Source: Bacillota bacterium (GTDB taxonomy: Bacteria > Macinerneyibacteriota > Macinerneyibacteria > Macinerneyibacteriales > DSCS01). From it: 42,330 nt of DNA. Positions within the stretch are counted from its first letter, which is position 1, and each line of letters opens with the position of its first letter. Both the position numbers and the translations under genes were made by a program. The stretch covers positions 1 through 42,330 of the forward strand of contig DSCS01000048.1 in NCBI GenBank assembly GCA_011048995.1, in the 5' to 3' direction. Below are positions 1 through 42,330 of this stretch, piece after piece. The notes under the pieces are model-generated. The model was not told where the DNA came from, did no database searches, and saw only the letters and a program-made list of their open reading frames with translations.

Positions 1-1181
1 ACGAGGATAATATCGGGATCCTGCCGGAGAAAAGAGCGCAAAGAAGCGGCAAATGTCAATCCGATTTCCGAATGGACATTGACCTGATTAATACCTTTAA
101 GGTTAAATTCAACAGGATCCTCGGCTGTCATAATATTGACATCCACCTGGTTCAAACTGGAAAGAGCCGAATAAAGCGTTGTCGTCTTTCCCGACCCTGT
201 AGGCCCTGTAACCAAAACCATTCCGTAAGGAGCAGCAATGGCTTTTTTGAATTTATCCTCATCGTCTTTTTCAAAACCCAGCTTGGTCAGATCCAGACGG
301 AGATTCTCTTTATCCAAAATACGCATAACGACCTTTTCACCGAAAACCGTGGGGAGGGTCGACACACGCAAATCGACGACTTTGTTTTTGGAGACCTTAA
401 ATTTCGAACGGCCGTCCTGAGGGAGGCGCCGTTCGGCGATATCAAGTTTGGACAAGATCTTAATACGCGAAATAATGGCATTTTGAAGCTTCTTTGGAGG
501 CTCCAATACGGTTTGAAGGGTCCCGTCTACGCGAAAACGGACGCGGACAGTCTTTTCATAGGGTTCAATGTGAATATCACTGGCTTTATCCATGACCGCT
601 TTGGCAATCAATTGCTGAACCAATTTGACGACAGGCTCATCCTCGACCTGGCTGAGAAGCTCCTGTTCACTGACATCGTCCTCATCTTCGATGACTTCAA
701 ATTCCGTAAGATCCATTTCTTCATCCAGAGCATCAGAAATCTCGGACATGTCGGATGCGCCGGTTCCGTAATAAGAGTCGATGGCCTTCATAATAGAGGT
801 CTCTGCGGCCACTACGGGCTCAATATTGTAACTGGTTCGAAATTTTATATCATCAATGGCCTGGACATTGGTAGGATTCGACATGGCCAGCGTCAGCGTA
901 TACCCCATACGGTGCAGAGGGATGACTTTATACTTTCTGGCAATATCTTCAGGTATGATTCTGAGTACATTCGCATCTATTTCAAAATGAGAGAGATCGA
1001 CAGAGGCGACCCCCAATTGCTTTCCCAGGGTATTCGTCAGATCGGTTTCACTGATAAAGCCTAACTTAACAAGAATGGTTCCTATGGTCTCATGCGTTCT
1101 TTTTTGTTCCTCCAATGCCCGTTGAAGCTGGGCATCATCAATTAAACCCACGGTACGGAGCATGGTGCCTATCTTTGACAT
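1..1181 (-). CDS. pilB: Type IV pilus / type II secretion assembly ATPase (PilB/GspE family), 3' end outside window
   Basis: This gene is open from an ATG at 1181 to the window edge (393 codons), so the C-terminus is missing. An N-terminal MshEN/T2SSE_N-like domain (about residues 1-150) and an acidic linker precede the hexameric ATPase domain. The Walker A motif GPTGSGKTT lies at about residues 326-334. The visible part ends in RQDPDIILV, the strand just before the Walker B glutamate of this family. The start is supported by an AGGGGG ribosome binding site. Family knowledge: a cytoplasmic ATPase powering pilus extension or pseudopilus assembly. PilB, GspE and MshE cannot be separated without the missing end and neighbours. 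It follows the VOR operon on the same strand. Confidence 0.93.
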   Translation of the reverse strand, partial: MSKIGTMLRTVGLIDDAQLQRALEEQKRTHETIGTILVKLGFISETDLTNTLGKQLGVASVDLSHFEIDANVLRIIPEDIARKYKVIPLHRMGYTLTLAMSNPTNVQAIDDIKFRTSYNIEPVVAAETSIMKAIDSYYGTGASDMSEISDALDEEMDLTEFEVIEDEDDVSEQELLSQVEDEPVVKLVQQLIAKAVMDKASDIHIEPYEKTVRVRFRVDGTLQTVLEPPKKLQNAIISRIKILSKLDIAERRLPQDGRSKFKVSKNKVVDLRVSTLPTVFGEKVVMRILDKENLRLDLTKLGFEKDDEDKFKKAIAAPYGMVLVTGPTGSGKTTTLYSALSSLNQVDVNIMTAEDPVEFNLKGINQVNVHSEIGLTFAASLRSFLRQDPDIIL

Positions 1182-1206
1182 AATCCCCCTTTGAATCAAT
1201 GGTGTC

Positions 1207-1230
1207 AAGGGGGGGGGATATCCCCCCCTT
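1207..1230. repeat. G/C-tract palindrome between VOR gamma gene and pilB
   Basis: Nine G, ATAT, then seven C form a perfect 18-base palindrome (1211-1228) flanked by AA and TT. It would fold as a very stable short-loop hairpin between the last VOR gene and pilB. It lacks a U tract, so it is more likely an mRNA-processing or attenuating hairpin than a full terminator. The smaller palindrome ATTAGT-CTAT-ACTAAT overlaps the VOR gamma stop codon next to it. Confidence 0.6.
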
Positions 1231-1239
1231 CCGATTAGT

Positions 1240-1773
1240 CTATACTAATTGGTAACCTTTTTCAAGGGCTTTCTGATTGATTTCAACGAGATTCTGGCGT
1301 CTTGCAGAGAGTACGTTTTTCAAAGATTTTTTAAGGGTCTCCAGTTTGATAATCCCGGTCTTTTTGCAAAAGGCCCCTAATGCGATCATGTTGGCATAGC
1401 GGATATCGCCCAATTCAAGGGCTTCGTCATTACATGCCAAATTGACGACATCCAGGTCTTTACGCTCCACATCCCGGTCAACAATAGAAGTGTTCACAAG
1501 AATCACTCCCTTGGGAGCCATTTTAGGTTCGAATTTATCCAGAGAGGGACGGTTCATAATAATGGAATAAGCCGGCTCTGCAACGATAGGCGCCGCAATG
1601 ATCTCATCTGAGATGACAACACTGCAGTTCGCTGTTCCCCCTCGTTGTTCCACCCCATAGGAAGGAATCCAGGAAACATTTTTTCCCTCATGCATTGCAG
1701 CATAGGCAAGCAAACGCCCCATGACCATTATCCCCTGGCCGCCAAATCCTGCCAAGATAATTTTATGTTCCAT
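1240..1773 (-). CDS. vorC: 2-oxoacid:ferredoxin oxidoreductase, gamma subunit
   Basis: 177 residues, the normal length for the gamma (catalytic gamma/CE) domain of 2-oxoacid:ferredoxin oxidoreductases. The N-terminus has the family motif GFGGQGI followed by the conserved PSYGVEQRGG segment. The subunit packs on the alpha and beta subunits of the cytoplasmic enzyme, which oxidatively decarboxylates 2-oxoacids to acyl-CoA with ferredoxin as electron acceptor. It is last of the four adjacent subunit genes, 17 nt after the beta gene, so assembly into one complex is expected. Substrate (branched-chain, 2-oxoglutarate or pyruvate) is not readable from this subunit. Confidence 0.92.
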   Translation of the reverse strand: MEHKIILAGFGGQGIMVMGRLLAYAAMHEGKNVSWIPSYGVEQRGGTANCSVVISDEIIAAPIVAEPAYSIIMNRPSLDKFEPKMAPKGVILVNTSIVDRDVERKDLDVVNLACNDEALELGDIRYANMIALGAFCKKTGIIKLETLKKSLKNVLSARRQNLVEINQKALEKGYQLV

Positions 1774-1790
1774 ATTAACCCCTTTCCCGC

Positions 1791-2537
1791 TTACTGATCC
1801 TGGTCGATGTCTTTTTTCACGCCAAGAGGGTAAAACGGTTCCATGTTATCTTTCAGCCACTCCACAGCATCCAAAGGAGAGAGCCCCCAGTTGGTGGGAC
1901 AAGTGGAAAGAATCTCGACCATGGAGAACCCTTTGCCGTCCATCTGGTTCTGAAAGGCTTTTTTAACCATCTTCTTTGTTTCCATGACATGTTTTGGATC
2001 ATAAACAGCTCCCCGGGCAATATAGGCCGCCCCTGCTGTTTGTGTGAGGATCTCCGATACCTTCATGGGATTTCCGTGGATTTTTAAATCACGGCCGAAA
2101 GGAGTCGTCGCCGTTTTCTGTCCCTCCAGGGATGTCGGCGCCATCTGCCCCCCGGTCATGCCGTAAATAGCATTATTGATAAAGATCGTGGTAATATTGA
2201 AGCCCCTGTTGGCCAGATGAAGGATCTCGGCCGCCCCGATTGAGGCCAGGTCACCGTCTCCCTGATAAGTAAAGACAATTTTATCGGGCTGGGTCAATTT
2301 CAGTCCTGTGGCGACAGCCGGAGCCCGGCCGTGAGCCGCTTCTGAAAAATCGACATTAAAATAATCATACGCCAAAGCAGCACATCCCACAGGGGCAATC
2401 CCTATGGTCCTGTCAGCTATCCCCAATTCGTCTATGACTTCCGCAACCAGCCGATGAGCAATGCCGTGGTGGCAGCCCGGACAATAAATGGTTGTAGCGG
2501 ATGTCATGGATTCAGGTTTTTTATATACGGTTTTCAT
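1791..2537 (-). CDS. vorA: 2-oxoacid:ferredoxin oxidoreductase, beta (TPP-binding) subunit
   Basis: 248 residues from the ATG at 2537; an in-frame GTG three codons upstream is possible, but the AAGGAGAGG site fits the ATG better. It carries CPGC near the N-terminus (C19, C22) and the thiamine-pyrophosphate signature GDGD (93-96) followed by the asparagine pair about 25 residues later, which coordinate the diphosphate and magnesium. This is the cofactor subunit that decarboxylates the 2-oxoacid. It has no internal iron-sulfur motifs, consistent with the separate ferredoxin subunit. It lies between the alpha and gamma genes. Confidence 0.93.
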   Translation of the reverse strand: MKTVYKKPESMTSATTIYCPGCHHGIAHRLVAEVIDELGIADRTIGIAPVGCAALAYDYFNVDFSEAAHGRAPAVATGLKLTQPDKIVFTYQGDGDLASIGAAEILHLANRGFNITTIFINNAIYGMTGGQMAPTSLEGQKTATTPFGRDLKIHGNPMKVSEILTQTAGAAYIARGAVYDPKHVMETKKMVKKAFQNQMDGKGFSMVEILSTCPTNWGLSPLDAVEWLKDNMEPFYPLGVKKDIDQDQ

Positions 2538-2552
2538 ATAATACACCTCTCC

Positions 2553-3605
2553 TTAAAACATTTGATTGACACGGTCGACGACTTCTTTTACCGTGGGAAT
2601 CCATCCGCCGGCATACCCGTAAAATTCAACGGGGGCTTTCCCGGCGACTCCGATACGCACATCGTCCAGCATCTGGCCCAAATTCATCTCCACAACAAGA
2701 AACTTTTTGCTCTTTTCGGCCTGCTTTTCCAATACTTTATAGGGGTAGGGCCAGACAAGGCGCGGGCGGATCAAACCGACTTTCTTCCCGGCAGCTCTTA
2801 AATGGCGCACGGCACCGATACAAGCACGAGAAGCCGACCCGTAAGCGACCAGCGTCACATCGGCGTCAGCGGTTTCCAATTCTTCGTACCGTATCTCATT
2901 CGCTTCGACCTCAGCATAGATTTTCCGTAAAACTTCATTATGTTCGTACAACCCCGTTCCCCCCAACATGAGCGAACGCACAATGTTCCGCGGCCGTCCC
3001 TTGGCTCCGGTCAAAGCCCAGTCTTTAGGAGGCAATCCCTTGTTTCCTTTGGGTTCTTTAAAGACGACAGGCTCCATCATCTGCCCCAGCATCCCGTCAG
3101 CCATGACCATTGACGGCATTCTGTATTTATCCGCCAGGTAAAAGGCGTCGATGACATCATCGGCCATTTCCTGAACAGAGTTAGGCGCAAAGACGATAAG
3201 ACGATAGTCGCCGTTCCCGCCTCCGCGGGTGGCCTGATAATAGTCTCCCTGTGCAGGGGAAATATTCCCCAGTCCCGGCCCGCCCCGCATGACATTGACG
3301 ATGACGGCAGGAAGACGGGCTCCGGCCAGATATGAGATCCCTTCCTGCTTCAGGCTGACTCCCGGCGATGATGACGAGGTCATTGTCCTTTTCCCTGCTC
3401 CTGCAGCACCGAAAACCATATTGACAGCAGCCAACTCGCTTTCGGACTGCACAAAGACCCGTCCTTCTTCCAGCATTCGCTTAGACATATACGCCGTTAA
3501 TTCATTTTGCGGTGTAATCGGGTATCCGAAATAGGCTTCACAGCCGGCGATAATCGCAGCCTCTCCGAGGGCTTCATTTCCCTTCATTAAAAATTTTTCA
3601 CCCAT
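2553..3605 (-). CDS. vorB: 2-oxoacid:ferredoxin oxidoreductase, alpha subunit (VorB type)
   Basis: 350 residues from ATG at 3605, which has a close AGGAGGG site; the longer frame to 3647 runs into the ferredoxin gene and is rejected. The sequence starts MGEKFLMKGNEAL and continues with YFGYPITPQNE, typical of VorB/KorA alpha subunits, and contains the conserved MTSSSSPG and MRGGPGLG segments that help bind the cofactor and substrate. It forms the heteromeric oxidoreductase with the neighbouring beta, gamma and ferredoxin subunits. The subunit style matches proteins annotated as 3-methyl-2-oxobutanoate dehydrogenase VorB, so branched-chain amino-acid oxidation is likely. 2-Oxoglutarate remains possible. 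Confidence 0.93.
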   Translation of the reverse strand: MGEKFLMKGNEALGEAAIIAGCEAYFGYPITPQNELTAYMSKRMLEEGRVFVQSESELAAVNMVFGAAGAGKRTMTSSSSPGVSLKQEGISYLAGARLPAVIVNVMRGGPGLGNISPAQGDYYQATRGGGNGDYRLIVFAPNSVQEMADDVIDAFYLADKYRMPSMVMADGMLGQMMEPVVFKEPKGNKGLPPKDWALTGAKGRPRNIVRSLMLGGTGLYEHNEVLRKIYAEVEANEIRYEELETADADVTLVAYGSASRACIGAVRHLRAAGKKVGLIRPRLVWPYPYKVLEKQAEKSKKFLVVEMNLGQMLDDVRIGVAGKAPVEFYGYAGGWIPTVKEVVDRVNQMF

Positions 3606-3615
3606 AAAATCCCTC

Positions 3616-3831
3616 CTAATCTTCCCTGTATACTTCGATGGCCACATCAGGGCACATCATGGCGCAGAAACCGCAACCGATACACTCTTCAGGATGAAGG
3701 GGCGTTGAGTACCTGTAGCCCTTGGTGTTAAAATCTTCTGAGAGCCCCAGTACTTTTTTTGGGCAGGTTGCAATACAGAGCTCACACCCCTTACATTTCT
3801 CTTTGTCAATGACCACTTTTCCTTTTGGCAT
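3616..3831 (-). CDS. vorD: 2-oxoacid:ferredoxin oxidoreductase, delta (2[4Fe-4S] ferredoxin) subunit
   Basis: 71 residues with two classical CxxCxxCxxxC clusters: C13/C16/C19/C23 and C50/C53/C56/C60. This is the electron-wire subunit that passes electrons from the TPP site of the beta subunit to external ferredoxin. It is the first of the four subunit genes in transcription order, 33 nt after the P-loop ATPase gene and 10 nt before the alpha gene. Its position and size match the separate delta subunit of four-subunit archaeal and anaerobic bacterial enzymes. Confidence 0.93.
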   Translation of the reverse strand: MPKGKVVIDKEKCKGCELCIATCPKKVLGLSEDFNTKGYRYSTPLHPEECIGCGFCAMMCPDVAIEVYRED

Positions 3832-3864
3832 TTAAACAACACCTCCTCATCTGTTACTCCGGAA

Positions 3865-4563
3865 TCAGGGAGTGCTTTTTTCCTCCCAGGGAGTATGGTA
3901 AAACAATTCTAACGGAAAGACATCTCCTTCAAAACGGCTTTCCAGGCTTTCCCTGAAAGATGGCTCATCAAGAAATGCCGGAACAGTAATATAAGCCAGG
4001 GGAATATTCAAACGGAGCGAGGCTTCCGAACAATACTCAGCCCCCCGAAGAATCATCTCCCGGTCAGTCAACTCTTTCATGTGGGTATTGGATATAATCG
4101 CTGTAGGATGAAGTTCACTCATCTTTTCAATAAGCTTGGCCATTTTTATGATTCCGTCAGTATCCCGTGTAAACGGACGGTTCACATTCACAATAATAAA
4201 AACCTCAAAACGTCCCTTCTCCTGAATCCTTTTCCGAAGACTGCCCAAAGGAATCGTCCCCACATCATCCCCACCCATATCCAGAACCACTTTGTAATCG
4301 TCCTGATCGATCATTCCGCCGATTGAAGCCGTAATCACAGGCAGATCGGCTGAATTCACCCGGGAAGGCGGAGCAATGAGTTTGATGCCATTTTCCCGGA
4401 AGAGGATTTCCTTGTCCCTGCTCCTAAAATAGGGATTCACAACATCCATATCGGCTAAGGCGACATGCTCATGATTTTTTTTGAGAAAAAGAGCAAAATT
4501 GGACGCAACTTCTGTTTTCCCGCTCCCATAGTAGCCGGAAAAGATGAAGATGCGTTTATCCAT
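3865..4563 (-). CDS. P-loop ATPase (MinD/CobQ-like) leading the VOR operon
   Basis: 232 residues from ATG at 4563 (AGGGGG site upstream); the longer frame to 4887 overlaps nhaC and is rejected. Walker A GYYGSGKT is at residues 10-17, followed by an ADMDVVNPYFRSRD segment in the switch region and a VVLDMGGDD Walker B-like stretch, placing it in the SIMIBI class near MinD/CobQ proteins. No membrane segment is visible. It is the first gene after a good promoter and directly precedes the four VOR genes, so a role in maturation, cofactor delivery or regulation of the oxidoreductase is an inference. The exact function is unknown. Confidence 0.75.
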   Translation of the reverse strand: MDKRIFIFSGYYGSGKTEVASNFALFLKKNHEHVALADMDVVNPYFRSRDKEILFRENGIKLIAPPSRVNSADLPVITASIGGMIDQDDYKVVLDMGGDDVGTIPLGSLRKRIQEKGRFEVFIIVNVNRPFTRDTDGIIKMAKLIEKMSELHPTAIISNTHMKELTDREMILRGAEYCSEASLRLNIPLAYITVPAFLDEPSFRESLESRFEGDVFPLELFYHTPWEEKSTP

Positions 4564-4584
4564 ATTTGACCCCCTTACACGAAT

Positions 4585-4613
4585 ACCATAAGATACAAAG
4601 GCTGGAGTGTCAA
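4585..4613 (-). promoter_or_regulatory. Promoter for the P-loop ATPase / VOR operon
   Basis: On the minus strand, TTGACA (4608-4613) and TATGGT (4585-4590) are separated by 17 nt, ending about 20 nt before the ATG at 4563. It splits the VOR operon from the upstream nhaC gene. Confidence 0.7.
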
Positions 4614-4658
4614 CAGAAATTGACTGCTTCGTAATGCGTAAGAGTGACTTTATAAGAC

Positions 4659-6122
4659 TTACCCCTTGGAAAAAAAGAAGTGGATCAAAATCAGGATCAC
4701 CGCTCCGCCGCCCAATGCAGCAAAAAGGGGCAACCCGGCCCCAACCGCCAAAAAACCAAAGAAAGCGGCTATACCGGCCAAAAAGACCTGAGGAAACTGT
4801 GTCTTGATATGATAAAGGGGGCTGATTCCGCAGGCAGCCGCTGTCATTACGGACTTGTCCGAATAGGGAATCATCTGAGCGCCCCAAATAGCCCCGGATA
4901 TCGTCGCAGCCACAGAGCCGTAAAGGACAGCTTCCCCGGAGGGCAGCGCCATTTGAACGGCTATGGGCATAATAAGAGCCATAGAGCTCCAGGAGAAACC
5001 ACTGGCCACCGTCACAAGGGCTGCCATGACAAAGATAAGGGCCGGTATAAAATCGGGTTTCATCAGCTGTTGAAAGTAGTAGGCCATATGATATCCTGTT
5101 TTCAGATCACCCGCCGTCAATTCCAGCCCCCGCGCCAGGATGATCACCAGCCCTGTCGTCCACATTCCTTTCACCCCATGACTAAACGCCGAAGAAAACT
5201 CTTTTTTTCCCATAACACGGTCTTTGATCATAAAAAAAGCCAAAAAAAGAGACGCTGTGATCACGCCTAAATTCAAAGCATCGATTACAGGGGCCGCGCC
5301 GAAAAGAGCAGTAAGAGACAGGGGGACTCCCAAAGGAAGATGAAGAGAGCCGAGAAGAAGCATTCCGGCGAAAGAGACAGTAACCAATGTTATGATCGGA
5401 ATGATCATATCCCGCCGCCTGGCTTGCCCTCCCGGGGCCAGGGGAGGATTGATCCGATGGGGCTCCCCTTTTCGCCCTCCAAACCAACGGCCTGTTAGAG
5501 CTGTAATAAGAACAAGCAAAATACTGAAATAGGTAAAAAGGTGATAGGGAAGAGCAGAAAGAAAGACATTCATGGCACCGGCCTCTGCCCGGGCTTCTTT
5601 TAAGGCTCCACCGATAAGAGAGATCTCAAAAGCGGCCCATGTTGAGATCAAAGCTACGGAGGCCAATGTGGCCATCACATCGGTAAAATAGGCCAGCATA
5701 GCCGGAGAAATACGATGGCGTTCCATCACCGGGCGCATTGAAGCACCTGCGATGAGAACATTGGCATAGTCATCGAAAAAGAGAAGGGAACTGGTCCCCA
5801 CAGCTGTCAGGCGGGCTATCCGGGCATTCGGCAGCCTTCTCCCCACAGAGATCCCGAATTTAAGATTGGCCCCTGTTCTGGCCATGATATGAAGCATCCC
5901 GGCGACCATGAGGACGAAAAATGTGATTTTTAGTCGTTCAGAATCTGTAAAGCTGACAAAAAGATAAGTGCTTGCTTTAATAAAGAATCCGGAAAAAGAG
6001 TGCCCTGAAAGGACCGCTCCCGTAAGAATACCGCAAAGAAGAGCCACCCATACTTTACGGCTTTTATAGGCCACAGCAATGGTGACTCCGGTAGGAATCA
6101 GGGATATAACGGCCTGGATCAC
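4659..6122 (-). CDS. nhaC: Na+/H+ antiporter, NhaC family
   Basis: 487 residues, strongly hydrophobic throughout with roughly a dozen membrane segments, in the usual range for NhaC-family ion/proton antiporters of the inner membrane. The FFDDYANVLIAG segment in the first half is characteristic of this family, and a matching hydrophobic repeat follows in the C-terminal half. It starts 18 nt after the decarboxylase gene and is probably co-transcribed with it. Proton consumption by decarboxylation and Na+/H+ exchange would then be linked in pH or sodium homeostasis (inference). NhaC relatives can also exchange organic substrates, so an amino-acid/amine exchange role cannot be excluded. Confidence 0.88.
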   Translation of the reverse strand: MIQAVISLIPTGVTIAVAYKSRKVWVALLCGILTGAVLSGHSFSGFFIKASTYLFVSFTDSERLKITFFVLMVAGMLHIMARTGANLKFGISVGRRLPNARIARLTAVGTSSLLFFDDYANVLIAGASMRPVMERHRISPAMLAYFTDVMATLASVALISTWAAFEISLIGGALKEARAEAGAMNVFLSALPYHLFTYFSILLVLITALTGRWFGGRKGEPHRINPPLAPGGQARRRDMIIPIITLVTVSFAGMLLLGSLHLPLGVPLSLTALFGAAPVIDALNLGVITASLFLAFFMIKDRVMGKKEFSSAFSHGVKGMWTTGLVIILARGLELTAGDLKTGYHMAYYFQQLMKPDFIPALIFVMAALVTVASGFSWSSMALIMPIAVQMALPSGEAVLYGSVAATISGAIWGAQMIPYSDKSVMTAAACGISPLYHIKTQFPQVFLAGIAAFFGFLAVGAGLPLFAALGGGAVILILIHFFFSKG

Positions 6123-6140
6123 GACGCTCCTCCTTTATGA

Positions 6141-8057
6141 TTACAGCGCAAATCCCCGATTCTGCAAATCCGTCTCTTCTTCCGATGTTAAAACAGCAAT
6201 ATAACCATCCTGCATGCCGTGTATTTCCACATTTTTTTCATACAAGCCCATGAGGTAGGCAATGATCTCAGAAGTGATCTCCTGGCCCGGGACCAGAATA
6301 GGAATACCCGGAGGATAAGGAACCACCATACCCGAAGCGATGCGTCCGCTGCATTTCTGAACAGGGGACAGCACACCGTCACAATAAAAGGCATGGCGGG
6401 GAAGATATTTAATGTCTGATACCATGAGGTTTAACGCTTCTGCCGGCCGCAAAATCCCGCCGGTCCCTTTCCGCTTGGAAAGGGCCTCCAATGCAAGAAA
6501 AAGCCGGTTGATCTTGGAGCGTGTCGTGCCGATGGTGATGAGAAAAGTCATCGTGTTAAAGGTCGTCTTTTCCACCTGAATCCCGTAATCATTCAAAAGC
6601 AGATGTTCCAGTTTTTTGTTGGAATAACCGCTTTGGCTGATGTCCACTGTGACTTTTGTGCGGTCCAGACGAATATTGTCATTTTTCAGCTCATCGGCAA
6701 TTAGGTCTTCGGCTTCCAGCGTTTTGAACCGCTCTAAAGAGTTGACGGCATCTCTCAGGTCTTCAGCCAGCTGCAACGCATTGGAAAGCAGGCGGTATCC
6801 CTCCATGACCATCTGTTTACGCGCCACATCCAAAGAGGCGATCATAGGGTACCCCGGAGATGTCGAGCTGTAGAGCATATAATTTTCCATGAAGAAATCT
6901 TCAATCGTGTCAAAATCAGGATCATTGACATGAATCATTGAAGACTGGCTGAAGGCGCTCATCGTCTTATGAGTGGATTGTGTGGCATAGTCAGCCCCCG
7001 CCGCCATGGCACAGGGATAGAATGCCGGATGAAAATTAGCATACCCGAACCAGGCTTCGTCAATAATCACTTTCAGATTTCGTTTATGGGCTTCAGCGAT
7101 GATCTCTTCCAGATCGTAGACCAAGCCGTCATAGGTGCAATTGGTCAGAATCATGGCTTTCAGTTTTTTCCCGTCCTTTAATGCTTTATCCATAGTCTCA
7201 TAAAGCCTTTTCTTAGGAATCGGCCCGAAAATACCATATTTATTATTCACCGAGGGTGTTAAATAAACCGGCTCGGCCCCGGCGGCGATAATGCCGTAAT
7301 GAACGGACTTGTGACAATTTCTGTCCAGAAGAATCGCTTCTCCGGGTTTGAGAAGTGTCTGAAGGAGGATTTTATTTGAGGTCGATGTTCCGTTAGTCAC
7401 AAAAAAGGTCCGTTTGGCGCGAAAAGCCCGGGCGGCCAACTCCTGAGCTTTGGTGATCACACCTTCCGGCTTCGGGTCAAGAAGAGAATCCAGGGCCGGG
7501 ACGGACACAGATATATCTGAAGCAAACATGTTATGTCCGAAAAATTCATAATAGTCACTGACCCAGGGAGAATGCTTCACGGAATCGCCTGAAGAATGCC
7601 CGGGAGTATGCCACGAATCATTGCTTTTGGTGGCATAACGGACAAGTTCTTCAAAAAAGGGAGCCTGCTGTTTCTCTTTCACCACAGCCGTGATCTTTCG
7701 GTACATATCGTCATAATCCCTGTCATCTTTGAAGAAATAACCGGTGATCAGGCCTTTGCCTCCTATTTTACGGGGATCCTTTTCCTTCGTGAAAAGAAAA
7801 AGGTTCACTTCATAACGGACTTTTATGATCTCATGAAAAATAAGTTCGCCTTCAATATCCGTTGATTTTGATTCTTTGTTTTTCCGGGATCTCCAATTAA
7901 CCAGGACGACCTGAATATCACCGTCTTCACGAAGGGCGGAAAGCCCCTCATCCAGGTTGTCGCAATCCCTCACTGCCAAGCCGCGCCGCAAGAGCTCCCG
8001 CCGCGCTTCTGTACGGAATTCATCATTGACCTCAATGATCAAGACTTTGCCATTCAT
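6141..8057 (-). CDS. PLP-dependent Orn/Lys/Arg-type decarboxylase with N-terminal wing domain
   Basis: 638 residues. The N-terminal 120 or so residues resemble the response-regulator-like wing domain of inducible amino-acid decarboxylases. The fold-type I aminotransferase domain follows, with FVTNGTSTSN binding the cofactor phosphate, an IIDEAWFGY aspartate, and the Schiff-base lysine in STHKTMSAFSQ (K364). A C-terminal domain completes it. It is shorter than E. coli AdiA/LdcI (about 715-755) and longer than Bacillus SpeA (about 490). It removes CO2 from a basic amino acid to give a polyamine or diamine while consuming a proton. Arginine, lysine and ornithine cannot be distinguished by eye. 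No exchanger of the AdiC/CadB type is adjacent; nhaC follows instead. Confidence 0.88.
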   Translation of the reverse strand: MNGKVLIIEVNDEFRTEARRELLRRGLAVRDCDNLDEGLSALREDGDIQVVLVNWRSRKNKESKSTDIEGELIFHEIIKVRYEVNLFLFTKEKDPRKIGGKGLITGYFFKDDRDYDDMYRKITAVVKEKQQAPFFEELVRYATKSNDSWHTPGHSSGDSVKHSPWVSDYYEFFGHNMFASDISVSVPALDSLLDPKPEGVITKAQELAARAFRAKRTFFVTNGTSTSNKILLQTLLKPGEAILLDRNCHKSVHYGIIAAGAEPVYLTPSVNNKYGIFGPIPKKRLYETMDKALKDGKKLKAMILTNCTYDGLVYDLEEIIAEAHKRNLKVIIDEAWFGYANFHPAFYPCAMAAGADYATQSTHKTMSAFSQSSMIHVNDPDFDTIEDFFMENYMLYSSTSPGYPMIASLDVARKQMVMEGYRLLSNALQLAEDLRDAVNSLERFKTLEAEDLIADELKNDNIRLDRTKVTVDISQSGYSNKKLEHLLLNDYGIQVEKTTFNTMTFLITIGTTRSKINRLFLALEALSKRKGTGGILRPAEALNLMVSDIKYLPRHAFYCDGVLSPVQKCSGRIASGMVVPYPPGIPILVPGQEITSEIIAYLMGLYEKNVEIHGMQDGYIAVLTSEEETDLQNRGFAL

Positions 8058-8100
8058 CCCGTCACTCTCCCGTTAGTCATCTGAGTTCATTTCTCAAAAT

Positions 8101-8475
8101 CTACAAATTCTTATATTTACGCATAATAGAATCAAAAAGCTTCTTCTTAAAGTCATTATCAATAAACTGGTAAATATCCATCATATGGCCTTTTTTTGTT
8201 ACCCGCACAGGCACTTCGATGCGCAGCTTCTCTTCCCCCTTCTCCCCGTCGTTAAGGATGCGGATATCTTTCAGTAAGACCGTATCGGATATCTTCACCG
8301 TAACAAACGCTTTGATGTTCCCGTTATCCAATGTTTTGGTAACGATGATATCGGCCTGTTCTACACCCAGGGTCTTTTTCTCCCCTGAGGCCACGACTCT
8401 TTTTTTTAAAAGCTTCAAATAATAAAGCAGTCCCGCGACAACAACCCATGAGACACATGCCAGAATAATCCACAT
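8101..8475 (-). CDS. Membrane-anchored SpoVG-like protein
   Basis: 124 residues. A single hydrophobic segment (about 1-20) is followed by a short basic linker and a soluble domain of about 85 residues. The soluble part follows the SpoVG pattern closely: a strand, NGNIKAFVTVKI, then VLLKDIRIL, IEVPVRVTKKGHMMDIYQF, and a helix ending in a Y near the C-terminus. In SpoVG the matching elements are an AxASI strand, VVxDIRVI, and MPxxRxxxGxxxDIxHPI before a helix ending ExY. SpoVG proteins are small soluble nucleic-acid-binding regulators, so the anchor is unusual. It lies between cdsA and the decarboxylase gene, on the same strand. Assignment rests on motif reading only. Confidence 0.6.
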   Translation of the reverse strand: MWIILACVSWVVVAGLLYYLKLLKKRVVASGEKKTLGVEQADIIVTKTLDNGNIKAFVTVKISDTVLLKDIRILNDGEKGEEKLRIEVPVRVTKKGHMMDIYQFIDNDFKKKLFDSIMRKYKNL

Positions 8476-8505
8476 AATTTCAACATCCTTTCTTTGGCTC
8501 TATAA

Positions 8506-9297
8506 TCAGCTCAACCATTCGATCAACATCATGTAAAGGGGCAGGGAAAAGATCATGGAATCAAAACGGTCGAAAATCCCGCCATGCGCCCCCAGAAGAG
8601 TCCCGGAATCTTTCACCCCTGCATATCTCTTTAACAGGGATTCCGTCAGATCCCCTGCCTGAACCGCAAGAGACATCAAAGCAATCAAAAGGGCCCCTTT
8701 TCCCCATTCCCAGGAGACAAACCGGGAAAATAAAGGGGAAAGCATAACAGGGATCACCATCCCTCCGATGAATCCGGCTAAAGATTTTTTGGGGGAAACG
8801 GCAAGTATACCCCTTTTTCTGCCCAGGCTCATCCCGATAAAGTAAGCGGCGCTGTCAATGATCCAAACCATCAAAAACAGAAATACAGCCCAGGGGAGAC
8901 TTCGTGATGACTTTGATTTTAAAAGAATAAAATGTCCCCAAAACAGAGTCAGGTATAATGTGCTTATCAAAGTCATCGATAAACGCCTGACATCTCTGAA
9001 AGCGGGCCTGTTGTAAAGGAGAGTTTCCGCGAAAGCCAGGATCATAGCAAAAACCGTCAAAGGGAAAGCAGGGCTTCGCCCTGTATAAAGACAATAGTAT
9101 CCTGCAGATAAAGCGGCAAGAGAAAGAGAATAATGAAAAGGCGACCGGACGGAGAACATTCTCAAGAGCTCAAAAAGCGAAACCGCCCCGATGACAAAGA
9201 CAAAGGGGAGCCAGATCAAAGACTTCTCCGTGTAGGCGATAAACAAAAGAAGCGGAATACCGGCCAATGCCACAAAACTGCGTTTTAAAAGATTCAT
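8506..9297 (-). CDS. cdsA: Phosphatidate cytidylyltransferase
   Basis: 263 residues, multi-spanning membrane protein of normal CdsA length. The C-terminal signature is present: SLLKRYAGVKDSG then GAHGGIFDRFDS (ending at about residue 247), with the paired aspartates that bind metal and CTP. It makes CDP-diacylglycerol from phosphatidic acid and CTP at the inner membrane for phospholipid synthesis. Its start overlaps the uppS stop by 4 nt (ATGA), so translation is coupled. The order frr-uppS-cdsA is conserved across bacteria. Confidence 0.95.
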   Translation of the reverse strand: MNLLKRSFVALAGIPLLLFIAYTEKSLIWLPFVFVIGAVSLFELLRMFSVRSPFHYSLSLAALSAGYYCLYTGRSPAFPLTVFAMILAFAETLLYNRPAFRDVRRLSMTLISTLYLTLFWGHFILLKSKSSRSLPWAVFLFLMVWIIDSAAYFIGMSLGRKRGILAVSPKKSLAGFIGGMVIPVMLSPLFSRFVSWEWGKGALLIALMSLAVQAGDLTESLLKRYAGVKDSGTLLGAHGGIFDRFDSMIFSLPLYMMLIEWLS

Positions 9298-9989
9298 CCC
9301 AACCCCCCGAACCGACGCTCTCTTTTCCCATAGGCATTTAATGCTTTGTCGAACTCTTTTTCATTGAAATCGGGCCAATAGCGAGATGACGTATAGAATT
9401 CACTGTAGGCCGATTGCCAAAGAAAAAAATTCGAGATGCGGTGTTCGCCGCCTGTCCGGATAATCAGATCGGGATCGGGAATTCCTGCTGTGTCCAAATA
9501 AGAAGAGATCAGCGTTTCATCAATATGCTGAGCCGGCACAGTGTCTTCGACGATTCTCCCGAAAGCACGAACCAGATCATCACGCCCGCTGTAATTCAGC
9601 GCAATGGTCAACGTCAACCCTTTGTTCTTTTCGGTTTGGGTTTCAGACATGCGCATTTTTTCAATGACTTTCCGGCCTAAAGCCGAACGGTCGCCGATGA
9701 ACCGGATACGCACTTTATTTTCCATTAAAGCAGGGACCTCTTTTTCCAAAGTCTCGACAAAAAGACTCATCAAAGCGCCGACCTCTTCCTGAGGTCGGCT
9801 CCAATTTTCAGTTGAAAAAGCAAAGACTGTTAAATAGTCTATCCTTCTGGCAGCCGAAGCCTTGACAATAGAGCGAAGGGTCTCAACACCCTTTCTGTGT
9901 CCGAAGTTGCGGGGCATCAAGCGTTTCCTTGCCCACCGTCCGTTACCGTCCATGACAATGGCCACATGGCGGGGAACCGGACGGTTCAC
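9294..9989 (-). CDS. uppS: Undecaprenyl diphosphate synthase (isoprenyl transferase)
   Basis: 231 residues, typical cis-prenyltransferase size. The N-terminus has IVMDGNGRWARKR with the catalytic D14, then GHRKGVETLR, and near the C-terminus RTGGEHRISNFF followed by YSEFY and WPDF, all family motifs that bind FPP and IPP. It adds isopentenyl diphosphate units to make the lipid carrier for peptidoglycan and O-antigen synthesis. Located directly after frr (1 nt gap) and overlapping cdsA. Confidence 0.96.
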   Translation of the reverse strand: MNRPVPRHVAIVMDGNGRWARKRLMPRNFGHRKGVETLRSIVKASAARRIDYLTVFAFSTENWSRPQEEVGALMSLFVETLEKEVPALMENKVRIRFIGDRSALGRKVIEKMRMSETQTEKNKGLTLTIALNYSGRDDLVRAFGRIVEDTVPAQHIDETLISSYLDTAGIPDPDLIIRTGGEHRISNFFLWQSAYSEFYTSSRYWPDFNEKEFDKALNAYGKRERRFGGLG

Positions 9990-9990
9990 C

Positions 9991-10548
9991 CTATACCTCC
10001 ATTATTTCGGCTTCTTTTTTACTTATGACATCATCGACTTTCTGAACATAATCATCTGTCATTTTCTGGATATCATCAAGAAGCTTTTTTTCGAGGTCTT
10101 CCGGTATCTCTCCGTCTTTTTTCTGCTGTTTGACTTTTTCATTTTCATCGCGGCGAATATTCCGTAACGCCACTTTTGTGTCTTCGGCCATCTTCTTGAT
10201 GACTTTGACAAGATCTTTCCTGCGCTCCTCTGAAAGAGGGGGAACAGGGATACGGATCAATTTCCCGTCATTTGCCGGATTCAGTCCCAAATTTGAAGTC
10301 AGGATGGCCTTTTCAATGGTGGAGATAATTGAGACATCCCAAGGTGAAATCGTAATTAAACGGGGCTCCGGGACATTCACCGTCGCAATTTGAGTCACGG
10401 GAGTCGGCGTCCCGTAATAATCAACGGTAATATTATCCAAAAGCGAGGCAGAAGCTCTTCCTGTGCGAACACTGTGAAGTTCATCCTTCAAGACATCAAG
10501 ACTCTTCTCCATCTTCTGTTTACCTTCTTTAATAGCCGGATGGTCCAT
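9991..10548 (-). CDS. frr: Ribosome recycling factor
   Basis: 185 residues, the exact usual length. It contains the SVRTGRAS motif near the N-terminus, a central VTVNVPEPR-like beta region and the long C-terminal helix with RNIRRDENEKVKQ. Together with EF-G it splits post-termination ribosomes. It sits 28 nt after pyrH in the conserved rpsB-tsf-pyrH-frr order, with uppS 1 nt downstream. Confidence 0.97.
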   Translation of the reverse strand: MDHPAIKEGKQKMEKSLDVLKDELHSVRTGRASASLLDNITVDYYGTPTPVTQIATVNVPEPRLITISPWDVSIISTIEKAILTSNLGLNPANDGKLIRIPVPPLSEERRKDLVKVIKKMAEDTKVALRNIRRDENEKVKQQKKDGEIPEDLEKKLLDDIQKMTDDYVQKVDDVISKKEAEIMEV

Positions 10549-10576
10549 GGATCACTCTCCTTTCCGCTTAAAACAT

Positions 10577-11278
10577 CTACTGAATGACAGTGTGGGGGAC
10601 ATCCCCTGTCATTATTCGAGTGAGATTGCCTTTCTTTGTACAGTCAAAGACAAAGACAGGGATTTTCTGGTCCCGGCACAGGGAAACGGCAGACAAATCC
10701 ATTATTTCCAGACGCCGGGTAAGAAATTCTTCATAACTGATCGCATCAAAACGAGAAGCATCGGGATAACGGACAGGGTCTTTATCATAGACACCGTCGA
10801 CTTTTGTCCCTTTAAGCAAAACGCCTGCTCCGATTTCAGACGCCCGGAGAGCAGCGGCAGTATCCGTACTGAAATAGGGATTCCCCGTCCCGCCGGTAAA
10901 AACGGCTACATGGCCTTTTAACGTTTCAAGAACATCATCCAGGACATACGGCCGTGCAAAGGAACCTACGGGAAATGCACTGAAGTGAACAGCCGGGCAG
11001 CCGATTTCTTTCAATGAGGTCTCCAACGCGATTCCGTTAATGACTGTAGCCACCATGCCCATATGATGAGCTTTTTGGGGGGGGAAATTCAAATCTTTAA
11101 TGAGAGAGCGGCCGCGAAAAATATTTCCGCCGCCGATGACAAGGCCTATGGAAAGGCCGCTCTTACGAAGGGTATTGATCTCCTCCGCAATACAGGCGAG
11201 AGGGGCAGGATGGACCCCGAACCCCTCATTGCCGCTTAATAATTCACCGCTTAATTTCAGCAGTATGCGTGAGTACAT
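10577..11278 (-). CDS. pyrH: UMP kinase
   Basis: 233 residues of the amino-acid-kinase fold. LKLSGE near the N-terminus and GGGNIFRG bind the phosphates, a TGGTGNPYFSTDTAAALRA segment binds UMP, and KGTKVDGVYDKDP is the typical C-terminal-half motif. It phosphorylates UMP to UDP for pyrimidine nucleotide supply. Its ATG overlaps the tsf stop (TAATG), so the two are translationally coupled. Confidence 0.97.
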   Translation of the reverse strand: MYSRILLKLSGELLSGNEGFGVHPAPLACIAEEINTLRKSGLSIGLVIGGGNIFRGRSLIKDLNFPPQKAHHMGMVATVINGIALETSLKEIGCPAVHFSAFPVGSFARPYVLDDVLETLKGHVAVFTGGTGNPYFSTDTAAALRASEIGAGVLLKGTKVDGVYDKDPVRYPDASRFDAISYEEFLTRRLEIMDLSAVSLCRDQKIPVFVFDCTKKGNLTRIMTGDVPHTVIQ

Positions 11279-11874
11279 TATTCCCCCAGGGAATACCGTA
11301 CAAACCGCCTTACCTGGATATTTTCACCTAATTTTGCAATAAAGGTGTTAATATAATCCTGCACAGTCATCTCAGTGTCTTTAATGAAATCCTGTTCCAG
11401 CAGGCAAACATCTTTGTAATAACGTTTTTCCAGCATGCCGTCTACAATCTTGTCCACCATATTTTCCGGTTTTCCCTCAGCCAGCATCTTTTCGCGATAA
11501 ATAACGCGCTCTTTTTCGATCATCTCATTGTCCAGTTCTTCCCGGCTGACGACAAGAGGGTCAGAAGCAGCCACTTGCATGGCTAAATCTTTAACCAAAG
11601 CCTGGAAATCATCCGTTTTAGCCACGAAATCCGTTTCACAATTGACTTCGATCAAAACGCCTAACTTTCCGGTAGCATGAATATACGCCCCGACACTGCC
11701 TTCATGAGTCTCTCTGTCCGCTTTTTTTGCAGCAGAAGCCAAACCCTTCTTGCGCAGCTCTTCGATCGCTTTATCCATATCTCCGCCGGAGGCCGTCAGG
11801 GCTTTTTTGCAGTCCATCATCCCGGCGCCGGTACGCTCCCGTAATTCTTTTACCATTTGAGCTGTTATTTCCAT
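11278..11874 (-). CDS. tsf: Elongation factor Ts
   Basis: 198 residues from the ATG at 11874, which follows GAGGTGA at good spacing; an in-frame GTG three codons earlier would lie inside that site and is less likely. The N-terminal UBA-like helix with VKELRERTGAGMMDCKKAL and the core ETDFVAKTD segment are diagnostic. It is the short form (about 200 residues, one core subdomain) seen in many phyla rather than the 280-residue E. coli form. It exchanges GDP for GTP on EF-Tu. Between rpsB and pyrH, as usual. Confidence 0.96.
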   Translation of the reverse strand: MEITAQMVKELRERTGAGMMDCKKALTASGGDMDKAIEELRKKGLASAAKKADRETHEGSVGAYIHATGKLGVLIEVNCETDFVAKTDDFQALVKDLAMQVAASDPLVVSREELDNEMIEKERVIYREKMLAEGKPENMVDKIVDGMLEKRYYKDVCLLEQDFIKDTEMTVQDYINTFIAKLGENIQVRRFVRYSLGE

Positions 11875-11906
11875 CTCCCTCACCTCTTCTCTTTATTTAT
11901 AGTCTC

Positions 11907-12782
11907 TTATTCTTCTTCTTTTTTAATGTCTTGCAAAATTTCAGCCTCGTCAGCCTGAACATTTTCTTCTTCAGGATTCTCTTCCTCCGGTGCTGCCGGT
12001 TCGACCGGAGCATCAGCCTTTTTTGCAGCCGCTCTTGTTTGGGCTGCTTCGGCTTCTTCCCGGACGGCAGCCTCTTCATTGACCTCACGGCCTTCGAGGC
12101 TTCCCTGCAATCCCTCCATTACGGCATCAGCCAGGACCCTGGAGATCAGGCTGATCGAACGGATCGCATCATCATTTCCGGGGATAAGATAATCGGCTTC
12201 ATCAGGATCACAATTCGTATCAATCAGTGCAAAAACGGGGATACCCAGTTTTTGAGCTTCCATGACGGCGTTCTTCTCTTTTTTGATATCCACCACAAAA
12301 ACAGCTTGGGGGACATCTTCCATCTCTTTGATTCCGCGAAAAACATCGCTCATCTTCTCTTTTTGTTTACGGATCTTAATTGCGTCTTTCTTGCTCAGTT
12401 TTTCCATTTCGCCGTTGATCTCCATCTCTTCCAGCTGACGATAATACCGCACACGCTGTTTGATGGTCTTATAATTCGTAAGCATGCCGCCCAGCCATCT
12501 GTGGTTGACAAAAGGCATGCCGCAGCGCAGCGCTTCCGTTTCAATGGCATCCTGAGCCTGTTTTTTCGTACCTACGAAAAGGATCTTCCCGCCCTTTTCC
12601 ACGATTTCTTTACATTTTTCATGCGATTCCTGGATATAACCCATCGCTTTTTGAAGATCAATAATATGGATACCGTTTTTCGCCCCGAAAATATAGGGTT
12701 TCATCTTGGGATTCCAGCGTTTGGTCTGATGCCCGAAATGGACTCCGGCTTCCAACAATTGCTTCATGGTTACATTCGCCAT
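11907..12782 (-). CDS. rpsB: Ribosomal protein uS2
   Basis: 291 residues. The body is standard uS2: MKQLLEAGVHFGHQTKRWNP at the start, FVGTKKQAQ, and WLGGMLTN in the coiled-coil region. Beyond about residue 235 there is an unusual tail of about 55 residues rich in Ala, Glu and Pro, ending in an acidic EEE. Such tails occur in some lineages and are probably disordered. The leader upstream holds a short CCTC-loop-GAGG hairpin (in 12820-12840) before an AAGGAGG site. Autogenous control by S2 is known in other bacteria but cannot be shown here. Confidence 0.96.
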   Translation of the reverse strand: MANVTMKQLLEAGVHFGHQTKRWNPKMKPYIFGAKNGIHIIDLQKAMGYIQESHEKCKEIVEKGGKILFVGTKKQAQDAIETEALRCGMPFVNHRWLGGMLTNYKTIKQRVRYYRQLEEMEINGEMEKLSKKDAIKIRKQKEKMSDVFRGIKEMEDVPQAVFVVDIKKEKNAVMEAQKLGIPVFALIDTNCDPDEADYLIPGNDDAIRSISLISRVLADAVMEGLQGSLEGREVNEEAAVREEAEAAQTRAAAKKADAPVEPAAPEEENPEEENVQADEAEILQDIKKEEE

Positions 12783-12874
12783 AGTTTTTCCTCCTTGTGG
12801 TCTCCTCCAATCCCCATAACCTCATATCGAGGCACCATGAATGCGGGATTGTGCGTATTTTAAATTCAAATAAC

Positions 12875-13270
12875 TTAACGTTTTGAGAACTGGAACCTGG
12901 CCCGTGCGCCCTTCTGTCCGTATTTCTTTCTTTCTTTCATACGGGGATCTCTCTTGAGAAATCCTGCACGTTTCAGGGAAGGTTTCAATGTCTCATCCAT
13001 TTTCACCAGGGCTCTGGCTAAACCGTGGCGCACAGCCCCGGCCTGGCCTGTGACCCCGCCACCGTTGACTCTGACAAGGACATCATAGCGCCCCAGCATA
13101 TTCAACAAAACAAGAGGCTGCTTGACAGTCTCCTGATAATCTTTGACATCAAAATACTCTTCTAAAGGTTTGTCGTTGACCATCATCCGGCCTTTACCGG
13201 CGATAAGCCTGACCCTTGCTACAGCCGTTTTCCTCCGGCCTGTCCCCCAATATAATGTGCTCAAGGTCAT
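12875..13270 (-). CDS. rpsI: Ribosomal protein uS9
   Basis: 131 residues, normal length. It starts with [16 protein letters not shown], has the [14 protein letters not shown] core, and ends in the basic tail with final FSKR that reaches the tRNA anticodon region in the ribosomal P site. It lies 9 nt after rplM in the conserved rplM-rpsI pair and upstream of rpsB. Confidence 0.97.
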
Positions 13271-13279
13271 CCTCCTCTC

Positions 13280-13717
13280 TTATTTCGTTACTTTAACGGC
13301 TTCACATTTCTGCGCCTTATGGGGGTGGTTTCCCCCGGCATAGACTTTCAGCCTTTTCAGCATTCTGGCCTGCAATTTATTTTTGGGAAGCATTCCCTTG
13401 ACAGCCAGTTTGATCACTTCTTCAGGTTTCTTTTCCATCATGACATCATACCGTGTGGCCTTTATGCCTCCGGGGTATCCGCTATGCCGATAATAGAATT
13501 TTTGTTTCAACTTATTCCCGGTGAGGCGGACTTTGCCGGCATTGATAACGACTACAAAGTCACCGGTATCCACGGCGGGAGAGTAAATGGGCTTGCTTTT
13601 GCCGCTTAACATGCGGGCAATCCGTGTGGCCATACGCCCCAGGATTTCCCCCTCGGCGTCCACAACGAACCATTTTCTGTCAATCTCGTTTGCCTTTGGT
13701 AAAAAACTTTTATTCAT
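13280..13717 (-). CDS. rplM: Ribosomal protein uL13
   Basis: 145 residues from the ATG at 13717, which follows an AAGGAGGG site; the frame extends seven codons upstream across that site, so the longer start is rejected. WFVVDAEGEILGRMAT at the N-terminus, KSKPIYSPAVDTGDFVVVIN and YAGGNHPHKAQ at the end are standard uL13 motifs. This is an early-assembly protein of the large subunit. First gene of the ribosomal run, behind a clear promoter. Confidence 0.97.
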   Translation of the reverse strand: MNKSFLPKANEIDRKWFVVDAEGEILGRMATRIARMLSGKSKPIYSPAVDTGDFVVVINAGKVRLTGNKLKQKFYYRHSGYPGGIKATRYDVMMEKKPEEVIKLAVKGMLPKNKLQARMLKRLKVYAGGNHPHKAQKCEAVKVTK

Positions 13718-13758
13718 CCTAACCCTCCTTAATGACATTCACGCTTTTACGCTTGAAA

Positions 13759-13787
13759 ATAGTAAAGTCAATATCCCCGTCCGTCAA
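13759..13787 (-). promoter_or_regulatory. Promoter for rplM-rpsI and probably the downstream run
   Basis: TTGACG (13782-13787) and TACTAT (13759-13764) on the minus strand with a 17-nt spacer, about 40 nt before the rplM start. It follows directly on the terminator-like hairpin of the preceding gene. Confidence 0.75.
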
Positions 13788-13790
13788 GGG

Positions 13791-13838
13791 AAAAAGCCCC
13801 TTTCAGGTAGGCCTGACATCTTCACGGGGTTCCTATAT
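13791..13838 (-). terminator. Rho-independent-like terminator after the moaD-like gene
   Basis: In the minus-strand transcript an outer CCCC/GGGG pairing encloses an inner TCAGG-CCTA-CCTGA hairpin, followed by CTTTTT. A bulge in the 5' arm weakens it, but the position between the moaD-like gene and the rplM promoter fits a terminator. Confidence 0.55.
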
Positions 13839-13862
13839 TCTTGGATTATTCCACCAGTTAGA

Positions 13863-14087
13863 TCAGCCCCCGGACACAAACCGGACAAAACTCACTCTGT
13901 CGTCATCATCGACTGTCTCATCCTGGCCGAGAGACTTCCCGTCGCGGACGACAACAAAATGCAAATCTTCAGGAAGATTCAACTTTTCAACCAGATCCCC
14001 GACACGGCAGGGCTTTTCAAGAGGGACTTCTAGTTCCTCTTTTTGGCCAAAAAACTCTTTCATTCCGGCAAATACTTTAATACGCAT
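13863..14087 (-). CDS. MoaD/ThiS-family sulfur carrier protein
   Basis: 74 residues with a ubiquitin-like pattern and the required C-terminal Gly-Gly (ending FVSGG). In this family the terminal glycine is adenylated and thiocarboxylated to donate sulfur, in MoaD to make the dithiolene of molybdopterin or tungstopterin. It sits just downstream of an AOR-type oxidoreductase, which needs a pterin cofactor, so a MoaD role for that enzyme is more likely than thiamine synthesis (inference). It has its own promoter, separated from the AOR gene by a terminator. Confidence 0.8.
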   Translation of the reverse strand: MRIKVFAGMKEFFGQKEELEVPLEKPCRVGDLVEKLNLPEDLHFVVVRDGKSLGQDETVDDDDRVSFVRFVSGG

Positions 14088-14117
14088 AATACATACCTTA
14101 GGGCTTAGTGGGGCTTC

Positions 14118-14145
14118 ATTCTATCGGAATAATGGGTTCCGTCAA
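14118..14145 (-). promoter_or_regulatory. Promoter for the moaD-like gene
   Basis: TTGACG (14140-14145) and TAGAAT (14118-14123) on the minus strand with a 16-nt spacer, about 30 nt before the start at 14087. Confidence 0.65.
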
Positions 14146-14160
14146 GGAAAAATTAAAGAG

Positions 14161-14190
14161 AAAGGGGGAGATAAAACCTCCCCCTTTTTT
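14161..14190 (-). terminator. Terminator after the AOR-type oxidoreductase gene
   Basis: A perfect 10-bp stem (AAAGGGGGAG with CTCCCCCTTT) with an 8-base loop, followed in the minus-strand transcript by a pyrimidine-rich CTCTTTAATTTTT tail. It lies about 12 nt after the stop codon. Flanking T and A runs would let it also act on opposite-strand transcription. Confidence 0.8.
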
Positions 14191-14201
14191 CAGGATTGTT
14201 A

Positions 14202-16364
14202 TCAAAGATGCTTTTTAACGACTGCAGTGACCTCGTCAAAGGCAATGCCGAGTTTTTTGAGATGTTCAAGGGTGGGGACACCATTATTGGTCCACCCGCG
14301 GCGTTTATAAACAGCATCAATAAGCTGCTCATACTGATCTTCCCGAAACTTGCGCAAAGCCTTGACTTTTTCTTCCGTGGAAAGTCCGGCGGGATCGATG
14401 CCGGCCTTTTCTTTCAGCTGTTTGTCATAACGTTCGACACGGGACTCGTACTCTTCCACAGTCACCGGGCCCACAGAACGATAAGGAATCGCATCATGTT
14501 CTCTCAAACCTTTTCCCATACGGATATTAAAGACCCGCTGGAAATTATAAACTCTCTCTGATTGAAGGATCAGTTCTTCCTTATTGATGCTCTGGCCAGT
14601 AATCGCGTTAAAAAGATCCACATAATTCTGAACATGCTCAGGAACTTTAGCCGGTTCATCAGTCTGAGCATTGTCAGCAGGCTCAATATCATTCCAGGGC
14701 AACTTGCATAATCCCTGCAAGCCGAACCAGGTCCGGAACATGGGAAAGTAATGAAGGGCTTCCGCTTTATCCTCAAAAGTGGGAATAAGGCCCTGAACCA
14801 TATCCATGAAGATGAGCCAGGCTTCATCATGTTGAGGCCCTTTAAGAGCTAAACCGTAGCCTCCCTGCATCGCCAGAGATTCTTTTGTCACATATTCGGA
14901 ATATTCCAGCCCCTTGGCTTCCATTCCGATATCATCCATAAATTTCCTGTCGGCGCCGAAATGCTTCTCAAAGTAGTTTTTCATCTGCCTTATGCCCTTC
15001 CCGGCGATTTTACCGAAACCCTCGCCGCGAGAGATCTGATGGAGGAGTTCCAGAGTATCTTTGGCATTTCCCCAGGTAAAGTCAAGCCCGCCTGTCTTTT
15101 CTTTATCTAAAATGCCGTTTTCCCAGCATTCCATGATAAAGGCGGTCATCGTCCCGAAAGAGATCGTATCCAGTCCATAGGTATCACAGTAAAAATTGAT
15201 CTCCAGCACATCGCGGGCATTGAAAATGCCCAGATTGGAACCGCATCCGCCGATGGTCTCATATTCAGGGCCGTCGACTAAGACTTTTTGCCCCTTGTAA
15301 GGGCCGGTCTTGAGCTCAAAGTCCTCGGCGACTTTTGCGCAGGCCATGGTGCATCCGTACCAACAGCCGTCCGGCTTGCCCTTTGACAGAAATTCATTAT
15401 AAAAGACTTCTGAAGAGATATTCGGAGCATCTTTATGGCTGCCGTATTTATAATTCAATGTAGGCAGAAGATCATATTCATCCATGATCTCAGAAAGATG
15501 AGCTGTCCCGACTTTACGCATACGGCATTGCTGATCATCCAAGGCGATGATTTCTTTGTGAAGTTTGAGGCCGATTTTCTGAACAGTCGCCAGATCCGCC
15601 GGATGGGTAGAAGCTCCGTTCAGGCCCGAAAAACGGACGACAACCGCTTTGATCCTTTTATTACGAAATACTGTCCCGATCCCTCCGCGGCCGGCCTGTT
15701 TAAAACGGACACCTTTACGCCGTTTATCCCAAAAGGAAAAATTCAGGCATCCGATCCAGGCGTTGTCTGAACCTGTCCCGGCACTTACAGAAGAGATGTT
15801 CATCTTGTCTTCCTCATTTTCGGCAAAGAGATCGAGGATCTGCTCCCCGATAACATGACTGTCCACAGCCTCAAAGGGAGCCTCAATGATCTGGACTTTG
15901 CCGTTGTCTCCGTCAATATAAATAATGACATCCTTGTCGGCTTTCCCCTGTATCTCCATAGCATCAAAGCCCGCAAATTTCAAATAGGGGCCAAAATAGC
16001 CGCCCACATTGGAATCGATGGGAATCCCCGTCAGAGGTGAAAGAGAGACGACCAAAGATTTCCCTGAGCCCGGGTAATTTGTATTACCCCCGATGGGGCC
16101 GGCTGCAATGCAGATCTCATTTTCGGGATCATCCCATTTCGTTTCAGGAGTCACGCCGTCCCAGAGAAGCTTCATGCCGAAGCCCTTGCCACCGGTAAAA
16201 GTCATCTTCATCTCTTCGCTTACGCTTTTTTCCTTGACGGTTTTGTCTGAAATATTCACATAAAGGGTTCTCATATTATAACCCTTGTCCACCGTTTTCA
16301 GCTGATAATCCCACTCTTTCAGGAGCTTATGCCCTGACCTGATCTTTTCTAAATCTTTTGTCAT
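14202..16364 (-). CDS. Tungsten/molybdenum-dependent aldehyde:ferredoxin oxidoreductase family protein
   Basis: 720 residues from ATG at 16364, with a GGAGGAGGG site inside the end of the ferredoxin gene; the longer frame is rejected. The N-terminal half has the AOR pattern: FTGGKGFGMKLLWD, AAGPIGG, SNVGGYFGPYLKFAG, and AGRGGIGTVFRNKRIKAVVV, which bind the two pterins. The cluster cysteines are C334/C338/C342 (CWYGCTMAC) and C553. The first spacing is Cx3C, not the Cx2C of Pyrococcus AOR. The length is nearer YdhV or BamB-like members than classical AOR (about 605). It oxidises an aldehyde or reduces a carboxylic acid or similar substrate using ferredoxin; the substrate is unknown. It partners with the ferredoxin gene upstream. 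Confidence 0.9.
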   Translation of the reverse strand: MTKDLEKIRSGHKLLKEWDYQLKTVDKGYNMRTLYVNISDKTVKEKSVSEEMKMTFTGGKGFGMKLLWDGVTPETKWDDPENEICIAAGPIGGNTNYPGSGKSLVVSLSPLTGIPIDSNVGGYFGPYLKFAGFDAMEIQGKADKDVIIYIDGDNGKVQIIEAPFEAVDSHVIGEQILDLFAENEEDKMNISSVSAGTGSDNAWIGCLNFSFWDKRRKGVRFKQAGRGGIGTVFRNKRIKAVVVRFSGLNGASTHPADLATVQKIGLKLHKEIIALDDQQCRMRKVGTAHLSEIMDEYDLLPTLNYKYGSHKDAPNISSEVFYNEFLSKGKPDGCWYGCTMACAKVAEDFELKTGPYKGQKVLVDGPEYETIGGCGSNLGIFNARDVLEINFYCDTYGLDTISFGTMTAFIMECWENGILDKEKTGGLDFTWGNAKDTLELLHQISRGEGFGKIAGKGIRQMKNYFEKHFGADRKFMDDIGMEAKGLEYSEYVTKESLAMQGGYGLALKGPQHDEAWLIFMDMVQGLIPTFEDKAEALHYFPMFRTWFGLQGLCKLPWNDIEPADNAQTDEPAKVPEHVQNYVDLFNAITGQSINKEELILQSERVYNFQRVFNIRMGKGLREHDAIPYRSVGPVTVEEYESRVERYDKQLKEKAGIDPAGLSTEEKVKALRKFREDQYEQLIDAVYKRRGWTNNGVPTLEHLKKLGIAFDEVTAVVKKHL

Positions 16365-16365
16365 A

Positions 16366-16758
16366 TTATCCCTCCTCCACAATTTCCAAAGCCTGCGACG
16401 GACAGACATCGGCGCATTTTCCGCAAGCGATGCATTTGAAAGGCGAATGTGCTCCTTCATACCACATCATGGCATTAATGGGACAGACAGAGACACAAGC
16501 CAGACACCCGATACATTTATTTTTGTTTAAAAGAACAACCCCGGCAGGATTAATCGTTAAGGCTTGAACCGGACATTCATCCACACAAAGCCGGCAAGTC
16601 TGATTACAAACGGTCATGAGAAAAGAGCCTTCTTGCGGCTCGATTTTAATGGCTGATTTTAAAGGATTTTTTTCTTTGAAAAAAGTCTCGGAACAGACAT
16701 CCATACAGATCCCGCATCCTGTACATTTTTCAGGATATGTTTTCAGATATTTTGCCAC
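16366..16758 (-). CDS. Four-cluster ferredoxin-type electron-transfer subunit for the AOR-type enzyme
   Basis: 130 residues from a GTG at 16758, chosen because AGGAGG lies 6 nt upstream; the ATG at 16773 would include that site. Four cysteine groups are visible: CTGCGIC...C, CNQTCRLCVDEC, CIGCLACVSVC and CIACGKCADVC, enough for about four [4Fe-4S] clusters. It ends 1 nt before the AOR-type start (TAATATG), so translation is coupled. Its likely job is to carry electrons between the pterin enzyme and ferredoxin or another acceptor, like the YdhY or AOR small subunits. Confidence 0.9.
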   Translation of the reverse strand: MAKYLKTYPEKCTGCGICMDVCSETFFKEKNPLKSAIKIEPQEGSFLMTVCNQTCRLCVDECPVQALTINPAGVVLLNKNKCIGCLACVSVCPINAMMWYEGAHSPFKCIACGKCADVCPSQALEIVEEG

Positions 16759-16807
16759 AAAAAACCTCCTCATTTTATATAATCCCCAAGAATCCAGTCC
16801 TAAGACT

Positions 16808-16836
16808 AAAATAGGACATTAAAGGCAAAATGTCAA
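16808..16836 (-). promoter_or_regulatory. Promoter for the ferredoxin/AOR operon
   Basis: TTGACA (16831-16836) and TATTTT (16808-16813) on the minus strand with a 17-nt spacer. A small palindrome, AGTC-CTAA-GACT (from about 16796), begins just downstream and may be an operator. Confidence 0.65.
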
Positions 16837-16902
16837 ACATAAAGGCGTTTTATCGATATGTATTTTTATTCATAACGTTACAGCCGTATATTTCTCTGAT
16901 TT

Positions 16903-18219
16903 TCAGCTATTTTCGCTTTCGCCTGCCTCTTCACTTTCTTCATCCCCTTCTTCTTCCGGCTCTCCCAACACCCCCATGGCTTCTTTTCCCGAAAGAGAGG
17001 TGACATCTCTGAGCTTTCGTTGAATAGAACGGCTTTTCCTGGAAGCGGTCTCAATGCTGTTACTGGCTTCTTTGAGCTTTTTCTGCGTCTTGTCCAGAAG
17101 ATCCCCGAAATCGCTGAATTGTGTCTTGACAGCCCCCAAAAGTTTCCAGACTTCGCCGGAGCGTTTTTCAATGGCCAATGTCCGGAAACCCATCTGCAAA
17201 CTGTTCAAAAGAGCCGTCAATGTTGTCGGACCGGTCACAACCACCCGGAAATCGGACTGAAGAGATTCCGCTAATCCTGAACAACGCAGAACCTCAGCAT
17301 AAAGTCCTTCAATAGGAAGAAAAAGAATGGCGAAATCTGTCGTATGAGGCGGGTCCACATATTTATCCCGAATATTTTTGGCTTCGCTTCTCATGCGCTT
17401 TTCCAGAGCCTTGAGAGCCTCTTCGGCCAACGCTGCATCGGCATTGTCCCGAGCGTCCAAAAGCCTGAGATAATCTTCCTGGGGAAATTTTGCATCGATT
17501 GGCAACCAGACGACGGAATCATCCTCATCACGGCCCGGAAGTTTAATAGCAAATTCCACCCGGTCGCGGCTCCCTTCCTTTGTAGCGACATTCTCTTGGT
17601 ACTGGTCTTTGGTCAGGACCTGTTCCAAGAGGTTACCCAACTGGACTTCCCCCCAGGTGCCCCGGGTTTTGACATTGGTAAAAACACGCTTTAAGTCATC
17701 CACTCCCGAAGCCAGCTCCTTCATTTCTCCCAATCCTTTATAAACCGCTTCCAGCCGCTCGCTGATAAGGTTAAAGGACTCCCCTAAACGCCTCTCTAAA
17801 GTAGCGTGAAGTTTCTCGTCAACGACTTGGCGCATCTGATCCAGTTTTTTTGTGTTTTCTTCCTGAAGAAAAGAGAGCCTTTTCTCAACTGTTTCCCGAA
17901 GCGCCTCCAGGCGGCGTTCGTTTTCACTGATCATTTTATCCAGTTGGGAGGAAAATCGGGTAAACTGTTTCTCCTGAAGATCGGAAGAAGTTTTCATCTG
18001 GCCTAAAAATGATTTCTCAAAAGAGGCAACACTCTTTGAAAGTTCTTCTCTTCCTTCTCTGGCTGATATATGGCTTTCCTGACGGCTGCGCGACATTTCA
18101 TCTTTGACCAGCCGCTCTATCCGCTCATCATCCCGGCGAAAGCCGCGCAGCTGCACAAGAAGAACGATCACCAGAAGAAAAACAAGTGCAATCAAAGCCA
18201 TCATAAACCACTCCATCAA
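16903..18219 (-). CDS. rmuC: DNA recombination protein RmuC homologue
   Basis: 438 residues. One N-terminal membrane segment (about 4-24) is followed by a long coiled coil (about 30-170) and the RmuC nuclease-like domain (about 180-400) with TRGTWGEVQLGNLLEQVL, WLPIDAKFPQEDY and HTTDFAILFLPIEGLYAEV. RmuC limits rearrangements at inverted repeats in E. coli and its core resembles restriction-type nucleases. The C-terminal 30 residues are acidic and low-complexity. It lies 22 nt after mutY, so both are probably one transcript. Confidence 0.93.
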   Translation of the reverse strand: MMEWFMMALIALVFLLVIVLLVQLRGFRRDDERIERLVKDEMSRSRQESHISAREGREELSKSVASFEKSFLGQMKTSSDLQEKQFTRFSSQLDKMISENERRLEALRETVEKRLSFLQEENTKKLDQMRQVVDEKLHATLERRLGESFNLISERLEAVYKGLGEMKELASGVDDLKRVFTNVKTRGTWGEVQLGNLLEQVLTKDQYQENVATKEGSRDRVEFAIKLPGRDEDDSVVWLPIDAKFPQEDYLRLLDARDNADAALAEEALKALEKRMRSEAKNIRDKYVDPPHTTDFAILFLPIEGLYAEVLRCSGLAESLQSDFRVVVTGPTTLTALLNSLQMGFRTLAIEKRSGEVWKLLGAVKTQFSDFGDLLDKTQKKLKEASNSIETASRKSRSIQRKLRDVTSLSGKEAMGVLGEPEEEGDEESEEAGESENS

Positions 18220-18241
18220 ACCACCGCCTTTATTCTTAATT

Positions 18242-19306
18242 CTAAAGGGTAATCCCGCTTTTCAAAAGAGTTTTTATTTCTTCAATAATCTTTCGATAAG
18301 GAGCAAGATACGGAAGAAGATCGGCTTCTTCCATTGAAAGCGGAATTAAAGCAGGCTCTCCCATACTTCTCAGAAGATATGTTTCTTCCCCTGAAAGAAG
18401 ATAAGGTATCAATTCATCGCGATAACGCGTATAGGTATGAATCCGCCTTGAAAGGGGGATCAGCGTAATGCAGGGATTTTCCTGCACCGCGTTCAGCATT
18501 TCCGTCCCCTTATCCTCAGGAAGACTCCGAAAGGACCACATCCCTTTTCCGATGCCTTTTTCCCTTTTTTCAAGCCATATTCGTCCTTGAAAGGCAGGAA
18601 TGAAAAGCATTGTCTTTTTTAAGCTGATCTTTTGAGCCCGGGGGGGCGGATAATGGGACTGTTTTTCCAAACGGAAAGCCTCACAAAACGAAATGACAGG
18701 ACATAAATGACAACGCGCATTTTTACGGACACAAACAAGCTGGCCTAACTGCATGAGAGCTTCATTGACCTCCCGGGGAGAATACTCACTCATTCCTTCC
18801 CGAATCAATCTGTCTGTCTCTTTTTCGTTTTTTTTGCTCCACTCTTTCCACAAAAAAAGCCGCATAAAGATTTTTCTCACATTGGCATCCAGTACAGGCA
18901 TTTTTTTCCCGTAAGCCAGGCTGAGAATAGCCCGGGCGGTATTGTCCCCGATACCGGGCAGTTTGCAAAGCTCATCATAACTGCGCGGCAGATCCCGGGC
19001 CTGGCGCGAATGAAGAAGCTGTGCGGTTTTTCGAATATGACGGGCCCGCGAGTAATACCCCAACCCCTCCCACATCCTCAGGACTTCCTCTTCATTTGCT
19101 TTGGCAACGTCGGATAATGCCGGGAAACGAGCCATCCAGGCTTCGAAATAGGGCTGAACAACCGAAACTGTCGTCTGTTGAAGCATGATCTCCGAGATCC
19201 AGACCGCGTAAGACGCGTAAGAATTGCCGTGAACGCTCCAGGGGTCCAGACGCCTGGATTGGCTGAACCAATCCATTAATCGGGTGAAAAAAAGACGGGG
19301 TTCCAT
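18242..19306 (-). CDS. mutY: A/G-specific adenine DNA glycosylase
   Basis: 354 residues. The helix-hairpin-helix motif LPGIGDNTA (116-124), catalytic E39 in SEIMLQQT and D140 in PVLDANVRKI, and the iron-sulfur loop C192-x6-C199-x2-C202-x5-C208 are all present. The C-terminal 120 residues form the MutT-like domain that reads 8-oxoguanine. It removes adenine mispaired with 8-oxoguanine. It has its own promoter and is followed by rmuC. Confidence 0.96.
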   Translation of the reverse strand: MEPRLFFTRLMDWFSQSRRLDPWSVHGNSYASYAVWISEIMLQQTTVSVVQPYFEAWMARFPALSDVAKANEEEVLRMWEGLGYYSRARHIRKTAQLLHSRQARDLPRSYDELCKLPGIGDNTARAILSLAYGKKMPVLDANVRKIFMRLFLWKEWSKKNEKETDRLIREGMSEYSPREVNEALMQLGQLVCVRKNARCHLCPVISFCEAFRLEKQSHYPPPRAQKISLKKTMLFIPAFQGRIWLEKREKGIGKGMWSFRSLPEDKGTEMLNAVQENPCITLIPLSRRIHTYTRYRDELIPYLLSGEETYLLRSMGEPALIPLSMEEADLLPYLAPYRKIIEEIKTLLKSGITL

Positions 19307-19326
19307 CTCCCTCCTTTACGCCATCC

Positions 19327-19355
19327 AGTATAAAAGGTATGACGCCGGCCGTCAA
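19327..19355 (-). promoter_or_regulatory. Promoter for mutY-rmuC
   Basis: TTGACG (19350-19355) and TATACT (19327-19332) on the minus strand with a 17-nt spacer, about 20 nt before the mutY start. Confidence 0.75.
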
Positions 19356-19376
19356 AGAGGAAGATTACTTTTTCGC

Positions 19377-19778
19377 TTATGAAATATGATGAGACGACTT
19401 TTTTTTGTGTTTCTCAGTGAAAAAGATGATCATGGCCGGAACAGCAGCCAATCCGATAACAACAAATTTTCCAATCCTGACAAAACTTTCCAGTCTGAGC
19501 CCGTTAAAGATATCTTTAGCCAACAGGTAGAGGGATTGAAAAAATTGAATATTCTGGGCAATGAGAATACCGAAAAGAAGTATTAAAATGGAAAAGACCC
19601 CGACAATATTACGGTAAAACTTTTTCTGGACAGCTTCTTCCTGAAGCTCGTCTTCTTTGAGGCGGGTAAGAGTGTAGAGGGTATTTTCTTTAAGGTCTTC
19701 GGAAATACGTGGTTTGGAACGGGAAAAAAGCAGAGAATCAATAAAAGTTTCATCATATTTCTTTTCGAAGCCGCTCAT
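19377..19778 (-). CDS. Small two-helix membrane protein, probable anti-sigma factor
   Basis: 133 residues from the ATG at 19778, which overlaps the sigma factor stop (ATGA) and has an AAAGGAG site; the longer start is rejected. The first 55 or so residues are charged and cytoplasmic in style. Two hydrophobic segments follow (about 58-76 and 104-121), and the tail is basic. There is no cysteine, so no zinc-binding HxxxCxxC motif of the common ZAS anti-sigma domain. Identity as anti-sigma rests on overlap with the ECF gene and topology, not on recognisable homology. It is the last gene of a long operon. Confidence 0.55.
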   Translation of the reverse strand: MSGFEKKYDETFIDSLLFSRSKPRISEDLKENTLYTLTRLKEDELQEEAVQKKFYRNIVGVFSILILLFGILIAQNIQFFQSLYLLAKDIFNGLRLESFVRIGKFVVIGLAAVPAMIIFFTEKHKKKSSHHIS

Positions 19779-20332
19779 GACAACTCCTTTCTGTGCTTCT
19801 CCATGAGAGAGCACAATTTGTCTTTGGCTCTGTACAGATATGTCTTCACAGTCCCCACAGGAAACCCGGTAATATCGGCGATTTCATTGTAGGAATAGGA
19901 GTGAAAATAGTAAAGGTTGATCACTGTTTGCCAGTTCTCAGGCAATCCGCTGATATATGTCTCCAGAAGCGCTCTCAAATCTTTGTTATCCAGGTCTTCA
20001 TCGACAGGGTCCACGGAAGCCGTATACTCCTGCAGTTCATAAATGTCTTTATTGTATTTTTTTCTGAGATGATTCTTTGTCGTATTCAGGGCAATCTGAT
20101 AGATCCAGACTGAAAGTTTGCTTTCCTCGCGGAATGTGTGAACATTTTTGAAGATCTTGATAAAAACATCCTGAAAAAGATCATCGACGGTATTTTTATC
20201 TTTAATATACGTATGCAACACTTTGTAGATCACCCCTCCGTAATCTTCAATCAGTTCTTCGAAGGCCCCTTCTTCTTTTCGTTTCAGGCGCCTGACTAAA
20301 TCGTCGCTTTCCGTCTTGTTCTTATAGGACAC
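19775..20332 (-). CDS. ECF-type RNA polymerase sigma factor
   Basis: 185 residues with sigma region 2 (about 25-95; DLFQDVFIKIFKN and WIYQIALNTTKNHLRKK) and region 4 (about 125-178; YYFHSYSYNEIADITGFP then GTVKTYLYRAKDKL), without regions 1 or 3. This is the standard ECF layout, which directs RNA polymerase to a stress or envelope regulon. It overlaps the downstream small membrane-protein gene by 4 nt and follows rsmI by 19 nt, so it seems to be expressed within a housekeeping operon rather than from a dedicated promoter. Confidence 0.93.
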   Translation of the reverse strand: MSYKNKTESDDLVRRLKRKEEGAFEELIEDYGGVIYKVLHTYIKDKNTVDDLFQDVFIKIFKNVHTFREESKLSVWIYQIALNTTKNHLRKKYNKDIYELQEYTASVDPVDEDLDNKDLRALLETYISGLPENWQTVINLYYFHSYSYNEIADITGFPVGTVKTYLYRAKDKLCSLMEKHRKELS

Positions 20333-20351
20333 ATTTTCTCCCTGTAATGTT

Positions 20352-21179
20352 TCACTCCGGCCTTTTTTTGTTAATCAGCATATCGTAAACTTTATTCTTC
20401 GTCAAACCGTAAACAGAGGCCAAAATGAAAGCGGTATCTTTCAGGGAAAACTTCTCCATCAATGTTTTCCCTTGAGACAAGAGAAGGGCTTCATTTGTTT
20501 CTTTTTCTTTACGGTTTCCTTCGATGGCCACAGTAAATTCTCCCCGGACATTGGAAAGAATCTTTTCTGCTATTTCAGATGCCGGCCCTCTGAGCACTTC
20601 TTCATACTGCTTGGTAAGTTCCCTCCCCACGGCCACCGAAGGATTATGGGGAAGAGAAGCAAGCATCGCTGAAAAATTCTCCATATGATGCGGAGAAACA
20701 TAACAAACCGCGGTATAAGGGCATTTTTCAAGAAGTTCTCTGAATTTGTCCAGCTCCGCTTCTTTTTTAGGAGCAAATCCCAGGAAAAAAAAGCGGTCGG
20801 TTGGCAGTCCCGAAACAGAGAGAAGAGCCATAGCCGCTGTGGGGCCGGGAACGGGAATCACCTCGCACTCCTCTTCAATGGCCCGCCGCACCAAATAAAA
20901 TCCCGGATCGCTGATACAGGGCGTTCCGGCTTCGGAAATATAAGCCACATCATTACCCGCTTTTAAGAGTCCGATAATACGCGGAACAGCCGACTCTTTG
21001 TTCCCTTCATTGTAACGGATCATAGAGGCCTCAATACTGTATCGTTTGAGAAGCACCGCCGAGCGCGGGGGGTCTTCAGCGGCAATGACCGCTACCGATT
21101 TCAGTATCTCAACACCCCTGAAAGAAAAATCTCCGAGATTCCCGATGGGAGTCGCTACAATATAAAGTCTGCTGTTCAT
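20352..21179 (-). CDS. rsmI: 16S rRNA (cytidine(1402)-2'-O)-methyltransferase
   Basis: 275 residues of the tetrapyrrole-methylase fold. Motifs: IVATPIGNLGD at the start, EAGTPCISDPG and VIPVPGPTAAMALLSVSGL, with FFFLGF following. The usual AEDTR appears as AEDPP, a small deviation. It 2'-O-methylates C1402 of 16S rRNA in the decoding centre. Between yhbY (7 nt) and the sigma factor gene. Confidence 0.95.
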   Translation of the reverse strand: MNSRLYIVATPIGNLGDFSFRGVEILKSVAVIAAEDPPRSAVLLKRYSIEASMIRYNEGNKESAVPRIIGLLKAGNDVAYISEAGTPCISDPGFYLVRRAIEEECEVIPVPGPTAAMALLSVSGLPTDRFFFLGFAPKKEAELDKFRELLEKCPYTAVCYVSPHHMENFSAMLASLPHNPSVAVGRELTKQYEEVLRGPASEIAEKILSNVRGEFTVAIEGNRKEKETNEALLLSQGKTLMEKFSLKDTAFILASVYGLTKNKVYDMLINKKRPE

Positions 21180-21186
21180 CTTACTC

Positions 21187-21477
21187 TCAGGGCAGAGGGA
21201 AACGGGAATTCTCTTTAAGAGGCTTAAAGAGAATAATCGTTCCTCCGATAATACGCACGATTTCAGCTCCTGATGCCTCAGCGATCTTTTGAGCGGCTTC
21301 CCGCTTGTCTACAGGGGCATCTTTTTGGATCTTGACTTTGATAAGCTCATTTTTGTCAATATTTTCGACTACAGCGTGTACGACCGTGGCCGTCAGCCCG
21401 TTTTTCCCGATAAAAGCTGTGGGAGTCATCTCATGAGCCTCTTTTTCCAAATATTTTCTCTGTTTGGGAGTCAACAT
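21187..21477 (-). CDS. yhbY: YhbY-type CRM-domain RNA-binding protein
   Basis: 96 residues, a single CRM domain. It opens with LTPKQRKYLEKEAH and shows IGKNGLT (the family's GxxG loop), ELIKVKI and IVRIIGGTIILFKP. YhbY binds pre-50S particles and is linked to ribosome assembly. It starts 15 nt after the adenosyltransferase gene. Confidence 0.92.
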   Translation of the reverse strand: MLTPKQRKYLEKEAHEMTPTAFIGKNGLTATVVHAVVENIDKNELIKVKIQKDAPVDKREAAQKIAEASGAEIVRIIGGTIILFKPLKENSRFPLP

Positions 21478-21492
21478 CTCTCGGCTCCTTTC

Positions 21493-22020
21493 TTATTCCG
21501 TTTTCCGGAAAGTCAGTTTTTTCTCCAAATGGTCTTCAAAGGCAGAAAGAATGAAAAAAAGATCCGAAAGCCTGTTAATAAAAGCCGGGATTTCCCGGCG
21601 GATCTGAACATGAGAAGAAAGCGTGGCAATCCGGCGCTCCGCCCTTCGGGCGATGACCCGGCACAGGTCGACAGCACTTCCTCCGGGGGTCATCCCTGTT
21701 ATAATAAAACCGTTCAGGGACAGATCTTTTTCCCAGCGATGAACCGCCTCTGTAACATATTGGATATCTTCTTCCTTGATCAGGGCTTGAGGGCGAGCCG
21801 AAGCCAGTTCTCCGGAGACTTTCCCCAGTAATCTGCGAATGTTGTCAAAAAGCGGGCGGCCCTCGGGATTTTTCATCAAATGCAAAGCAGCACCCATAAA
21901 AGCCTGAAGCTCATCCACCGTCCCGTAAGCCTCGACCCGAAAATCATCTTTACTGACTTCTTCCCCGGACCATAGCCGGGTCTTTCCCCGGTCGCCGTTC
22001 CCTGTGGATATAGAACTCAC
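21493..22020 (-). CDS. Cob(I)alamin adenosyltransferase, PduO type
   Basis: 175 residues starting with GTG at 22020, overlapping the tpiA stop (GTGA). The N-terminus has the STGNGDRGKTRLWSG ATP-binding stretch and AYGTVDELQAFMGAA, and the C-terminal helix has CRVIARRAERRIATL. This all-helical enzyme transfers the adenosyl group of ATP to reduced cobalamin to make coenzyme B12. A B12-dependent enzyme is therefore expected elsewhere in the genome; none is in the window, and no cobalamin riboswitch is seen here. Confidence 0.93.
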   Translation of the reverse strand: MSSISTGNGDRGKTRLWSGEEVSKDDFRVEAYGTVDELQAFMGAALHLMKNPEGRPLFDNIRRLLGKVSGELASARPQALIKEEDIQYVTEAVHRWEKDLSLNGFIITGMTPGGSAVDLCRVIARRAERRIATLSSHVQIRREIPAFINRLSDLFFILSAFEDHLEKKLTFRKTE

Positions 22021-22790
22021 TTCCCCTCCCGCTTATCAATACTGACGGCTGTGTCACAGATAGAAATAAAATCTTCTTTGTTCAAGGAGGCTCCCCCGAT
22101 CAAAGCACCGTCAACATTTCTCATTTTCAGAAGAGAGGCCGCATTTGAAGGTTTAACAGAGCCTCCGTAAAGGATACGCACCTCATCGCTGATCTCGCGG
22201 CCGTACAATGATGTAATGATCATCCTTATATAGGCATGAACCTCTTCAGCATCGTCGGGGGTTGCCGTCTTACCTGTCCCTATGGCCCAGACAGGCTCAT
22301 ATGCGACGGTCACTGAGCGGGCCATATCTGCCGGTATCTCATAAAAGAGTTCCTTCACCTGCTTGCCTATGATATCTAATGTCGTTTTTTTCTCGCGCTG
22401 AGACAAAGTCTCACCGACACAGACGATGGGGAAAAAACAATGCTTCAAAGCGGCCACTGTCTTGCGATTCACATCTTCGTCTGTTTCGCCGAAAAGAGCG
22501 CGTCTTTCCGAATGGCCGATCAATGTCCAGCTGATCCCCAGAGAGCGAAGCATGGGAGGAGAGATCTCCCCTGTAAAAGCGCCGTATTGTTCCCAATATA
22601 TATTTTGAGCACCCACGATCAGGTCCGGAGACTCCAAAGACATTTCCCTGAGATAGGGCGCCGGAACAAAGACTCCGATATTGATCTTTTTTTCATTAAC
22701 AGCCCTTTGCTGTATGGCCCGAGCCAATTGAAGGGCTTCATCATAATTTTTATTCATTTTCCAATTTCCGGCAATTAAAAATTTTCGCAT
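22017..22790 (-). CDS. tpiA: Triosephosphate isomerase
   Basis: 257 residues. GNWKMNK with K11, the histidine in IGHSERR (H93), the base E165 in AYEPVWAIGTGKTA, and GGSVKPSN near the end are all present. It interconverts dihydroxyacetone phosphate and glyceraldehyde 3-phosphate. Adjacent to pfkA (16 nt), giving a glycolytic pair. Confidence 0.97.
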   Translation of the reverse strand: MRKFLIAGNWKMNKNYDEALQLARAIQQRAVNEKKINIGVFVPAPYLREMSLESPDLIVGAQNIYWEQYGAFTGEISPPMLRSLGISWTLIGHSERRALFGETDEDVNRKTVAALKHCFFPIVCVGETLSQREKKTTLDIIGKQVKELFYEIPADMARSVTVAYEPVWAIGTGKTATPDDAEEVHAYIRMIITSLYGREISDEVRILYGGSVKPSNAASLLKMRNVDGALIGGASLNKEDFISICDTAVSIDKREGK

Positions 22791-22806
22791 GATCTTCCTC
22801 CCGGTT

Positions 22807-23766
22807 TTATAATGCTAAGATCTGGGCGATCTCATACTGCTTTTCAAGAATATTTTTTTTGTTTTCAACAGCCTCCTGTATGGGAATAAGTGAATATGAA
22901 GCGCCGCTCAAAGCCACCATCAGGCCGCTTTTCCCGTCGGTAAGAGCCCGGACGGCTTCAGCTCCCATCATGCTCCCTAATTGTCTGTCAAAAGCTGAAG
23001 GGCTGCCGCCACGCTGTATATGTCCCAAAATAGAGATCCTGACATCATAGCCTAAGAAATTTTTCAGCTGTCGGCCTATGGTATAGGCATTCCCGGCGCC
23101 TTCAGCCAAAATAATGATCCCATGGGTCTTCCCCCGTCGATGCCCTTCCTGGATCCGTGCCGCGGTAGCTTCAAGATTCATCTCACGCTCCGGAACGTAG
23201 ACCTCTTCAGCGCCTGTGGCAATCGCCGCCATCAGAGCCAGATAACCGCTTTTCCGCCCCATGACTTCAATGATAAAGGCACGCTCGTGAGAAGAGGCTG
23301 TATCTTTGATATTATCCACACAATAAATGATTGTATTTAAAGCTGTATCCACTCCTATGCTCATATCCGTGCCCCATAAATCGTTATCAATGGTCGCCGG
23401 AACACCGATAACCTTGATTCCGCGGTTATGAAGATCCAAAGCTCCTGTCAATGATCCGTCTCCGCCGATAACGGCGACACCGTCGATCTCATTTTTTTCA
23501 AGATTCTCTACCGCAAGCATCTGCCCCTCATCGGTTATAAACTCTTCACATCGTGTCGTCTGGAGCACGGTCCCGCCTTTTTGCATAATCCCGCCGACGT
23601 CTTTCAAAGAAAGAGGCTTCATAAGGCCTTCTATCATACCCAGATAAGCTTTTTCAATACCCCAGACTTCCAGGCCGTTATAGATCCCGGTCCGGACAAT
23701 AGAGCGGACAGCAGCATTCATTCCCGGAGCATCCCCTCCGGCCGTCATCACGGCAATTCGCTTCAT
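22807..23766 (-). CDS. pfkA: 6-phosphofructokinase (ATP-type)
   Basis: 319 residues, the bacterial PfkA length. TAGGDAPGMNAAV at the N-terminus, GGDGSLTGA (101-109) and TIDND with catalytic D127 are present, as is LGHIQRGGSPSAFDR. The glycine of GGDGS (G104) points to ATP rather than pyrophosphate as phosphate donor. It commits fructose 6-phosphate to glycolysis. Preceded by rarA at 15 nt. Confidence 0.96.
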   Translation of the reverse strand: MKRIAVMTAGGDAPGMNAAVRSIVRTGIYNGLEVWGIEKAYLGMIEGLMKPLSLKDVGGIMQKGGTVLQTTRCEEFITDEGQMLAVENLEKNEIDGVAVIGGDGSLTGALDLHNRGIKVIGVPATIDNDLWGTDMSIGVDTALNTIIYCVDNIKDTASSHERAFIIEVMGRKSGYLALMAAIATGAEEVYVPEREMNLEATAARIQEGHRRGKTHGIIILAEGAGNAYTIGRQLKNFLGYDVRISILGHIQRGGSPSAFDRQLGSMMGAEAVRALTDGKSGLMVALSGASYSLIPIQEAVENKKNILEKQYEIAQILAL

Positions 23767-23781
23767 ATTCCTCTCCTTTTT

Positions 23782-25011
23782 CTAACGTTTATCCTTTTTT
23801 ATATGGGGTTTGATAGTATCCCACCTTTTCTTAAACATCTCTTCTTTCCCCTGTACCGTAAAAGAAGCGATCTCTTCCTTTTGCAATTCAGGAGGCAGAT
23901 AATCCTGGCAGATCAGGGGATCTGCATAATGATGCGGATACTTGTACGAGCGTGTGCCTGATGATATGGAATCCGGAATATCCAGAACGCCATGCTCTTT
24001 GACCAGTTCCAATCCCTTTTCCATAATACGCAGAACAGAATTACTTTTTGGCGCCAGGGCCAGATAAACGGCCGCCTGAATAAGCGCCATCCGGCCTTCG
24101 GGCAGCCCTAAAAACTCATAAGCCCGGACAGCGTCATTGACCACCCGCAAAGCATTAGGATCGGCAAAACCGATATCTTCTGAAGCTATCGCTGTCATAC
24201 GACGCAAGATCGCCAAGGGATCGATGCCACTTTCTAACATCGCGCAGATCCAATAAACAGCAGCATCAGCATCAGATCCCCTCAGGGATTTATGCAAGGC
24301 AGAAAGATAATTATAATAAAAATCGCCTTTTTTGTCCGATAAAAGCATTTTCTTATTGAGCGTTGCCTGAAGCTCCTCCAGAGACAACACTTTGTGGGCC
24401 ATAAGGCTGAGCACTTCTTCCAGAAGGAAAAGGGCAAAACGCCCGTCACCGTCTGAATAATCAACAATAAGCTGAATGATATCAGGAGAAAGCGTCTGTC
24501 CGGAAAAATTCATTCCCTTTTGTACAAGCTCGCCAAGAGCTTCATCCCCGAGTTTTTTAAAAGGCACGACTCTCATACGGGAGCGAAGGGGAGAGATAAT
24601 CGTGTACCCCGGGTTTTCGGTCGTCGTTGCGATGAGAATGATCTTCCCCGATTCAATATGCGGCAAAAAAATGGTCTGCTGAGTCTTGTTAAAACGATGG
24701 ATTTCATCAATGAAGAGAATGTTCGGGCCAGGCCCCTCCTGCTCACGTATGGTCTTTTTAATATCGACAGTCGAGGCTTCCACTGCGTTGAAATAGATAA
24801 ACCGGGCATTAAAATAATCGGAAATCAAACGGGCCAATGTTGTCTTTCCCGTCCCGGGAGGCCCGTAAAAAAGCATTGAAAAGAGCTTCCCCTGCTTTAA
24901 ATAAATAGAAATAATGCCGTTTTCACCCACAAGATGGGGCTGTCCGACGATATCCTCAATTGTTTGCGGCCTGATAATCTCATAAAGGGGCCGAAAATCC
25001 CTTTCAACCAT
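23782..25011 (-). CDS. rarA: Replication-associated recombination protein A (AAA+ ATPase)
   Basis: 409 residues from the ATG at 25011; the longer frame to 25092 overlaps the zinc-ribbon gene and is rejected. RPQTIEDIVGQPHLVG opens the AAA+ domain. Walker A is GPPGTGKTT (50-58), Walker B is NILFIDEIHRFNKTQQ (D102/E103), and a C-terminal tetramerisation domain follows, including the SDADAAVYW segment. RarA/MgsA acts at stalled replication forks. It lies between the zinc-ribbon protein and pfkA. Confidence 0.95.
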   Translation of the reverse strand: MVERDFRPLYEIIRPQTIEDIVGQPHLVGENGIISIYLKQGKLFSMLFYGPPGTGKTTLARLISDYFNARFIYFNAVEASTVDIKKTIREQEGPGPNILFIDEIHRFNKTQQTIFLPHIESGKIILIATTTENPGYTIISPLRSRMRVVPFKKLGDEALGELVQKGMNFSGQTLSPDIIQLIVDYSDGDGRFALFLLEEVLSLMAHKVLSLEELQATLNKKMLLSDKKGDFYYNYLSALHKSLRGSDADAAVYWICAMLESGIDPLAILRRMTAIASEDIGFADPNALRVVNDAVRAYEFLGLPEGRMALIQAAVYLALAPKSNSVLRIMEKGLELVKEHGVLDIPDSISSGTRSYKYPHHYADPLICQDYLPPELQKEEIASFTVQGKEEMFKKRWDTIKPHIKKDKR

Positions 25012-25024
25012 ACTACCACCGCTT

Positions 25025-25984
25025 CTATGGCAGATTGGCCATAAGTTCGCGGATCCGTTCAACATCTTGAGCGGCAAATATGGATTGAGCATATTTTAAA
25101 GCCCGGGAGTAATTATCATTCGTTCTTTCAAAGTCGCGCATATGAAGAAAGGCTTCCCCTCTTTTCAGATAGAGAGAAATAAGACGGCGGTCTTCTTGCT
25201 GCTCCAGCCCGTTTTTAATCGCTGCGCCGATGGCCTTTGAAAAGGTTTTCACCGCTTCTTGAAACTGCTCTTCGGCCATCAGCTGTCCGCCGTCCATCAA
25301 TGCCTCATTAATGATCTGATCCGCTTCATTCTCAGGAGAAGGAGCTTCCTCGGCGACATGTTGTGCCTCTGAAGAAAGAGAAGAAGAGACGACCTCTTCC
25401 ACAATCTCCTCATCCATGTGCTCTTCACCGATCTCTTCATCAATAACATCTTCTTCCATAAGAGAGTCCGATAGAGAAGAATCCTGCAACTCTTCAGAAA
25501 CGTTTAAGGACTCGGCTGGCTGAAGTTTTTCCGCGGAAGCGGGCAAATCTTCTAAATCCGAAGTCTGAGGGCTTTCTACCTCTTCTTCCTGAGCACCGTG
25601 AAGAATCTGCTCGGCAACATCTTCTAACTCATCTATATCGCTTTTAACAGATTTTATTTCTTCTTTTTTAGCAGGAACTTCTTTGTTTTTTTGATGAAGT
25701 TCTGCTGCTATCCGCGCCGCTGCTTTCCTGTCTGCATCTGTAACCTGATAACCGCATTCGGCGCAAAATACGTCTGTGGAAAGGACTTGATGGCCGCATC
25801 TGGGGCAGGGAATGGAAGCCAGGAGGGAGGCGCCGCAATAACGGCAGAACTTTTCATTCTCACGGACATTTTTGCCACATCGCGGGCAGCTGATCCTGAT
25901 TCCCTCTTTCAAAGGCATTCCACAATTTTCACAATAGGCGGCATTATCAAAATTGCTGTTTCCGCAATATGAGCATTTTTTCAT
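25025..25984 (-). CDS. Triple zinc-ribbon, acidic linker and TPR-like protein
   Basis: 319 residues. Three consecutive zinc ribbons occupy the first 80 residues (C4/C7-C18/C21, C33/C36-C47/C50, C60/C63-C74/C77). A very acidic, probably disordered linker follows (about 95-225). The helical C-terminus (about 230-319) looks like two or three TPR repeats, with AVKTFSKAIGAA and SLYLKRGEAFLHMRDFERT. No enzymatic motif or membrane segment is seen. The layout suggests a scaffold or adaptor; I do not recognise a named family. Its start overlaps the nitrilase stop by 4 nt. Confidence 0.8.
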   Translation of the reverse strand: MKKCSYCGNSNFDNAAYCENCGMPLKEGIRISCPRCGKNVRENEKFCRYCGASLLASIPCPRCGHQVLSTDVFCAECGYQVTDADRKAAARIAAELHQKNKEVPAKKEEIKSVKSDIDELEDVAEQILHGAQEEEVESPQTSDLEDLPASAEKLQPAESLNVSEELQDSSLSDSLMEEDVIDEEIGEEHMDEEIVEEVVSSSLSSEAQHVAEEAPSPENEADQIINEALMDGGQLMAEEQFQEAVKTFSKAIGAAIKNGLEQQEDRRLISLYLKRGEAFLHMRDFERTNDNYSRALKYAQSIFAAQDVERIRELMANLP

Positions 25985-26751
25985 AGTCCCTCCTCAAAGT
26001 TCAGTCGCCTGTCCCGGAACGAGTCCATAAACGCTCTGGCTTCATCCACAAGACCGACATCCAAAACGGCTGTTGCAACATCAGTATCGGAATCCCTTAA
26101 AAGCTCTTCTCCCCGGGGAGAAAAACAAAAAGAGCCTCCGTTAAACGTCAACCCGCCGTCCCGGCCGGTCCGGTTCACGCCCAGGACATAAAAAGCATTC
26201 TCAATGCTTCTGGCTTGTCCTAAAAGACGCCAATGCTCGGCCCGGGATTGCGGCCAATTCGCAACGATAATCACTCCATGGGCGCCCCGACTCCGATAAA
26301 AACGAAACAGCTCGGGAAAACGCAGGTCATAGCAGACCGCTAAGCCGAATCGCATTCCTTCGATATCGACCAAAACAGGCTTTTCTCCCCTGTGAAAGAT
26401 CTTTTCTTCACCGGTCAGGGTAAAGAGGTGGATCTTCGAATATTCAACCCTTTGCTTTCCGTCCGGTCCGAGAACAATCATCGTATTCTTAACTTTGTCA
26501 TCCTGTCTTACCGCCAGAGAGCCGGGAATAAAAGCACACCTGCTTTCCCGTGCCAAATCTGAGGCCCATTGCAAGACTTTTTCGCTGTTCCCTGCCCGGC
26601 TGAAAACAGCATCTAACTCATATCCGGTGTTAAAAAGTTCCGGAGCCACATAAAGAGAAGCTTCCCTCCGGGACATTACATCCTCGATCTTCTTCATATT
26701 TCTCTCCAGCTGATTATAGGCTGTATTCAGCTGAAAAAGAGCCATTTTCAT
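25981..26751 (-). CDS. Nitrilase-superfamily carbon-nitrogen hydrolase (omega-amidase-like)
   Basis: 256 residues with the full catalytic set: E38 (YVAPELFNTGY), K106 (EYSKIHLF) and C140 (LAVCYDLRFPELFR). ANWPQSRAEHW and LGVNRTGRDG follow, as in YafV/NIT2 omega-amidases that hydrolyse alpha-ketoglutaramate and similar amides. The exact substrate is inferred from resemblance only. The start at 26751 has a GGGAGG site, and the gene is first in a long operon running to the sigma factor genes. Confidence 0.9.
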   Translation of the reverse strand: MKMALFQLNTAYNQLERNMKKIEDVMSRREASLYVAPELFNTGYELDAVFSRAGNSEKVLQWASDLARESRCAFIPGSLAVRQDDKVKNTMIVLGPDGKQRVEYSKIHLFTLTGEEKIFHRGEKPVLVDIEGMRFGLAVCYDLRFPELFRFYRSRGAHGVIIVANWPQSRAEHWRLLGQARSIENAFYVLGVNRTGRDGGLTFNGGSFCFSPRGEELLRDSDTDVATAVLDVGLVDEARAFMDSFRDRRLNFEEGL

Positions 26752-26781
26752 GGCAGCCTCCCTTATATCTCTTTATATTCG

Positions 26782-26810
26782 ATGATACTCATGCAAGCCT
26801 TTATTGTCAA
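26782..26810 (-). promoter_or_regulatory. Promoter for the nitrilase-to-anti-sigma operon
   Basis: Consensus TTGACA (26805-26810) and TATCAT (26782-26787) on the minus strand with a 17-nt spacer. It is back-to-back with the plus-strand promoter of the gamma-glutamyltransferase gene. Confidence 0.78.
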
Positions 26811-26831
26811 GAAAACAAATAATGTGAGCCC

Positions 26832-26859
26832 TTGACGGTTATTATTTTTTCGCTATCCT
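26832..26859 (+). promoter_or_regulatory. Promoter for the gamma-glutamyltransferase gene
   Basis: TTGACG (26832-26837) and TATCCT (26854-26859) with a 16-nt spacer, followed by an AAGGAGG ribosome binding site just before the ATG at 26888. Confidence 0.7.
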
Positions 26860-26887
26860 AAATAAAAAGCCAACTTAAGGAGGCCTT

Positions 26888-28495
26888 ATGAGATTCGACC
26901 CCTTTCGTTACCGCTATCCTTCGCAACGGACTTTAGTTTACGGCTCAAGAGGCATGGTGGCCACATCCACTCCCTTGGCCGCTCAGGCGGGACTTCGCAT
27001 TTTGACAGAAGGGGGAAATGCCGTTGATGCTGCTGTGGCCGCTGCAGCGGCTTTGACCGTTACAGAACCGACATCCAACGGCATCGGCGGAGATGCTTTT
27101 GCTCTTCTCTCCTTTCAGGGGAAACTCTACGGACTCAATGGAAGCGGGCCTTCTCCTGCCCTGCTGACTCCTGCCAAATTTGAAAAAAAAGAACCGGCGC
27201 AGATACCGGCTCATGGATGGCTTCCCGTCACCGTGCCGGGAATCCCTGCCACATGGGCCGAACTCGTCAGCCGTTTCGGCCGGCTTCCCCTCGCGCATGT
27301 CTTGGCTCCTGCAGCAGAATACGCAGAAAAAGGGTACCCTGTCTCCCCGGTCACAGCCCGTTTCTGGGCTAAAGCCGCCGATCGTTTCAAAGAGACTTTA
27401 AAAGGAAGCGAATATGCCCCCTGGTTCGAACTCTTCACACCCGGCGGGAAAGCCCCTGCGGCCGGAGAGACATGGTCCTCCTCTGACATGGGCGCAACAC
27501 TCAGAATCATCGGCGATACAGGGGCCCGCGCCTTTTATGACGGCCCTCTCGGCGAAGCCATCGAACAGTATGCCCTGAAAACCGGAGGGCTTCTGCGTCT
27601 TTCAGACCTTTCGGCCTTCAAACCTGAATGGGTGAAGCCTTTATTTGTCGAATATGGGGGGAAAAAAGTCTGGGAACTTCCGCCTAACGGACAGGGAATG
27701 GCGACGCTTTTAGCCCTGAATATCCTCAAAGAACTCCCGGAGACCCCCTTCGATTCCCCTCAATTTGTCCATCATACTTTGGAGGCGATGAAACTGGCTT
27801 TCAGCGATTGCATGGCTTATACGGCCGACCCCGTATTCATGCCCTTTTCTGTTGAAACATTGTTGTCCCGGGATTATGCCGCCTGCAGGGCCCGCCTCAT
27901 AGGAGAAGAAGCCCTGGAGCCTTTCCCCGGAAATCCCCCGAGAAGCGGCACAGTCTATCTGGCAGCTGCTGACGGGGAAGGAAACATGGTCTCTTATATT
28001 CAAAGCAATTACATGGGTTTCGGTTCGGGAATCGTCATCCCCGGAACAGGCATCGCCCTTCAAAACCGCGGGCACGGCTTTACTTTAGAAGAAGGACATC
28101 CCAACACATTAGCCCCCGGCAAGCGTCCTTATCACACCATTATTCCCGGTTTTCTCACAGAGACGGATAATACCCCTGTAGGCCCCTTCGGTGTCATGGG
28201 AGGTTTTATGCAGCCCCAGGGACATCTTCAGGTGGTGACATCTCTGCTCGACGGAAAGCTCAACCCCCAGGAAGCTCTTGACAAGCCCCGCTGGCAATGG
28301 ATAGAAGGAAAAAAAATAAGCTGTGAAGCTGCATTTGATCCCGAGACTCTTGAAAATCTTCAAAATCGAGGTCATGATATGGAGAGTGCGCCTGAAAGTT
28401 TTTTCGGCCGGGGTGAGATCATCTTGAGAACAAAGGAAGGGAGCTTATGCGGAGCCACTGATTTCAGATGCGACGGAGCGGTGGCCGCATGGTAA
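26888..28495 (+). CDS. Gamma-glutamyltransferase family protein
   Basis: 535 residues of the Ntn-hydrolase fold. GGNAVDAAVAAAAALTVTEP and NGIGGDAFALL are the N-terminal family motifs. The likely nucleophile after self-cleavage is T355 in RSGTVYLAAADGEGNMVS, followed by FGSGIVIPGTGIALQNRG. This subfamily resembles B. subtilis YwrD and lacks the TTH form of classical GGT. No signal peptide is seen, so a cytoplasmic site is likely, unlike periplasmic GGT. Substrate may be glutathione-like or other gamma-glutamyl amides. Confidence 0.92.
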   Translation: MRFDPFRYRYPSQRTLVYGSRGMVATSTPLAAQAGLRILTEGGNAVDAAVAAAAALTVTEPTSNGIGGDAFALLSFQGKLYGLNGSGPSPALLTPAKFEKKEPAQIPAHGWLPVTVPGIPATWAELVSRFGRLPLAHVLAPAAEYAEKGYPVSPVTARFWAKAADRFKETLKGSEYAPWFELFTPGGKAPAAGETWSSSDMGATLRIIGDTGARAFYDGPLGEAIEQYALKTGGLLRLSDLSAFKPEWVKPLFVEYGGKKVWELPPNGQGMATLLALNILKELPETPFDSPQFVHHTLEAMKLAFSDCMAYTADPVFMPFSVETLLSRDYAACRARLIGEEALEPFPGNPPRSGTVYLAAADGEGNMVSYIQSNYMGFGSGIVIPGTGIALQNRGHGFTLEEGHPNTLAPGKRPYHTIIPGFLTETDNTPVGPFGVMGGFMQPQGHLQVVTSLLDGKLNPQEALDKPRWQWIEGKKISCEAAFDPETLENLQNRGHDMESAPESFFGRGEIILRTKEGSLCGATDFRCDGAVAAW

Positions 28496-28496
28496 T

Positions 28497-29129
28497 ATGG
28501 AACAAACGAAAATTGAAGCTTACCGTTGTTTTCTGGAAGAAGCTTTCGCCTGGAAAAAGAAAGCCTCCGAACAGTTAAAAGGGCTGATCCATTGCACAAA
28601 AGGCTGTTCGCATTGCTGCCACGGCCTTTTTTATATCTCTTATCTGGACCTTCTTCTTCTGAGAGAAGGATTTCGCCGATTGCCGGCAGATACCCGGCAA
28701 GGAATCATTGAAAACGCCCGGGGAATCAAGAAAAAGATGAAAGAATTCTTCGGGATCGACCGTTTTAATCAGCTGGACGATCACCGCGAAGATATTTTTT
28801 ATAACAAATTCAAAGGCTTTCCCTGTCCGTTTCTCAATCCGGATACAGGAGAGTGCCGGATCTATGACGAGCGCCCCTATATCTGTCGTCTTCAGGGAAT
28901 CCCTTTCTACGACGGGAAAAATTGGGATAACGGCCCCTGTTGTGATTTCAATGCCTCTCTTCTTCCCCTGGAAAAGGATCCGGCGAATAAAACCCTTTTC
29001 TGTTTTGATGAAGACCGATTCTTTAAAAAAGAGCGGGCCCTTTTTATTCATCTAGGGCTTAAAGACAAAGTCGGAACCTATTTTTTCATTCCCGATTTTA
29101 TCGGATTTGAAGACCCCGATTCATATTGA
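28497..29129 (+). CDS. YkgJ-family cysteine-cluster protein
   Basis: 210 residues starting 1 nt after the GGT stop codon (TAATATG), so co-translated. It has the N-terminal cluster C33/C37/C40/C41 (CTKGCSHCC) and later FPCPFLNPDTGECRIYDERP followed by ICR, the pattern of the YkgJ/UPF0153 family thought to bind zinc or an iron-sulfur cluster. A further CC pair follows in NGPCCDF. Function is unknown; presence beside a gamma-glutamyltransferase is not a known fixed pairing. Confidence 0.85.
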   Translation: MEQTKIEAYRCFLEEAFAWKKKASEQLKGLIHCTKGCSHCCHGLFYISYLDLLLLREGFRRLPADTRQGIIENARGIKKKMKEFFGIDRFNQLDDHREDIFYNKFKGFPCPFLNPDTGECRIYDERPYICRLQGIPFYDGKNWDNGPCCDFNASLLPLEKDPANKTLFCFDEDRFFKKERALFIHLGLKDKVGTYFFIPDFIGFEDPDSY

Positions 29130-29158
29130 TGCTCAAATCTTAAATAAATCATCCCTTG

Positions 29159-30931
29159 TCATAGAGGCCAGAACAAAGGAAGCAGAAGAAGGCTGATTAT
29201 GACGATAATGATCTCTAACGGCAGCCCCATCCGGGCATAATCGGTAAAACGGTATCCTCCGGGCCCCATGACCAAAGTGTTGGATTGATGTCCGATGGGA
29301 GAAAGAAAGGCACTGGACCCTCCAATGGCCACAGCCATAAGAAAGGGATCGGGAGAAAAGCCCAAACCCCGTGCCACACTGACAGCAATAGGAGCCATTA
29401 AGACAACGGTCGCTGCATTATTAATAATGTCCGATAGGAACATAGTCACAACAAGAAGAATCCCCAATAACGCCCAAGCCGGTAAAGCCCCCTGTAAATG
29501 AAGAAGGGACGAGGCAATCGTCTCGGAACCTCCGCTGGTTTCCAAAGCTGTCCCTACAGGGATCATAGCTCCCAGTAAGATAATAATCGGCCAATCGATG
29601 CCGGAATACATCTCTTCAACAGGCAAAACTTTGGCTAAGATCATGAGAACAGCCGCTATCGGAAACGCCATTTGCACCGGAAGCAACCCTGTGACCACAG
29701 ACAAGACAGAGAGGGCGAAGATCCCCAGGGCCAGCGGGATCTTTTTCTGATAGCCGATCCGCAACCCCCGTTGGGCCAATGGGAGGCACGAGATGGTCTT
29801 GATGGCATTCATCAGGCTCTCCTCCCGGCCCTGAAGCAAAAGGACATCTCCTTTTTTGAAACGTGTTGTCATCAGCCGTGTTCTAACGTGTCCTCCGGGA
29901 CGGGCCAGGGCCAAAAGGCTGAAACCGTACCGGGAGCGAAGCTTCAAATCTGCTGCCGAATGGCCGATAAGGGAAGATCCCGGCATCACGACAACCTCCA
30001 TGGTTGCCAGGTAATCCGCCTTTTTGGCGTCTTTCCTTATTTTACGATACCCTTCCGGCCTCACTCCGGTATCATCAATAAAAGCGGCCAGGTCATGAGC
30101 ATCGACCCGTAATTTCACAATGTCACCGCTTTTGAATAACTCCTTTGTATCCGGCGCGCGCAAGGTCTTCTCTTTGCGTATAATACTCTCCAAGTGGACT
30201 TTGGCATCCGTGACGGAGCTGATCTCGTTGACGGCAACCCCTTTCAGTTTTGAGCGGGAAAAAACTTTGACTTCCGTGATGTAATTGTCCACACGGAAAA
30301 GATTCTCTGACGATTGTGAAGAGGTCCGTTTAGGGAGAAAACGCCATCCGATGAGTGAGATAAAAATAATTCCCGCTAAAGCGATGACACCCCCCACCGG
30401 TGAAAAATCAAACATTCCGAAGGGGCGGCCCAACTCCTCGGCCCTGAAGGCTGATACGATAATATTCGGCGGGGTCCCGATAAGAGTCGTCATTCCCCCC
30501 AAAAGGGATGAAAAAGAGATGGGCATCAAAATATAAGAGGGAGATTTCCCGGCCTTTTTTGCAAGCAAAATCGCAATAGGCATCATAATCGCCAAGGAAG
30601 CCACATTATTCATAAAAGCGGACAGGACTCCCACAAGAAAACAGAGCACAATAACCTGAAGGAAAAAACTCTTGCCGATATTCATCACCATATTTCCCAA
30701 TAGGTCCACCAACCCCGACTGTTCAAGGGCCTTGCCGATGATAAGAACCGCCGCCACAGTGATAACAGCCGGATGCCCGAACCCGGAGAAGGCCTCCAGC
30801 GGATCGATCAGGCCGGTCAATGTTAAAATAAACAGGGCGATGAGGGCCACAAGGTCATGTCGAATCTTTCCCCAGATAAAAAGAAAAAGAGTTACACCCA
30901 AAGTGGCAAAGACAATCGATTGCTGCATCAT
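29159..30931 (-). CDS. SLC13-family permease with two TrkA-C (RCK_C) domains
   Basis: 590 residues. Two blocks of hydrophobic segments (about 5-195 and 395-590) flank a soluble middle with two TrkA-C-like domains. Each block has the SLC13/ArsB-type re-entrant pattern: MNNVASLAIMMPIAI and GTPPNIIVSA in the first, IINNAATVVLMAPIAVSVA and GHQSNTLVMGPGGY in the second. Such proteins import dicarboxylates, sulfate or other anions with Na+; the substrate here is not known. The TrkA-C domains probably bind a ligand and gate transport. Convergent with the ykgJ-like gene. Confidence 0.88.
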   Translation of the reverse strand: MMQQSIVFATLGVTLFLFIWGKIRHDLVALIALFILTLTGLIDPLEAFSGFGHPAVITVAAVLIIGKALEQSGLVDLLGNMVMNIGKSFFLQVIVLCFLVGVLSAFMNNVASLAIMMPIAILLAKKAGKSPSYILMPISFSSLLGGMTTLIGTPPNIIVSAFRAEELGRPFGMFDFSPVGGVIALAGIIFISLIGWRFLPKRTSSQSSENLFRVDNYITEVKVFSRSKLKGVAVNEISSVTDAKVHLESIIRKEKTLRAPDTKELFKSGDIVKLRVDAHDLAAFIDDTGVRPEGYRKIRKDAKKADYLATMEVVVMPGSSLIGHSAADLKLRSRYGFSLLALARPGGHVRTRLMTTRFKKGDVLLLQGREESLMNAIKTISCLPLAQRGLRIGYQKKIPLALGIFALSVLSVVTGLLPVQMAFPIAAVLMILAKVLPVEEMYSGIDWPIIILLGAMIPVGTALETSGGSETIASSLLHLQGALPAWALLGILLVVTMFLSDIINNAATVVLMAPIAVSVARGLGFSPDPFLMAVAIGGSSAFLSPIGHQSNTLVMGPGGYRFTDYARMGLPLEIIIVIISLLLLPLFWPL

Positions 30932-31131
30932 ATCCTCCTGTTATTCAACACTCTGTCGAAGTATAATCGAACATGGGCAAAAAAAAAGATAAAATTCTGA
31001 AAATGCAGGAGCCCGATGACACTATTAATCCGGATAAGGGTTAAAAAAACTCGACTAAAATGCAGCGGAATGCAAAATAGTTTTAACTAAAATACAATCC
31101 CGTGCAAAAAAGTCATGTTTCATAATCAATG

Positions 31132-31353
31132 TTAAAGATCCAGCCCGTTAAGGTAATCACGCAGCTTCATAGCCTCCTCTTTGGTCAGGGTGATGCCCTT
31201 GCTCATCTTTGCATGGTCCGGGTCCCACTCTCTCAAATCATATTTGGGCTCACGGCCATTCCAACTCACCAGATTCAGTTCCTTGGTCCAGCCCTTGTTG
31301 GACTCCGATAAAACTCCTATTTCTTTCACGATCTCCACAGTAATATCAGCCAT
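31132..31353 (-). CDS. YdbC-family PC4-like single-stranded-DNA-binding protein
   Basis: 73 residues matching the YdbC/PC4 pattern: VLSESNKGWTKELNLVSWN, then PKYDLREWDPDHAKMSKG, then GITLTKEEAMKLRDYL. Members form dimers that bind single-stranded DNA non-specifically, like the eukaryotic coactivator PC4. It starts with an AAGGAGG site 33 nt after mgtE and is probably read from the same transcript. Its role in this cell is unknown. Confidence 0.85.
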   Translation of the reverse strand: MADITVEIVKEIGVLSESNKGWTKELNLVSWNGREPKYDLREWDPDHAKMSKGITLTKEEAMKLRDYLNGLDL

Positions 31354-31386
31354 TCAACCTCCTTAGATTATTGTTATTTATTAGGG

Positions 31387-32724
31387 CTAAAGTAATACAG
31401 CTGAAGCAATAGAAAAATAAATCAGCAGTCCGAGAATATCCATGATAGTGGAAATAAGAGGTCCGCTGGCCATGGCCGGGTCCATGCGTAGTTTTCCTAA
31501 AACAAAAGGGAGAGACATTCCTATGAGATTAGCCACAAGAACGATACACAGCATAGTCGCGGCCAAAACAAACCCTATCATATAATCTCCCCTGAAGAAT
31601 CCTAAGAGTGAGCTGAGCCCTCCCATTGCTATTCCAAGCAGTAAGCCCACACGCAGTTCTTTCAACAATGTGACGAACCATTCTTTCATTTCTATATCCC
31701 CTGTCACCAGGGCACGTATCATCAAAGTGGCAGATTGAGACCCGACATTGCCGCCGCTGTCAATTAAAAGAGGGATAAAAGCAGCCAATATGACGATTTT
31801 TGAAATCACATCTTCGTACAGAGCAATAACGCCCGAAGAAAAGAGATTGACTACAATAAGAGCAATCAGCCAGACAACACGTTTTCTTGTCAAAAGAAAA
31901 ACACCGGCATTATGGTAGCTAACCCCAAGAGGTTCAACCGACGCCCCCTTTTGAATATCTTCCGTTGTCTCATCTTCAGCAATATCCAAAATATCATCAA
32001 TCGTAACAATACCAAGGAGAACCCCTTCAGAATCAACGACAGGAAGAGCAACTAAGTCGTACTGCTTGATGATAGACACCGCTTTCTCCTGATCATCAAA
32101 AGCAGAAAGAACCCCAAAAGATGTATGCATTATATCTTTAATGACTCGATCGGGTTCACACAGAATCACTTCCCGAAGCTTGACTGTTCCAAGAAGGTGT
32201 TTCCCTTTATCAACAACATAAATAATATTAATAGTTTCACTATCTTTACCGACACGCCTGATATGTTTGATGACTTCAGAGATTTTTAAATGTTCAGAAA
32301 CAGAAACATAGTCGGGTGTCATCAAACGCCCGACGCTTTCTTCGGGATACCCTAAAAGATGCCAAGCCTCCTTAAGATCTTCCGGACTAAGAAGATCCAT
32401 CAGTTTACGAGTCATCTCAGCAGGAAGTTCCTCAAGGAGCAGTGTTCTGTCATCCGGGTTAAGATTGGAAAGGAGCTCACTGGTTTCCTGATGAGATAGT
32501 TCAAACAACAGTGATTTTTGATCCTGAGGCTCCAGATAAGAAAATACCATGGCCTTGAATTTGCGTGGAAGGGAGCGGAAGAGAAGAATTCGGCTGTGAC
32601 TATCCAGCTCAAGAAGCAAATCGGCCACATCCGCTTCATGCCACTCTTTCAAAATCTCCTGAAGAGCGGCCCACTTGTTTAAATTAATCAATTCAATGAT
32701 ATTCTTTTTTTCCGTATTCTTCAT
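31387..32724 (-). CDS. mgtE: Magnesium transporter MgtE
   Basis: 445 residues in the standard order: an N-terminal helical MgtE_N domain (about 1-125), two CBS domains (about 130-255, LMTPDYVSVSEHL and VVDSEGVLLGIVTIDDIL), a connecting helix, and a C-terminal five-helix channel (about 280-445) with DSGGNVGSQSATLMIRAL lining the pore. It mediates Mg2+ entry, closing when magnesium binds the CBS and N domains. Its promoter lies just upstream. The leader is too short for an M-box riboswitch. Confidence 0.96.
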   Translation of the reverse strand: MKNTEKKNIIELINLNKWAALQEILKEWHEADVADLLLELDSHSRILLFRSLPRKFKAMVFSYLEPQDQKSLLFELSHQETSELLSNLNPDDRTLLLEELPAEMTRKLMDLLSPEDLKEAWHLLGYPEESVGRLMTPDYVSVSEHLKISEVIKHIRRVGKDSETINIIYVVDKGKHLLGTVKLREVILCEPDRVIKDIMHTSFGVLSAFDDQEKAVSIIKQYDLVALPVVDSEGVLLGIVTIDDILDIAEDETTEDIQKGASVEPLGVSYHNAGVFLLTRKRVVWLIALIVVNLFSSGVIALYEDVISKIVILAAFIPLLIDSGGNVGSQSATLMIRALVTGDIEMKEWFVTLLKELRVGLLLGIAMGGLSSLLGFFRGDYMIGFVLAATMLCIVLVANLIGMSLPFVLGKLRMDPAMASGPLISTIMDILGLLIYFSIASAVLL

Positions 32725-32743
32725 AAATCTTCTTTCTTTTCAA

Positions 32744-32771
32744 ATAATAACAAAATAGAGAAAGCCGTCAA
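32744..32771 (-). promoter_or_regulatory. Promoter for mgtE-ydbC
   Basis: TTGACG (32766-32771) and TATTAT (32744-32749) on the minus strand with a 16-nt spacer, about 20 nt before the start. Confidence 0.7.
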
Positions 32772-32885
32772 TACTCTATTGTTTACCTCAAAGATAAAAA
32801 GACAACTGTATTTCTCAGCCCATGGCAAAAGGGTTTCCCTTGATTAAATTTATAGAAAATCCGCGCAAGATAGAACAATCAGATT

Positions 32886-33803
32886 TTAACCGCAATAGAT
32901 ATTTTCATTATGCCAATTTAAAAACTCTTCTGAAGGGTATTCTTCACGGTGCTCAGGCAGAACTGATAATTTTCTGCCGTGCAGAGCATAATAATCTCTT
33001 CCGTTTTCATACTCCTCTTTGATCCTGCGGCTCACATTAATCGTATGGGACCGATCAACAGTCAGATAGCCCTTGTCAAAAAGGATATGAAGATCAGAAC
33101 GTAACAGTAATCCGTTTTTGACTTCATGCTGTCCCGCCAGAGAGACGGGTTTAATATGAGCCGCTTCCAAAACCGGCAGAGTCTTCTCCCCGGTCATGGC
33201 ACATCGTCTCTTATATGCATCCGTTACTAAAATCCGGAAAGCCCCCTGTCCCAACCGCCGTTTGGCCTCGTAGGACACAAAAGCAACATCAGCTCCGATA
33301 TTTTCTTTTTCGGGAATCATGGATGATCCTAAACGGTCAAAGACAGCTCTCCATATCAACTGACCCTCCTCTTCTTGACTCTCATAACCTTTTCCTGAAA
33401 CAATGCTTTTGTTCCATATGCCCCGTACCGGAATCCAAAGTTCCTTGGGAAAAAAGAATGGCTCAACAAGTATCGTGCAGCCTATAACAGGATCTCTCTC
33501 CTTTGTTTTTCTTTTTTTGTGAATAGCTTTCCGGAGTTCATCCAATGATGTTACCCCGTTCTTCTCCCCGAAGCTTTCCCAGGCGAGGCTCAGGGGAAGA
33601 GCTGTATGGCGGGCAAAAAAACCTCCTCCTGCGATATAATCCAAAGGGCTGTGAAGTTTAAAAAGAAAAAGGTCATAAGGTTTGATATTGTGGACTTGTT
33701 GGAATTTCCCGGGCCGCCAAAAATTGACTTCATCAGGTCTTTTTTCGGAAAGAAAATCATACCATCGATTATCAGTGACTCCCACATAGAAACGGCTCAT
33801 CAT
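32886..33803 (-). CDS. HNH endonuclease with N-terminal EVE/PUA-like domain
   Basis: 305 residues. The N-terminal half starts YVGVTDNRWYDFL and has VNFWRPG, FLFKLHSP and YIAGGGFFAR, a pattern similar to EVE/ASCH-type base-recognition folds (fold assignment is inference). The C-terminal half is an HNH_2-type nuclease with H216 (EAAHIKP), N230 (EVKNGLLL) and H239 (DLHILFDKGYL). This combination occurs in stand-alone, modification-dependent restriction-like proteins of unknown target. No methyltransferase of the DNA type is adjacent; the nearby methyltransferase gene is small-molecule-like. Start at 33803 follows GAGGGGAG. Confidence 0.82.
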   Translation of the reverse strand: MMSRFYVGVTDNRWYDFLSEKRPDEVNFWRPGKFQQVHNIKPYDLFLFKLHSPLDYIAGGGFFARHTALPLSLAWESFGEKNGVTSLDELRKAIHKKRKTKERDPVIGCTILVEPFFFPKELWIPVRGIWNKSIVSGKGYESQEEEGQLIWRAVFDRLGSSMIPEKENIGADVAFVSYEAKRRLGQGAFRILVTDAYKRRCAMTGEKTLPVLEAAHIKPVSLAGQHEVKNGLLLRSDLHILFDKGYLTVDRSHTINVSRRIKEEYENGRDYYALHGRKLSVLPEHREEYPSEEFLNWHNENIYCG

Positions 33804-33824
33804 CCGCTCCCCTCTTCTTGAGTC

Positions 33825-34094
33825 CTACAGCCCGCACACATTGGAAAGAGTAAGCGTCAAAGAAAAGGCCCCCTCTTTGCGTGCCGCCCGGGTCAAAACC
33901 CTTATCCCCTCGAAGACCGCTTCCTCTTCCCCGGTAAAGCAGGTGCTCATGGGGCCGTATTCCACGGTGAGCCCGGGCACCTCGGAAAGAGCATTGATGG
34001 CTTGAATAATGACGGCATTATACTCCTTCTCCCCCAAGGGGTAAAGGGCCGCCTGGCAGGATAGCTTCCCTTTACATCTTTTTCCAGATCCCAC
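33825..34094 (-). CDS. YkoF-like thiamine/HMP-binding domain protein
   Basis: 89 residues starting with GTG at 34094, supported by AGGAGG 8 nt upstream. The start lies inside the end of the methyltransferase gene (23-nt overlap), so translation is coupled. LSCQAALYPLG, EYGPMSTCFTGEEEAVFEGI and the final TLTLSNVCG resemble one ferredoxin-like YkoF repeat. In Bacillus, YkoF carries two repeats and binds thiamine or its pyrimidine precursor; the related MTH1187/COG0011 fold is an alternative. No thiamine transporter genes are adjacent. Confidence 0.6.
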   Translation of the reverse strand: MGSGKRCKGKLSCQAALYPLGEKEYNAVIIQAINALSEVPGLTVEYGPMSTCFTGEEEAVFEGIRVLTRAARKEGAFSLTLTLSNVCGL

Positions 34095-34764
34095 AGAGAA
34101 AACCTCCTTCTCTTTTTCTATCCTTTACACCCTCTTGTTCGAGCCTTAAGGCTTCCTCTTGCTGTTTTGGGTCAAAACCGGGCCCGAAATGGAGGCCTGA
34201 AAAATATTCCCCTTTAATTCCCGGAAGGAGCTCCATGAGCTCTTCGGGAGTGAAAAAGTGCGCCCCTTCAAAGACACTGTTCTGGTCTCTCCGCGCACTT
34301 TCTTCATAAAGGCGGGCCCAGGGACTTTCTTTTCCGATCACGGCGATGACAAGACGGCCCCCTTTCTTCACAAGGTTCCAGGCTTTCAGAGCTGTATTAC
34401 GGGGATCTTTTAAAAACTCAAAAGCCGTTACAGAATAAACAAGATCGAAAGATTCCTCTTCCAAAGAGAGTTCCTCGAGTGATGCGTGAATCCAATGAAC
34501 AGGAAGATGTAAATTATCACTTTTTTCCCGGGCCGCTTTCAGCATGGGCACCGAGATATCCACTCCGGTGATATCACAGCCCATCTGCGCGAGAAAAAGC
34601 GAAAAATGTCCGGTCCCGCATCCCAGGTCGAGGACTTTTTCGCCCCGTTGCGGCGCGGCACATTGAAGGAAAAGTTTTTTTTCAACTTCATCCACCAGAG
34701 TCCCCAGAGGCGTCTGAAACCAGCTGTCGTAGGAGAGGGCTGCTTTCTCATCGAAAAAAGACAT
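34072..34764 (-). CDS. Class I SAM-dependent methyltransferase
   Basis: 230 residues of the Rossmann methyltransferase fold. Motif I is VLDLGCGTGHFSLF (about 44-57), followed by ITGVDISVPMLKAA, a DLVYSVTAFEFLKDP motif, and LKKGGRLVIAVI-like post-motif (as VKKGGRLVIAVI). It looks like a small-molecule methyltransferase of the UbiE/BioC type, with no target-recognition domain for DNA. The substrate is unknown. It overlaps the YkoF-like gene at its 3' end and lies 78 nt after the lipoprotein gene. Confidence 0.85.
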   Translation of the reverse strand: MSFFDEKAALSYDSWFQTPLGTLVDEVEKKLFLQCAAPQRGEKVLDLGCGTGHFSLFLAQMGCDITGVDISVPMLKAAREKSDNLHLPVHWIHASLEELSLEEESFDLVYSVTAFEFLKDPRNTALKAWNLVKKGGRLVIAVIGKESPWARLYEESARRDQNSVFEGAHFFTPEELMELLPGIKGEYFSGLHFGPGFDPKQQEEALRLEQEGVKDRKREGGFLCGIWKKM

Positions 34765-34842
34765 ATTTTCTCACCCCCCGGTGGACATGACCAAAAAGAT
34801 TTTCTTACTCCCCCACGTCACCAATTGCAGATGCTCCTTTTT

Positions 34843-35787
34843 TTAGTGGTGGGATGCCACCTTCTCATAGTCGATCTTATAAATATTCGCCCCATCGGAA
34901 ACATATAAAAGGCTCTCTTTACGATTCACAGCTATTTTTAATTCCACTCTCTCCTGGTGTTCACCCGGAGGAAAAGAAACCATCGCCAGTTCCTGCCCCT
35001 TCAGATTCATCAAACTGATAAAAGGATTCAGTTCCTGTTTTCGAAGAGCCGGCTTTTCTCCGCTAAAGAAAGCGGCTATGATCAGCTTCGCCTCTTCATC
35101 AAGTGCCAAATCGGATAAGACTTCGATCTTGTCTCCACTGCTGTTCCTAAGCCCTTTCAGGACCCTCCCGGGCAAAGGAATTCTGTGAACCGTCCCGTTG
35201 TCCCGCTCATAGATCTTGAGAGACACTGAAGGCGTCTTATAGGCTAAAAGAACATAGTTTTCACTGATATCAAAAAGGACGGGCAATGCCTCTTTATCCT
35301 TTTCAAGAAAAATAAACTCCCCCGTCTGCTCTCCCGCTGTTCTGATCAGAGGCCTGTCTTCTTTGCATTCGTCTTCACATATATAGTAGACAATCTCATT
35401 GAAAAGTTTGAGATCCGCGACCTTCTCATCAGCCGGTTTAGATTCCAGATACCCATAATCATACGAATAAAGAGAGAACCGGCTGTTCCCTTTGTCATAG
35501 AGACAAATCTGATTTTCTCCTGAAGCGATTGCGGTAATAGAGCTGATCTCGTACGGTTTTGTCCCGATTGACTGATTAAAATAATTCCGACGTCCATCAT
35601 CCTCTACCATAAAGACCGTATTAGAGGAGTAAAGTCCGAACAACGTTCCCTTTTCTGTTATGGCTAACCCTTCGCAGTGATTCCCTTCACTGAACAGGCT
35701 TGACTGGATTTGAACAGGCCTTCTTTGCATTCGGCACGCTCCCGTGAAAAAAATCAAGGAGAGTAAGCAGCAGAAAAGTCTCCCCAT
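34843..35787 (-). CDS. Putative beta-propeller lipoprotein
   Basis: 314 residues from the ATG at 35787 (AAGGAGG 9 nt upstream); the frame extends 12 codons further without a site. A hydrophobic signal peptide ends in FFTGAC with a probable lipidated C18, a somewhat atypical lipobox. The rest is repetitive beta-rich sequence with pairs such as LAITEKGTLFGL and CLYDKGNSRFSLYSYD, typical of 6-bladed propellers of the NHL or BF3164 style. No catalytic motif is visible. Divergent from the M3 peptidase gene, with a small inverted repeat between them. Confidence 0.68.
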   Translation of the reverse strand: MGRLFCCLLSLIFFTGACRMQRRPVQIQSSLFSEGNHCEGLAITEKGTLFGLYSSNTVFMVEDDGRRNYFNQSIGTKPYEISSITAIASGENQICLYDKGNSRFSLYSYDYGYLESKPADEKVADLKLFNEIVYYICEDECKEDRPLIRTAGEQTGEFIFLEKDKEALPVLFDISENYVLLAYKTPSVSLKIYERDNGTVHRIPLPGRVLKGLRNSSGDKIEVLSDLALDEEAKLIIAAFFSGEKPALRKQELNPFISLMNLKGQELAMVSFPPGEHQERVELKIAVNRKESLLYVSDGANIYKIDYEKVASHH

Positions 35788-35814
35788 TGTCCTGAGCCTC
35801 CTTATTTTCCTTTT

Positions 35815-35843
35815 ATCGTACAAGCGAACGACACTCCGGTCAA
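35815..35843 (-). promoter_or_regulatory. Promoter for the propeller-like lipoprotein gene
   Basis: TTGACC (35838-35843) and TACGAT (35815-35820) on the minus strand with a 17-nt spacer. Confidence 0.6.
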
Positions 35844-35866
35844 GACACTGTCAATTTTTTCATACC

Positions 35867-35888
35867 ATTTCGTTTCGCTATACGAAAT
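35867..35888. promoter_or_regulatory. Inverted repeat between divergent promoters, possible operator
   Basis: ATTTCGT (35867-35873) and ACGAAAT (35882-35888) form a 7-bp inverted repeat with an 8-base centre. It lies between the minus-strand promoter of the lipoprotein gene and the plus-strand promoter of the peptidase gene, ending 4 nt before the -35 of the latter. Placement suits a repressor or activator site; no regulator gene is adjacent. Confidence 0.4.
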
Positions 35889-35892
35889 TTAC

Positions 35893-35920
35893 TTGACAAA
35901 ACCATTTCTTCTTTTATACT
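35893..35920 (+). promoter_or_regulatory. Promoter for the M3 peptidase gene
   Basis: TTGACA (35893-35898) and TATACT (35915-35920) with a 16-nt spacer; AAGGAGGAG follows just before the ATG at 35941. Confidence 0.78.
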
Positions 35921-35940
35921 GAGACAAACAAGGAGGAGTC

Positions 35941-37467
35941 ATGGCAGACAACAACAAAACGCTTATCCAAATAGGAAAAGAACTGAAAGAACTCTACGTC
36001 ACGAAAAGCCGTTTGGGCTGGGCCTACTACACTACCGGGTATGATTTCGGTATCCAAGAGGCCAATGATAAAATCACAGATTACCTGAAAGACAAAAAAA
36101 GGTTTGAGACCCTTTGCTCCATCCGGGACAATGCTGCCGGCCCTGAAGAAAAGCGACGGGCGGATATCCTCTTTAAATCCTTTGAAAGTTTTCATCTGTC
36201 CGATGAGATCGTCAAGATCGCAAAAGAGACCCAGATCCTTACCAATAAACTGTCCGGCATCCTGAACTCCCATCGCAGCCACATCGACGGCAAAGAAGTC
36301 ACCTCCTTGGATATTCAGCAGATTCTTTCTGAAAGTCCCGACAGAGAGCTGCGCAAAAAAGCCTTTCTGGCCCGGGCTCAGGTCAACAAACCGATGATCG
36401 AAGGCGGGTTCATTGATTTGCTTAACTTGCGAAAAGATTATGCTAAAGCCTACGGCGCTGAGAATTATGTCTCCCTGTCTTTGGAAAAACAAGACCTTAA
36501 TAAAGAGGTTTTTACGGGTTGGGAAAAAGCTGTCAATAAAAAACTTCCGGAATTGAAACGCGTACGCGCAAAATACGCAAAACAATATCTCCAAGACGAC
36601 ACAGTTTATCCCTGGGACAAAGATTATATTCGTAGCCGGCTGGCCCCCGTTTTGAATACGCAGATCAACATGACAAATTTCTATGATTATATTCGCACCT
36701 TTTTTGCCCACTTCGGATACAACCTGGATGACTACAACATCACTTACGACCTCTTCTCCCGCAAAAACAAATCGGAATGGGGCTACAACTTCCCTATTGA
36801 AACCGCAAAAGACTCACGGATCCTGGCCAATATCAAGGACCGCTTTCATGAGTTCCGCGTCCTGCTCCATGAAACGGGGCACGCCCTGCATTCCTACCTC
36901 AACGACCCGGAAAAAGTCGTTCTTAATATGGGGATTTCCGGTATCATCTCTGAAGGCATCGCTAATCTCTTCGGTGGATTTATGTCCAAACCCCTCTTTT
37001 ATCAACAATTTTTCGGAGATGACCTTAAAGCGGTTGAAAAGCAATTTGGCGCTTTAAAAGAGTGGCAAAAAGCCCATATTTTACAGCCTGTCCCGGGGAT
37101 TCTTTTCGACCAACGACTCTACACGACACCGATCAAAACGGCTGAAGACATCCATACTCTGAAACGAACCTTAGACCAAGATCTGGGCGCAACAGCACCC
37201 TACGGAGACGAACCTGTCTGGGCTTATCGTATCCATCATACGACTCATCCTGTTTACCTGCATAACTACTTTATGGGAGATGTGACCTGCGCCATGCTGG
37301 AAAAGGTATTCAAAAAAAAGGCCGGAGTCAACAAAATAGAAGAAAAACCGGAAGCGTTTGCCAGGTTCCTTTACGATGAAGTGATAGCGCCGTCAGGGCT
37401 GTATGCTTATCCTGAACTGTTCAAGCGCATTTCCGGAGAAGATTTCTCATTGAAATACGTCCTGTGA
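35941..37467 (+). CDS. M3-family oligoendopeptidase (zinc metallopeptidase)
   Basis: 508 residues. The zinc site is LLHETGHALH (H310, E311, H314) with the third ligand E338 in IISEGIANLFGG, the gluzincin spacing of peptidase family M3. The C-terminal HHTTHPVYLHNYFMGD region has the conserved His and Tyr residues near the active site. No signal peptide is seen, so it acts in the cytoplasm, cutting short peptides. This fits a peptide- or amino-acid-fermenting lifestyle. It is a monocistronic gene with its own promoter and terminator. Confidence 0.93.
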   Translation: MADNNKTLIQIGKELKELYVTKSRLGWAYYTTGYDFGIQEANDKITDYLKDKKRFETLCSIRDNAAGPEEKRRADILFKSFESFHLSDEIVKIAKETQILTNKLSGILNSHRSHIDGKEVTSLDIQQILSESPDRELRKKAFLARAQVNKPMIEGGFIDLLNLRKDYAKAYGAENYVSLSLEKQDLNKEVFTGWEKAVNKKLPELKRVRAKYAKQYLQDDTVYPWDKDYIRSRLAPVLNTQINMTNFYDYIRTFFAHFGYNLDDYNITYDLFSRKNKSEWGYNFPIETAKDSRILANIKDRFHEFRVLLHETGHALHSYLNDPEKVVLNMGISGIISEGIANLFGGFMSKPLFYQQFFGDDLKAVEKQFGALKEWQKAHILQPVPGILFDQRLYTTPIKTAEDIHTLKRTLDQDLGATAPYGDEPVWAYRIHHTTHPVYLHNYFMGDVTCAMLEKVFKKKAGVNKIEEKPEAFARFLYDEVIAPSGLYAYPELFKRISGEDFSLKYVL

Positions 37468-37490
37468 TCTTTCATTGAATAAGGACAAAA

Positions 37491-37522
37491 AAAAAAGCGC
37501 TTCGTAAAGAAGCGCTTTTTTT
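37491..37522 (+). terminator. Bidirectional terminator after the M3 peptidase and tRNA-Ala genes
   Basis: The stem AAAAAAGCGCTTC / GAAGCGCTTTTTT has a 5-base loop and a T run on both strands. It ends the plus-strand peptidase gene and can also end the minus-strand tRNA transcript. Confidence 0.9.
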
Positions 37523-37585
37523 CGAGCTTTTCGCTCTATGGAAAGAAAGGAAAGAGGAGTGTCGGTACGGTTCTGCCAAAACCGA

Positions 37586-37658
37586 TGGAGCTAACGAGAC
37601 TCGAACTCGTGACCTCTTGACTGCCAGTCAAGCGCTCTCCCAGCTGAGCTATAGCCCC
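37586..37658 (-). tRNA. tRNA-Ala (anticodon GGC)
   Basis: 73 nt without encoded CCA. The 5' end reads GGGGCTA and pairs with TAGCTCC at the 3' end, including the G3-U70 wobble pair that identifies alanine tRNA. The D arm has AGCTCAGCTGGGAGAGC, the anticodon stem CTTGA/TCAAG holds loop CTGGCAG with anticodon GGC, and the T arm has GTTCGAGTC. The discriminator base is A. Confidence 0.97.
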
Positions 37659-37670
37659 TTTTCGAAAGTG

Positions 37671-37698
37671 ATTATACGTATAAAGAACTTCTTGTAAA
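37671..37698 (-). promoter_or_regulatory. Promoter for tRNA-Ala
   Basis: TTTACA (37693-37698) and a perfect TATAAT (37671-37676) on the minus strand with a 16-nt spacer, 13 nt before the mature 5' end. Confidence 0.75.
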
Positions 37699-37706
37699 GA
37701 GAAAAA

Positions 37707-37949
37707 TCATAACATTTCTATCAATACCCATAAAGCGGCTACACCTGATTCGAGCATATTAAAAAGCATGTGGATATGAAAAGCAGGCCAGAGACTTCCG
37801 CTTTTTCACTATGAACTCCGGGGGCAACCACCACAGAACACTTCATCGTCAAAACGGCCAAATGCACTAATGCGAAAAAGAACGCAGGGAGATAGTTTCA
37901 TGATCTCTTCTTTGTTCAAGGGGAATGAGAATGAGCCTCTGGAGTAAAT
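37707..37949 (-). pseudogene. Possible decayed gene remnant in the 380-nt gap between tRNA-Ala and the LysM gene
   Basis: The stretch between the tRNA and the LysM gene holds no intact gene. One minus-strand frame of 81 codons reads as plausible protein (RISAFGRFDDEVFCGGC, then HMLFNMLESGVAALWVLIEM) but is broken by adjacent TAG and TGA codons at 37806-37811. A second frame upstream also reads like protein (DHLSDVPNEFTPEAH). This is consistent with a decayed gene, but no family is recognised and chance is possible. Confidence 0.25.
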
Positions 37950-38000
37950 TCATTAGGAACATCTGATAAATGATCATAATTTCGTTTTCATCCTTTTAAT

Positions 38001-38036
38001 AAAAAAAGAGGGGCTGACCCGCCCCTCCTCAAAAAA
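38001..38036 (-). terminator. Terminator after the LysM/BON gene
   Basis: GAGGGGC and GCCCCTC (38008-38014 and 38021-38027) form a 7-bp stem with a 6-base loop; the minus-strand transcript then runs into seven T. Confidence 0.88.
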
Positions 38037-38038
38037 CA

Positions 38039-38476
38039 TTATCCCTCGATTTTGGGGATACGGATAACCTGGCCGGGATAAATGAGATTCGGATCTTTGA
38101 TGACTTCTCTATTGGCTTCAAAGATCACAGGATACTTCGAGCCTTTCCCGTAATATTTCGCTGCAATTTTGGATAAGGTATCTCCTTTAACGATTGTGTA
38201 AAACTGGCTTACACTTTCGGGTGTGTATGTCAGTTTTTCATCATTGACTTTTTCCACACCTTTCACATTACCGGCCAAAAGGACAGCTTTCTCTTTTGTC
38301 GAGAAAGAGTCACATTTCCCGGCAAGAGCCACCGCCCCATTGTTGAAATCGACTTTCAAGTCCGTCAAACGACCCTCGAAGTTTTTATTCAGCATCTCTG
38401 AAATCTCAGCCGCTTCACTTCCTTTTTTCTTAAACAGATTTTCACCGGCATCTTTGATAAAATCAAACAGTCCCAT
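38039..38476 (-). CDS. BON plus LysM domain protein (Kbp/YgaU-like)
   Basis: 145 residues, nearly the length of E. coli Kbp (149). A BON domain (about 20-80, with LKVDFNNGAVALAGKCDSFS) is followed by a LysM domain (about 92-142, YTIVKGDTLSKIAAKYYGKG ending YPGQVIRIP). In E. coli the protein is cytoplasmic and binds potassium. No signal peptide is visible here, in keeping with that. It follows the DUF937 gene by 61 nt and ends the transcript at a clear terminator. Confidence 0.93.
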   Translation of the reverse strand: MGLFDFIKDAGENLFKKKGSEAAEISEMLNKNFEGRLTDLKVDFNNGAVALAGKCDSFSTKEKAVLLAGNVKGVEKVNDEKLTYTPESVSQFYTIVKGDTLSKIAAKYYGKGSKYPVIFEANREVIKDPNLIYPGQVIRIPKIEG

Positions 38477-38537
38477 ATTCTCCTCCTTTTCTCATTCTTT
38501 AATTATTCTCCATTCGCTATTAGTCTGTTAAAAATAA

Positions 38538-39143
38538 TTATCGTCTCTTTTTGCTTAATAATTTACCTAAAAAGCCGATCCCCTTTTGAGCGATATCGTC
38601 TTTGATATCACCGTCTCCGTCAGCATCCAGGAATTGTGTCAAAATACTCATAGACTGGGGCGCTGTTTTTGCAGCCACTTTTTTTTCTGAGCTGAGCAGC
38701 CCGGCTAAGGCGCTGACATCCAGGCCGTTTTCCTTTTTTGTTTTGCCCAATGCACCTAAAACAACAGGAGCCAACATCATGAGAAGTTTCCCCACAGTTC
38801 CTGAATCCAGTCCTGTGCTTTTTCCCATTTGCTCTTCAGCCACGCCCAATTTGGATCCCAAGACATGCTTGAGGATCCCTTCTCCGGGACCGCTTTGGAA
38901 ATTCCCGAGAAAACCTGACAAATCATTCAGGATAGTTCCGTCATGATCTTTTTCAAGGGCCTGATTCAGTGACTGTGCTCCCTCTTTTTTAGATGCATTA
39001 TTGGCCAACGCTCCCATAAGCAGGCTCAACGCTTGGGGGACGGCGCTTTGTGCAGTCTTTTCTTTCACTCCCAGCTGAGAACTGATACTTTTAATAGCAT
39101 CACCGCTCAATTGGTTGGTTAACGTTTTCATTACAGAGTCCAT
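38538..39143 (-). CDS. DUF937 / YidB-like protein with EF-hand-type loop
   Basis: 201 residues from the ATG at 39143, which follows AAGGAGG; the longer frame would run through the promoter and is rejected. The helical DUF937 body (about 10-130) has the repeated pattern LGVKEKTAQSAVPQALSLLMGALANN-like segments (as QSAVPQALSLLMGA) and LLMMLAPVVLGALGK. Near the C-terminus FLDADGDGDIKDDI resembles a calcium-binding EF-hand or dockerin loop, which recurs in this family. Function is unknown. It is driven by the strongest promoter in the window and paired with the LysM/BON gene. Confidence 0.85.
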   Translation of the reverse strand: MDSVMKTLTNQLSGDAIKSISSQLGVKEKTAQSAVPQALSLLMGALANNASKKEGAQSLNQALEKDHDGTILNDLSGFLGNFQSGPGEGILKHVLGSKLGVAEEQMGKSTGLDSGTVGKLLMMLAPVVLGALGKTKKENGLDVSALAGLLSSEKKVAAKTAPQSMSILTQFLDADGDGDIKDDIAQKGIGFLGKLLSKKRR

Positions 39144-39218
39144 AATACACAAACCTCCTTGGTTTCTGCCTGACTCCTTAATGGTCAAACTTTTCGGGAA
39201 TTTCGACAGGATAATTGC

Positions 39219-39247
39219 ATTATACGCCTGAAACAAGGGCGGGTCAA
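39219..39247 (-). promoter_or_regulatory. Strong promoter for the DUF937-LysM pair
   Basis: TTGACC (39242-39247) and a perfect TATAAT (39219-39224) on the minus strand with a 17-nt spacer. The -35 element directly abuts the inverted-repeat element at 39248-39362. Confidence 0.82.
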
Positions 39248-39362
39248 GAGGGGTCGCGTCCAGCACTCAACAAAAAAAATTAAAAAAGAAATTTTCAGGA
39301 AAGGGGTGAATCACAAATATGGAAAACTTCTTATAATCATTGAGTGCCGGGCGCGACCCCCT
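39248..39362. repeat. 115-bp element with 23-bp imperfect inverted ends (MITE/REP-like)
   Basis: The ends 39248-39270 and 39340-39362 are inverted copies matching at 19 of 23 positions, sharing GGGGTCGCG and CACTCAA cores. The 69-bp interior is A/T-rich and encodes nothing. It lies between the thioredoxin-like gene stop and the DUF937 promoter. It could act as a terminator-like hairpin, a REP-type sequence or a small non-autonomous mobile element. A related sequence in opposite orientation begins at 42257. Confidence 0.6.
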
Positions 39363-39367
39363 ATTTA

Positions 39368-39880
39368 TCATAATCCATCCAGGAAAGTGCGCAATCTCTT
39401 GATCCCTTCCCTTCCTTCGGGCCTGTCGGAAAGATACAGGTCTGTCTCTAAAAAGAGAACGCGCCCGCTAATGTCCATGATGAATTTAGCGGGGAAAGTG
39501 GGAATGTTGAGCTTTTTCCATTGTTTAAAATGAGGATCCGGAAAAATATATGTAAAATCCATTCCTGTTTCTTGGAGATAGATCTTTTCCAGGGCCTTAT
39601 CTTCATGTCCTTCGGTGATTCCGATGAAAATGATTTTATCTTTGTATTTCTGGTAAAGCTTATTTATTACGGCCTTTTCTTCTTCACAATAATGACATCC
39701 GATGTTTTTAAAGAGATAGATAAATATATAGGGAGGATAGCTCTTCTGTTGCATTAACCCGACGTTATACTGAGTCAAGTTTTCTTTTAAAGCAGCCTGC
39801 CCCCAAAGGATGCTGAGGACACTGATAACTGACAGGAAACACCCCAAAATAATCTTAAACGGAGCTGATGTATACTTCAT
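39368..39880 (-). CDS. Membrane-anchored thioredoxin-fold protein (CHYC)
   Basis: 170 residues from the ATG at 39880; the frame runs 20 codons further upstream but that lies deep in the preceding gene. A single N-terminal membrane segment (about 9-28) anchors a periplasmic TlpA/redoxin-like domain. The redox motif is GCHYC (C62, C65), followed by KIIFIGITEG and a proline-containing IPTFPAKFIMD near the cis-proline position. It probably forms, breaks or transfers disulfides outside the membrane. It is the last gene of the peptide/propeller cassette, overlapping the propeller gene by 26 nt; the cysteine peptide and the lipoproteins are candidate partners (inference). Confidence 0.8.
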   Translation of the reverse strand: MKYTSAPFKIILGCFLSVISVLSILWGQAALKENLTQYNVGLMQQKSYPPYIFIYLFKNIGCHYCEEEKAVINKLYQKYKDKIIFIGITEGHEDKALEKIYLQETGMDFTYIFPDPHFKQWKKLNIPTFPAKFIMDISGRVLFLETDLYLSDRPEGREGIKRLRTFLDGL

Positions 39881-40802
39881 TTTCTCTGAAAAAATAGACA
39901 ATATCATCATGGATGAAGAAAACTCTGAATTTTTTATCAATCGTATAGATCTTCTGACGATTCAGGTCAAGATCATAAACAGATAAATATGTTGTAATCT
40001 TTGGCTCATCCCCCTTGTTAATTGAACTCATGTCATAGCATAAGACATAGAGGTTCTTTTTATAAACTTGCATTTTTGTCACATAAAAACGCTCCGGGGT
40101 ATTTTCAGCTGCGTTATAAGCCTTTGAATCCATGTTCAAGAAAGGTTGTTTTATCTCTTTGATCTTTTCACCTGTAATGAGGTCATATTTTGCGATTTTG
40201 TTTTGAAACGTATACCCGACAAAAAGGTGATCATCGGTACATACTGAATCAGTATAATTCATCGAAAGCTTTTTCATTGCATTATCATATTGATCTGCAG
40301 AGACAAGGTCTTCTTCAAACTTTTTTTCTTTCATGTTAAAAATGGAGTATAGCTTATCCGTATTCACAGGGATTAATCCTAAGATAAGCCTATCTGTCTT
40401 ATAGGTGGTGATGTCATGAGACAACCCTTCTTGAGGAATATTAATCGTGTCAATGAACCCGGATCGGTCAAAAATATTAATTCTGTGAAGGCTCTGATCA
40501 ATAATATAAATATTATCACCTGAAGCCATATATAAGGCCCTTGACCATAACTCACCCGGGCCTTTTCCCCTCCGAGCAATAACTTCAATATTTTTGAACT
40601 CTTTATCACATGCAACCAAACGCCGTGATAATCCATCGAGAATGACAAAAGAATCACTTAATACCGTAACATCAGTGATTTCACTCACTTCTTTGATTGA
40701 TGTTATTTTTTCTGTCTTCAGATCTATAAAGTCAAACTGCTCTTTTCGGCAGGAAAAGAACAACGGCAAAACAATTAATAAAAATGCAGCTTTCAGCTTC
40801 AT
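39855..40802 (-). CDS. 6-bladed beta-propeller lipoprotein B of the peptide cassette
   Basis: 315 residues. The signal peptide ends at LFFSC, giving lipidated C18. The remainder has repeated beta-blade sequence, such as ITDVTVLSDSFVILDG, RRGKGPGELWSRALYMAS and NIYIIDQSLHRINIFDRSG, in the style of the BF3164-type 6-bladed propellers; the GKGPGE signature is typical. It probably sits on the periplasmic or outer face as a binding protein. Its start overlaps the stop of the other propeller gene by 4 nt (ATGA), so the two are made together. Confidence 0.85.
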   Translation of the reverse strand: MKLKAAFLLIVLPLFFSCRKEQFDFIDLKTEKITSIKEVSEITDVTVLSDSFVILDGLSRRLVACDKEFKNIEVIARRGKGPGELWSRALYMASGDNIYIIDQSLHRINIFDRSGFIDTINIPQEGLSHDITTYKTDRLILGLIPVNTDKLYSIFNMKEKKFEEDLVSADQYDNAMKKLSMNYTDSVCTDDHLFVGYTFQNKIAKYDLITGEKIKEIKQPFLNMDSKAYNAAENTPERFYVTKMQVYKKNLYVLCYDMSSINKGDEPKITTYLSVYDLDLNRQKIYTIDKKFRVFFIHDDIVYFFRENEVYISSV

Positions 40803-41896
40803 CTCTCTTCAACCTCCTGAAATTTCAAATCATCCTTGTCAACACAGGCAATAATCCGGGTTCCGAGATCAAAAACAAAAAATACTTTCCTCTTGTTGCT
40901 TACCATATGGGTAATGTCATCTTCTCTATCTTGGGCCATTTGGAAGAACATCGTTTTATTTGTCTCCAAATTCTTTTTGTAAAGAATCAGCTTTTTATTG
41001 ATCTCTCCATTCACCGTATAATAGAGGTCGTCGCCCTCGATGCAAAAGGCCTTGATATGTTGAATTTCATCCTCAGGAGAAAACTCAGTTTTGTTAACCA
41101 TATCGATGCTGTAGGAACCGACTTGCTGAAACCTTTCATCATAGGTCTCCATCCGGTTTTGGAAAGGCCAGATGACAAAGAGTCTGTCACCTGATGAGAA
41201 AAAACGAACCGAATTGACTACGCTGTCAAATGATTTTCTTTTTCCAGCACACTTGACATATGTCCCATCCTGCTTATAAACCAATAGAGCAGGCTCTCCT
41301 TTTCCAGAATAATAATTATCCGTTAAAAGAAAATCATTCCAAAAGATAAACTCCCGACATTTTTCTTCCAACTTAATCGTGCCCCTTTTCTGTCCTGAAT
41401 TCAAAGATATTTTGTGTATTGTTTTAAGGGGAGCATTCAAAACATACAGATCATCTCCTGAAACTTCCATATCATAATATTTACGCTTTTCTTCTGATTT
41501 GAATATTCTTATCCCATTCGTTAAATCCATCACGTACCCATAAAAAAGAGTCGGTCCCATCAACAGGCGATCTTCACTTATTAATACTTTTTTTGAAGAC
41601 CCCCAAAGAGTTAAAGAATACGGAAGATCAATCTGATACTCTTTATCCAGTTCTCCTTCTTTTTTCTCCTGAAAAACAACCTCCATAAAAGAGAATTTCG
41701 TTCTAAAATTGCTCTGGTTGATTTTAATAATCTTATTCATTTCCTCGTGACCAGCTTCTATAAGTGCATCGTCATTTCCAAGTAGATCATCATCTTTTTG
41801 ACTGGAATTATCATACCCCCCTTGTTCTCCGGAAACACATTGTGTAAGCTGAGATAAGGCTAAAAACAATATCAAGACAATAAAATGAAACTTCAC
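40799..41896 (-). CDS. 6-bladed beta-propeller lipoprotein A of the peptide cassette
   Basis: 365 residues beginning with GTG at 41896 behind AGGGGA. The signal peptide ends LSQLTQC (C20); glutamine before the cysteine makes it an atypical lipobox. An acidic spacer (about 25-50) leads to a beta-propeller-like body with RLLMGPTLFYGYVMDLTNG, DLYVLNAPLKTIHKIS and DRLFVIWPFQNRMETYDE. It is about 50 residues longer than propeller B and not a close copy of it. It comes first after the peptide gene, from which it is separated by a 12-bp hairpin. Confidence 0.8.
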   Translation of the reverse strand: MKFHFIVLILFLALSQLTQCVSGEQGGYDNSSQKDDDLLGNDDALIEAGHEEMNKIIKINQSNFRTKFSFMEVVFQEKKEGELDKEYQIDLPYSLTLWGSSKKVLISEDRLLMGPTLFYGYVMDLTNGIRIFKSEEKRKYYDMEVSGDDLYVLNAPLKTIHKISLNSGQKRGTIKLEEKCREFIFWNDFLLTDNYYSGKGEPALLVYKQDGTYVKCAGKRKSFDSVVNSVRFFSSGDRLFVIWPFQNRMETYDERFQQVGSYSIDMVNKTEFSPEDEIQHIKAFCIEGDDLYYTVNGEINKKLILYKKNLETNKTMFFQMAQDREDDITHMVSNKRKVFFVFDLGTRIIACVDKDDLKFQEVEER

Positions 41897-41916
41897 GACA
41901 TCCCCTTTCGAGTTAT

Positions 41917-41951
41917 AATTTCCCCTCCGTTCTTAAAAACGGAGGGGAATT
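41917..41951 (-). promoter_or_regulatory. Strong intercistronic hairpin between the peptide and propeller genes
   Basis: TTCCCCTCCGTT (41920-41931) and AACGGAGGGGAA (41938-41949) form a 12-bp perfect stem with a 6-base loop, extended by AAT/ATT across a bulge. No T run follows, so it looks like a partial terminator, processing or 3'-stabilising element that would raise peptide mRNA above that of the downstream genes. Confidence 0.7.
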
Positions 41952-41954
41952 GGC

Positions 41955-42158
41955 TCAACTGAAGATAGCTCTACCGACATCAATGAGGTAGATAACACCA
42001 CATGCCAGCTCACCAAGATTAGATTCGGCATGATCCAGGCATTCATTAAGATCATCTTTGGCATCCTGCATTGTGTAATTATCATCTTCTGCAAAAAGGT
42101 TTGTTGCAGGAGCTAAAAGAAGCCCGAACATGAGGATAAAAACAATCACCTTTTTCAT
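41955..42158 (-). CDS. Small secreted two-cysteine peptide precursor
   Basis: 67 residues. A clear signal peptide (about 1-23: KK, a hydrophobic core, then NLFA with probable cleavage before EDD) leaves a mature peptide of about 44 residues. The mature part is acidic in its first half, helical in style, with cysteines C40 and C53 and a hydrophobic C-terminal GVIYLIDVGRAIF stretch. The ribosome binding site AAGGAGGTGA (42163-42172) matches the 16S anti-Shine-Dalgarno sequence over its full length, implying high expression. I recognise no family. It recalls the NVEALA-type small peptides found beside propeller lipoproteins in Bacteroidota, but the sequence is not that motif. Confidence 0.75.
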   Translation of the reverse strand: MKKVIVFILMFGLLLAPATNLFAEDDNYTMQDAKDDLNECLDHAESNLGELACGVIYLIDVGRAIFS

Positions 42159-42208
42159 CCTCTCACCTCCTTTCTTCCCTTTGCGCGCTCAAGGAGTGAT
42201 TATTATCT

Positions 42209-42236
42209 ATGTTATAGGGCTGAAAGGTCTTGTCAA
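42209..42236 (-). promoter_or_regulatory. Possible promoter for the peptide cassette
   Basis: TTGACA (42231-42236) and TAACAT (42209-42214, four of six consensus bases) on the minus strand with a 16-nt spacer, about 50 nt before the peptide start. Confidence 0.5.
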
Positions 42237-42245
42237 TCAGGCAAT

Positions 42246-42330
42246 CCCCTGAATTTAGGGGTCGTGCCCCCTATACTAAATCCTTTTGATAGGATTTTTC
42301 ACAAACACAAGTCCTGAAAAATTATCCTCT
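42246..42330. repeat. GGGGTCG-type repeat with nested hairpins, cut by window end
   Basis: CCCCT (42246-42250), AGGGG (42257-42261) and CCCCCT (from 42267) allow two mutually exclusive hairpins, AGGGG pairing either way. A further inverted repeat, AAATCCT/AGGATTT, lies at 42278-42297. The plus strand here resembles the minus strand of the 39248-39362 element (GGGGTCG[C/T]GCC, then A/T-rich sequence, then TCCTGAAAA), so the two are related and oppositely oriented around the peptide cassette. Confidence 0.45.

Follow-up and report, generated by a model that had tools for sequence, protein, structure and literature searches.

We read the AT-rich tail of a contig from an isolated lineage as a probably mobile operon for a secreted peptide, in which the peptide slot varies and the envelope partners stay constant; our confidence in this reading is about even. 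Four genes, all on the minus strand, encode a 67-aa exported peptide, two proteins of propeller type (prop1 and prop2), and a thioredoxin carrying CHYC. A scan of named genomes for relatives of this cassette returned a single close one, the sister operon L039 (JAFGIP010000001.1); because it keeps the partners and has the same leader in front of an unrelated precursor, we take leader, propellers, and thioredoxin as the constant part and the peptide as the variable one. Among the points that count against this reading, the contig ends inside a third propeller gene (prop3), so any upstream radical-SAM and ABC genes are not in view here, and the window peptide, lacking a homologue, offers no comparison for its cysteines.

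The window, by which we mean the full 42,330-base stretch analyzed, is one whole contig (G000:C13) of a 1.88-Mb genome, and was compared with two relatives, G001, a genus-mate, and G002, an order-mate. Its tail has a GC content of 37% vs 47%, the drop from about 45% to 35% falling near position 39,500. A tRNA-Ala gene lies at 37,586-37,658; synteny with the genus-mate is lost just past it, and the cassette follows downstream. Given the drop in GC together with the loss of synteny after a tRNA gene, the cassette was probably acquired, or is at least mobile. The inverted repeat at the edge of the island (Table 1) could be a terminator, an element boundary, or the end of a small mobile element, and a short motif at 42255-42275, beside the leader, resembles it. 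Outside the cassette, another divergent propeller lipoprotein is encoded at 34843-35823 (minus strand), between methyltransferase and M3 peptidase genes that are adjacent in the genus-mate.

An earlier note on this DNA had described a four-gene cassette. Its genes are confirmed, at nearly the boundaries given there, and the feature is larger than described, taking in the promoter and leader, a hairpin, and the end of prop3.

Table 1. Features of the cassette and its edges, in window coordinates.
Feature	Position	Strand	Evidence and remarks
Imperfect 21-nt inverted repeat (GGGGTCGCGTCCAGCACTCAA)	39250..39360 (arms 39250-39270 and 39340-39360, 69 nt apart)	.	3' edge of AT-rich island, where GC falls
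Membrane-anchored thioredoxin-fold protein, CHYC	39368..39880	-	ResA; 76% identity to the portion present in L039
prop2, 315-aa 6-bladed propeller lipoprotein, GKGPGE family motif	39855..40802	-	PF17170; 87% identity in L039
prop1, 365-aa exported, divergent propeller-like protein, GTG start	40799..41896	-	76% identity in L039
Stem-loop directly 3' of peptide	41920..41949	-	13 predicted pairs
67-aa exported peptide	41955..42158	-	ORF with Shine-Dalgarno AAAGGAGGTGA just 5'; codon score
Conserved leader: sigma70-like promoter, 5' UTR, Shine-Dalgarno AAAGGAGGTGA	42156..42253	-	96% identity to L039:7-105
prop3 3' end, last 17 codons (EDNFSGLVFVKNPIKRI, then stop), cut by contig end	42279..42330	-	Similarity to L039 prop3

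The peptide gene looks genuine, its codon score being reached by just 0.08% of off-frame segments of equal length. The 67-residue exported product described earlier, with two cysteines and a perfect ribosome site, was recovered as such: the cysteines are C40 and C53, and the ribosome site is the ideal AAAGGAGGTGA. A Sec-type signal sequence is obvious by eye, and the cleavage predicted in the same way, after ...NLFA, agrees with the 44-residue mature form proposed before. This predicted mature peptide has a net charge of -9 and a hydrophobic C-terminal half (GRAVY 1.14). The single-sequence AlphaFold model is a helical hairpin (H30-43 and H47-66) with pLDDT of about 86-91 over residues 31-60. 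Since the modeled helix-turn-helix places one cysteine on either side of the turn, an internal C40-C53 disulfide is plausible.

Searches of 60 and of 386 relative genomes, and of phages and plasmids, gave no homologue of the peptide; the weak matches in the first search of relatives were dropped as signal-peptide similarity or chance. Similarly, no relative was found in Pfam or NCBIfam, NVEALA (PF14055) was not among the Pfam matches at E<=1, DUF6520 gave no match, and Foldseek with the model gave no match at E below 4.

The partner genes are more readily placed. For the thioredoxin, the nearest relative of solved structure is ResA (1.4e-4), and Pfam Thioredoxin_8 matches at 4.2e-4, under the cut-off; CHYC within a ResA-like domain makes this a thioredoxin-fold protein. 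The earlier proposal of a membrane-anchored CHYC thioredoxin thus stands as to the motif, which is kept in the portion of the gene present in L039, and is corrected as to the start, most likely ATG 39880 (170 aa), overlapping the end of prop2. The protein shares an anchor, a CxxC motif, and the weak ResA match with ResA/TlpA-type thioredoxins, and differs from them in the CHYC motif itself and in its setting, a peptide operon instead of cytochrome c maturation.

Both middle genes had been taken for 6-bladed propeller lipoproteins, an assignment that holds for prop2 and is doubtful for prop1. prop2 belongs to DUF5128 (PF17170; 5.4e-10, 39.4 bits vs gathering 22.9), and its lipobox, LFFS-C, has the cysteine that is invariant, with G/A/S preceding, across 36 related propellers of these genomes. 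The profile of these 36 matches NHL-type propellers of known structure. prop1 matches no Pfam family at E<=1, and so is not a member of PF17170; against the 36-propeller profile it reaches an hhalign probability of 59.6% over 118 columns and an hmmsearch E of 0.014, and AlphaFold gave it no usable model (pLDDT 36). We call it propeller-like only weakly, on these sequence matches. Its lipidation is doubtful because the residue at -1 of the lipobox is Gln (LTQ-C in the window, LSQ-C in L039) and not G/A/S. The ATGA overlap reported for the two genes is as described, with the prop1 stop at 40801-40799 and the prop2 start at 40802-40800. Thus prop2, like most of the related propellers, resembles known DUF5128/NHL propellers, which here occur within peptide operons and alongside a divergent member, prop1. 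It is important to remember that these genomes encode numerous other propeller lipoproteins among ordinary genes, and proximity to a propeller is therefore weak evidence by itself.

The sister operon runs in one direction through a 54-aa peptide, a stem-loop, a radical-SAM/SPASM maturase, an ABC ATPase and permease, the propeller lipoprotein prop3, prop1, prop2, and the start of the thioredoxin. Its prop1, prop2, and thioredoxin are 76-87% identical to those of the window, and the end of prop3 in the window matches its counterpart at 82% over the final 17 residues (83% over 52 nt of DNA). Between prop3 and prop1, the window has leader and peptide, which are absent there in L039; instead, the L039 precursor, Cys-rich with FCGLCAFC and ending ...FCGLCAFCNPIKGSAEMVH, adjoins the maturase, in a region that the window contig, ending in prop3, stops short of. 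The G000 assembly contains no 54-aa precursor of the L039 kind, and its counterpart of the L039 maturase is just a 29% match on another contig. Judged from the sequences of the window and this one relative, the difference in peptide is compatible with an insertion or a deletion.

The earlier note had tied thioredoxin and propellers to the window peptide, and had named in advance the observation that would speak against this, namely partners conserved where the peptide is not. One close relative now provides that observation for the window peptide, as L039 retains the partners, does without the peptide, and uses the leader for an unrelated precursor. A fixed set in which this thioredoxin processes this peptide's disulfide, suggested by gene order and the CHYC motif, is accordingly improbable.

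L039 is deposited as part of a Bacteroidales MAG. Its tetranucleotide use is closer to G000 and G001 (0.80/0.82) than to the MAG itself (0.68, where a control fragment from the MAG reaches 0.90); a misbinned contig from a sister species is therefore probable, and the public record would then contain a binning error. For the same reason, we dropped the idea that these genes had been transferred to Bacteroidales.

What joins the two operons most closely is the leader. From upstream of TTGACA (at 42236; the second box, TAACAT, ends at 42209) to the start codon, 98 nt before the window peptide correspond to 99 nt before the L039 peptide; past the start codon, the coding sequences are unrelated. 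A third copy, at 70% identity, lies on another contig of G000 (L095, G000:C54, 866-1026), with its ribosome site intact and without a peptide, ahead of a propeller lipoprotein gene, and this sharing suggests co-regulation of the two operons. Neither leader nor prop1 was found in viral contigs. The stem-loop is a further constant, being kept in L039 despite the absence of the window peptide there. It is one of three sites in the window with perfect 12-bp hairpin arms, the 80-nt stretch around it has a Fold value of -26.3 kcal/mol, and a strong stem-loop also lies 3' of the peptide gene in L039 and in two order-mate loci, L109 and L110. It is a possible attenuator or processing site. In practice, orphan peptides of this kind may be sought 3' of the conserved leader and 5' of the stem-loop.

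L039 has recognizable relatives among known systems. Like the CefB (NF038107), geopeptide (TIGR04280), and PapB ranthipeptide (NF047865) clusters, it combines a short Cys-rich precursor, a SPASM maturase, and an ABC transporter. Unlike them, it has three propeller genes and a thioredoxin, and its maturase falls far under the curated cut-offs: the best NCBIfam model is NF038107 (3.7e-63, 213.9 bits vs 600), which places it outside that family, and TIGR04280 scores 162 bits (2.5e-47) vs 400. The window peptide departs from radical-SAM/SPASM RiPP clusters in being Sec-type and in having no maturase within the visible contig.

In Bacteroidota, the NVEALA (PF14055)/BF3164-style layout places exported peptides beside propeller lipoproteins. 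The earlier comparison with it holds for the layout, as in the window too a small exported Cys peptide adjoins a 6-bladed propeller lipoprotein, and fails for the family: the lineage differs, and PF14055 matched neither the peptide nor anything in its own genome, with a Bacteroides control positive. Membership in NVEALA was rejected on this basis, as was membership in DUF6520 (PF20130), to which one G001 peptide described below comes near at E 0.011 and 16.5 bits, under the cut-off of 25.4.

That this is a secreted-peptide cassette, as proposed before, and one of recurring design, is borne out by counterparts in two species. A second cassette of the same genome (G000:C25) encodes a 67-aa exported two-Cys peptide, three propellers, two thioredoxin-like proteins (CEQC and CNAC), as well as a DsbD-like protein. 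Its counterpart in the genus-mate, G001:C42, has three homologous peptides and one propeller, and runs out within the first thioredoxin-like gene. Both cysteines (NG...C.xGG.xC) occur in 4/4 of these peptides, and between the two orthologues the mature core hardly differs. As a general pattern, exported two-Cys peptides are therefore genuinely associated with propellers. On the maturase side, the three related genomes show a propeller in the cluster for 2/2 strong NF038107-like hits (G000:C47 and G002:C109) and for a weak one (G002:C155), and the other two weak hits resemble ordinary MoaA genes. A propeller lipoprotein also lies between the ABC genes of G002:C81.

This recurrence bears on the suggestion that there is no functional link at all, and that a small exported protein with a copied leader was inserted between prop3 and prop1, the propellers and thioredoxin having some other envelope role. 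The peptide is missing at the L039 site and absent elsewhere in 386 genomes, and many propellers stand alone, as this would lead one to expect. However, the second cassette repeats the association in two species with its mature cores preserved, and the window peptide's leader is the very one found before a precursor gene; we consider this explanation doubtful.

For the preferred reading, that of a variable peptide slot with constant partners, we propose the following export route, disulfide, binding, and purpose. The conserved promoter and leader would drive strong translation of the peptide gene, and the stem-loop behind it would probably reduce expression of the genes downstream. The window peptide would be exported by Sec and would probably fold as a hairpin of helices open to stapling by C40-C53; in the L039 slot, behind the same leader, the unrelated Cys-rich precursor would instead undergo radical-SAM/SPASM modification and leave through the ABC transporter. 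The ResA-like envelope thioredoxin may act on the cysteine thiols of the peptide or of the peptide's partner, and the propellers may be binding partners of the peptide, whether to protect the producer itself, to receive the peptide, or to retain it. The most likely use would be in competition or signalling among close relatives.

A stronger version of this is possible, and we put it forward tentatively: a two-mode system, in which one leader and one envelope set (propeller lipoproteins and thioredoxin) serve interchangeable peptides of different chemistry: some modified by a radical-SAM enzyme and exported by an ABC transporter, others unmodified, exported by Sec, and stapled by a disulfide. 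If so, the propellers would handle peptides generally across RiPP-type operons. No assigned role for propeller lipoproteins beside small exported peptides turned up in the paper library searched, which yielded no paper on the NVEALA, BF3164/DUF5128, or propeller-plus-RiPP themes. A single leader joined to two unrelated peptides offers a concrete candidate role, peptide binding, for a propeller family found repeatedly within this isolated lineage, in clusters of radical-SAM, YcaO, and Sec-peptide type.

The purpose might also be narrower. A bacteriocin-like product, whose mature form, an acidic helix joined to a hydrophobic one, would act on the envelopes of close relatives while prop1 and prop2 capture it to confer immunity and the thioredoxin maintains or forms its disulfide, would suit a variable peptide with constant surface partners on a low-GC island, the maturase and ABC exporter of the sister operon, and the hydrophobic C-terminal half. 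We nevertheless place it on the unlikely side: so negative a net charge is unusual among membrane-active peptides, the window shows no bacteriocin-type exporter, and immunity proteins are usually peptide-specific, yet the propellers persist as the peptide changes. Signalling or sensing, with the peptide as a released or surface-held signal, the propellers as its receptors, and the thioredoxin as redox control, seems to us rather unlikely. Two cassettes that combine an exported Cys peptide, a propeller, and a thioredoxin in the NVEALA-like manner, and the leader common to the C54 propeller operon, point toward it; the cassette is, however, without a regulator or sensor kinase, and the window peptide is an orphan.

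Two further sets of loci were noted among the relatives. In G001, a YcaO cluster (L052, G001:C5, 2380-8550) encodes a 620-aa YcaO protein, an ABC exporter, a propeller lipoprotein, and at least five tandem peptides of 41-45 aa each, ending ETGRPVL; it looks like an undescribed RiPP array. In the order-mate, L109 (G002:C109) and L110 (G002:C155) both have radical-SAM, ABC, and propeller genes, with near-identical ends of a LytTR-like regulator upstream. Their Cys-containing precursors differ (CPCQC in one, DDCSCYADM in the other), so that here, again, similar upstream regions are followed by different peptides.
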